The position numbers and the translations under genes were made by a program. From positions 141,897 through 205,896 of the forward strand of contig WIXG01000115.1 of assembly GCA_009869945.1 (NCBI GenBank): 64,000 nt of DNA. The letters are read 5' to 3'. The notes beneath the pieces were generated by a model. It made no database searches. It saw only the letters and a program-made list of their open reading frames with translations, and was not told the origin of the DNA. Of the stretch, positions 1-64,000 are shown piece after piece. This DNA is from Mesaphorura yosii (Eukaryota > Arthropoda > Collembola > Poduromorpha > Tullbergiidae). The stretch's first letter is position 1, and every line of letters starts with the position of its first letter.

Positions 1-660
1 TTCTAAACTTTATTGTTTCCATTTCAATTTTAAACTTCCATTATTTTTCTACATCAAGTTGACATGTTCTTCATGATGTTCCAGGTTTTAACTGACGGAA
101 TTGTTTAAACAGATTTAAGATATGCTTCACTGCCAAGACTGTCATGTTCGTTGAAGTGAATGCGGTTAAGATCTTTGGAAGAATGAAAGAAACGGGAGGA
201 TGGGAGTTTGTCTTCTCAATTCCTGCAGATCGCGGGCCACAGTTCAAAGAACTGATTTCAATATCACTCCACTCGAGATTTCGCCCGAGATTACATCTCT
301 GCTCATATGAACACGATCCTTCGGATTTATTGCCTTTCTAATTCATTGGACAATAGCAAGAACGGCGGTGCAGCGCAAGCATGTTTTTGACCTTAACTGA
401 AACTGACATTTGTCCAGTCCATGCGAATATTCCGCGTCTCGGTTTTGGTTTTTGCATCGTTGCCAAAAAGAAAGAACTTTATTCGAAAGTCGTAAAAACT
501 TGTATGAAGGAGAAAGCCAATGAGGCAACTAATTTCTTATCCAACTCTTTAGCATTATTATTACGATTGTCATGAATGAATGAATATCGTCCCGACCAAC
601 TTCTTTTTAAGGGCGGACGCTGCTCGGCTGTCGACTCGATCCCTGTGCAGTAGCAGCCAT

Positions 661-688
661 GCCATTGCCATTGCCATTGCCATTGCCA
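661..688. repeat. Hexanucleotide microsatellite (gccatt)n
   Basis: Four perfect copies of gccatt followed by a partial copy, directly read. It falls in sequence with no gene call. Confidence 0.9.
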
Positions 689-3600
689 AGTTCAATATTA
701 TTTATATGCGCTATTCGCTGCCTGGCGTAGCGGGCCGGATTGTAAATTCTTGCGGTACATTTCACTCGTCCCGGCCGCGGCCCGAGGAATCTACCTCAAT
801 CATGTACGCTCAATCCCAGACACAGACTCCAGAAAGTCGCGCCAGTCACGGCATGTGGCATGATTACTATTGTTCTGTGAATGTGAATAAAACTAAAAAA
901 TCCTTCAGCCAAACCCTTTGTCTGTTCTGTACTGTATGGGTTTGACGATTGGTTTGTCCTTACTTGACGCTAGCTGAGTACTGACTGCAGCACCGTAACC
1001 GATTTTCGGATTTCTTTTCTGAATGAAGTAGTAGACACAAACTACAAACTGTAAATGAGAATCGGTGCAGTAAAAAGTTGTACGACTCATAAAAACTCTT
1101 TTTTGTGAAAATGCCTCCTCGTCTGCAACTGCACCTGACATCACCCAAATTGAAATCATACGAGCGATAACGGAGCCAGAGTCATGATGAACTGAGTGCA
1201 CAACGCTTTGAGGAATGGGCGATGCGAAGGTTCTAGTCTCTTGTCGTTCCGACTCCGACACGAGTGCCATTAAAGAAGACATTCATTTGCCTGTCGTCTA
1301 TTCTTCGTCTTTCTTTCCGCTGAAAGAAGTGCCATCATTTCTCGTTGCGCGTCGTGCATGTGAGAGAACGCAGGAAGTCAAGCCAAGATTTTCGCAAGGG
1401 AAAGTCACTCTAGAAGAGTCCAGACTCTCAGTCCCAAGACGCAGGACACTCATAATTGAATCTTATTGCTATAAATTATTCAAGTAGTCGAACATTGAGC
1501 TTAAATGAAGATTGAATTGAAGAAGGTTGAGGTTAGCCCTGAATATTGCAAACATAATTATGTAAATTGACTCTTGGTTACATTAAACCTGAACGCTTGT
1601 ATCGTCTTGCATGTTTCCCTTCGGAGTTCTTGACTGTGATGTTTGCTTGCTCTTGTCTTATTCTTAAACTTGTATCGTAAAATGAGCCGCCTGTGCATGC
1701 GCCTTGTCGAATTACAGCATTATAATGCAGTGGCACAAAGAGAAATCAATGTGCAAAAGTTTCGAGCACTGGCTCGTAATAAATGCTATTAAGCCCGCGA
1801 TCGCCGTGATTTGTGGGGTATCATATCGAGAGCGGAGGAAGGAAAGAGGAAATGGACGCAGAAAGTTCTCCGTTTCCATTTCCGTGACAAGCGAGTTCCC
1901 GAAACCGATACTCACATGATGCGAACTTTGTGTTCAGATTCATTTGCTGCTACTGCAACTTCAGTTACATAACAAGCACAACTTTCTGTTTTTCTTTGGT
2001 GCACAACAAGTATGTGGAGCTGGACTCGAACGTGGATTAATTGCTGATTCTCGTTCTCACTAATTCAAAGTAGAAACAAATCTCTTGCTCTGCTTTGTCC
2101 GGCCTTTCGTTGTGAAGTGAAATTCCAAAATTAGCAAATGAAATGGCAGAAACGGCGAGTGAAAATGCAACAAGTAAACGAAAACGAACAAGAGGAAGTT
2201 CAACAAGCGAGCCAGACGAGTTCTCAGTCATGTCGGCAAAACCTTTCAAGTCTCAACGCTTGAGAACTATGAGCGAGCATTTGTAAAATATGACGCACTT
2301 TACAACAATTCTAAAACTATTACGAATATTGGCGCACATAAATATGAGACACCGGCCCGCCAAGTGCATGACACGAAGACGACGACAGGACCTGCAGGGT
2401 AATAATAATAAGCGTCTTGCCAAGTTTTCAAAATGTTGCGGAGCAAGACCGGCAGACTGGCTGATGTGGAATTGAGACATGAATGAATGTGTTCACGAAG
2501 ACGCAGACGGTGAGTACTACACTTAAAACAATTGCTACTTACAACTACGACGGACTGCGACGCGACTTGTCTTCTGCCTTAGTTTGCCGAAAAGTCTTTC
2601 TCGTTATCAATTACAAGTCACAACTGCGTTCTATTTTGCAGCGGAGCCTGGCCAGTCGACCATGCACGGGGAAGCAAAGGAAAGCACGCATCGTGATGCA
2701 AGAGAAGCCAGGAAGAAGAGAAAGTAAAGTAAAAGCCACATCAACGTCAACTGGCAAACAAAAGTGCAGTGTTCAAATATTTAGCCTTTTGTAACAAATG
2801 GATTAATGCTCAACCACTTGCTCGTCCACTCTTCTCTGCTCTGAGCGCACAAGATCAGAAAATGAAGGCTTCCGATTTAGATACTATTTGTCTACACACT
2901 ACACGAAATGATACTTGAATTAGAACGCTAACCCGAGCGCAATTTGATGTTATTGCCATTCAATCTTCCCTTCGCTCACTGAAAAAGTGAAAGACGTGAT
3001 GCAATGAATGCGAATGCGAATTTGTTGTCGATCAGTCGATCGAAAATGAAATACAGCGCACTTCATTGCTGCAATTTCCGAAAAGCGAAAACTGCAAGTT
3101 TGCTGGTTGATGACTTTGTGGGAGTTCGTTGTGATGTGGTTGTGGGAGATTGATGATTGTCAGCGAGACGATAGGCTAAGCTATTGTGAATTGACTCAAT
3201 GCGGTAATGCATCTTGTTTTGTGAATTCTCTCCCGTCAGCGTCGGCAGTCTGCATCCTGCATCACTTAATTCCGTCTGTATTTCGCAATGCCGTCTTCGT
3301 AAGTCTCAATATTTGATACAAAGCCATTGCTTTTGCCGTCATGAAGGAACAACATTATGAATTGCAGCGCTATGATCTTCCACCACTGCGTATCTGACAT
3401 ACAAAGCGACGGCGCGCAGCACAGCGCGGCGAAAGAAAGATGAATTCAGTTCACTTCCAGTTCTTTCTTTCCAGTTACTTCCACTTGGCTGAATTTCTTA
3501 GATTTAAGACAGAAGTTGGTCTAGCTCATTCGACTGGGATTTGGGACAGAAATGAAGAGAAGCACGCACGGCACGACGACGGCGAAGAGTCTGTGAGCGA

Positions 3601-4485
3601 GTTAATGTGCAGATTGTACGGCACGGAAGGCGTGACTCGCGACGCAAATACAAAGACAAAAGTGAAAGAAAGAAGAAAGTAAAGAAAGATCTTAAGGAAT
3701 ATTTATATATTGCACAGTTTAGATTTAATTTATGCATATTTTTTTGCCTGCTGTGTCTAGCGACAGCGAGTCTATCTAGTTGGTAGCTGTACGAAAGAAA
3801 GTTTATCCTTCTACCTCAAGCGAATCCATTTTTCTAGTAGTGCAGTGCCATAATTTCACAAGTTTGCATAACTTGGCCACGCGTTGGCTGGCTGGCGTGC
3901 AGCATGAAGGCGAGACGAGACTGCAGACAGACCGCAGAGAGATCATGATTCGTTACGGAAAAATTAGGAATCTGTGTGCACGCGATATAAATTGAAAAAT
4001 ATCCTCCAGCTATTGTGTACAAAAGTCCACAGCATCATGTTAAGTAAAATTCAATTTCTTCGTAGTCGTTTCTTGCGCAAGTAAAAGCTTTAAACTTTGC
4101 ACTGCACACGCAGTGATTTACGCTGTTATTCGCTCGTCGAGCAATTTCGTTAGGTTGATAAATTATGCGCTAACACCAACAGGAAATGTATGGCTGGCCA
4201 GGACGATACGCTTGTATGGACGAAGTTGGAGCATACAGTATGCCTGAATAGATTATAATTTGTAAACATCTTGAATCAAAGATGAGGTCGAGGTGAATGA
4301 AAACCGTGGAACCGTCGTAATTGAAGTGTCCTGTGTCCCCTTTTTGACGTACAACTGAAGTACGTAATTATACAGCCCGTGCTGACCCACCTCCTTGAAG
4401 TGACCCAGCCTGGCCAATTTGTCATTCTCAATCAACTTCAAATTAGAAATGTCCACATGACACTTGAACATAATCGATGCTGGAC

Positions 4486-4698
4486 TCACCTGTATTTCCT
4501 GGCAGCAAGAGAGAAATCAATTTTGTCTCTGCTCGTGCTCACGCTTGCTCTGGTGGGCGACTCCTTTCTGCTGTTAATTAAAGCAGAAATCTCATCACTG
4601 GCGGTGGACGCCGGCCCTGTCGTATCGTCGTGCCCGATGGAGAGCGGGTTCAAATGCTGCAACTCTGAAGGTTTCTCATGGCTCGGATCCTGAGACAT
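4486..4698 (-). CDS. Doubtful 5' coding exon, unknown product
   Basis: A 70-codon open frame begins with ATG and has A at position -3. Its composition is rich in Ser, Thr, Asp and Glu, which looks more like protein than like the neighbouring random frames. It ends against a good donor (AG then GTGAGT at about 4488), so it could be the first exon of a spliced gene. I could not find a convincing next exon. An open frame at 4253-4489 on the same strand is in a different frame and does not join simply. No family recognised. Confidence 0.22.
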   Translation of the reverse strand: MSQDPSHEKPSELQHLNPLSIGHDDTTGPASTASDEISALINSRKESPTRASVSTSRDKIDFSLAARKYR

Positions 4699-5764
4699 AA
4701 TTCAACACGAATCCGAATCTGAATATTGGCTACATTTTCTCAAGTCGGAGGCGTTGAGATGTTCGCATTTGCGTGAGATTTCACACGTCTTCGATCAGTT
4801 CACGCAAGTTTCAGACACTCAGCTGGCCAATGCACAGCAAGACAATGCGAAATAGCGAAATGGTCACAAATCAAGGTACAATTCAATGGAGCAGCAGGCC
4901 AACAAGGTTCTTTTAGATTTCGTAATTACAGGTTTGCACGATAATTGCACAGCTTCTGTACGCGTACATACAGTTACGTCTTCTTTTGCACAAACAATCC
5001 TCAAAAACGTGAAACAACGTGTAGCGCGCGCTTGGACTGCGAAATTCCAGCACAAACTCGTGCTCTTGCTTCCGCGTGAGCAAGAAGACGGAGCGAAAGT
5101 AAAATCAGAGCTCAAGATCTCCAAACAAGTTTGTTTTCCCTCGTTTTACTGTTACTGCTCACCGCTTTCTCTGCATGCCAGCTGCAAGTCTAAGCGTAGT
5201 TTCGCTTATGGAGAGCAACGTGCGTGTTTCGGCTCGAGAGCTTGGTGCTTTGGCGTCAGTATTGTTTCGGTTTCAGGCTCGCACTGCCTTCTCATGATCA
5301 TGGACTCCGGCCTGAGTGCACACAATGCAATAAGAAAGGGTGACAAAACTTTCAACTTACTTTCTCCTGGCAGTTTGTGTGGTTTAGTTTTCCAATAGTA
5401 TTTTAGCGCTGCAAGACTTGAAAAGTACTGCGTCGCGTCTTGTCGCGTGTCGCCATTTCACTGGTGAGTCTCCCCACTGGTTTCCAAGCCCAAATCCCAG
5501 TTGGCAATTATGAGCGTCGTATACGTCAACACGCCAATGCAATGGTCCTTTTGCAGTTCAAAATGTTTTTGATCGTTAAGTGCTCAGCATGAATGTGACA
5601 TGAGAAAAAGTATTGAAGCGTGGCCGGGCGAGAAAATGATGTGTTAAAAGAACCATATGCCATATGTCGATTAATTGAAAATGAATAAATCGTCAAAATT
5701 GTTCTGATATTATAAGAATGCAATGTGAATTCTTCTTGGATGGTTTGCACTGTACAAAAAGTTG

Positions 5765-5770
5765 TTTATT
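5765..5770 (-). terminator. Candidate poly(A) signal for MCM6
   Basis: TTTATT on the plus strand is AATAAA on the minus strand, about 125 bp beyond the MCM6 stop codon. Confidence 0.45.
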
Positions 5771-5894
5771 TAAAAAACTTGACCTTTAGCAGAAAATGGC
5801 TGATCAATGTCATCAAAGTGGTTCAAGAGTCATACATAAAAATGAAATACAGGTATTCTATCAGAAATACAGTCAAAATTGAAAAAGTGTACAT

Positions 5895-9387
<3,493 letters not shown>

Positions 9388-10600
9388 TTCTTACACGATT
9401 ACGATGAACGACTTGACCAAAGAATTCCAATAGAGCACGACCTAAGTACGAACTTTAAAATAAAAGAGGTTGTTAAATTCTGCTTAGATAGATACACATT
9501 TCGTAATTCAATTCTATCAATAAATAAAGCAAAAGCACGACCACGAAAGTCCAGTTTCTAAACAGCGAAACTTGCGGATTTGCGGCACAAAAGGTTTGCA
9601 CTTACGCACACTCGAAGTTCCAAGTTTCTGCTCTTTCCACCGATACCGATGTTTCAAACCTGGATATCGGAGAAGGGTTTAATGGGTTTAACCACTGATG
9701 CAATCACCACACCAGTTAAAGAAAGACTCTCAGTAGATGCGTGTTTATGAACTCGACTTGACACAATGCACAAGACAAAGAGTGCTTCCCGGCATTGCAC
9801 CTTAAAAGTAGTTCCCGGTTGTATTTGGTGAGCATGCGAGGTTTTGAGGACTCACGTAGTCAAAGACCAAAACAAAGATGTGCACGAATTCATGATGACG
9901 AGATGACGCTGAGTGGTTCTCTGCTAAAGTTCTTAGCAGAATGACAGTTCTTGCCTGGTCAACAGCAGAAGACTGGTAGCCTGCAAAAAAAGTTACGAAA
10001 AATGAGTGGGAAAAGAATTTGGCTGGGATGACGTGCAATTGCTGGCAGAACACATGAAACTCGTCTCAATAAAAGTGAAAGCAAGTGAACGACCTGGTCC
10101 GCTGGCCTAAGCCCGACTGGATTTCATGCAAAGCACAGTTAAAATTCGTAACAATACCAAAAATGGATCGAACAATTTCTCCAATTACCTGTAACTGTAA
10201 GAGTTGAATACGGTAAATTCGTAATTTATTTACCGGCATCAAGCCCAGTGGCAAGCCGCACGCATAAAGAAGAGGCAGGACCGCCGTTAAATCATTCAGG
10301 TAAATGCCATTACAAGAAAGATTTCCAGGTAGTTCGTATGTGATATTGTTAGGTTCTCGGATATAAAGTACGTTTGTTTACATATTACACAGGCGCAGAT
10401 GATTCGAGTTTTGGAATTTTTGAGGAATGCGAACCAAGAGCCACGCGCTGAGAGTGTATGATTGACAAGAACATCAAGGCCTACGATTTTCCCAACTAGA
10501 TTGTAGACGCAGATCATTGATGAGCCAAGTCCTAACCCTAAGCCTATTATTAATTTATCATACCAGGACACACCGCTCCTCACCGGTCTCAAAGAGAAAG
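9388..10600. other. Shared upstream region of MCM6 and PDIA5-like genes
   Basis: This holds the two head-to-head promoters and 5' untranslated regions. No TATA box or other clear core element was recognised, and no coding frame here is convincing. Confidence 0.5.
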
Positions 10601-13600
10601 ATGGAGCATGCCCCCAACGTGATGAACCGGACAAAGACAAGTTTTCGAACCCCGTCACTAAATTCAATGATTATAATTCTACTGCTCAGTGCACTATGCA
10701 TTACGCAGTTCAGTGAAGCCACTTCTAGTGTTAGTAATCGAAACGGTGGTACGAGAACAAGGAACAGTAAATCGAAGCTTGATGAGCTGGCTGACATCAA
10801 AGAATGGAAGAAACTTATCAAAACGAAAACTAATGTGCTCGTGCTGTTTATAAGTGAAGGAAGTGGAAGTAATAAGCGGTTTAGTGATACTACGACAATT
10901 CTAATCAAAGTTCTAGGGCAAGTAAATGATGCAGTTCGGGGAATCGGCACGGTGGCATTTGTTAATTGCGCAAGTTCAAGGTGAGTGATATCCCAAACCT
11001 TACTTGGAAATTGTGGCTATACGCTTTTCATAAATTATCCAACGTCTGTTTTTATGCATCACTCCATTTGCGAATTTCGCACTGCAGAGTAGCATCGGCA
11101 TGAGACAAGGAAATGGAAGTAAAGTCGCAAGCGCGTGTTATCCTTCAGGAATTTCTCCACGTCGCATCTCATGGAACTGAAACATGGAACTCGTGTTGTT
11201 TTCTAAAGCTTGATACCGATTTCTGTATTCGAGTCATTAATTTGTATTTCCCATAATAATTAAAGCAGATTCCATGCGATCTTTGTAATAATGATAGGTT
11301 TTGCGTTTTGCTCAGTACTCGAATTCGTACACGCCTGAATTCGCTGTACTCATTTTGAATTTGCTACAGCTAGTTTGCTTCGCTCGGATCTCGTCAGAAG
11401 TTCAGCTATGGGTGTGACGCAAAATTGACATGGATTCACCACTTGGCATTTGGCAATAATTCCGTGTGCTGCTCCTGAATCATGTTATTTTGTACTTCTT
11501 CGCCGTGAGCGTTTGCCGAGATAAATTCACTCCCGCATGTTTATTTACGGATACAATTTCACTTACTAACGCTTGATTTAGGAGGGAGTGAAATTGAGTT
11601 TCCTTAAATTGATTCATTTTCCGTGACTTCTGTCATACTGTCTTCTGTTTAGCCACAAGGGAAAGAGAATTTTCATGGAGAAGGCATAATGCATGCAGAC
11701 ATCACGCGTTTGATAATGTAGATTGAGATATAAGTGAACTGTAAAAATCAAACTGAAAGATCCACCTAGGAAATTTGAATCAATTTTGTTATAGTTGGAT
11801 TCCAGGAACATCCTGAGGCATCTAGAATCTTAATTTAATTTTTCTGAATGCTGCGCAAGCACTTTCTGACTCCTTTTGATTGAATGAACTTTGATCACGC
11901 AATTCAGAGTTCCAGAGATCAACTCGTTCGGATTGCATGCTAAGAAATATGTGCAGGGTAGGAAAATTGCCCGGGGAAGCCTAAAGCTAAAGCAAAACAT
12001 CGATGAAATATAAACTACTGTTTTTGTTCCTATTTCGCAGTGAAACGAAGAAATTATGCAAGAAGGTAAAAATCAGCGAGAACTCTGGTGCAATCATGAA
12101 GCATTATCACAACGGAGAATTCAACAAAGATTATGATCGAGCCGAGAAATTATCATCGTTAGTTAATTTTATGGAGGATCCGACTGGTGACTTGCCGTGG
12201 GAAGAAGATGAGAGTGCGTCACACGTACTTCATATTCCAGACATGCAGGTAAACTTGAAGCTTCACTTTATTTACACACGCCTTATAAGCTAAGCTTTGA
12301 AGTATAACGATTCGCTTCGATTGAACTTGATTCAAAAATTTGTTCTACGAGATAGTGAAATGTTTGCAACTTCAATAGCTTCATGGCATTTTGTTTTTAA
12401 AACCTAAGTAGGCCCAGTTAGGCCCTTTTGTTGACCTGTCGTATTCAGAGTTATGTTGCTGTTTATGTGCGAGTGATTTTATTAGCGAAATTTTCAGAAG
12501 AGAGCAAACACACAAGTAAATCAAGCTCTGCGTTTGTGATGGCGAAATTCTACCTTTGAGGTCATGTAGAAAGCGAATGCGCGACCGAAACGGCCTAGGG
12601 CATTGTTTCGGTTCATATTACGAGAAGAGACAGAATTTCTAAAGTGCTGATACATAAATTGAATAAATAACATCACAGAAGCAGAAGTCTAGAACTGATT
12701 TTACTGTTTTCCCGTTTTTCGCATTATGACATTTATTAATATGTAACTAAATACTAGCATAAGCAGAAATATGCATTCTGCATTCCACTCTTCTTTCGAA
12801 TGTGCATAGACCGAAAATTTAGAGAGCACTTAGCGGAGCGTTTATGGTTCTTGAACTAATTGAATTTGTTTATTTGCTCAATTTATTCCTCTCGTAGAAC
12901 GTAAAACGAAGCGATTATTAAGCGTGCAATATAAAATAGGCAAAGGATTAAATGTAAGTGCCACTGCATTTTCATAAACCGTGGCATTCTACTCCAGATA
13001 AATTCCAGCAGTGCGTCCTGTCCGATGGCTTGTCGAGCTTCTGGATACCCGATCGCCGACTAGTTTAATTGCAATCAACTTGTACAAATGTATGAGTTCA
13101 AAAAGTGAGTTAACCATCCGTGTACAAGTGGCCTCGCGTGAGTTAGACGAAATATAACTTTAACTAATGCGATTATTCAGACTTTTATGACCCTTATGGC
13201 TAAAGGTTGGTCCAATTATACAAGGACTGATTCAGTGGTTGTGTCAGATCGTCCTAAGTGTTCCGAAAAACTGCGTTTAAGCTTGCCGCTTGCTAAGATG
13301 CGTTTTGATTGTCCAACTGAAATCATAAATTCGTTCTGAACATTTTAGATCTGAAGCAAAACGTTGAAATGATGAATCGTTCGTTTGTTAAATTCTTCAG
13401 CCGGAATTTCACAAAGTGGGTGTCCATAAAATAGAATTGTCTGATGTCTGAATTTCTTTGACATTGACATCGCACCATGCACTTAATTAAACTAGTCTCA
13501 CAGTCTACTGAATCGCTGTCTTTTGATGCACTAATTGATAAAAATTGACCTACGTCATCCTGGCCCTTTGTTAAATGACGGCATGGCTGAGCGTAGCGTA

Positions 13601-16600
13601 GGCTGAGTTTCAGTTTCTGGGCTTTGGAGCTTCTTACGTTTCATTTCGCTTGCGCCGTTCCATGCCGTGGTTATAAATTTAATTTAAGTAATTAACTTAT
13701 GGAAGGAAAATTTACTCAGTCGCTTAGTCGCTCGCTCAGCTTGGTAAATGCTACCTTGACTTGGCTTCTCGTGTCAGAGTTCCAGATTTATTGTCTTCCC
13801 CTTGAGAATTGACCAGGATTCATGCAGCATGCTCTCTAAAGCTATTCATCGCATTCGCAAACCGGGGTTGCTCATGCTCACTTTTGCCGCTGCAAAATTG
13901 CACACTTTACTTCAAGAACGTATACATTATGCAATGAAGAATTACAACAAACTTACAAGCGCTTCTGCACTCGACGGGTGACTGGGTCGTTTGAAGTCGC
14001 GATGAGATGATGATGAGATCATTCTCAAAATGGGCTTCAAGGGTAAAGGATGTAATAACAATATAAATGCAATTTGCATTTTTATTATCTCGTCGTATCG
14101 CAGACGCTTTGTTTCTTGCAGCCTTCGCTCGTGAGTGCCCTTGCCCTTGTCTTGTTAAAGTCATGTTTAAGAAAGTGAAATCTGCTTTTATTAACCATAT
14201 TGTATCCGAATGACATATTTACATCATCAGTTAAATGGTGATGAATTGCTGTTTGCTATTCTTACTGCTTATTGCATATTGCTAGCACAGAAGTTGGCAG
14301 ATTGGCATAATTTGACATGACATGACGCATGACGCGTGGCTATTCTGTTATGATAACTAATGTGTAATAGCTGCAGGCTAGTCTCGACTTATTAAGTCAG
14401 AACGTAAATTTAGAACTGTTCAGATTCGGAATTCAGAATTAGGCTGCGGTAAGCGGTAGAGTAAAAAGACTCAAAAGATTGAAGGAAAGAAGCTCTTCGG
14501 GTACATTCGTCTCAATGTTTTAATTAATCACTTATGGTAGAAGAAATGTAGAAAATGTGGCTTGAATAAAGATGAAATTACTGTACAAGTAAACTACTTG
14601 AGGTCAGGCTCAGAATTACAATTTACATGATGGTACATTTTCCACCGCAGCATCCTTTCTTTCCCGAGGTGCTTGTTGTCTTCACTTCTTCCGTGCCATC
14701 TGAATATCCAATCACTGTCGTTGTTTCTGTTGTTGTCTTGCCCTGTGCATGGAATGCCATCAATGATTTATGAACTTTTGCAATATAAATTAAAAAAGTT
14801 TGGGAATTTCGGGGCCCGCGTCTGTCGTGGCTAATTTAATTTCGTACTTACGTTAACTGTCTTGGAGTTTGACGTCGTCTTCTTGTACGTAATCACTCGA
14901 TTCTCGTTAGCCATCGTGCCGGAACTGGGAATTCTGCGATTCTGTGATCCGGAAGTAAACTCAGAAAGAGTGCAATGCAAAACTGAATGAATACTGAACT
15001 GAATAAGATTCAAATGCCAACTGTTTGCCTGTTTTGATCATTCATGCGTGCCAAAGATAAGATCGGATCTCTCCTATTTTTCTAGGTACTTCACTCATTG
15101 CAGAATGCAGATTGTGGTAAACAAATACCATCACATCACATTTGCGACGCGTAGTCGCGTTGCTATTTCTGACAGAGTCATACGCCAAAGCCAAGCAAAT
15201 AAGTGTTTATCGCTGCTAGAAGCTTAGAGCAAGACATGATCTCACATCTCAACATCGTGTCCTGCCCATGTTCACGTTCATGACTTTAACCTTACCTTTC
15301 AGTAGTGTAGTCATTCATTGTACATTCTCGGTGATTTGTGTTTGTTTTTATAATGTGCAAATACCTGTGAGATAGCCGACTGTATGTCCATATTACACGT
15401 GCGTATGGCTGTATAGAGAATTAATATGCCAAGCCGCCAAGTGTAATAAAAACGAAGGTGAGGTGGTGGTACCTATGCGAATGCGAATATGAACAATTGT
15501 TACATTGTAGCACTAAAACAAGGAAATAGCCATATTTGTCATACTGAATTATGCAAAGGCGAGTGGGCCGGGGCGAGGGTCTGACTCGTCTGACCTGGCC
15601 CGAATACGCTTGCTGGAATGGAATGATGTGACGCAACACTAAATCTCTGAAACACAAAAATATTCAATTAGATATCAAATTGATTTCGCAGCTCGGGCCG
15701 TCGCCGGGCTAACCACGGAATTAAAATAGGGAAAATCTTACATTGGTGTACACATTCGACTTGTACTGAGTTTCGACGCTGGTTTCAGCGTTTGCGTCGA
15801 TTCTTGCAACGTTAAGTCTTAATTGTGCCAATAAGACGCGTTATTAATTTCATACACTCATTAAAATGCGCAAAGTGCTTTTAATATCACTTTAATTAAC
15901 ACCATCGTGTTGGAAATACTGGAAATTTCTGCCGTGCGCAGAAGTTAATTGCCAAGATCATTTCATTATCATTCATCCTTTATTGCTTTAAGATGAGGCA
16001 AGCGAAACCTCAAGTATCTGCCATCGAACTCGGCTCTCAAATTTCGAATATGACCCGTAGTAATGATGCTGCGTATTCATTTACAACTCTCATTACTCCT
16101 TTGCTTTTGCTAAGCCTGAATTTTGAATCATTCGTGCATAATTACGACCCACACAGAAAATCTTCTTTGCACCAAAATAGTGAGTAATGTTGAATCATTT
16201 ATTATGAACTAAATACCAGGAAAGAGGCAGGGCTGTGGTATATTTTGCTATTTGCTCTTTGTCTATGCACAATAATATGCTAATAAAATATATTCTCGAA
16301 ACTCTATTCTACAGCGAGAGCTTTGGCCGTGGCAAATTCTTTAGTGAAACCCAAGCAAATATGCCGAGTCTAAAATGGGTCATGCATGCGTGTATTTGTG
16401 TTGTGGCCAAACTGACTTCTAAACTTCTAACGACTTTGTTCGTTGCCAATGCGCTGCTGCAGTTACATTCGACTACTCACATGTGACATGTTCTCGTTAG
16501 TATCATCTTCCTCATTGCCTTAATTTCTCCAAGTCCGAGTTTCATGCAAGCTGCATGCATTGAGCTTGAATTCGTATTTATATTATGCTTAACCAGATAA

Positions 16601-19600
16601 ATATTGATAATGATATGACAGTCGTTGTGGAATATGTGAGCATTTATTACCAGAGGATGTTGCTTTCTTTCCTCGTACGGAAGGAAAGCAGTCTACGTAG
16701 TATTTCACACTTGAAACGCTGAAGTTGAAGTTCACTGCGAACACGTCCAGTTTCATTCAATTTGCATATTTTTCTTTGAATGAAATGACTGACTGCTCCT
16801 TTTCGAGCTTCAAAAGAAACGATCACTTTGTCTTTACTTTGAAACTCCAGCCTGCGTAGCACCTTTTCAAGGCTAACTTTGAATTTATAATTGAATCAAA
16901 TGAAACACAGCAATGTGCAATAAATTCTACCATTTTCACGTTTTGTTTTGCATTTCAGACACTGCAAAAGACAATCAAGAAAGAAAGCGGACGTGGAATG
17001 ATGGTGATGTTTTATGCTCCTTGGTGTGGGTTCTGCAAGAAGATGAAGCCAGACTATGCCGCGCTAGCAGAAGAACTAGGAGAGGAGGGAGTCATTGCAG
17101 CCATGGATGTTAACCGCCCCGAAAATAATGCTGTCCGACAAAAGTACAATATCACAGGATTCCCAACATTATTGTATTTCAGGTAACTTAACTCATGCAG
17201 TGGTAACAGTTAAATTAATCAAAGAAATCGAAAAACTTTGTGTAAAATAGGAATGAATTTAAAGACAAGAAAGTAATTAACCTATATAATGTTTTTCATA
17301 AGGCCTGGTTTCAACGTCAGCCTTCAGTCTTTCTGTGTGCCTTTGTCGCTGTTAAGGCAGTGCTTTACTTTTCTTGTTCCCTATCACCTTCACCTTCGGT
17401 TGGCTGAGCCAAGTCGGACACACTTCCGCAAGTGCTCGCATCGAACGTTATGGATAACCTTGATCGGTAGTTTTCCAGCTCAATGCGATAAGCGTCGCAA
17501 ATCATGTTCACGATCGCTGTGCGGTCTTCCTTGCAAGAGTCAGTGCGCACCTTTCCAGTCGGATCGCCAATTTTTTTTCTAAATATGTAGATGAATTACA
17601 ATAACTATGGACGTTCTAACCACCTATCAGGTACTGAATTGTCTCGACTTACGATGGTGCTGCTTGACAGTCTGCTGCAGCCATAGCCAATTTCTCAACT
17701 CCAGAAAACAATTCTGGGCAGTTGCAAACGTAGCGGTTGTCATTTCCGACACCCGCCACGCGATCCAAGAAGCGCAAATGAATTTGCAGTGCGTCGTCCA
17801 TTTTCATCATTAGGAAGCGGTAATTCTTGGCCATTTCCTCAAAATGACGCAGATATTTCTTCACATCGTTCATAGTTTCTTCCGTGTTCTGGCGAACTGC
17901 TTCGTTCTTGTGATCAATGGCATTCGGACCTGATACTCAAGCCATTCAAGTTGAAGTGGGCTCGAGTCCATTAAAATGGGGCGAACTTACTTTTAATAGC
18001 AGCGTTCAAATCATCAAGTGCTGCATCGTAAAGGTTCCGAGCCCTTTGCTTGTACACGATGTCTCGTGAATCTTGAAAATTGCAGTGGCGCTCCAGCTTC
18101 ATGGCCAGTTGAATGTTTCTGTGAGCCATCTGAAAGTAGGCATCATGAAAGTATTTCTTCATATTTGAAATGCCAACGGTTAAGCCAGGAAACCGAAATC
18201 CATTATATCACGATATTTTAAAGTTAAAAGTGACTAACCGCTTTGAGAAAGCATGGATCGGTTGCACGTTGGTACATTTTAAAATTTCTTCCGAGATAAG
18301 TCTTCAAGCAGAAAGGTGCGATACAAATGCAAATGGTACAAATCCCAGACTAATGAGACTTGAACTGTGAAATCAGAATCGAGTTAAGCTGATTACAAGT
18401 TGTGATACGACCTCACCACTGCGAAATATAAAATGCAAGTGAACTTGTAACTGTTGATTGTTACTAGCGTTGAAAAATATTATGCCCGTTCAATTTCATC
18501 GAGAAAATCAAAAGTATCAACCATGACATTCGCGAAATCACCAGCCTCTTCCTTGCCATAAAAATATTATTATGAAAACAGTTTTATGTCAGATCACCAG
18601 CCGTCGATGTTTCGCCCTAAATACATTAATGAAAGACGGAATCCAATTACAAAGAATTTTATGTTCTCTTCAATTTGCATTTCGTTTCGGGGCTGCTTCA
18701 TTGTTCTAGAAGGTTTGCCACAAGCTGACTGTTGACTTGCAGGTGGCTCGGTTCTTACGTCAGCGAATATCCGCTTGCGGAAAAGTTTAAAGGGCTGCTG
18801 ACCTTCCGAATGGGTAGATTCCAGTGGCTTCAATTCATTTGATTATTGACTACCTCCTGAAACTGTTGAGACTGAAATTATGTGGATGAAAAGTATGGCT
18901 TTAATGTTATGAAGGGAATATTGCTGCCAATTGTAAAGGGGCAAGCCCAGATTCTAGAAACCACCGCCTACGCTTCACTTATTGAGTTACGTTACACGTG
19001 GATCGTGCAGAAACAATAAACGTATTTTGCTTGACTAATTCAGAACTTGTTGAGTAGGATTTCAGATCCGTCAGTCCGCCATGCATTCTCATTAATTAGA
19101 CGACAATGACTTTTGTTTTGCTTGAACTTTGTGCTACGCTTTCCTAGCATCCTCCATTTATAAATAGTTTATAATATACATAATTGTTTGAATTTTAAGC
19201 TCGGACTTTTACTTCTCTGGCTTTCACCAGACTCTATACTTGTGTATTCTAGTGAGGCACTTCATTCATTTGGAGCGTGAATAAGTCGTTCCATTCCAAT
19301 TTAGATCATTTTGTGCTGATTGGTATTTGGTCTTTGAAATGTGTACAGAAATGGCGCATTGAAGTCTCATTACGAAGGCGAGAATAACAAGGCTGCGTTG
19401 CTGGCGTTCATGCGAAATCCTGACGCACCTCCCGTCGAGAAGCCGAAGGAAATTGACTGGGCGGACGAGCCGGACAGCAAGGACGTGGTTCATCTGACTT
19501 CGGGAACTTTCCACTCGACATTGAAAGTAAGTTGGCAAGACGGCCATAGGCGGCGAGCCTCGTGTGTGTGTACATGTCGTATGTAGCAAAGTTTTCCTAG

Positions 19601-22600
19601 AAGGGACACGATAAACCAAACATTTTTATTACTATTGCTGAAGTAAATTACAACTAATTGCATTTAATTTTTAGCAACATAAGTCTGCGCTCGTGATGTT
19701 CTATGCACCATGTAAGTCGTGTACTTGTGGTCTGGCCTGAATGTCTGAATTCCAGGCCGAACCGGTTATGCTTTGATATCCGACGTTTTATTTCTGTAAT
19801 TTGGAATATTATAGGGTGTGGACACTGCAAGCGAATGAAGCCAACCTACGCTTCAGCTGCGACCAGATTGAAAACGCTGGAGGTAAGAGCACGGCTGTAA
19901 AAGCCATGACGTACAACACACGAATGCACTCAATATGGAGAAATATGCTCTCATTCAAGTGCATTTCTGCGATAAATTAGTTTTTTGCAATTTTTACGAT
20001 TTGTTTCATAAAATCGAGAAAGATTGGGATTGAGGTTATGAGGATGACTCATGACTCATGACGTGGTAACTTTGATGATGATTAAAGACATTTGTGACCA
20101 TGAAACCATGATTTACGATTTACGCCCTTCGTTCCAGATTGACGGCATTTTGGCGGCCGTGGACGCTACGAAAGAGCCCAGCATCGCAAAGGAGTTCAGC
20201 ATAAATGGCTATCCCACCGTGAAACACTTCAAGGACGGTGAATTTAACTTTGATGTGAACCTCAGAGAAGAGGAACCGATTATCGAGTTCATGAAGAATC
20301 CCACCGAACCGCCTCCGCCACCACCACCTGAAAAATCCTGGAGTGAGGAAGAATCGGCCGTTGTTCATTTGGATGAAGAGAATTTCAAATCCATACTAAA
20401 ACGAAAGAAGCACGCTCTGGTCATGTTCTATGCACCATGTAAGCTAAACGCAATTCATTTCTACTAATTGTATGAGGTAGCCTTTGATGTGCTAATGGAA
20501 ATTATGCAACAATTAATTTAATAATCGTATTCACTTCAAAATGTCGTGTCGTGAAAGTTTGTTTCGGTACACTTTCCTGCTAAAACTTTATTCGGTGGCC
20601 GCATGCTTTGGGAAATTATAACACATTGCTTAACGTTTACTCTTTACCCTCTCTCTACCACACATTAAATGAATATCACCAAAGCTAAAGCTTGTCTTGT
20701 TTATGAAGTTATCTGACTTCTGCGTTCAATTCTCCCCATTTGGCACGGCTTTGTTTCACGGCTAAAATTAGCTTCTAATAAAATGCCACGACGAGTAGTT
20801 TAGCTGAGCGCGGCTGGCTTCAGCTTAATGAATGAGTAACTGAGAATGAGATCGCAATATCGCAATCGTGCATCACGACGCGGCACGACAGGTGATGCCG
20901 ATGCCGACTAATGATTAATCCTACTCTCAGCTAAGCGCTAACTTGTGCCTTATCATTATTGCCATTGCAGGGTGTGGTCACTGTAAACAAACGAAACCCG
21001 AGTTCACAGCTGCCGCGGAAGAGTTGAAGGACGATCCGAAAATTCTCTTCGGGGCTGTCGACTGTACGGCGCCAAATAATGAGAAGCTCTGTTCCAAGTA
21101 TAATGTCCAAGGATTTCCAACAATCAAGCATTTCTACTATTATGACAAAGAGGAGCCGACCACGTACGACGGTGGCAGAACGGTAAGGAAAGAAAGTGAC
21201 TTCCGACGTGTGCCAATGTCAGGCTTCGGAATTTTATGGCGTGTGTCTCCTCAGCAACTAAATTAAGGCGCACGATTTATTGCCGAATTCCTCGAATTAC
21301 GAACAGCATCGAGTTATTTGGGACAATGTATAGGAATTTTTATTAGTTTTGGTCCGCGGCCGCCTTGTATGTGTAAACCTTCCTTCAGTTTGAACTTTGG
21401 TCAAAGTTGCACTTACGTTTGTTCCTTTCTCGTTAAATTTATCTCCATCTTCAAATTCAATCACTCCGGACCTGACGCCATGCTTCCTTTCGGTATGCTC
21501 ATCCGTTTCTTCGGAATCTTCGTAAGTTTCACTTCCCACTGACGCAATCTTATTTTGACTTTCCATCCGTGAGAGGTTACATCACGAAGGCGGTCTGTTT
21601 AATGGATTAACGAAATAAAGGTTTATTAGGGCGCACTGTGTAGGTTTTAGTTGCAGGTTGCTTTCCCGAATTTTCCAAAAGATTTCAGTAGCCAGTAGCG
21701 AGCAACCTGGCAGCGCGGTTGGTCTACTAGAACGGTACCTCAGTTAAGGTTAGTTTATGGTTCACTATTACTTTAATAATGATATTACGAACTACGACAG
21801 GGTACGACCACCAGTGAAAGAATTGGCTTTGATGCCTAACAAGATTAGTCCAAATTGAAATGAAAAGCAGGACTATTGGTCCTTTACTCTGACGATGCTC
21901 TGGAATACGACATTGGCATTCTTCGGACTGTCATTTCAAGTTTATTTCAATTCAACCTGCGAAGCGCAGTAGTTTTCGTAGAAAGGGGAAGATTTTATTA
22001 GATCAGGCTTTGAGATATTTGAGAAGTGGAAGCAGAAACTGAAGGTCATCTTCATCAAATATTCATTACTGGGAAAAGCCATCTTGAGTCTTTCATTCTG
22101 ATCCTATTAGTCCTTGGGTCAACATATCCATTAAGAAAATATCACTGCACTACTGCGTTCTAAAAAGGGCTCAAATTCATTTAGCGAGAGAACTTATGGC
22201 AGAAGTTTATTAGAGAGCGCGCGTGCCAGTTGGGTGAGTTCCTAAGGGCAATGCTCACGCGTCGCTAATTATTTTGTCCTATTTAGACAACTAAACATAA
22301 TACTAATTGAACGTAACATAACATAACATGATGTTGACAATAATTTCCCACAGATTTCCGAGCTAATTTGAGCGATTTAACATTTCGTTTTCTTTCATGC
22401 TATTTTTGGAACTCGGCGACCCGTCAATACTTCGTGACTCTACTTGGATTGTAAACAACGCAAATCTCTTTCTCTTGGTCGTGCTCGGGCACGAAATGCG
22501 GCTGTTCAAACGCAAACCGAGCAGAAGCAAGACCTGAGCAATGAAGTCACTACAAACCCAAGCGAAAGTGGTCGACGTATGTATACTGATTGGGATGGTC

Positions 22601-23130
22601 TTCCAGGATCAGAGCACATTCACAAGCTGACCGATGAGAACTTGACCGAATTTCTCAAGTCCAGAGAAGCTGTTCTGCTCATGTTTTATGCTCCATGTAA
22701 GTAAACTTGGCTTAATATCAGATGACATGACATGTTACTTGTGACCATCTCAAAATTATGTGCCCGGGCTATTTTTTCAGGGTGTGGACACTGCAAGGCT
22801 ATGAAGCCAGATTTCGCTCGAGCAGCCGCTTCCTTGGCTCACGATGAATCGTCTGGAGTTTTGGCTGCAATTGACTGCGTTCAGTATCCTCGAGTGAGTG
22901 ATTGCTTCACGTCATGCCTTTCTGATTAGTACTGACTAGTCTTCGGTGTCGCTACTTATCCGCCTACTGCCTTTCCTTTGCAGGTCATGGAACGCCATCA
23001 GATTCAAGGCTATCCTACCATCAAGTATTACCGTCATGGAACATTCGTCGGTGAATACAGTCGTCAGCGTCGCGCCGGAGATTTCATCGCTTTCATGCAA
23101 CGCCTGCCAAAAACACGTGATGAACTTTAA
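10601..23130 (+). CDS. Pdia5: PDIA5-like protein disulfide isomerase, four CxxC modules, ER retained
   Basis: Thiol-disulfide oxidoreductase of the endoplasmic reticulum. Clear exons are 10601-10980, 12041-12248, 16959-17182, 19349-19526, 19675-19711, 19815-19882, 20138-20438, 20971-21182, a poorly bounded exon ending at 22696, then 22781-22893 and 22984-23130. Exons 1-2 encode a hydrophobic leader (MIIILLLSALCITQF) and a thioredoxin-fold domain without CxxC. Four active modules follow: one APWCGFC and three APWCGHC. Each has the downstream cis-Pro segment (TGFPT, NGYPT, QGFPT, QGYPT). The protein ends in RDEL, a KDEL-type retrieval signal. Three introns split the Trp codon of APW-CGHC as T|GG. 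The 5' edge of the exon ending at 22696 is unresolved: phase-0 acceptors before 22519 or 22522 fit the frame but lack a good pyrimidine tract. An upstream in-frame ATG may extend the start. Vertebrate PDIA5 lacks the last module. Confidence 0.93.
14623..14914 (-). CDS. Small nested protein with CC-x-C and CaaX-type C-terminus (60 aa)
   Basis: Two exons (14852-14914 and 14623-14742) on the strand opposite the PDI gene, inside its second intron. The splice is clean (AAC|GTAAGT to CAG|GGC, phase 0) and the start has a strong context (A at -3, G at +4). The 60-aa product is Thr/Ser/Lys-rich. It ends GKKGCCGGKCTIM, where CTIM fits a farnesylation-type CaaX box preceded by two more cysteines that could be palmitoylated and a basic stretch. 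I see no signal peptide or membrane segment, so a small lipid-anchored cytosolic protein is the natural inference. No family recognised. Alternatives are a chance spliced frame or an exon of a larger gene. Confidence 0.55.
17365..18277 (-). CDS. Nested antisense gene, 222-aa protein of unknown function
   Basis: Four exons (18239-18277, 17991-18129, 17653-17929, 17365-17578) lie antisense within the PDI intron between 17183 and 19348. Frame is kept through three GT-AG junctions (phases 0, 1 and 2) from an ATG to a stop, which is hard to get by chance. The protein starts MYQRATDPCFLKA and is charged and probably helical in its first 120 residues (QRARNLYDAALDDLNAA, then MNDVKKYLRHFEEMAKNYR). 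It has six cysteines spread through it and an acidic tail (EGEGDREQEK). No signal peptide or membrane segment. I do not recognise a family; a coiled-coil or helical-bundle protein is the most that can be said. Confidence 0.62.
18480..18701 (-). CDS. Possible nested 40-aa acidic protein
   Basis: Two short exons (18651-18701, 18480-18551) join in phase 0 across a 99-bp GT-AG interval and give 40 residues ending in a very acidic segment (DTFDFLDEIERA). The ATG has A at -3. It lies about 200 bp upstream of the 222-aa nested gene on the same strand and could be an upstream exon set of it or of an unseen gene. The donor (GTAATT) is ordinary and the acceptor tract weak. Short length makes this weak. 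Confidence 0.28.
20045..20066 (+). promoter_or_regulatory. Tandem AP-1-type sites followed by UPRE-like TGACGTGG
   Basis: Two abutting TGACTCA heptamers (20045-20051, 20052-20058) run directly into TGACGTGG (20059-20066). TGACTCA is the AP-1/TRE consensus and TGACGTGG the unfolded-protein-response element bound by ATF6/XBP1-type bZIP factors. The site is in intron 6 of the PDI gene, a class of gene often induced by ER stress. Function is inferred only. Confidence 0.35.
21234..21566 (-). CDS. Possible nested 57-aa acidic/polar protein
   Basis: A 50-codon first exon (21417-21566) starts with ATG and is rich in Glu, Asp, Thr and Lys. It ends at AAC|GTAAGT. A short second exon (21234-21257) after a TTTAG acceptor adds LLRRHTP and a stop. 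It is antisense to, and inside, intron 8 of the PDI gene. No family recognised. The composition looks protein-like, but the evidence is one open frame and one splice pair. Confidence 0.33.
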
Positions 23131-23332
23131 CCGTCCAGCCTTCAACTTCTGACCTGGCCGCAGGACATACTTAATTTCTTCCATACTAACCTCAAACCGC
23201 TTTTAACAAAATTTTATAGATCTTATGTGCTTTTCTACTTTTATAATAACGAGCTAACTCGCTATGCGAGTGCCCCATATTTCAACATGGTACTAAAATT
23301 GTAATACTCGCAAATGAGTGAAATGAGGGATT

Positions 23333-23338
23333 AATAAA
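23333..23338 (+). terminator. Poly(A) signal of the PDIA5-like gene
   Basis: AATAAA about 200 bp after the RDEL-stop exon. Confidence 0.5.
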
Positions 23339-25173
23339 CGAAATGGCAAACATTATCAATTTCGTATTCTGCAGAATGCCATTGATTCTCAAGCATAACA
23401 ACCTGTGGGACGTGGGAAAGGAAAACAACCAGTTGCTCGTTGTTCTTGAGCCGCACCGCGCCACGGAGGTGAACGCAGCGCAGTGAAGTACGAAAACTCA
23501 CGCGAGGCCAAGCTGTTGCTTGACGTTTTGTACGAGTCTCCGGGGAAAGTTCTCCACGAAAAGAGAAAGATTACAGCTACGGTTACGGCCTTCCTGTCAT
23601 TCATTCCATTCCATGCACTCGTAATACTCGTACGCGCTCGGTGTTCTTTCCCGGTCTTGCTTCTTGCGCAACCAACAGTAGTAATACTAGTAATCTAATC
23701 CAGACTAATTGCTGTAAAATGTCAATCCCGCAAAGCGAAAAGACCATGCCATCAATTCACTAAAGGAAATGATACCACCGAGACTTTACTTAATGACATT
23801 TAATGAGAGGGAAGACAACTGCCACTCGCTGCCACCGTGAAATGGCGTTGATACGTGTACTTTGAGACAAATGACAATGACTACGAAGCTGGTTTAACTT
23901 TCTCTATATGTGGAAGGATAGCATGAGCAATGAACAGCCTTCAAAATGGAAAAAAGTCGCGAATCAACACAAGCAACGTAAGAGATCTGCATAATGAAGT
24001 ATTTTGGTTTTAACCATGATTCGAATGAATTATCGACCTTCAACTTTTGTTTACTGAATAATCTCGTGATTTCTGACGAACCAGTCATTTGAGTCATGTC
24101 TGGCGAAGCAATTATGTAAGCATTAATTTGTCCATCACGATTCAGAATTCACTATTTTAATGATGCAATAACCGATTCAGTTTCACGTTTCATGGTTTTC
24201 TGCCGTACCGCAATAAGTTGGCAGTGTAAATTCTTTCGGATATTCGGATTCGATATCATGATCGCAATTCTTCACACGCAGGCGGACAGCAATCAGCAGA
24301 CACACAGTAAACTCGACTGCCGTTAATGTGCAACATGATAACAACAAAATAATTTGGGTTGATTTATTCAAATATGAATTATTACATTTTTTCATGAAAC
24401 AAAGCGTGTACGTGTATTGTAAATGTAGGAAATGATTGTGTGTGGTTGTGGTGTTCTGTTCGTGGTTCTCGTCATTTACATTCTATATGCACATGCCTTG
24501 TGTATTGTATTTTGTAGATCAGTTTATGACTTTGTGGTCTATAAATATTTAATATTCCTGAATATAATCTTGACTAGGATAGGTGGGAATGGAATCGGGA
24601 ACTAGAAAGCTATAAATGCTCAATCTAAATAACATGCATGCTATATCACATATTACAACCTCATTCGTCCATTTTTAGTACCAACGGGCCAGAGTCAGAA
24701 AGATTTGAAATCACAGCTGAACAAGTTAGAACTTTCAAAATGAATAATTGTGGCCGGTCATATTACATGCACAGAGCATTCCGCAAGATTCCAGGGTTGC
24801 AGAAGGACAGAAAGCGAAGTAAGAAACAGATTCTTGAACTTAAACAGTTGCCTTCATGACTCTAAAATATCACCAACTCACCTAATACTTAAAGCATTAA
24901 CAACATTAACACTATGCCAGAAAATCCAGTTCTACTTACACTTGTGCATGAAACGGAAGCGTGATGGTGGAAGGTGACGCATAAAATTAGTCAAGTTCTG
25001 ACGGCATTCATTCAGGAACAAAAATAGCCTACACAGCAATAAAGATAGCTTATCAATTCTTGATTCATAGAACCAATTCCAACGGTCAGGTATTTTGTTA
25101 CAGCTATGATGTAATTATTGAGACTAGAATTTAGCACTGTCCATCGTTCAGCTCAGCAACTCAGCGCCCGTTT
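23339..25173. other. Intergenic, nothing recognised
   Basis: AT-rich sequence between the 3' ends of the PDI gene (+) and the sNPF gene (-). Open frames are short and unconvincing. Confidence 0.5.
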
Positions 25174-27177
25174 CTACTCAGCACCCTGAAATGGAAGAAT
25201 GACTTAGAATAGAATTTCTATTAGACTCGGGAGCATATCGTACCTTGTTGAGCCCGCCGGCTTGGCTGCTCATCGACGCCTCAGCCATTTTCGGTTCAAA
25301 GAAACGCTGTGGTTGAAACTGCATGCTGACTGGCTCGGGCTGATCTTGAAACTGGCCCATATCTGCCTCCGCACTTCGTTTGCCAAATCTTAGCCTTAGA
25401 GTATTCGACCGCTGGGATTTCCTCATCATCTGATGGTTGGGGTTTGTCCGGTACATGTACGCACGGGGAACCATCGGTGCTGTTAGACCGCCTTGTCGTT
25501 CTAATTCTGCTAGAATTTCTCGCATGCCTGCGGAGAAAAAGGACAAGGGAATGTGTTACTCGGTTTTATCATGAGCCTATGAAGCCAATTCGCAGTATCC
25601 GATTTTAATTTTACAACAAGAAGGCGACATATTTCTAATTATCTTAGTGCTTAAAGCTTGACGAGCCTCAGCTTTGGGTCAATGGTATTAATTTTCGTAA
25701 GTGCATTGCGAGGTGTATATTTTGACACGATGGCGATGATGGCTGCATTCGAGTAAATTCTTTCTCAGATGAAAGGTTCAGAAGTCATAATCTCATGATG
25801 CTGATGGAGAACTGGAACGACAAAGAAGTCAAAGACAGCGAATTTCGTAAAGAAGAAAAGAAAACGAGGAAGCAGAAAAATAATTACGAAGAAAGTAAAA
25901 AATGACAGGTTATGCTTGACAGACATTTTAATGCATGGTGCATGTAATTTTGACATTAAGACAAGTGCCAACGAAGTGAAACGCAAAAGGCACTGACAAC
26001 GTCAACGAATCTATTATCTGAACGATCTAAATGACAAATTAAAAATTCAAAGTTGTGGCCGCATATCCTACGTGATCCCATTTCATTATGTTAATGAGGT
26101 AGTCGGGTTTAAAGCGATATTTCACTGTGCGCGTGTGCTACGAGCCGCTGAAACGCGATACTCACTTTTCACTAATATATTATTGAATTTCGTCAGAGGC
26201 GGCCGTAAACGTTGCGGTGCGACACACCCTTTGATCGATGACGACAATACTTGTCAAATCTAATCTCGATCCGTCTTAAACAAAGACAAAACGCTCTTCC
26301 TTTCTGCTGTTTTCTGATGGTCGTCGTAGTATGCTTCCTAAATGCCAAGCGACGTGGGTGTCTTGTGACTAGTACAAAATCGGTCGAACAAACTTAAATT
26401 GGGTGCAATTACAACTATACAATGCGATAATTGTATGTTGTAATTTCAATTTCCAATGCAGTGCATGCCAATTTACATCTTAACGGTACCGTCTCTTTGC
26501 TCGAAACTGCACATTACGTCAATTCAGCACAGGAATTGCTGTCGTCGTTTCCAGAAAACTGTGCGACAAGTCTATTAAGGTTAAGGAATATTGACCTACA
26601 CGTGGAAATGCCTTGCGAAATGCGAAATACGTTGACCATACTTTACTTTCTTTGCTCTGCTCTATTTTGCTTAGTTGAACTTAGCATGTTGTGCCCGGTT
26701 TTCCTGTGTACTTTTCTATTTATAATTAAGATTGAACTAGATTGAGTTTACATTTTGAAATAATGCAAGCGAAAGCGTCAACTGCGATGTTTACTCGTTC
26801 GCTACTCGCTTTCTTATTTTTTGTCGTCATTCGACGATACTGAGACTCCTTTTTCCATGTATCATATTAGAAATTGTTTATGCAACTTGCAATTACGTCC
26901 ACTTAGCCTGGGGGAATTTGAGACGTATGCGATGCAATGCATCAATATTTCCATATACGCTTTGCGCTGAGCGAATAGAGAAAGTTTCGGGAAAAGCCTT
27001 CGCCTTAGCCTGAACTCGACCCGTAACTATAATTTTAGATGCAAATGAAAGCTGACCTTGGTCATGTTGCTCGTAATCTTCTGGCACCGGGTAGGCGACG
27101 GTGAGCTGACAGACAACCAAAATTACGCACGAAAAGCACACAATTGCCTGCACTGACAAAGATGATTTCCACTCCAT
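25174..27177 (-). CDS. sNPF: Short neuropeptide F precursor
   Basis: Prepropeptide for an amidated arthropod neuropeptide that acts through a G-protein-coupled receptor and modulates feeding and growth in insects. Three exons (27057-27177, 25244-25527, 25174-25185) give 138 aa. Residues 1-28 are a signal peptide with a hydrophobic core (AIVCFSCVILVVC). The bioactive peptide is residues 78-88, SQRSNTLRLRF, flanked by RK (76-77) and GKR (89-91), so Gly89 donates the C-terminal amide. This matches the insect sNPF core RSxxLRLRF-amide. Only one peptide copy is seen, whereas Drosophila has four. The last exon adds just Gly-Ala-Glu and a stop; reading through that donor would instead give a longer tail. 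Intron 1 is about 1.5 kb. Confidence 0.93.
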
Positions 27178-30100
27178 TGCAAGTTTTGTGAGAAAATATT
27201 GAATGGGTTAACTAAATTTTAGGTAAAAATGTAGTACAGTTTTGTGCTTCAATAGGGCGTACGCGTCTATTATCAACAAACCAGCAGTCTATAATTTGCG
27301 AGTGGTGCGTTGTTGCGCTGGGGACTGTGAAGCACTGATTAAGAGGGAAGTTGAGAACTGTAGCGCATTTTATTGTGTTGGCTGCTGCTTCTCGGCTTGG
27401 CGTGGCGTCAGGTCTGCTTTCCCCGTCCCAAGCTGCGAGTGCTTTCTTTCTCTTTCTCCCTTTGCCCAAGACTTGCGTTATTCTTTGTGTGTGCTTATGC
27501 TTAGCAGCGTACAAGTAACCTACCTCTGCGATGACGAACCAACAAGCGACCGCCGCCACCGCACCATGAGTAGGTGGATGAAACATTTTGAACGCGGAAA
27601 GCACTTTATGCAAGTTGTTTCTTCTCGTAGTTGTAACGGTGGTCGAAATATTAGGTTATGCAATCTCAAGTTACCTGTTTACCCCAGACCGGCCACAATT
27701 GTTTGCATGTCAGCTTTGTTTTAAGCATTAAAACGGTTCAGCTGCAGCATCTTCGTGCATATCGAAACGTAATCTGGTTTATTCACCGAAGAGGACAAAA
27801 TGAGACTTTATTCAAGCATATCTGTACTCAAGACTTTGACTTTGGACTTTGGACTCCAAAGGAACTTCTCTCTTCACGAAACAATGGCCAAATATGTAAC
27901 GCCAGATTATTCCGGATTCGTCTTGGTTGCTTGCGCAAATGTAGAGAAGGCGAATAATGCATGAATCATGTCAGTACAGCAAATTACACGGATGAACCAT
28001 TAACCCATATGAGAATCGAACGACCGGCATGCGTCACCTTTCCAGGTTTCATTCTTTCCTTGCTTGACAACAGGTGCTTTCGCTCGTACCGAAAATATCT
28101 TCACACATGAATTATTATTGAAACGCGGAACACAATGGAACGACAAAACCTGGGTGACTAGTGACCTTTCGCCTTTCATTGTGCAAATACGCACTTAATC
28201 AGTTTAATTCCTTCGCGAAGAGGAAAAAAACGAACAAATCGACTATTTTCGTATTTTCGTTTCGGACTTATGACAAGAATCAATCATTTCAATTTTACTA
28301 ATGAAGCCAGGCGCGATTTATTGCTGTCACATTGTCCAATTCGTCCAAATTGATGCGTAGGGCTAAATTATCTCGAGGAGTATCGCCAAAATTGGCATTG
28401 GCTTTTCCACGAAGCTTTTCTTGAGGTCTTTACAAAATGAAGCAAAATGTGTTTCGTTTATGTGATGAGTTGCGTCGAATTTAGCGACACGTGTACAACG
28501 TGAACAAGTTTCACAAACACTTCACGAAACCAGAAGGGCTTAGGGTCAGGCACCGCAATTTGACTATTCCGACAGTATTTCACGGAATTTTAATTTGATA
28601 GGCTTAAGAATCTGAATTCCCGGTTGACTTAACCCGGAAATTAACAGCGTGGTTCCAGACAAATGTGACTGCCTAGAAACAGACAGTTTGAACAAAACTA
28701 CAGAAAATTGGCGTTTGTTGCAATTTTTGTAAACTCATGAAGGGAATACAAATACTACACAGCAGTGCCCTTCCATGAATAATTGACTATGTATTTATCA
28801 TGAAGCAATTTATTTTAGTTTACAGGCTTTGACATTTTGCCGTTCCCAAAGTATAGCGTATAGAGTGAGCTATCAACTTTCGACTTGTAAATTAATTCTG
28901 ACTCACTTCTGATGTTGCAAATTGTGGCAGAGCCCAAAGCTGTGAATCGCTTTTGTCTTGTCAGTCTGGAAATTGGAACTGGACCATTCTATTCGCTTCC
29001 ATAATTACAACATGCAGGGTGTAGGCGGGTGGTGGATTATTGTAATGCTGTTACAAAACTAATCTTTCGGTAATCCGATCATACGCTTCGCTCACCGTGC
29101 TCGCTTACTAGCGTTTGATCGTTTCAATGGTAGTACCAATCAATTTAAACTGAACTCTCCGTAATTCGTCGTAATATGAGATTTTATATTTCCTACCAAA
29201 TTTAAACGAAAGTGATGTGGAATTAATTGTTTATTACGCCGCGGGTAAACAAAAAGTTAAAGTAGGAGCGCCACGACTGGATTCACAGAATCCGGGGAAT
29301 TTATTGGCAAGCCGCAGGTGCGGGTAAATCGAGAATCGAGTAGGAGGAAAGCTGAAGGTAGAAGGAACACTATTATCTTTCATTCTTTTCGTTGTAACAT
29401 TTCATTTCGTTTGCTAAGTATTTTGTGCTAACAATATTTGCCCTTTATTAAGGAATTATTTTTATGGGTGCCACCACCTGAGTAACTTTCTTCTGAAAAC
29501 AACTGCACAGAGATCAACATCAAATCATCTTCAACAAAGGCAATCGTTAGACTATCCAATTATCGGTCATTATAATTTGACATTTGCTGGTGACGCGGAC
29601 GAGATCAAATGAAGCCCCGACCTTGTAGAACATGTTATGAATAGACGAATACACCTCCTCACCCTCTCATCCATAAGCTATCTGAACTCGAATGCTTGTC
29701 GCGGCTGTCTGAAATTACAATTAAGTCAGCATGCAGCAATTTGGAAGGTCAGCCATTAAATTTTGGAATGGGCTGCCCGTCTAGCCTTCCAGCATGACCT
29801 ACGCTTACGCACTGGTCGCTTTTCGCTCGCTCAGCGAATTTCTTTAAACTTCCATCATTTATAATTTGCCATTTAATCATGCAGCCTATTACTTATTTCG
29901 CTTAATTCGTCCAGCGTGCAATTACACTGTGGTCTTTTCGAGACTAATTCTCGCGGTCAGTTTCTTCACCACCTGTGGACATCTTTTCCGTTGAGTGCGA
30001 CCTATGGTGCTGAATGTTCAGGAAACAATCTTGAAGAGCACCGCATTTCAAGGTTTGGTCGTCAGACTGTTTTTACAGTGGTGCTTGAGTGTGTGTGGGT

Positions 30101-33100
30101 GGAACGTGTGGCTGAACTCCAGTTGATTAACTGCGGTGTTGCGTGAGCATAAAGCGGAAACTTTCCAGTCACTGGTGCATTTCGGGTAAATAGCCTGAGG
30201 TGCGAAACGTAGACTACGCTACTCGACTATTCTAGTAGCATAGTACTAGATTGGATTACGCAATGCAAGGGCACAAAAGGAAATGGTAACAGGAAACCAC
30301 TTAACTCAAGTATCAGCGATTCATTCATGTAATCTAATGTGATGTGATGTAAATTCATTCATTCTCAATTGGCTCATTTCCACAGGTATATTTTCATTAG
30401 AGTAGTTCATTACACAATTTCATGTCCGACCTTAACCTCTTTCCCCCCAATTCCAATAAAATGTATCAGTCTACTGTCTCGTAAAACGGGCTTCACTTTT
30501 TCCTGGTGCGTGCGTTAGAAACGACTACTTTCAATTACTGACTTTATTGAAATCACAAAATCAGGCATGAAACTAGGCGCTAAGGCTGAAAGGGGAAGTA
30601 CATTCCAGATTTTCGTTGGAACTGGCACAAATGAGAACGGAACTTAATGAACTACGGCCTCATTCTTTTTCCCATTGGTAGAACTAACTTTTTCTGTTAA
30701 ACGACCATGTTGGATAATTTCATATGTCAAAACCTGGGTTTATTATATTGATTCTTTTCTCAATACTCCGAAAGCTAAAATAAAAGCTGTCCGCCTCCGA
30801 CACACTTCGCATGCAAATAAAGGATTTTCGGGTTGCGTAATTTATTTCGGCAACCAGCCACTCGAACGCTGCTGAGAGTCGCGATTGCTCTCGAAATCAC
30901 TGAACAAACAGGAAATGCTTATTGATATAGTGGGTTCGAGAAAACCACTAGAAAACATTCCAAATTGCTCTATTTGACATTTATTGTTTATGGCAATTGA
31001 CTTCGGGGTAGCTTCAGTTTAAAATTCCCAACTGGGTGCACTTTGATGACAGCTTTTGAGAATAATTTGTTTACTGCTGTGTCGTCAACCATGTTGAAAC
31101 TAAAAATAGGCTTTCAGCACCAAATTGTTGGAGTAGTTTTTATTTTCGTCAGCACTTTGGAGAATTACGATTGAATGACAATGCCAGTTGAGGGATTGCA
31201 TTATTTATTAATGCTGCAAACAATGTAAAGGAGCCAGCCAAGTCATGTTTATACAGCGAGGAAGGGATTATATCTCCAAATTCTGGTATTGTGTTTCTGA
31301 TTCAAGTATCACATCTCAGGACAAGAAAAGTCATGCGAAGTGAATTGAGCCTGTTTTCTTTCTTTCAGCAGGAATTCTTCCAGGAGTAAGTCGTAATCCT
31401 AAATTTTACGAATGGAGGCATCTGTTAAAATATTCAATTAAAGGAAGCTGCCCAATCATGATTCACCTTCGCAGCATGTCAGCGTCTGCTATACGATCCA
31501 GAGCATTCTCAATAACAAATAGATTTAAAATGTCTAAATGTCAATATGAAAATTCAATCAATTACAGGAACAAGGCTTGACAGATTGAAATGATGAGGTC
31601 AAAGGGACTTCTTTTCCTTCTCTCATTGTCATTGCTGGTTTCGTGGAAGGTAGAACTCATTATTGAACAACCAGCCCACGAAAATCTTGAATAATCTTTT
31701 TATTGTGTGCCATATGTTGCAAGTATTGCCATTCATTTGACACTTCCTTTCACAACTGCACATTCTTTCTGTTCTGTGGTGTGGGTGTTGGACTGACTAG
31801 ACCAGGAGTTCCGTGAAGCTCATGAGGTACTGGAAATAGAAACTGGTCTTCGTCCAATCTGATTGATTTGAGACCTTTTTAGACACTTACTCAAGACTCC
31901 GGTCGATTGAATCAGTACCGTGTGTGGTATCAACTCAATTCCCAGCACGAAACAGGAAATCTCTACCGGCTCTTTCCTTTGATCGCATGCATTTCTTTCC
32001 AGGTTATTCAAATACAGCATGCATGCGCTTCGGCCAAGATGAAGCGATGAGGGCTTGACGTCTATCGTAGATTAGATTGTATGATGAACCGTGAAATGCT
32101 ACGAAATCCCAAGTATAGCTATGATCCGGAATATTGATGCAGGCGTTGTCGTGTATGTATCAATAACAATGTCACGAAAATTCTCGCTAAAAGCTAAAGT
32201 AAGCCCAGGGGATTCTCCTGCTTCCACGTCGGCCCATCGCCGTCGCATTCATCTCGTTTGGCCGTTCATGCGTGGTGCGCCTCAGCCCACGACAACGACT
32301 CTACAAGTTGCTTGGTACCTGAACCAGGCCAAGCGAGCACCTGAACAATATCAACAAATCTCAATTTTGATGAAAGTGGAAATAGAAATCTTACAAATGA
32401 ATGGATAATCGGTGTTCTCCCTTGAATGAAGATGACATAACAGATGCTCCAGTCCAAAATTTACTTCATACTTGCACGCTGCACCGTGTCTCGATGTAAC
32501 CTAACATAACCACAGAGCTTGAGCTATCCACCTGCGAAATTGCATAGTGGTTTCTGAGGTTTTGGAGTACGAAAACGAATTGAAGCGAAGATTGTATGCA
32601 TTATTAATGTAGGTAGCGAAATAAACGAAGTGACAGGGCCAGGCAGCCAGGCTAGAGGACGAAATTGCGCCATTGCGCTCTGTGCCCACGCCGTGAGGTG
32701 ATGGAAGATTCCATTCCAAGATGGAATGATAGGGTTAATTTTTCCGGGCGTAATGTATTGTTGTTGTCGTAATTGAGTGTGAAGTGACTGCCACGCGCGA
32801 ACAATACCGAACCGAAAAATTATTCTCTGGAGAAATCTGGCAGAGCACTTTTCAAATTTTGCGACGCAGCGCTGAGAAGTCGCATCTGGGGTTCATGATC
32901 AAGGCTCGGTTCGCGCAGGACGCCGTCGCGGCCATTTGCACACTGGATGATTGGATGCGGTCAGGACGCGATGGTGCAGTGCAAATTGCGTGAAGCACTT
33001 TCATATCTTTTGCGCGGTTGGTTTACATATACTGGAGAATTCTCGTTCTCTCCACCCGATTACTTCGACTTTTCGAAGCGAAAGTGATTGCACTGGCATT

Positions 33101-33566
33101 TCAAATGCGCCGTCACCAAACAGCTACACGCGTCAGCATTCAGTAAAGGCATTACAGCTACGCTGTATATTATAATTGAAGTCGTTCAGGCTTTCAGGGC
33201 ATGTGATTATGAACCCTGCTTAAATATTCGTAATTTCGAATTCCGACCTCAATTAAACGAATGCCCTGCTCCGCAGTGAATTATAAAATGTGAAACCAAT
33301 TGCACTTTGTAAATAAATAATGCAAAGTAGTTGAATTGATAGAATTCGCTTCGTAAACAGCAAAATGCAGAGCGGGGCAACCAAATACGGCTGACACGGA
33401 GAGAATGAATTCTCAAAACTGTACGCAACACAGTTGGGAGTACGAGCAGAAGTGCAGGAGCAAGATAGCAACAAAGAGGAAGGAAGCGACCTTGCTGTGG
33501 CTTCTTTCAGAGCTTTCTCTCTTTGTATTGACGTATTTCGCCGGTAATCTCCAAACGAACGCCGAA
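27178..33566. other. Gene-poor 6.4-kb intergenic region
   Basis: Upstream of sNPF (-) and of malectin (+). No frame resembles a known protein and no exon chain could be assembled. The stretch at about 27.3-27.6 kb is less AT-rich and may be the sNPF promoter region. Confidence 0.5.
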
Positions 33567-34599
33567 ATGCGGCTCCTTGCCATCCTCCTTTTCCAGTTTC
33601 TGCAGGCTACCTCCACCCGTCCCCCAAACGTCATCTTCGCAGTGAACTGTGGAGGTGACGCACACACCGACCGTCATGGAATCCGTTATACTAAAGACCC
33701 GCTCAAGATCGGAATCAGCTCCGACTACGGTAAACAGCTGCAGCGGATAGGACGCGTAGCGCCGGGGGATGAAATCCTATACCAGACGGAGCGGTACCAC
33801 CACACCAGCTTCGGGTATGATATCCCAGTCGACCAGGATGGAGAGTACGTCATGGTACTCAAGTTTTGTGAAGTCTACTTCCAGGCCGATAACATGAAGG
33901 TAAAACTGTCAATAAACCAATACACTTGTCAAGTTACCGATGTCACATTGAGTTGTTCAATCTACGGTGTATTGTTCTCTTGCAGGTTTTCGACGTTGTC
34001 CTAAATGGCGACCATACGATCGTATCGGACCTGGACATCCATGACCGTGTCGGGCATGGGGTAGCCTACGACGAAATTGTGCCCTTTGAAGTTCGACGTA
34101 CGACTCTAATTTACAATGGACAGGAGTCGGAGATTCGCGGTGGCAAGATTAGAGTCGAATTTATCAAGGTACACCACAGACCACAACACCAATTGTCTTA
34201 AGATTAGATGCAAGCTTGAAATTAATTCAGTTCTACTTCTGTTGTGTTAAAAGGGATATCGGGACAACCCAAAGATAAATGCGATCTATGTCATCAAAGG
34301 AGGTGTCGATGGTACGCTTAGTTGCTTCAATCTTCAGTCTTAAATTGGACCATGCTTTAAGAGGTTCATTCTTGATTTCAGAAATTCCAGATCTTGAACC
34401 AATCCAAGTCCCGACTCCACCTCCAACAACAACCTATCCACCTAGTCAAGCGGAGGACGAGCATCCTTCAAGAGCTCGAACATCAGGACCCCGAGCCGTG
34501 GATCCGTATGAAGATGCGAGTCTCTCCCAAACGATCTTCCCCGTCTTCTTGGCCATCGGGGCATTCATTCCTATCCTGTTTTGTCTTTGCCGACTCTGA
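33567..34599 (+). CDS. Mlec: Malectin, ER carbohydrate-binding membrane protein
   Basis: Malectin is a type I ER membrane lectin that binds diglucosylated high-mannose N-glycans on new glycoproteins and works with ribophorin I in quality control. Four exons (33567-33899, 33986-34168, 34254-34311, 34382-34599) encode 263 aa. Residues 1-17 form a signal peptide. The malectin domain starts at VIFAVNCGGDAHTD, continues through the conserved YQTERYHH and KFCEVYF segments, and reaches VFDVVLNG at the exon 1-2 junction. A Pro/Thr-rich linker follows, then a C-terminal membrane segment (IFPVFLAIGAFIPILFCLC) with a very short cytosolic end. This matches the known domain order and length. Start chosen at the ATG directly before the signal peptide; the frame is open further upstream. 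Confidence 0.95.
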
Positions 34600-34601
34600 A
34601 G

Positions 34602-34620
34602 AATAAAGATACGTAATAAA
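34602..34620 (+). terminator. Paired poly(A) signals of malectin
   Basis: AATAAA at 34602-34607 and 34615-34620, immediately after the stop codon. Confidence 0.6.
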
Positions 34621-35720
34621 GGCAGTGTTTATTGTGTAGCACCATTGAAAGGTCGCAGCGCACCGGCTGGAATTCATTCATTTTTGTTCTTCGTGGGGGA
34701 CTAAACCATCGCTCATTACTGCTAATGTGGGCATCCTATGACTGGACCTTATGAATTATTGATCTTGCAAATACATCTTCAAGTTTGAACTGTTTCATCA
34801 CTTTCATTCTTTCCTTGCATTGCATTCTTGAGTGTGGTATCAGTTTGGATCTCCGGAGCCTTGTTCTTGATGACATCCACCACCCATGTCCAACTGTCTC
34901 ACCTAAAATAAATGCTTGACCGTAATTCACTCCGTTCCGTACTTACGATACGATTAAATACATAAAGGATTAAATTCAATGGCACGTTAACTAACCTTAG
35001 CGTTGTTGGTATGTATGTGAAGTCACAGTGTTAAACTCACGCTACCGGCTTCTCGTTTATTTAGTCCACGTAAGTTTTGCTTGTTCAATTCGTATTCACA
35101 CTCTAGCATAAGTCAAGAAGTAGAGTAGAGATGAATCATACAAAGCGTGCGAAATGAAATGCGAAGTACAAAAGTGGTAAATTACCAGCCAGCTACGCTA
35201 CGAGTCAAAAAGCACGTGAGGCTGAGACCTATTCCCACTGGCATTGACCTATTCATGACTCATTCTGTGTACATACACGTACGTATATTCATTGCATGTG
35301 CATTGCGGTTTTGCGAATTAATAATATTTACAGCCACGTTTATTATTGTATCATTCGACTTTACTGCGTTCCTGCTTATGTTAGTAACATTTACCCGCAT
35401 TTCATTGGGCCACATAATGACAGCAGTTTCACAACACAAATGGTATGGCACAAAGGAACGATTCATGTTCATATTCGTCATGGATCCGACGACATAATCA
35501 AGCTACGTTAAACCGTTGAATAGGAAAGACGAAACTCATTTACGCACTTATTTCAGTTGTTATCCAACTTCCGTCCAATTCAAATCGTTCAAACAATACC
35601 CAGAATTTTTTGTCAGGCTAAACCAACTCACTTTCAATCGGCTTTCGGGAGAAGGTCGCTTTGTTTTAGTGTGGCAGTGTGATAATAACCATTTGACTCG
35701 TTTGAGACTCAGCCGTAACA
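34621..35720. other. Intergenic, nothing recognised
   Basis: About 1.1 kb between malectin and the first acyltransferase, both on the plus strand. It probably carries the acyltransferase promoter; no clear element seen. Confidence 0.45.
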
Positions 35721-37670
35721 ATGGAACCGCGTACGCCAGGATACAGAAGGAAGACGACCAACCAAGTAAGGTCAAACTTGGAGACAAGAGCTAGAAGTGT
35801 TCGCGAACTCATCCAATCTCTTCACGGTGACTTGGGCTCGGATTGCTGGAGCTGGATTGCTGGGCCCAAAATGCTGCTCTCATCGCTGCACTCGTCAGTC
35901 AAGCAAATTTTGTCATATAAGCTAGAAAAAATTCTCGTCTTGAGCTTGACGGCAGTTTTGCTCGCAATTCTTCCTTTCGTCTTATTCTTGATCGCCTGCA
36001 TGTTCGTCATTCGTCATGCTGTATCAATTCTTGCAAAGCACTTTCGACCGGATTTGGGAACAATTATTCCCACACGAAGTGCTGGTTTCGCTACCGATTT
36101 GGTGTACAACAAAATTCCCAAATACTCGGTCGTCGTGCCTCTATACGTGAAAGGGCATTTGGGCGTCGGTGATCTCCGCGCACGACTGAGAGAAGTGCTT
36201 GACAAGAAGGACGCAATCAAGGAGCCACGTGCCGGTACAAGTACAAACCCTGAAGATCTGGACACGATATCAGCTCTGAGATATCCGGAACTGAAGCAAT
36301 TTGTATACTCGTGGTTTGGAATCCTGTTTTGGAGGTGGGAACAAAATTTCAAGATTGAAGACCATGTAAACCTTCTCAACGACCGAAGATACGTCGCCAA
36401 TTCTGGAACCACGTTAAACGAAGAAGATCTGGCAAGAATCGGGCAAGATTTTACGACGAAGCCTTACAGAAAAGGACGCAGCCACTGGGAAATATTGTTA
36501 CAGCATCATACGTGTACAGTCACTGGCGAGCCACGCACATTGGTCATTTTCCGTATTCATCACGCTCTCGGCGACGGATTCTCGATACTCAAGTTCTGCT
36601 TGGGAGATTTGTCACAACAGAGCAATCTGCAAGTGCAGGAGACCAAGACACGCTACCCAGAAGTGGTACCATGGCCGTCCGAGCGTGAGTCCGCCGAAGG
36701 ATTCCTCAGAACCTTCCAGCGCGAGCTGACGGGAATAAAAATTTACAAGATGGCAACCTTCACAATTATGGCCATGTACGATTTCGCCAGCGCAGTTATA
36801 AACACATGGGATTTCAATTCTTGGAAACTGCCAGAGAGGAAACTGAGGCACAGAATGAAGCTGGGCGTGACAGAACCGATACCATTGACGAACCTGAAGA
36901 GGATAAAGAATCAGAACCAAATTGCACTCACATCGTTGTTGCTGGCTGCATATGCTGGAGCCTTGAGAAATTATATGGAGGAGAGAAATCGGAGCAGACA
37001 CTCCCAAATACCAATTCCAGATCATGTTCATTGTATGGTCACTCTGCCATTTCCTGGACACTCTGGCAGATTAACAAATCACATGTAAGGATTCATTATG
37101 CAGACCCGTAGATCTTGATTACTTAACTACGAATATTTCTAGGACCGGAACCTTTGTCAAGCTTCCCCTGAATCTCCAGTCGTCGCCAAGAGCTCGACTA
37201 CTAGCCATCAGCCGTGAATTAGAAGCAGCGAAAAGAAGCACATTCCCGACCCTGATATTTTACGGAATCCAAGTCAGTGGGATAGCGCCAGCACCGATTA
37301 CATGGCTTTACTTTGGGAATATTGCACATTCTTGCGCACTGAGTAATTTTCCTGGCCCCGAACATCCCGTAAACTTTGTTGGACATGAAATTCTGGATGG
37401 AAGCTTCACTGCTCGTGTTGGAAATATGCGTAAGTTCAATGGTCATTTTCCATTTTCCATCTTCGACTTCACTATGATTATTATATCAGATTCTTCTGTG
37501 CTTTGATTTCAGCTTTTGTTTTCACTGCGTTGAGCTACAATGGAAATATTCGCCTGGCATTCGGACTAGATGAAGCAATTACCGTAGGCGGGAATGATGG
37601 AGAGTTGGGGAGCAAAATGATGCAAGAGTTGCAGTCATTAGATAAGAATCTCGAAATTGGTAGTCAATAA
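35721..37670 (+). CDS. WS/DGAT-like O-acyltransferase, copy 1
   Basis: Member of the wax ester synthase/diacylglycerol acyltransferase family, which transfers an acyl group from acyl-CoA to an alcohol or diacylglycerol. Three exons (35721-37084, 37143-37429, 37513-37670) give 602 aa. A strong hydrophobic segment at about 71-96 is a membrane anchor. The catalytic signature HHxxxDG is present as HHALGDG at 280-286. The C-terminal part has GNIAHSCALSNFPGPEHPVNF and ends with a segment (FTALSYNGNIRLAF) typical of the WSD C-terminal domain. Introns are 58 and 83 bp. A paralogue at 61.8 kb shares both intron positions. Substrate is unknown; in arthropods cuticular wax or storage lipid is a reasonable guess. 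Confidence 0.9.
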
Positions 37671-38968
37671 ATATTGCCAATAAAATTAGTTATGCAATAA
37701 ATGCAAGACCAAGTTTTGCATAAGTTCATGCTGTGCAACAGTCAATCGTCAAAAATAAATTGCGTACTAGCTGATATTTCAATTAATTGTGCTCCTGACT
37801 CTTGACCTCAGTCGAATTACGAATTTCGCTTTTGCTAAGAACCAAGTGGAATTTTACAGACAATTTGTTGCTTGCTACAGATTAAGAACTTGAAAGTTCT
37901 GACTGAAGAGATAGTCAACTTAATCACTGGCTAGACGGTATAATTTCTTGTGAACGTGTTAATCATTGCCGTGTGCCATGTACCATTTTCGTTTCCTCAA
38001 GGACTGCATGTATGGATGTCTATGAGACTTTTGACGGAAAACTCAACCTCAATTTCAGAATCTTCTGCCGGTGAGCTACAAGGCAAGCATGGTCTTAATT
38101 TAGCTCTAGCGGGAATTATGTCATCCAGAATCAGACTAAATATAAACGAGCGGACCAGAAAGTTCATATATTGTTGGTGTCGCGCGCAAGTTTCATGTTT
38201 TAATGTGGCAAACTCTCGGCGCGTCTCGAGCCATTAATTATTTAAGACACACGTGCAAATTAATGACTTGGTTAGAACAAGGTCCATCATGCGTGTGCTA
38301 AGTTGCGCTATAATCTACATTTAGCATGTCTGTTGTTCTGCGTTCAAGTGCGCGCACATGCAATGAACATTTTCAAACTTTTATGGCTCAAGTCACTGCT
38401 TTTAATTGCTCCTAATGTTGTTGCTCGAAAATTTTCCAATTTGTTCATTAGGCATACTTATGCAGCCTTGGGATTTGGAATGAATTCAGATCATGTGAGG
38501 ACCGACGTGTTAATACGTTCTTGTTTTTTTCTAAACTTGTCTTGATGGAATTTGATTAAATGTGGGCTGTGGTTCGATTTCTCCAGAACTTCTCTTCAGA
38601 TTGGCATTTGGGACTGAGCGATATTTGCTTCATGAATATTTTAAAGATTTATTTTTCAGTATCATAGAAAGTGTTAATTGAGTATTTTTTCTCTTTGCAC
38701 ACGGCATAACGCCTTGCGTTGGAGTGAACATTTTCACCACGGGGCCAAATGCTGATTGTTGATATTGTCATGCAAAGAAGGTGAGGATGGAGCGACCAAA
38801 ATCCAATCCGAATCCAGAAAAAATTAGTGCAGACATTTCACAAAAGAAACACACAATGGGCCAATTAGCACCGATATCATCGTGTGCAAAAAATTGACTG
38901 CGGCGTTTTATTTTCTGTCTGAGATTCCACAATAGCTTAGCAAGTCCAGAGTAGAAATTAAAGATCCA
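37671..38968. other. Intergenic, includes acyltransferase poly(A) signals
   Basis: AATAAA overlaps the acyltransferase stop codon (37666-37671) and recurs at 37679-37684. No coding frame of interest in the rest. Confidence 0.5.
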
Positions 38969-38976
38969 TATAAAAA
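38969..38976 (+). promoter_or_regulatory. TATA box of the 98-aa secreted peptide gene
   Basis: TATAAAAA lies 32 bp before the A of an arthropod initiator, TCAGTT (38999-39004, A at 39001). Spacing and both sequences match a standard TATA-Inr promoter. The start codon is 136 bp downstream. Confidence 0.7.
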
Positions 38977-39136
38977 CAGAAGACCGGGAGAGACGTCTTC
39001 AGTTTCTTCAACCTTCCAGATTGTAAACATTTTGGAACCTTACTCCGAAGAAACACAGAAGCTTTGTCTTTATCGATCAAACAAAACGTTAAGACACCAC
39101 TTAACAGACGTCTAAGATTTTCAACCGACGTCGTCA

Positions 39137-39508
39137 ATGTCCCGTTTCAAAATGGTAAGTTTTTACGACGAGACATAATTAAATGTCAATCCCCCGCTTG
39201 TCTTCTAACACGTTTTGTACTTATTCAAGGTCACAGCACAAGGAATCGTACTCATTTCGCTTTTGCTCGTCGCCTCGACGTGGAGCGCCGCAATTCCCAC
39301 CAAGGAAATTGACAGCTTCCAGGGCGTTCCTCTGATCAGCGCCTCGTCATTCCGTGACACGAAGCCTGTGGGGATAGAAGCAAGCGACATGGACAATGAT
39401 CTGGATACGGCAGCGGACACGATTGTGATTGGCTACCCCGTCCGGCCACCAATGTATAGGCATCCATGGTATGACGCATTCCGGGGAAGCAGGTTCTACC
39501 TTGACTAA
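39137..39508 (+). CDS. Small secreted peptide precursor, unknown family (98 aa)
   Basis: Two exons (39137-39154 and 39230-39508). The first encodes only MSRFKM and the second opens with a hydrophobic core (GIVLISLLLVASTWSA), giving a signal peptide cleaved near AAIP. The mature part is about 70 residues, has no cysteine, and has an acidic middle (DMDNDLDTAAD). Its Tyr/Pro/Arg-rich end runs GYPVRPPMYRHPWYDAFRGSRFYLD in two consecutive blocks. A tiny first exon, strong TATA-Inr promoter and short secreted product are typical of abundantly expressed arthropod peptides such as neuropeptide-like, cuticular or antimicrobial types. There is no amidation or clear dibasic processing site, so a function cannot be assigned. 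Confidence 0.75.
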
Positions 39509-39741
39509 ACTTCGGCATGACCGTGGCTTCGTGTTCGTGGCTCGTCAATCGTAAGACGAATCAACACCGACATGATCAGTGAGTGATCAGGCATGATTGT
39601 GATCAAGGTTTAAGACTTTCCGAGAATTGTTTCACCCTCATATCTTATTTTGCTATATTTTTTCAAGTTGTGCTTTAGTCCTTATGCTTTACTCATTCCA
39701 TTATGATTATGACTCCAGGACTCTAGTATCGTTACGTAATT

Positions 39742-39747
39742 AATAAA
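39742..39747 (+). terminator. Poly(A) signal of the 98-aa secreted peptide gene
   Basis: AATAAA 234 bp after the stop codon. Confidence 0.5.
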
Positions 39748-40218
39748 ATACTCGCCCATTCTTCCTTCACAATTGCGTCATAGTCATTCCTCTCTTAATC
39801 ATCGCACCTGAGAGCTGAGTGTCCATTATGAATCAGAGAATAGGACCTATTCCGAGATAGCTTAGCTTATGATTGCGCAATGGACGCTTTGAAACACTGT
39901 GCAGGCAAAAGGCAGAGTAAATTAAGTGTTTTAAACCATGGCACGATGACTCACACTGCAATATAAAGACTCACAATTCACAAATAGCAACCGAACAATT
40001 TTTGTTGTGCGATTTTTTGCTGAGCCATCACAGCAAGTTCCACTTGTATCGATCGCAAGTCAATGATGCAGGATTTGACGAAGGTCGCTGCGGAATGAAG
40101 TATTTATTTTCACGGCCAGACTCAAATCTGACTCCATATGCGCTTCACGACTTAAAGAAAGGTGATCGAGAGTGATATTTTGTCATTTGTATTTCTAAAA
40201 TCTGCCTCACGCTGAAAA

Positions 40219-40968
40219 ATGGCATCGAACGGTCAGCAGCAAGAAAACTTCTCTGGCAATCTGAAACCACTGACACTCGAGAGTCACCGGAATTACAAGA
40301 TTAACAACAACTGCAGCGAGGTCAAGGTTGACAGTAATTGTACGGTGAGCTGCGATAATAATTGCGGCAAGATTGAGCTGGGCCCCAACACAGTAGTGAC
40401 GAGCTCGAACAACAACTGTGGACACATTGTCATCGGAGAGAATTCTACTCTCACGAAAGCCAAGCGGAACTGTGGCAGCATAACAATCGGAGCGAACTCC
40501 ATCGTAAAAAACGTGAACGGCAACTTTGGGAAGATTGACATAGGAGGCCAGTCAGTCGTGCCGGAAATAATCGGGAACTTTGGCCAGATCAAAGTAGGGC
40601 CAAACTGTGACGCGGCGACAAGTCGGAGTAAGACCAATTTTGGACAAATTATGATCGCTGAAGGGGTCGTCGTTCCCTCTGCTACGTCAGTCCAATCGCC
40701 GACAGCACCTGCTCCTGAGGACGGCTTTCAGTTTGGAAAAGGCAATCAAAATGTAAATGGAGTACCAGCTACAGTTGCAACCGGTGATGAGGAGTATCCA
40801 GATCTTGGGACATTCAGTGGAAAGTCAACTTGCTCAATCTGCATGGAGAGGGGTCGCAATATCGCCTTTCTTTGCGGTCACACTTGCTGCTCGACCTGTG
40901 CTGAGGGCATGGTCCTGTGTCACATGTGCAGAGTTCCAATTGAACGCAAAATCAGACTCTACGATTAA
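40219..40968 (+). CDS. Intronless RING-finger protein with 18-residue solenoid repeats
   Basis: A single-exon 249-aa protein. The C-terminus is a C3HC4 RING: C205-x2-C208-x10-C219-x-H221-x2-C224-x2-C227-x6-C234-x2-C237, ending eight residues later in IRLYD. This is the C-terminal layout of E3 ligases of the inhibitor-of-apoptosis, MIB and neuralized groups. Residues 30-150 hold seven repeats of N-[C/F]-G-x-I-x-[I/V]-G-x-N-[S/T]. The Cys/Phe falls at 32, 49, 67, 85, 103, 121 and 141, a period close to 18. The first four repeats use Cys, the last three Phe. Residues 152-200 are a Pro/Ser/Gly-rich linker. Ubiquitin ligase activity is inferred from the RING; I recognise no family with this pairing. 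It converges on the 125-aa gene, with 89 bp between stop codons. Confidence 0.88.
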   Translation: MASNGQQQENFSGNLKPLTLESHRNYKINNNCSEVKVDSNCTVSCDNNCGKIELGPNTVVTSSNNNCGHIVIGENSTLTKAKRNCGSITIGANSIVKNVNGNFGKIDIGGQSVVPEIIGNFGQIKVGPNCDAATSRSKTNFGQIMIAEGVVVPSATSVQSPTAPAPEDGFQFGKGNQNVNGVPATVATGDEEYPDLGTFSGKSTCSICMERGRNIAFLCGHTCCSTCAEGMVLCHMCRVPIERKIRLYD

Positions 40969-41042
40969 GAACTCAGAATGGAAAAAGGAAGTAGATGTTA
41001 CCCCTGAACAAATGAATTGCTATTGTCACAAGTTACCAATAC

Positions 41043-41048
41043 TTTATT
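41043..41048 (-). terminator. Poly(A) signal of the 125-aa secreted protein gene
   Basis: AATAAA on the minus strand, ten bases after the stop codon, within the likely 3' end of the convergent RING gene. Confidence 0.4.
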
Positions 41049-41057
41049 GTTTCACAT

Positions 41058-41435
41058 CTAAATATTTTGTAGCACACCTTCGTCTGAAATATAACCGTGA
41101 TCTTTCGCCAGTTGCTCCTTTTTCTCGTACAAGAAGTATTGCATGAGTTTGTCCAGTCCGCTGTCTTTCAGTCCGGAGCTGTACCCTCGCAGAAATGCAC
41201 GGACACACCCATGTGAGCGCTGCTCCTCCTTGGTGACATTCTTCGGTGCATTCTCCGACACCCACCGTTTGTCCGGACGCTCCAGGCCCAGTATTCCAAG
41301 TTTCCTTCCGAATTCGGTGATTTTCCTTCGCTTAGGGCACTCGTAGCCTTCCTGTGCTCCTTGTGCGAGCCAGATAAATGTGAACACAGTAAAAACTAAC
41401 AGACTCAAAGGGGTCGCAATCTTGTGGACCTTCAT
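41058..41435 (-). CDS. Small secreted protein, unknown family (125 aa)
   Basis: Intronless frame with a clear signal peptide (MKVHKIATPLSLLVFTVFTFIWLAQG, written here as residues 1-9 basic-polar and 10-26 hydrophobic). The mature protein is about 98 residues, strongly basic in its first part (CPKRRKITEFGRKLG), with two cysteines that could form one disulfide. It has a possible N-glycosylation site at NVT. The C-terminal half looks helical (LMQYFLYEKKEQLAKDHGYIS). I recognise no family. Tail-to-tail arrangement with the RING gene means their 3' untranslated regions probably overlap. Confidence 0.72.
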   Translation of the reverse strand: MKVHKIATPLSLLVFTVFTFIWLAQGAQEGYECPKRRKITEFGRKLGILGLERPDKRWVSENAPKNVTKEEQRSHGCVRAFLRGYSSGLKDSGLDKLMQYFLYEKKEQLAKDHGYISDEGVLQNI

Positions 41436-41978
41436 TTGTCAACTTTTGATGCTTCTGCTTTATTGAGGAAGGTAACAACGCTTTCGGGGCTTATGCTGAA
41501 CCAGCACGTGTACACTATGCACATGAATTAAGATTTCAGCCATAATTTGATTAGCTAATGAAAGTAGAAATTCTACGCAGTAGGCCACTAGTTCTCGTAA
41601 TGCCTGATTGTGCGGCAACCGGTTTGCTGAATGAATTGCGTGATTAGTTAGAGTTGTCAACATTTTTTTTGATTAATTTCAATCTCAATGTACTCGTCTG
41701 AAGTCTCACCCTTCCCCTTTGTGAGCACGAATGTTTCGTTTCGTAGTTTATCTTTGTGCGGTAAAATCGTGCCTGATTTTCGTTCAATTCAGCAACAGCA
41801 AAATGTAAATGTAACTAAACGTCTCAAAGCCGAGTACGGAAAGTTACTAACGTTACATTAATTGCAAGGGATTGAGCAGCATAGATTCGTTAGTAATCAA
41901 GTGTATAACCGCTTGAAACCTTTGGACCAGACGCCTTTGCTGAATTAATATCGACGTGGTAAATTGTCTCCGTCAAAC

Positions 41979-44897
41979 ATGTACCTTTATGAAGGGCCCG
42001 ATCCCTCCAAGCCTCGCTTTGGAGCGGGACCAACGGTGGCTGACCACGACCAACATGGTGGATATGGCTCAATCCATTCACAGCAGCAGCATTTTCCTCA
42101 AATCCAGCAGCAGCAATATTTTCGGCCACAGCAGCAGCCCCAACAACCGTTCAGAATTCCATACTCGGAGCCTCTCGACGATCCATTTTTGTCGTCACTT
42201 GATCCGGCCAAATACCACGACGGTAGCCCTAGCGTGACATCCCTAAGAGATCGATTTAGAGTTACCAGTGCCATCGCATTCTCCGTATTCTTTCACTGGT
42301 GTGTTATTTACACGATCTCATTTGTTTCTAACTTATGGAACTTTGGTATTCCGCAATTTGTGCCTGAACTCACGGCGTCGTTAGTTTGGCGTGCGGGCAT
42401 CATCAGCGTCTGTGCTGGTTTCACCACGTTCTTACACTTTATGCAGATACAATGTAAGTGCTATTATACAACGGTTACTGGGAATTATTCCTGGATAATT
42501 TGTTTCAAGCATTCGTTCCCATGCAATAAATTATTGCTGGCAAATTATTCTCAGAGAATTGTTCCCAGTAAATTGTCCCAAGAACTTGTTCCAGATAAGT
42601 TATTCCTGAACTTGCTCTTGTTCTAGGGTCAAGACCATACTCATTGGAAGAGATGAACAAACAAGTTGCTGTATATTGCAAGTTATCCACAGCTTGGTAC
42701 TTCATCTACTATCTTGTTATTGGAGCATTTCTAACCACAGCTTATCAAGGAATTTACAATGGAGGATTTACGAGCAAACTAGAGTGGTAGGTCATTCTAG
42801 AAGACAGAAATAGCACTTGCATCCTGAGATTCTTTACTTGCAATTGCATTTTCTTAGTGATGGGACTGAAGGATGTTTAAACGACAAGTATCTGTTCATC
42901 TTATTCTCGTCAATCTTTTGCTTGGGAAAAGTATTCATTAATTTCCGCCGATCTCACCAGTACAGAGTCGAGTTTCCTGACATCACTCAATCAATTCATG
43001 GAAGAGTTCGATACTTTTGCTCCATTTATTTTGCTGAAAGCTCGAAACACGTCTTGCGGAACCTGCCAGCAGTCTATTGCATCTACTATTTCATGGGTAT
43101 GGTCTCGACACGTGCGTCCAGAAACTGGGGCATCAAAAACATAAAATACCGTTCCGGTATCCTATTTTAGGGGCGACATTTCGGATTTGGGCATCTCAGT
43201 CCACAAAAATGAATCTAGGAGTAAATCTACTGCAAACATTCTCTCAATTCCTTAGCATTGAATTGTTTTGGTACGTGCTGTTGACATCAACGTTCACGGT
43301 TGGAACTTTTAAAGTGTGTTGGGAGTTTCTGTACTTGTGTTTGACTAAGGTATGATGGCGTATATGTCTGAGTCAAATTTTCCACGAAAGGGCGAAGTAT
43401 GAATCAAACTTGATCTTGATCAATATTCTGATACCTCAACAGAGGCGAGTATTTCCATTGGACGTCGATCCATTGCTAGACATGGGTGAAGGCACTGGGT
43501 CCGTGCTATTGACCGATGCTCTTCGAACCCCAGAAACTGACTATATGAGAGTGTTGGCGTTCTACGATACTTTATGTATGACTGATAATGCTGAGAAACG
43601 CGTTCAAGACTTGTTCAAAGTTGGGTACAAAGGTGAGTTGAAATAGACCATCTTTCGACCAAACCCTGAATTCCAAGAAAAATATTGTCCAATTTCAGGT
43701 GACCGGACTTTGTTGTGGACGACAATATTGGAAGAGTGCTTAAAATCTTTTAAGAACGCTTCCGATTTAATAAAACGCTTTATTAAGGAGGAGGAGGCTT
43801 CTCAAAAGAAAAATGTTTCGAACAAAGCCCCCCAAAAGACGGAGAATATTACTTCACCAAAGACACCCAGCGCCAACGTGACTCTGCTGACTGATTTTAA
43901 TCACGGCCACGGCTCAACTGCTGCAAATTCTTTGAATGTTCGACGGAGGGGAGTTTATGCGATGAGACAGTTGTAAGAACAGCTAGCCTAAGGTTGAAAT
44001 TCTTTTAAGAACTCGAAATATAAAGGGTCATTCTCTTAACAGGGAATCACCAATAGGACAGAAAGTTGAAAAAATTCGTGTCCCACTGACACCGGTTCAA
44101 GTCCTCTTGCGTGGAACGTTTAATAGTGAGAAAGTCGCAACCACCGTAAGTACCATAAGTCATAATACCACAGATCTAGGTTACGTTGGCTCTGGCTTTG
44201 ATTGATTCTGGTTTTCACAAACAGCTTTCATCCCTCTTCCGAAGCTTTCAGTGGACTGGATTCTATTTCAATAAGAAACTGGAGGGGCAAGTGTCAATGC
44301 TCATGGCAGACTCGCAAGTTATGATCATGTCACTTCGTATTCTCATGAACGTTGTCAACCTTTACGTGAAGGAAAGCTATGCGGATGTCGTTCAACGTGA
44401 TTTGGCGACCATCATAATCACTTTGATTGAGACTCACGATGTACGATACGGAAAGACAATTTTTCTGCCGCAATGGTGAGATGAGGGCTAATTTGCTCTT
44501 CGGGTTTTTACGCGCAGGCTATCGGACTACTGACGAAAATAGAAAAGCGTAGGCAGACCACACCCACGCTGATTATTGGAGACCTCAAGTCAGAAACCGT
44601 TGTCGGTTCGAGTAAAAGGTTGTTCCAAATACAGTCTTACCTGAACACAAGTTTGACAAATGCCTTGCTGGAGTTGGACTATCATTTTCGGCCTTACGTC
44701 GAGTAAGTCAAACCAAACGTCAATGAATCTTTTGCCAATTGGCATTGAATTCGGCTTTCTTGAAATGTGATGTTTTTCTTCCTTCCTGGTGCAATTTTAG
44801 GTTCATGCCGATATCCTTCGACGTCCGTGACAAACTGAAGAATATCGTCAGCAGCAATAACTTTTTGGCTGAATGTGGCTCCAAAACTTCCAAGTGA
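41979..44897 (+). CDS. Ndc1: Nucleoporin NDC1
   Basis: Transmembrane nucleoporin that helps anchor and assemble the nuclear pore complex. Ten exons (41979-42453, 42627-42786, 42858-43096, 43171-43349, 43443-43632, 43699-43972, 44043-44145, 44180-44440, 44518-44702, 44801-44897) give about 720 aa. A Gln-rich N-terminus is followed by several membrane segments in exons 1-4, then a soluble C-terminal half. The signature VVQRDLATIIITLIETH late in the protein matches the conserved NDC1 C-terminal motif. The frame keeps through all junctions. Start is the ATG at 41979 (A at -3); no earlier in-frame ATG was used. Odd features are a 34-bp intron between 44145 and 44180 and repetitive sequence in intron 1. 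Confidence 0.9.
42480..42620. repeat. Degenerate tandem repeat in NDC1 intron 1
   Basis: A run of about eight imperfect copies of a unit like aaattgttccnag, spaced roughly 14-20 bases (for example aattattcctgg, aattattctcag, aattgttcccag, aattgtcccaag, acttgttccag). It fills most of the intron up to its acceptor. Confidence 0.55.
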
Positions 44898-44950
44898 TTT
44901 GATTCAAGACTCACAAATGTTCATTCTCTCTTGATAACAAGTTTGGCAAA

Positions 44951-44956
44951 AATAAA
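44951..44956 (+). terminator. Poly(A) signal of NDC1
   Basis: AATAAA 54 bp after the stop codon. Confidence 0.55.
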
Positions 44957-45099
44957 ATGTCATCACCGTCAAACGTATCAGTTACCATTTTTTAATCAAA
45001 ATTCATTTACACACATCAAAATTATAATGAGAGATAAACTTGACAAGCCAATTTAGAAAGCCAACATTTAAATTCAAAATGAACTCATAGAAGGAGATT

Positions 45100-46209
45100 C
45101 TACTTCTTTGAGATTCGAAGCGGAGTACATTTGGGGCAATACCACTTGCCTTTTGGAATAGAACTGAGCCCCATGCAGCCAATATGGAACCACTCAATTG
45201 GGCAATCAGGATTATCACACGCAATCATTTGACCAAATGAAACTTGATGGCAAATGCAGTAGGTAGGCTCGTTGGGATCCACTGGCATGTCCAGAACTTC
45301 ACCAGAACTTCCTGTGGCAGCAGCAACTTGCTCGGCCACAAGCTGAATTTCTGTCTTCTGCTTTTTGCGTGCGATTGCTGCACCGGGACTCTTGCCACCT
45401 TTGCCTGCTGCCTGTCCACCTTTTCCGGTCTTGGGAACTTTTTCGTCGGGCTCATTCTTTGTCGCGGCTTTCGATTTCTTCGTGGGCTCCTTTTCTCGCT
45501 TTCTGCCCTCTGACAATGGGAAAGTACTCAACTTAGTGTCGGGGTTTCGCGACCCAATTAACCAATGATACGAAAAGAACAGAGTCAAGGTGTGGCTTAC
45601 TTTTATTGGCCTTGTCCGCTGCTTCTGCTGCCTCCGCCGCGGCTAAAGCACTCGCTGACGCAAGTCGAGGGGACATGAGAGTAGCGACTGACCCAGCCGG
45701 TCCAATGTTCACAGTTCCGTTTTTAATTTCACTTTCAAATCTTGCGAGATCAGAATCGAGCCGACGAATGTGTTTATCTACCAGTTCATAGGTTTGGATA
45801 GCAAGTTGAACTTTGTCGTCAGCATACTCTTTGGCCTTCCCGAAGAGCCTCTGTACAGAAATCAGCTCTGGGTAGCACAACAGAATCTCCAGCACCGTGC
45901 TAGGACAGTATAGTCTGAATAATTACCTGCAACTTTCCGTCTAATTCTTTCTTCTTCTCCCTCGTTGTCGCCTGAGCGTTAGCGAGGAAGTCATTACTAA
46001 TCGAATCTATTTCTCTCATCATCACCTGCCCTCGGCCATCCAGGTCACGCATCAAAGTGAAGTTTCTCTGCAGCTCGACAGGAAGACTCTCCAAACCTGG
46101 TATACCACAAGAGCACGGGGTTCGAAATTCAGAAAACGTCAACTGAATTCTTAATCCACGCACTGAACTTACTCTCGAGGTAATGCTCCAAATATATGGC
46201 CGTCGTCAT
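45100..46209 (-). CDS. ING4/5-type PHD-finger protein
   Basis: Inhibitor-of-growth family; the PHD finger reads H3K4me3 and ING4/5 direct HBO1- or MOZ-type histone acetyltransferase complexes. Four exons (46173-46209, 45927-46096, 45601-45850, 45100-45509) give 288 aa. The N-terminus begins [13 protein letters not shown] and continues with [16 protein letters not shown], the ING dimerisation helix region. [22 protein letters not shown] follows in two conserved blocks. An Ala-rich stretch and a Lys/Gly-rich basic linker (nuclear localisation) lead to [18 protein letters not shown]. The PHD finger has C4HC3 ligands and ends in WYCPKC. ING4/5 is favoured over ING1/2 by the LEHYLE start and the [14 protein letters not shown] entry to the PHD. 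It is slightly longer than the usual 240-250 aa because of the linker. Confidence 0.94.
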
Positions 46210-47187
46210 TGTAGCTGCTTTCCAGTAGACAACAGCAAGGTGAGCTAATGTAAAAGTTGAGATCCAGTGTTGTGACAAGCGAAACCACTAAATTCTTTAA
46301 TAACCCCTGTTAGGCAAGCTGATGCCTCAGCCCTATCCACAATTCATTGTATTCAAGTGATAAGCCTGTGCTCAACTTGGTTTAATTACTTTAATCACAT
46401 AAAAATCAGCTGAAACTGAAACGAGGGAAAGTGTTTGTCGTTTGTAGCATCAAGCTTCGCTACTCTACGCTACGTTGAAGTCGTTCGCACTTAACTATCA
46501 TGTGACTACTACTACATATAAGAGAATCTCTGAGTATTTGCATTGATGTACAAGGAAATAACTCAGAATGGGTAGATGGAGACTTTCATCTCATACAAGA
46601 CCGACGGAAGGCGGACTGACCAATACCACTGACTGTGTAGATAATCTGCAATTTGCACCATACGGTCGATCTTACTAGCCGATTCTGCCTACAGCCTTTG
46701 CGAATATTTGACTTTTATTGGTGACGACGTTGTCTGTCTGTGAATCATGATGAGGATGAGAATCCCTGTTCGTTTACAGTGGACAATACAGTGACCGTCA
46801 TCCTATTTTAGTAGTGCAATAGCTTAGAAGTCCAGGTAGAAATTTAGCTGGCCGTGATAATATTCATAGGATTAAGCCGATAGAGGATTTATAAATAGTA
46901 AGACTTCATCGAACGCCGTAGCGCGGTCCTGACTTTTGAGTGAGTCTTGTATTTTCATCAGCACATGAAAGATTAATAAGACAAGCGGCTGGAGGTGGAT
47001 TAAAGGATTCGTTGGCGGCCAGAGAGTGTGGTGTGGACTCAGACAATTCCAGTTTACGAACTTACCTGTTGTAATATCAGTCATCTGACCGTCACGACAT
47101 TAGCCAAACAGCCACAAAATTACATAGTAATTGTCAGTTTGCAGTTCTTGGATTTTGGACCGAATGCTTAATTGAAGAAGTGTGATT
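46210..47187. other. Divergent promoter region of ING-type gene and YKT6
   Basis: About 1 kb between two head-to-head start codons. No coding frame or clear core promoter element was recognised. Confidence 0.45.
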
Positions 47188-48286
47188 ATGGTGAAATTAT
47201 TTGCAATCAGTGTATTGCGACGCTCCACTGGGGATGGACAATGCACGCTACTTAAAGGTTCCTACGACTTGCAGGTATGTATTCTATCTTATTTGGGAAT
47301 ATCTTGTCTTTGAAGTTCACAATTTACATCAAAATTAAAAAGTGATAGAATTATTTAATAGCGCAAAAGGTAATGTGAAAATTAATGAGCGGAGGGACTG
47401 ATTTTATCTCCATGGGTTGGAGAGGTATGATGAATTGGTATACGAACTGTAGACAAACCAGACAAAGTGAAAGCCGCAACAGCACACAACAGTGGCAATT
47501 TTCTAATTTTCTAATTTGCATGTTTTTTGCAGACGGTTGGGTTCTTCCAGCGAGGGTCCGTTCAAGAATTCTTAATATTCACAACAAATATGTTAGTAGA
47601 AAGAACCACTCCTGGATCAAGAAGATCGGTCAAAGAGCAAGGTAAAGCGGTAATTAATAGAAAATACAGTCGTATGGATTATGTTCATTGCTCATGTTTT
47701 CGTGTTCATTTTGGTTTAGATTACTTTTGCCATGTATTTGTTCGAGCGGATGGACTATCAGCAGTTTTAGTATCAGACGCGGATTACCCGACGCGAGTCG
47801 CACACACGTTACTAACCAAAGTTTTAGATGATGTGACTACAGCCCATGCATCTGACTGGCAAAATGGGACTCCAGAAACATTTCGCAACTACAAATGTAA
47901 GATTCACACATGGGTTCTTAGTTTTCATTCTCTTGAAGTGAAATACTATCGTTTTTCATTTAATCCGTTTTGATTACCGCAGCACTTGATACATTCCTCG
48001 CGAGGTACCAGAATCCCCGTGAAGCTGACGCACTTTCCAAAATACAGGCAGAGCTGGACGAAACTAAGATCATAATGGTAAACTCGGACCATTAAGACAA
48101 CCTGAAGCTGATTACTGCAATAATTTGAGTATCCTAATTTTCTGATTTTAGCACAACACGATTGAAGCTGTACTGGAAAGAGGGGAAAAGCTGGATGATC
48201 TTGTAGCCAAATCCGAAGGCTTATCCGCACAATCAAAGATGTTTTATAAAACTGCAAGAAAGACAAACTCCTGCTGTAACTTCTGA
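47188..48286 (+). CDS. Ykt6: R-SNARE YKT6
   Basis: Lipid-anchored SNARE acting in ER-Golgi, endosomal and autophagosome fusion. Five exons (47188-47274, 47533-47641, 47720-47896, 47983-48077, 48152-48286) give 200 aa, the family's normal length. The N-terminal longin domain runs from [10 protein letters not shown] through [15 protein letters not shown] and [12 protein letters not shown]. The SNARE core follows, starting at [20 protein letters not shown], with the central Arg of an R-SNARE. The end is unusual: SCCNF, where other YKT6 proteins have CC followed by a three-residue prenylation tail. The last codons overlap a possible donor (T|GTAACT), so a further tiny exon may supply the canonical end. 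Confidence 0.94.
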
Positions 48287-48484
48287 TGTTAAGAAACGGA
48301 TCTTTTGTCATGAGCAAAATTGTGGAATAACAAGCGAGGGAATTTATTGAACTGATGTCGATGAGAACGAGAACTGGCATGATCTGTAATAATAATGTCA
48401 CGGAGTCTTGTGACTCTAAAATTATACATGCACGGCCACTGGCCCAAAAACCAAGCGCTGATGATGGTGATGACGAAGTGGTCG

Positions 48485-48599
48485 TGACTCACGGTCCAAG
48501 GGGCTGTTGAGTCACGTACACGTAACTATTCTGATCCGGAAGGACTCAGGGAAACAATATATTTGGCTAGTGAGTCAGAGTCGCATGACTCTGACTCAC
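48485..48599. promoter_or_regulatory. Cluster of four AP-1 consensus heptamers, two in a perfect palindrome
   Basis: TGAGTCA/TGACTCA occurs at 48485-48491, 48508-48514, 48571-48577 and 48592-48598. The last two form the outer parts of a perfect inverted repeat: 13-bp arms GTGAGTCAGAGTC (48570-48582) and its complement (48587-48599), separated by gcat. It lies 200-310 bp beyond the YKT6 stop codon. Binding by bZIP factors is inferred from the motif alone. Confidence 0.55.
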
Positions 48600-49411
48600 G
48601 GGTCAAAGTTGGTGAAGATTGTTGCTGCAAAGGGCAGGGAAAAGGATTAAGAATATTATAAGGAAAATTTTCATGCCAAGAAACCCCAAAAGAAGAACCC
48701 ATAATCCTTTATTTTTAATAACAACTTCTAAGAACATTTTACAAGAATTTCAATTCCATTGCTAATGCAGAATGCGCTTGGCGCTTGCATGCAAAGTCAT
48801 ACCTGTGAATCAAGCTGAATTATTGAATCACTCATAAAATTAGTAATTTATTTATGTCGACAATTTAGAGTCAGGTTCCTGTCAAATGCTCGCTCCTCGT
48901 CATCCTTATTTATGCTATAAGGAGTAAAACCATTAAACTATCTTGTCAGTCATTGTCATTTACACTAGATGTATTGTAATCATTGTTATCGCTATTTTGT
49001 TCGTATTAAGTTTGCGCTGAAGTATTCCCGAAGGGCCAGCCTGTTGGTGTCTCGTGTCCGCCTGCTTGGAATGACCTGCCGTGCAAACTGCAAACCACGA
49101 ATCAATTGCAAGAACGCTTTTTCTACATCAAGATGTCAAATATATATTTATTCACTGATTCATTGTTGTAATACTATCATTATCGTATTTTTTAAGTGTA
49201 TACGTGTATTGTTGTATAATATTCGTCAAACTGAATCAAGTCACATCAGTCATCAGTGTATTGTAGTACTATTCACTACGAGTGCGGTCTACTAAATCAC
49301 TAAATGTCTTGTGTAATCCGACAATTGAACATGGCAAAAGGAAGACTTGTCAATTTAAATGTTACTGATTAAATTCCACGTGAATGTAACATAAAAAGTT
49401 CACTTCTCTAG
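48600..49411. other. Intergenic, nothing recognised
   Basis: AT-rich sequence between the 3' ends of YKT6 (+) and the first SEC14-like gene (-). Confidence 0.45.
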
Positions 49412-50903
49412 TTAGAAGAACGCTTTAATACTTTTCTTGCCTGACTCCAAGTAAGGATCAATCTTCAAGTCTTCGACAGCATCCAGGAACTCTTTCTCAT
49501 CTCCGGCCGTCCCACTTATGTTTGTACTGCTTCCACAACTGCAGCAGCTGCTCGCGAGGCTGGAGTGGCTTCCGTTCAAGTAGTTGCGAGTAGGAACTGG
49601 AAGCCCCAGCGTGGCCATTCCGTTGCCGTTGAGCGCTCGCGTCGAGCCGGACGGCGTTCTCACAATGATTGCAGTCTCAGCCTCGTCTTCTACGCTCAAA
49701 CTGATTACGTAATGCAGGATTTTCGATCTCGTACGGCTGTACGAGTTGTCGAATTTCAGGACGTATTTTCCTGGTTTCTCGATTACATGCGAACCGGACT
49801 GCTTGCCCTTGTGGGAATTCACTCGCTTAAGCTCGAGCAGATCATCACCTTCGAACGTGAGTCCAAATGCAAGGTCATACCCATCTGTGTAGTACGCCCA
49901 GTTTAACACAGGGTCTTGCTGCAGTTGCAGCTCGCTGATGTCGTACTCAAATGTCAAACACTCTCCGGCGGCGATTTTCAGCGAAATCCATTCCTGGCCG
50001 TAGTCATCGTAGACTGTATCCAGGCGTCGCATGAAATAGCGTGGCAGAGGCTCCTGAAACCATGATTCCGAACAGAATTCGTCGGATCCCGGCCGAGTTC
50101 CGCCCCAGTACGGAGGCAGTACCTCTTCCGGCATCAGCTTCTTCAGCACGCCCAGCCATTTGCTGCGGTCGCTCCCGTAAATATGAATCTTAGAAATCGT
50201 TTGCGATGCGAGCACTGGCTTGATGATAGAAAACAGGGCGTTGAATATACGTGGAGCATTCAAGATAATTCCAACCTTCAAAAGTTCTGGATAATTCGCT
50301 TCCACCATTCGCCCGAGTTCCAGAGCAGCTTGAACTAGGAATCGATTTGTGAATTGGTTGTACCGGAATCCTTCGCAGTCGACGATGACGATGCCATTAC
50401 TCGCGTTTTGTACGTTGGCAATGCTGACGCAGTATTCAATCGCTTGATACAGATAACGAAGTGCAGGAACAAATTCTCCACATTCAATCGCCCCCCTTTA
50501 TGACAGAGAAAAGAATTATTTAGCAGTTGCTTTAAAGATTCTAAGATCAACACCAACACCGCAGCTTCAATTTCTGGACTCACTTTATTTCGTATTGTCC
50601 AAGCGGGAAGAGGAACACTGGCGCTCCAACGTAATCGTTCCCAAGATATATGTAAGGCGCGTACACCTTGGCGCTCCTCCACTCCAGCAGTTGGTCCGCC
50701 TGATTATTTCTCCTCCAGACTAAATGACGCCTGAGCATCTTTTCCGCCTTCACAACATTCAGTCCACGTGCACGGAGCCAGATGACCAGTTGCGCGTCCG
50801 TTTTCGGGTAAAACTTCTGCACGCGCTTGCGGAACTCGACCAGCTTAGCTCGTTCCGCTTCCGTGAACTCCTCGATTGCTGTGTTATTTTTGAACTTCGA
50901 CAT
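49412..50903 (-). CDS. SEC14-like CRAL-TRIO/GOLD protein, copy 1
   Basis: Cytosolic lipid-binding protein of the SEC14L group, which exchanges phosphoinositides or carries tocopherol-like ligands. Two exons (50584-50903, 49412-50495) give 467 aa. The order is a CRAL-TRIO N-terminal helical region (LVIWLRARGLNVVKAEKMLRRHLVWRR), the CRAL-TRIO lipid pocket (GIVIVDCEGFRY, then NYPELLKVGIILNAPRIFN), the gate end PPYWGGTR, and a C-terminal GOLD β-domain (GECLTFEYDI to GKYVLKFDNSYSRTRSK). Intron of 88 bp with donor AAA|GTGAGT, acceptor AAAG|GGGG. A closely similar paralogue lies 2.5 kb upstream on the same strand. The C-terminal tail after the GOLD domain is Gly/Ser/Cys-rich. Confidence 0.92.
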
Positions 50904-53449
50904 TTCGCAGTTGCAATGAAGAGACTCGAATGCTGAACTTCCAAACTGCGACTGATTCGTTCAAAGTTCTGGACTAAGCTCTAATAAGGGGAATTTACAC
51001 CGGGCCGTTTATTGTTGACTAAATTGGTAGAAATCCCACGGATTATTGTGGTTAGCTGCTGATCCGCCTCCAAAGTGCAACAACTTCACGGCTCGTGGCT
51101 TGAGTCAGAAGTTGTTGATCAGTGGGCCTGGAGTCGTAAACTAATTTCAGACCTAATGAAGACTGCTTGAAGTTTATTTGATTCTGCTCGTCGGAAACTG
51201 GCTTCTTGTTTCTGCTGAGAACAAAAAAGTCAAGAGTCAGGAGTGTACATTGTTACTAGTTAATTACATGGCGAGGTAGCTTTGATGGTTGAACCAAACT
51301 CCCAATCGCAATCGCGCGATTCAGGCGTTATGCATTTTTTCATCTCGTGATAATGATAAGAAGACGTCAGCTAGTCAGCGCTTTAATTGTACGTCCTACG
51401 AGAACGCGAACAAGCGTACTCAAATTTTCTCAAGAGAAATCGCAATTCAAATACGCAACTAGCAATTGCACATGAACATGCTGCCTTACCCTTTTTGCAT
51501 AACCATATTGCATTGATTAGCACGGTGAGAATCGCTGGTTGCGGCTGCTGCGCTGGAAAGGACCGCAACTGCGTTCAAAACCTGTTTGGATAAGAAAGAA
51601 TACTCGGCATGTCTGTCGATTCACTATTTCGAAACAAAAAAGTTGTCAGAATCTTTTGGTCGTGACGTAAGACATGCTTCGGCTTAGACGCTGGTCAATT
51701 TGACCAAGACCAAGACAATATTCATGCCTTACTTCTGTTCGAGAATTGGGACATTTAAACACTAAACTGCATGGACAAAGACAAAAAGAACACAAATATT
51801 GTGCACATTTTTGTTAGGAGTAGACAAGAAGAAGGGTAGAAGTAGAAACTGGTTTGTAGGAAAGAAGGAACGATTCATGGCCAACCTCTTCATGATCATC
51901 TCCTGACGACTTGTTCTTGTTCTCCGTCTCCGTCCCTCAAATCAAATGATTGTCATTTTTTGTCACCTTGCGGTTATTGATTGATTTACTGCGTGCTAGT
52001 AATTTCGAGAAGGAGAAAACACCAACATCAACTCCGGCGACGCAGCAACCAGCCCTTATCTTGAAATTCTCAGGTAGGTTGATAGTTTCTGTTGGTGTTG
52101 ACATTGACAGGAGAACTGCGTCAAAAGCGACAAGTAGCCCGAAAGCTGTCCACCGCTGTGTCATTACCGTCATGCCATCTAGAATCTATCCGTAATCAAT
52201 AATCACTTGAACTTTAAATCCTCTCGAGTAGTCAGGCAGGTGCTACAAATTATTTTAATACAAACTCCATGAAAATGAAAGAGGAGTTTCGCAATCTGTA
52301 CAAGTCGGAAACCGCTTTTTCAGTGCGTAATTAACTTCAGTAGTGGCTGGGTGAAGGTCAGACGACCAAGATTTTTTTTTCGCAATTAACAGTTCCCTAT
52401 CCCAGTTCCAGCTGCAGCGAGCTACTAGCGTGCTAGCCGGCTACGGCTACGAGCAATTTGTTACCAGCCTCAGACAAGGTCACACAATTTATTATAATCA
52501 ATTATTGCTAGATGAGTAATGCGAATGCAAGATTTGCGCAATAAAATCTTGCGAGATGCGGAAACTTTATCACACGCAAAGAAATCAAATGCATGCAAGA
52601 CAAGATCTCTTCTTCCTGATCTTACTCTCGTAGTCCTTGTTTTTGCTTTGACTTCATCTTTCTTTCGTATCTGTCAACCTGTTCCTCCATGAATTATGAC
52701 TTATGAGCGGCAATAAATGCAATAAATTCCGGAATTTTATTATCTTGCAGACCAAAAGTGTGCAATGTAATAGGTCATGAGTGGAAGATTATCGCTTATC
52801 ACGCTGTGAAGAAATTTCTTTTTTCCTTTGTTCGCTTTGTAGTAAACAACGGGCCAGTGCGAAACCAGGTAAACAGCTATGAATTGCGCAAAAGATCTGG
52901 ATACTGGACAATTTAGAAGCTTCCTCCACGCTCCTTCCTCGGACCTTCGCACGCGGAAGATAAAAAGTTATGCTCGTGTTGAAACTCGAAACTTGATCGT
53001 AAACCATTTCAATGGTTCCATGTTTGTAATTCCGTCTTTATAGCTTGTTTTGATTTCCACACGTGCACGGCTGCTGCAATCGTAAACAAGGTCAAGTCAC
53101 CACCAGCCACAAGGTAAGGCAGTGCACTTTTTTAATTTTACTTGCTTGCAGTCTGGAGTCTGAAGCCTGGACCAGAGTCAGAGAGCCATTAAGACTGGAC
53201 ACAAAGTATATAATTTATTATTAGATACTACAAAAAATGCATACAATTTTGTAAATATTGTAATCTTTTCCTTAAGCGTGGACAAAGTATTTTGTTTACT
53301 ACACTACTTTGACGTTTTTATTCGGCACATGTGTCGTGATGTGTGAATTGCCCAACTTTTGTAGACATGCGAAACGTATGCTCGCTTTCGCTGGACAGGG
53401 TTCAAAGTGGTTCAATGATTCTGGCTTGGCTGGCTGGACGTCATTAAGC
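50904..53449. other. Spacer between SEC14-like paralogues
   Basis: 2.5 kb holding the 5' flank of copy 1 and the 3' flank of copy 2. No convincing gene or remnant of a third copy was recognised. Confidence 0.45.
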
Positions 53450-54844
53450 TCAGACTGGATTTTTAATCTCCAGGGCTGCTTCTGATTCATCTTCTGCGTT
53501 GTGGCTGTTTGCATGGCCGTTCCCAGTGTACCCGTGTTTCTTGTCATTCAGTTCATTCATCGCACTCACGCTCAGTAGCCCGTTGCTTGCCTTCCTGCCG
53601 CCACCGCAGCGGCTGGATACGTCAACCTTGGCCTTGCTGCTGTTTGTCGCCACAGGCACGCTCGTCAGATTGATGCAGTAGTGGATGAACTTGGCCCTGG
53701 CTCGGCTGTACATGTTATCAAACTGCAGAATATATTTCCCAGGCTTATAAACTTTCAGCGACCCCGTCGTTTTATTAGACTCGTGGGATTCTATACGAGC
53801 GTACTGAACGAGTTCGTCCAGGTCTTCATCGTCTTCACTTCCATTCGTGCTCGTTTTTATGGTTCTGCTTTTGTATAGGATGCTGAACCCGATGTCGTAG
53901 CTGTCCGTGTAGAATCCCCATCGCAAGACGCAGTCGGCGCTTCCCTTCTTGTAGTCGTCTAGCACGTACTCCAGCGTCAAGGTATCGCGTGCCGGGATCT
54001 TCATTAGAATCCATTCTTCTCCATATTCGTCGAAGGACGATGATATTTTCTTCATAAAGTACCGTGGAAGCGGTTCCTGATACCACGCCTCGGAGCAGTA
54101 CTCGTCCGACCCTGAGCGGGTACCGCCCCAGTACGGCGGCATGATATTTCTCGGGATGACCTTGAAAATAGCGTCTGACCACCGGTTTGCGTCGTCATTG
54201 TAAATATGGACTTTTGCGAGCGTGCGCGAGTGGAGGAGCGGTTTGATGAGAGAGAAGAGCAAGTTGAATATTTTTGGTGCATTGATAACGTAAGATGCCT
54301 TAAGCACTTCAGGGTAGTTTGAATCGAATACGCGGAGCACTTCGAGGATTCCCTGCACTAACGAGCGGTTTGTCAGCTGCCGGTACGTGAATCCATCCAT
54401 GTCGAATATCACTGAGCCTTGGTACTTGCCCGACGCGTTGGCCGTCGTGACAATGTTGTCCAGGCATTGAAAGACGAAGCGAAGCGACGGGACGAGGTCC
54501 CCGACTTCGACGCAGGCTCGCAGGTCGCATTTCCCAAAGGGAAGCAGGAAGACTGGCTCCGAGTCGAAGTCGGTCCCAAGATACAAGTACGGCAAGTAAA
54601 CTTTCGGCGAACGCCACAGTCGAAGCTGCTCGAGTTCATTATTTCTTGCCCAGATGAGATGACGGCGGAGCATCTGCTCGGCCTTGTCCACGTTCAGGTC
54701 GCGGGCTCGCAGCCATGTGATGCATTTCTCGTCGCATTCCGGGTAAATGTGGTGAACACGAGCCTTGAATTCCTGCAGTCTGAGTTTCTCCACCGGCGTG
54801 AAGCAGAAAGGCGAAGCTGTGTGATTGTTGTAGGCGTGGGCCAT
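53450..54844 (-). CDS. SEC14-like CRAL-TRIO/GOLD protein, copy 2, intronless
   Basis: Same domain order as copy 1 in one uninterrupted 464-aa frame. The CRAL-TRIO N-terminal region carries CITWLRARDLNVDKAEQMLRR. The lipid pocket contains SVIFDMDGFTYRQLTNRSLV and YPEVLKASYVINAPKIFN, then PPYWGGTRSGSDEYC. The GOLD domain ends at GKYILQFDNMYSRARAKF. The position where copy 1 has its intron (LPFGKCDLRA here, FPLGQYEIK there) is continuous. The tail is Ser/Lys- and Asn-rich. Loss of the intron fits retroposition or simple intron deletion. A TATA-like box sits upstream at 54899. Confidence 0.93.
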   Translation of the reverse strand: MAHAYNNHTASPFCFTPVEKLRLQEFKARVHHIYPECDEKCITWLRARDLNVDKAEQMLRRHLIWARNNELEQLRLWRSPKVYLPYLYLGTDFDSEPVFLLPFGKCDLRACVEVGDLVPSLRFVFQCLDNIVTTANASGKYQGSVIFDMDGFTYRQLTNRSLVQGILEVLRVFDSNYPEVLKASYVINAPKIFNLLFSLIKPLLHSRTLAKVHIYNDDANRWSDAIFKVIPRNIMPPYWGGTRSGSDEYCSEAWYQEPLPRYFMKKISSSFDEYGEEWILMKIPARDTLTLEYVLDDYKKGSADCVLRWGFYTDSYDIGFSILYKSRTIKTSTNGSEDDEDLDELVQYARIESHESNKTTGSLKVYKPGKYILQFDNMYSRARAKFIHYCINLTSVPVATNSSKAKVDVSSRCGGGRKASNGLLSVSAMNELNDKKHGYTGNGHANSHNAEDESEAALEIKNPV

Positions 54845-54898
54845 TGTTGCAATGGAAGGCGAGCTTGAAATACGTTCAGTACACGGAGCTTTGACTTG

Positions 54899-54906
54899 TA
54901 TTTATA
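54899..54906 (-). promoter_or_regulatory. TATA-like box of SEC14-like copy 2
   Basis: TATAAATA on the minus strand, 55 bp before the ATG. This would leave a short 5' untranslated region. Confidence 0.45.
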
Positions 54907-56792
54907 GATTCGGGCTGATAACAACGCAGTACTCGCGAGTTTTTGACAGACGCGTGTGCCGCCGTTGGACACTGGACGAAGACGTTGTCCTCTGACACTT
55001 TTACCTGCTACACAACAGCAACAATGCAATGTCAACAAAAGAGGTATCACGTCAGAAGGGACGCGGACTGGAAACAACAACTGATCAACTGACTGAACTG
55101 ACTGACTGGTCACTTAACAATAAATTGACAGTGACTGTGATTGTTAACAATGGGCACGGACACGGGCGCCAGCAGCGTGCTTGAAAGTTACATGGCTTGA
55201 CTTGAAAGCACCAGACTCTTTTGTGTTAATTACAATCACATATCACGAGCACCTGCTTCAGCACGTATCAGGGCAGTCAGTCGTGTCAAGTGAATAGTGA
55301 ATGTAAGCTGCTTCACGAAGAATCCACTGCCACTGTACTGTGACTGCCATCACCATGTTCAGTGGCGACTGCGATTGCATAAGTTGTACTTGTCCTTGAC
55401 TTCGATAACGACCATGGCGCTTTAACTTAATTAATTTCGTTCGTGTTCGTGGTGTCTTTCATAATCACAAAGGCAAAATGACGCAGACCAACAAAAACCA
55501 GCAGAGGAACAATCGCTCGGAAAACTCGGAATTCAGAAACACCAGCAAAATGCAGGCAAAATTTGTTTAAATATTCCACTGTCACGTAAAGTCTAAAAGT
55601 CCGAGACGTAAATCACAACCTCAGTGAGTCACGCTGAGGTTTAAACCAAGATTGAGTTTAATTAAGGTTCACGCCATCGTCATGTCACAAGCGTTGTCAT
55701 GTCTCACGCTGTATAGTGCTTATTCCTTAGCCTTTTGGATGCACGCAGCACGCGACATGGACATATAAAACGTAAACAAAGCTTAAGGTGAAGTTCTTTA
55801 TTTCGTAATTAATCTAATTGCGCAGTCACCGACAAGGTCTCGGTTCGTGAAAATAAAAACAGGGCACAGCTTATGTAGAAGGAGACTGGCTCAGTGCACA
55901 GTGCTGCGGTGCCAAGTTTATGAGTTAATTGACCACAGTTGTTAATATTATTTACACTTACACAATTTTGCAATATTTTATTACGGATGATAATCATTTC
56001 ATGCAGATTTACAGAGCGGAGCAAAGAAGCTGTGATGTGAAGAGTTCTTGACCGCCGCCAGAATCGCCGCGAGCGCATATACATAACAGAGCCACCGCAT
56101 TTCTTCACAATCATCATCACGACCAAATCAACTTTCAAGTCAAGATTCGTAAATCCTTTCGCATTCTCAGCCCATTCCCTACCATTCTACACACCTGCGA
56201 GTACGAAGTTCTGGGTTAAGGCTAATTGAGACGACTGACTTCGCAATCGCGAATCGCGAATGGCAGCGATGGTGGCAATTGGCAAATAGTGATGGTAGTC
56301 GGGCCACTGCCACTGTCACGACCACAATTTTTCGAAATTTACGAAAGACAGTCGCTCTGGTGCCTCCTGAATGTCCTGATTACTTGATGGCATTGATTTT
56401 TTTTACACTTGAATAATATACATGAAACAAGTGTTGTACTTGCCAGTCGCTGTCAAATTGTTCATTTACGCAAATGGCAAACTAGCCATTAATTATGAGT
56501 CATACGAAATTGGAAGTTGCAAGTATCACAGACAGGACGTGTGGCCTGGCCGACAAGACGTAGCTGCAGTTGGTCTGGGCTTCTTCATGTGGCACAGCAA
56601 GTGCAGAATCTGGGCGGCATTGATTTACGGCTTCACGTCATTCGCGTGCGCGTGTCAGCCTGCCGTGCCATGCCGTCGTGTGCGTCTTCCTCAAAATCGC
56701 TAAACTCGTTGGCATTTTTTCAGAAATTCATGGACACGGATGTGCTTCAGGTTATTCAGGTATCAGGTTTTATGACGGGGCAGCGGCTAGGA
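54907..56792. other. Intergenic, nothing recognised
   Basis: 1.9 kb between SEC14-like copy 2 and the 3' end of the ionotropic receptor, both minus strand. No supported coding frame. Confidence 0.45.
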
Positions 56793-58699
56793 TCAGGAAA
56801 TAAGGAACACATTTGAAATTGCGGCTCGAGACCTGCTGCTGAATAAATATTCAAGGAGACAAATTGTGAGGCTGAGCAGGGTTCCAGCACAAAGCATGAC
56901 GCAAGGCGTGTTAAGTTGAGCCAAATGAATCGAATCGTCTGGCGAATTCAGACAATTTGGCTTCCCATCCTTTTGTATTTGCTCGAACAGAGTCCAGAAG
57001 CGTTTTCTATTTCCGCTTGAGAACATTTTTATCAGTCTGGAATGAAATTGCAAGTTAGTCAAGTTAATAGATGATTCCAATAACGTTAAACACAATATGC
57101 GAAATGATGTGACTGACGTACGCGGAGTTAATTGGGCTCGATAGATTCGATCCTTTTTGCACAAATCCGCTGGAGATGATTGATGCTTCTACTAAAACGA
57201 CTTCCCGCAGAACTTTGCAGAAAGGCAAAGATGAAGCTGTGACTTTTTCAAATACCTCGACCATGTCTACTTCGGTCAGCAACGCGAATTTTGGATCTTG
57301 AAGCAGCCGAGCCATGCCTTCTTTCTTCGTTACAATGACAGGATCCGCTATTGCCCGTGCCAGCGGAGAATTCTTGGGAACATCACGATTCTAATGCAAA
57401 TACATAGAAGGCTTGCATGGTGTATTCGACTAGAGACTGAATACAACTTAGCATGGCCATGAATTTTTCTCGTTACTTACCCCGGCCGCTTCTATGAAGT
57501 ACGAATCGTCGAGCACTCCAAACTTGTATCCACCATCCAGCAAATCTTGCACGTTGGAAATTGGCTTATATTGAATTGCAAATTTGGAAATTAGCACGGC
57601 AGTCACGTGCGCATTGATTATGTAAAAACAAACGCACATTGAGTACAGCAAGATTCGGATGGAGTCTTTTGGTCTTGGCGTTTCCGACTCGGCGCATTGG
57701 GTTCGGTTATCATCATCATTCATTGCGTTAAGGGACACTCCTGATTGCAGGCAAAATATTAGAATCAAGTCAAGAAATCTAGCTTTCTAGCTTAGTTTAA
57801 TTAACTAGCCTTGCTGGGCAAAATTTCCAGCTGTCAATAGAAATGCTGAGGACAGTTTTAGTTTGAACGCCCTTAGAGCAAGTGCAAAAAGGAGAATCAG
57901 ACCCAGCAGGTGAGGCCAGACATGTCTCAAGGCGCTTGTCGTAACGTCTTTGAATCCATCGACGGTCCGCGGAGGGATCTGAATGTACGCTGATAGCCTA
58001 AAACGAATATTATTGCCCTTAATGTGTACTACACTCATATGAAATCCATTAAGTGATTTAATAACTTTTTCTCGTTCCCGACTGTGAGGAATCTGAAACT
58101 TTGAACACGCTGTCTGCTGAAGTACGTGCTGTCAGCCGCATAATCAGCGTGGTTGTCCGCCAGCAGGCGAGCCATTCCATCCCAAGTGCTGTTCGTTTCA
58201 TCCCAAACGGCCCAAACAGTTGCTGAATGCATCTCAGCTCTAAAAGACAGAAAACACAAAACCAGCCGGGGTATGTAGTTAGTATTCATCTTGAACTCCT
58301 ACTACTCCGAAGTCCAGAAACTCATTTGAAATCCTTACGTGAAATTTAAAGCGTCCTGCACATAAGCAAGCATGTTGGATTCAAACGTGTTTCCTATAAT
58401 GGTCAAAGATTCCTTCCCATTTCTGCTCACTTGCGCCCTTTGGCTAGTTTTAGTTTGCCTTGTCTCCTGCAGGTGAAATAGCGCGATTTAGCAGCCAGTC
58501 TGTCAAGAAAATTTGCGAAGCGCAATTAACTTACAGGACATATGACGCACGCCACACGAACTTGTCGCCCAACGCCTTCATACATGGAGAAATTATAGTC
58601 AGGCTGAGAATCTAATTGCAAGGGCTGTTGTGATCCTTTGGCGGCTACGACGAACGCAAATTGGACATAGAACCAATAAATCGCGAACCAGGAATCCAT
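56793..58699 (-). CDS. Ionotropic receptor (variant glutamate-gated channel)
   Basis: Arthropod chemosensory-type ligand-gated cation channel. Seven exons keep frame (58535-58699, 58339-58466, 58066-58239, 57810-57997, 57481-57740, 57122-57390, 56793-57036) and give 475 aa. A signal peptide is followed by a short S1 half of the ligand domain (STWDGMARLLADNHADYA, then YFSRQRVQSFRFL). The first membrane segment is WPHLLGLILLFALALRAF and the pore-following segment SIRILLYSMCVCFYIINAHV. The S2 half runs to ISSGFVQKGSNLSSPIN, a hallmark of the family. The last membrane segment is VMLCAGTLLSLTICLL. It lacks the large amino-terminal domain, as divergent IRs do. Two junctions are non-standard: a weak GTTATT donor at 58065 and a GC-AG pair at 57809/57741. 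Confidence 0.85.
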
Positions 58700-58984
58700 T
58701 TCTTCCTCCAGGAACTTAGCAGGCTCTAAAGGGAAGAACTGAACTAGAATTCGTGGTCCACACCCTTGGCATTGATCAAAAAGGGCAATTGTGATTTTTG
58801 CTGCTACAGTACATCGGTAGTCGGCAGGTGCAAACTGTCACTGTCATCCAAATACGAGACAAAATTATTTAATCAAAGGGACGAAATAGCCAATAGCGGT
58901 ATTCATTATTTTTCACTGCTCACTGCTCGCACTAGTTGCTACTCAAAATTTTGAAATAACACAAACATAACGAGCGCTCGCGAA

Positions 58985-59022
58985 CTCTCATTGTAATAAT
59001 GACGAGCTCTCATTGTAATAAT
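58985..59022. repeat. Short tandem duplication
   Basis: ctctcattgtaataat occurs at 58985-59000 and again at 59007-59022, a period of 22 bp. Confidence 0.8.
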
Positions 59023-59027
59023 TTATT
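59022..59027 (-). terminator. Poly(A) signal of the clip-domain protease
   Basis: AATAAA on the minus strand, 44 bp after the protease stop codon. Confidence 0.5.
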
Positions 59028-59070
59028 CAGGAAAACGGAATGACAGACATGTCCAAATAAAAATGTCGTG

Positions 59071-61021
59071 TCAGGCCATATTTTTCATAATCCATGGCAA
59101 GTACTTGTCAATTCTTGTGTAAACCCCGGGAAAACTTCCACAACCTTTGCCCCAGCTGACAATGCCCATTTGATACCATTTGGAACCAGCGTTGAAGACG
59201 AGCGGTCCTCCGCTGTCGCCCTGCAAGTAAATAAGCCAGAATTTTACACCTGTTAATCAGAGACAATTCAAACTTCAGTAGTTTTGAGATTTCACGTTCT
59301 CACGTACAACACATGCGTCCTTGCTCTTTTTGCCGTCTCCAGCGCAAATATGCGTGTCTGTCAGTCGATGACTGGGAGCAAATATCCTGTAAATGCGTTG
59401 ACACTCGACGTGACGCCAGATTGGAACCTCCACTTTACGCAGGACGGGCGATAACGTGCCATGTGATCTTTCACGGCCCCACCCGGTCACAGTTACTTTC
59501 TTTCCCTCCAAGCCTCCATGGAACAAACTTGAATTTGGGGGCGAAGGAAGACAGATGGGCTGAATGTAGTCGTTGTACATGACTGGTCGATCCAGTTTCA
59601 TGAGGGCAATGTCGTCCGCCTGTGGAAGGAGCCAAAGGCAACAGCAAATTTTACTTCTTGGGGGTTTGCATCACAAAGAAGAACGAAAAAGGAAACTGTG
59701 AATGGATTGAAGCCATCAGAAGACACGAGCCAAATGAAACTAAAATCTGACCTGACGCATAAACGCATAAATTAACTGAAAGTTATGTTACTTACGAAGT
59801 GATTCAAATTGAATCCCTTGTGCACAAAGATCTTGCTGATCTTTCGTGTCTCATGCGTCCCATCATTGGTTGTGTGCAGGTTGTGGTCGCCGATATTGAC
59901 TTTAAGTTTAGCGACGTCGTCTGCATTGTACCTGTTGTGAGTCGTGAGTACATAGTGATGGTGATATTAGCGAATTTAAACTAGGGTCCAAGCAGTCTGA
60001 AACATTGCTCACTGCACACTTACGTGGATAGGCAGTGAGCCGCTGTGAGTACATAGTCGTTGCTGATTAGGGAGCCACCGCAAGTTTGCTTCCCGCTGAC
60101 ACCGAAAATCGCGACCATCCACGGAAACTCACCATGCGTGGCCATTGTGCCTCCTGTAATCTTCGGAGTGCCACCGCCGCCGGTGGTGATCCTTCTCACG
60201 CGAAAGATGCCTGTGCGTGATCCGCATGCCTCTGTGGCACTTGCCTTGGAAGCTTTATGGAATTTCAGGGCGTCTTCCTTTTCTTCATGCTCATCGTTTT
60301 TTACAAACTGCGGACCCGCGCTGATTTCCTCTGCGGTCTCTTGAGCAGGGCAACATATCTGCTCTTCCCCACCTTCGACCCAATAGATTTGAGTTCGGTA
60401 ATTATAAGAACATGAGTCTAGTCCTCAATGAAAATTACCGGTTGATCCGCAGCTGCCACTTCCGGGCGCAGATTCTGATGTGGAATAAATTTCGTCCAGC
60501 AGTGTGTCGCTGAATTGATACGGACTTGAATCCGGTTGGAAATGAATCTGCTCGGAATCCTCCGATGTGAGGTCGAGGCTGCGAGGAACGATGACGGTGG
60601 CGCCGTTTCTGTCTTGAATGCTAGAAGGCGCAGCTGTTGCATGAAATATCCCGTAACAATCCTGGTCACTTCGGCAAATGCCTGCCCATCCTTTTCTTGT
60701 TACGCAAGTTCCATTGTCAGTACTAATATTGGACCGAGGTCGCTCTTGCTCTTGTTCTTGTATGACAAAAGCTGGAGTCGGACGCTTAGGAACTCTGGCG
60801 ACCACAACGTGCTCGGGCGCATGCACTGGCACCTGGAATGGGGCTGGCAGGAACTGAACTGGGTACGGATACGCCGGCAGTGGTAATAAAACGTGTCCGT
60901 AAGCTAGAAATGAATGACTCAATGCCGCCGGCTGCACAGTAAACACGAAAGTTAAGAAAAGACATGCTGACAATTTACTAAGGGTCTTGAACAAATTAAA
61001 GTCAAACGTAAGCGAATACAT
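59071..61021 (-). CDS. Clip-domain trypsin-like serine protease
   Basis: Secreted zymogen of the arthropod clip-protease group that acts in coagulation, melanisation or Toll cascades. Exons 60439-61021, 60024-60417, 59796-59931, 59308-59619 and 59071-59220 give about 524 aa. After a hydrophobic leader ([11 protein letters not shown]) and a Pro/Val-rich stretch comes a clip-like region with C-x9-C-x5-C ([18 protein letters not shown]), a long insert, then QICCP. Activation should occur at TPK|ITGG. The catalytic triad is complete: His in LTAAHC, Asp in ADDIALMKL, Ser in GDSGGP. Asp sits six residues before the Ser (DACVGDS), giving trypsin-like specificity, with Val in place of the usual Gln. 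The first two exons are separated by only 21 bp containing an in-frame stop, so this junction needs care. Confidence 0.88.
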
Positions 61022-61776
61022 TTTAATTTCGGTCACCACACCGGCAGGAAATATTTTTGGTACGAAACCCGGCGATTTATCTGTGAAACTGATCAAGACA
61101 GAAAAATATAGTCTGTAATGATTTTATGCGCACCAGCCGTAGTCGTAAGTCGTAAACAAAGGTGCATGAGCTTGAATTACTTTGATCATAAACATGCATG
61201 CAATCAAAAACCAGTTTCAGTTTCATTTCGATTTCGTGTCTTGAATCGAACAATTTATTGCGACGGACGCCAGGTGGTGAATTCCATTCTCCTGTGATCT
61301 GTGAATTCTATTGAGCAAGGTCAATAATCATCAAGATCATGAACGCGCATTGCGTATTTTCAGCTGTGGAGATGAAAAAATGGCAACGTTTTGGGCTTAC
61401 CTCACTTAATGTGCAACAAAGGCTCCGATTTTGTTTCACGCGACAGATAATGGCGAGGAGAAACCTGAGAGGGAGCTTACCTAATTTAAAAATTTTTACA
61501 CGAAAACAATTGATGTCAAAGTCCCACAAGTTGGTCGGTTAAAGAATTATCAACGGTTTTGGTTTTAGTTTTTAATTTTAATTGTGGTTCCTAGAAACCT
61601 CAATCAGTGTCTTTGTTGGGTGATTGTCCATTCTTGAGGAAGATGCAGTAACATAAACGCTTTCACAAAGGTTAGTTTAGTTGTGTTAAATTACAAAATT
61701 AGAGCTGAATAGAGCCTAATTAGCTAATTATGAGAGCATACGATTGCCATAGGTTCCTGGCTGGTGCTGACCGGTG
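61022..61776. other. Divergent upstream region of protease and acyltransferase copy 2
   Basis: Between head-to-head starts. No coding frame of interest and no clear core promoter element seen. Confidence 0.45.
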
Positions 61777-63440
61777 ATGCTGTGTGGTGAGGATGTGAAC
61801 TACGATCAGATTCGATTTTTGATCATGTCCGCCTCTGCCGTACATGAAGTTCTTCAAGTTTTAACAATTTTGGGTTTTGTATTGATTTTACCTATTGCTG
61901 GACTTGTCATTGCATTCCTCAAGTGCATCAGACTCACAGCGTTACTTTTAGCGAAGATATATAGAAGAGACTTGAGAGATTTGGTGACGGGACGAAGTTC
62001 TGGATTTGCACTTGACATTTACTACAACGAGTCGCCAACCTTGCCTATTTTAGTCACGATTCATTTAAATGGTGTTGTCTCCTTGCAAGGCCTACAAGGT
62101 GAGGTTTGGAGAGCGCTGATGCACAGAGGCTTAGATGGTCATCGACTAACTCAGCATATCACGTCCTGGTTGGGGTTCTTCTTTTGGACTACGGAATCCA
62201 ATTTTCAAATTCAAGACCATGTCAGTTTGATCGAGCTGGAAAAAAGCATGAGGTTTCGTGATCAAGTCCATCAAATTCAAAACGAATTGATGTCAAAACC
62301 CTTCGAAACAAATCGAAGTCCGTGGAAATTGTACCTGGTTAGGAGTAATGAAGAATCAGTCCTGATTTTGCATATGCACCATGCATTGGGGGATGGATAC
62401 TCGATTCTTAATTTTCTTGTCAAGGATCTCTGCTGTTTGAACACTCCGGAATCAACGGCAACGAATCGACCTCATCAGAGTTTTAAGTCTAGTCTTAATA
62501 TATTTGTCAAGCTTCTGTCGTTTCCAATCAGAGCAGCAAACGATCTGGTGAAGGCATTGGATGGAATTGGACCTCACAATTTGTTTCCAACAAGCAAAAA
62601 GGCGAGCACTGCTCCAAGCTTTAAAACTTTTGTATCTGACCCAATCCCCTGGAGTACCTTCAATGAAATGAGGCAGAAATGTCATGTCACTTTCACGTCA
62701 ATACTTGCATCAAGTGTGGGCGGTGCACTCCGAGATGTTGTGCTGGAAAATGGTCCCGAGGCCGAGATCCCTGAGAGTGTAACGTGCTTCACATTGCTAC
62801 CCGTACCTGGACACGCTGAAGCAGGATTTGATAACCACATGTGAGTGATCAAGAAAATCAAAAGCTAGCACATTGACATTGTACACATTGTAATTGACTA
62901 ATCACTAAAAATCCTTGTGCAGAACCGGGTATCTCTTCCAAATTCCGCTGACTAAATTGTCACCAACCACTCGCCTCTTTGTAACAGAGAAAAACGTCCA
63001 ACATTGCAAAGAATCGACGTTTCCAACCATATTCTTTTACCTGTCAGAAGTGGTTGGCCTACCATTTCATTGGTTCACCAAGCATTTTTTTGGAAATGCG
63101 CTGTCAACTGTGATTGCAAGTAATTTTGTTGGTCCGCCAAGTGCCATGAGCTTCCAGAACCATCAAGTGACTGAATGCTCGTTTGTTTCTGGTCTCGGTC
63201 CCGGCAATACTTGTAAATTTTATCGACAATACTGGGTCAGTCTATTACAAGTCGGTGCTCATCTCAATTCTGGCTTAATTTTTAACAGGTTTTGCAATCT
63301 CATCTCTGAGCTATAATGGGAACGTTCAGATTGGGGTCACCGTCAACCGTTCATGTTTGCCAGGTGAAATCTCTCCTTCGGTGTTTGCCAAGAGGATGCA
63401 GAGTGAAATTCACTCTTTTACTCATCAGCTAGTCAAATAG
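61777..63440 (+). CDS. WS/DGAT-like O-acyltransferase, copy 2
   Basis: Same family and layout as the gene at 35.7 kb. Exons 61777-62840, 62923-63212 and 63289-63440 give 501 aa, about 100 residues shorter, mostly at the N-terminus and in the linker before the acyl-binding motif. A membrane segment (VLTILGFVLILPIAGLVIAF) precedes the catalytic HHALGDG at residues 201-207. The conserved segment FQIQDHVSLIELE and the C-terminal ISSLSYNGNVQIGV match copy 1. Both introns sit at the same positions and phases as in copy 1 (after DNHM/NHM, phase 2, and before the SYNG block, phase 1). The frame is open upstream to GTG at 61774; ATG at 61777 is the natural start. Confidence 0.9.
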
Positions 63441-63884
63441 TACTCAATTAATGTTAAACTGTGCAAATTTCCAGTTCCTTCAAGCCAGTCACACAATTTA
63501 GTCAAACTAAACGCTTGTTAGTACGAATGTTAGACAATAAAAACAAGTCTCTACGGCTCTTTCAAGCACATATTTCTTCTAATCTGCCAAATCTGTCTGC
63601 TAATAGGCTGCAGCGTTTCTCGTACATTTAGTGATAGAGATATCATATCGGCGAGAAAACAGTCGAGTTCGTTTCTACATTCTACAGCATCTGTCCTGAA
63701 TGGGAGCAATCAAAATTTTGAACGATTGCAGTATCAATAGACCCAGAAGCTTTTTTTCTTGCGGCATCAACTTGGCCTAAAACAAAACGCCAACAAACAA
63801 GCAATAAAAGTGGTCTAGTATGGTCTTTATATACACAATTTGACTGCACATTTGCACATTGCACTGAATCTCGAACTTAGGAAT
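63441..63884. other. Convergent 3' flank, nothing recognised
   Basis: Between the stop codons of acyltransferase copy 2 (+) and the edge gene (-). AATAAA at about 63536 on the plus strand may end the acyltransferase transcript. Confidence 0.45.
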
Positions 63885-64000
63885 TTATGCCCAGTACATA
63901 ACTAAATCTGTGCTAAGAGGCAGATTCAGACGCTCAATCGTGACCTCTCCGGTGTCCGGGTTGTAACTGTAATCGGTGTGCCGTCCATCATTCACGGTGA
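63885..64000 (-). CDS. 3' end of an unidentified gene cut by the window edge
   Basis: An open frame enters from the right edge and runs 37 codons to a TAA stop. It reads TVNDGRHTDYSYNPDTGEVT followed by IERLNLPLSTDLVMYWA. The composition is protein-like, the β-turn-rich NDGRHTDYSYNPDTGE suggests an extracellular or β-rich domain, and there is no intron in it. I do not recognise the family. Confidence 0.55.
   Translation of the reverse strand, partial: TVNDGRHTDYSYNPDTGEVTIERLNLPLSTDLVMYWA

Follow-up and report, generated by a model that had tools for sequence, protein, structure and literature searches.

What kind of protein is made when a C-terminal RING finger follows a run of 18-residue repeats, and where might such a pairing have come from? 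The question is raised by an intact single-exon open reading frame (ORF) of the collembolan Mesaphorura yosii, found at positions 40219-40968 (plus strand, stop codon counted in) of the 64,000-nucleotide stretch of DNA analysed here, which we call the window. The genome searched comprises 1127 contigs (93.0 Mb), of which C115 contains the window, and the 249-residue product of the ORF is referred to below as the C115 protein. An in-frame stop codon stands two codons upstream of the ATG, and the reading frame is supported by a paralogue. The first-pass annotation of this DNA had the ORF, its coordinates, the RING and the named residues right, and its central proposal, a C-terminal RING preceded by a solenoid-like repeat of 18 residues, is borne out by the periodicity of the sequence, the RING match and a predicted beta-solenoid. 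Elsewhere in the window are a 125-residue ORF with a hydrophobic N-terminus at 41058-41435 (minus strand), convergent to the RING gene and lacking a Pfam match at E <= 0.001; two plus-strand coding stretches resembling wax ester synthase/DGAT, at 35706-37088 (PF03007, 15.4 bits, under the cut-off of 23.6) and at 61771-62844 (41.4 bits against the same cut-off); and two adjacent minus-strand coding stretches, at 49412-50497 and 53450-54901, that each combine CRAL-TRIO with GOLD and look like tandem copies.

The repeat is evident from simple self-comparison. Similarity at a lag of 18 residues gave a z of 8.6 over residues 25-155, a range picked after the repeat had already been seen, and the best lag was reached in none of 2000 shuffles. 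Each unit is marked by a Cys (residues 32, 49, 67 and 85) or a Phe (103, 121 and 141), at successive spacings of 17, 18, 18, 18, 18 and 20 residues, with Asn before it in all seven units and Gly after it in six. The motif originally written for these units was too tight in its strict form, which fits only two of the seven (starting at 66 and 84), but a looser version, N-x-G-x-[ILV]-x-[ILVT]-[GA], is found in six and occurs at most twice in any of 10,000 shuffles of residues 1-160. All units are on the plus strand. Periodicity, unit alignment and motif together define unit 2 (residues 48-65, 40360-40413, Cys-49), unit 3 (66-83, 40414-40467, Cys-67), unit 4 (84-101, 40468-40521, Cys-85), unit 5 (102-119, 40522-40575, Phe-103) and the 20-residue unit 6 (120-139, 40576-40635, Phe-121). 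The outermost two are degenerate: unit 1 (30-47, 40306-40359, Cys-32) was placed by the unit alignment, and unit 7 (140-157, 40636-40689, Phe-141), where model confidence is low, by periodicity, unit alignment and model.

An exon-by-exon search of the genome, the count from which is a lower bound, found at least one paralogue of the same layout, a 283-residue protein encoded at 20821-21672 of contig C494. The two proteins share 36% identity across the repeats and 44% in the RING, which is complete and C-terminal in each. As most of the identical residues are coded by different codons (32 of 44 in the repeat and 13 of 20 in the RING), the comparison suggests an old duplication after which the repeat was kept. 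The stretch ahead of the repeats (NLKPLTLESHRNYKIN, residues 14-29, 40258-40305, plus strand) is also well conserved between the paralogues. The linker that follows the repeats (residues 158-202, 40690-40824, plus strand), delimited from the model and the paralogue alignment, has low model confidence, and over residues 150-200 only 9 of 51 aligned residues are identical. By eye, the paralogue has a likely leader intron of 99 bases (GTAAG...CAG, locus L020, 3211-3309) that ends 12 bases before its ATG.

The paralogue also makes it possible to ask which features of the repeat are shared. In an alignment of ten 18-residue units, five per paralogue with two of the seven in each omitted, position 1 is Asn and position 8 is Gly in all ten, position 3 is Gly in nine, positions 5, 7 and 13 are nearly all aliphatic, and position 11 is Ser, Thr or Cys throughout. 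Position 2, where the first-pass annotation saw a stacked Cys ladder beside a Phe ladder, reads C, C, C, F, F for the C115 protein and S, R, A, R, T for its paralogue. Because this position is not kept, the Cys/Phe ladder belongs to the C115 copy and does not hold as a shared design; the conserved ladder is one of Asn, rather than of Cys or Phe.

The RING (residues 203-243, 40825-40947, plus strand) is a C3HC4 finger of the Mindbomb RING3 type, as indicated by profile, solved relatives, genome match and ligands. It scores 30.3 bits against PF13920 (cut-off 27) and has all eight zinc ligands in the order C-x2-C-x10-C-x-H-x2-C-x2-C-x6-C-x2-C; the RING of the paralogue scores under the profile cut-offs, though its eight ligands are likewise present. 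The nearest solved structures are MIB1 RING3 (E 1.3e-9) and, close behind, BIRC7 (E 1.6e-9), and by alignment the C-terminal tail, IERKIRLYD (40939-40965, plus strand), resembles the end of MIB1 RING3. A tree of 15 RINGs contains no well-supported branch; in it Mindbomb RING3 is nearest to the C115 RING both by path and by identity (62% over 48 columns). The top other match in the genome, 65% identical over 46 residues, is at 210621-210758 of contig C17, where two MIB_HERC2 matches (206672 and 207177) lie on the same strand 3-4 kb upstream and where an open frame of 220 codons holding RING2 and RING3 matches MIB1 RING3 at 5.4e-14. On the strength of the MIB_HERC2 matches and the two-RING frame, this locus is very probably the Mindbomb of the animal; the genome has four other MIB_HERC2 matches, on contigs C2, C38 and C145.

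RINGs of the same kind also occur on contigs C264 and C373, 57% and 41% identical to the C115 RING. In the first (locus L022, 2146-2593) a Tyr replaces the first zinc Cys, and upstream, in another frame, is a stretch weakly resembling the start of the C115 protein (NVGALTLSGNASYTLNNN, 18 residues, E 0.25); either an intron has escaped recognition here or the copy is decaying. The second (locus L023, 1926-2204) is a short Mindbomb-type RING ORF with all eight ligands, in which low-stringency tblastn did not see the repeat. The C115 protein itself is like Mindbomb in the sequence, ligand spacing and tail of its RING, but scanning its full length against Pfam (E <= 10) turned up neither MIB_HERC2 nor ankyrin matches and no further RING, so that by sequence it carries a Mindbomb-type RING yet falls outside the Mindbomb family. 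Similarly, its RING resembles that of the IAP (BIRC) proteins (4auq), but the Pfam scan found no BIR domain in the ORF.

How the repeat might fold is less easily answered, and on the hand of the putative solenoid models and sequence point different ways. Two single-sequence AlphaFold2 models both give a beta-solenoid, with a mean pLDDT of 75.7 and a pTM of 0.71 for residues 8-160. These models, which come from one method, are the evidence for a right-handed fold: superposition on right-handed helices, among them bactofilin, gives 2-3 Å and on left-handed ones ~11 Å, with tapirin fitting at 2.2 Å over 143 residues and 2.6 Å over 153 residues. Foldseek returned no match to the model at E <= 0.001. 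Judging from the models, the array probably folds as a compact parallel beta-solenoid of ~7 coils, more likely right-handed than left-handed.

The proposal that each unit is one coil of a left-handed beta-helix fares differently according to where one looks, as weak sequence matches lean left while the models fit right-handed structures. In its fullest form, a left-handed hexapeptide helix from an acyltransferase-type protein would have been fused to the RING, which we consider possible but somewhat unlikely. The left-handed hexapeptide acyltransferases share with the repeat an 18-residue coil, an I-G-x-x-[S/T/C] face and weak profile matches. Indeed, a profile of the repeat drew 21 PDB sequences to E = 10, of which 13, including the top eight, were hexapeptide proteins (best E 0.0012), and the paralogue matches Hexapep (PF00132) at 17.3 bits (E 0.0037) as well as, weakly, the rmlA_long, glmU and lpxA models. 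All of these matches, however, are under curated cut-offs (27 bits for Hexapep), and the C115 protein alone has no Hexapep match in Pfam scans to E = 10. Against six hexapeptide frames of the same genome, hhalign gave a match reached by just 2 of 150 column-permuted controls, but its probability was 6.4% and it covered only 25 columns; in hmmsearch, the score of the paralogue was reached by 14 of 1000 permuted controls but that of the C115 protein by 105 of 1000. A simple hexad-signature score did not discriminate, being 0.33 for the C115 protein (reached by 482 of 1000 controls) and 0.47 for the paralogue (56 of 1000), with 0.20-0.41 for the six hexapeptide frames and 0.24-0.29 for nine bactofilins. 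Hexads of hexapeptide proteins usually start with an aliphatic residue, whereas one hexad per coil here starts with Asn in all ten aligned units, a face that misfits, and both AlphaFold2 models, of the opposite hand, fit left-handed helices at ~11 Å only.

A second alternative is that the repeat is a flexible or loose array whose modelled fold is an AlphaFold2 artefact, leaving the RING to work alone or to dimerise with Mindbomb RING3. A bias of AlphaFold2 on repeats is documented in PMC11795689, and the model lacks a Foldseek match at E <= 0.001, but the units in the two paralogues have diverged, versus the perfect repeats described there, and both keep a regular pattern of Asn at 1 and Gly at 8 with hydrophobic residues at 5, 7 and 13 and a small one at 11, which makes this reading decidedly improbable. 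Least of all do we favour a polymer-forming scaffold derived from bactofilin that clusters the RING, a kinship raised in the first-pass annotation and rejected on sequence as very improbable indeed: neither paralogue matches PF04519 in Pfam scans to E = 10, hhalign against nine bactofilins gave a probability of 0.26% that 52 of 150 permuted controls reached, permuted controls did as well in hmmsearch (632 and 367 of 1000), and the likeness of the model to bactofilin 6rib (2.0 Å over 100 residues) is equalled or exceeded by that to many other helices. A bactofilin search of the genome returned one sub-threshold match, elsewhere, at 18 bits.

As for the origin of the gene, its lack of an intron had raised retroposition or horizontal acquisition of the N-terminal part as possibilities. 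The absence of an intron is weak evidence for retroposition because RING2 and RING3 of Mindbomb also lie in a single frame and the paralogue appears to have a leader intron; by eye, no run of more than five A residues occurs in the 90 bases after the stop codon. No prokaryotic or viral relative was found in scans that reach close relatives only: the whole C115 protein had no pattern match in a viral collection, the repeat alignment had 16 there, none confirmed, and prokaryotic contigs gave 17, none confirmed. BFVD viral structures contained no match at E <= 0.001 (best 0.026), and PHROGs gave weak matches only (best E 0.018, for the paralogue). Weak matches to AVR-Pik_HID (E 0.08-0.15) and ribosomal eL8 (0.15) were set aside, as were RPGR and KMT5B chains among the PDB matches of the repeat profile. 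Base composition is not a decisive clue to the origin of the gene, the ORF having a GC of 0.489 (GC3 0.544), the window 0.427 and the paralogue 0.600. Most likely, a Mindbomb-type RING exon would have been joined to a solenoid-coding segment, and the fusion would then have undergone the old duplication. The contigs that were searched also contain exact TTAGG arrays (21 overlapping matches on C900, C1051, C1061, C1070 and C1114); TTAGG is the arthropod telomere repeat. The tardigrade-type telomere pattern is absent from them.

What might such a protein do? At the level of sequence there is a C-terminal Mindbomb RING3-like RING with its tail, an N-terminal array of ~7 units, a linker, and a diverged paralogue of the same plan. 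From this and the models, we think it reasonably probable that the C115 protein is a RING-type E3 in which a Mindbomb-type RING is joined to a solenoid arm that binds substrate or scaffolds. Related RINGs dimerise through their C-terminal tail. The putative solenoid would be the rigid substrate-binding or scaffolding arm, and the RING would engage E2-ubiquitin, probably as a dimer via the tail. Comparison can be made with FBXO11, whose CASH coils are longer than those of the repeat here, and with KCTD9, which is linked to cullin ligases. FBXO11 is a ligase component with right-handed beta-helix CASH domains that PMC8825234 describes as important in substrate recognition, and it thereby offers an earlier example of a ligase whose recognition arm is a beta-helix. 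It differs in being an F-box protein of an SCF complex and in itself lacking a RING. KCTD9 likewise has a beta-solenoid, but one of pentapeptide repeats, and it is a BTB protein, with BTB in place of RING (PMC8699099). For MIB1, PMC6713736 reports that ubiquitination of the substrates characterised so far requires only RING3.

Among the titles and abstract openings that searches of open-access papers returned, none describes a fusion of a RING with a beta-helix, a solenoid or a hexapeptide repeat. It is tempting to speculate that these proteins make up a new class of RING ligase in animals, in which a compact beta-solenoid of 18-residue coils, marked by an invariant ladder of Asn, would serve as substrate arm or self-assembling scaffold and the catalytic RING, captured from Mindbomb, could consequently pair or compete with Mindbomb, but we regard this as doubtful. 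The protein is an uncommon-looking pairing of domains made from known kinds of parts, a variant among RING ligases and not a new kind of system. If the repeat is truly a solenoid, a single chain of ~250 residues would make up a complete ligase whose arm is rigid and can stack, a simple system for studying how the geometry of a solenoid places substrates. If, moreover, the RING pairs with that of Mindbomb, the protein could also tune the ubiquitination of Notch ligands in this animal.
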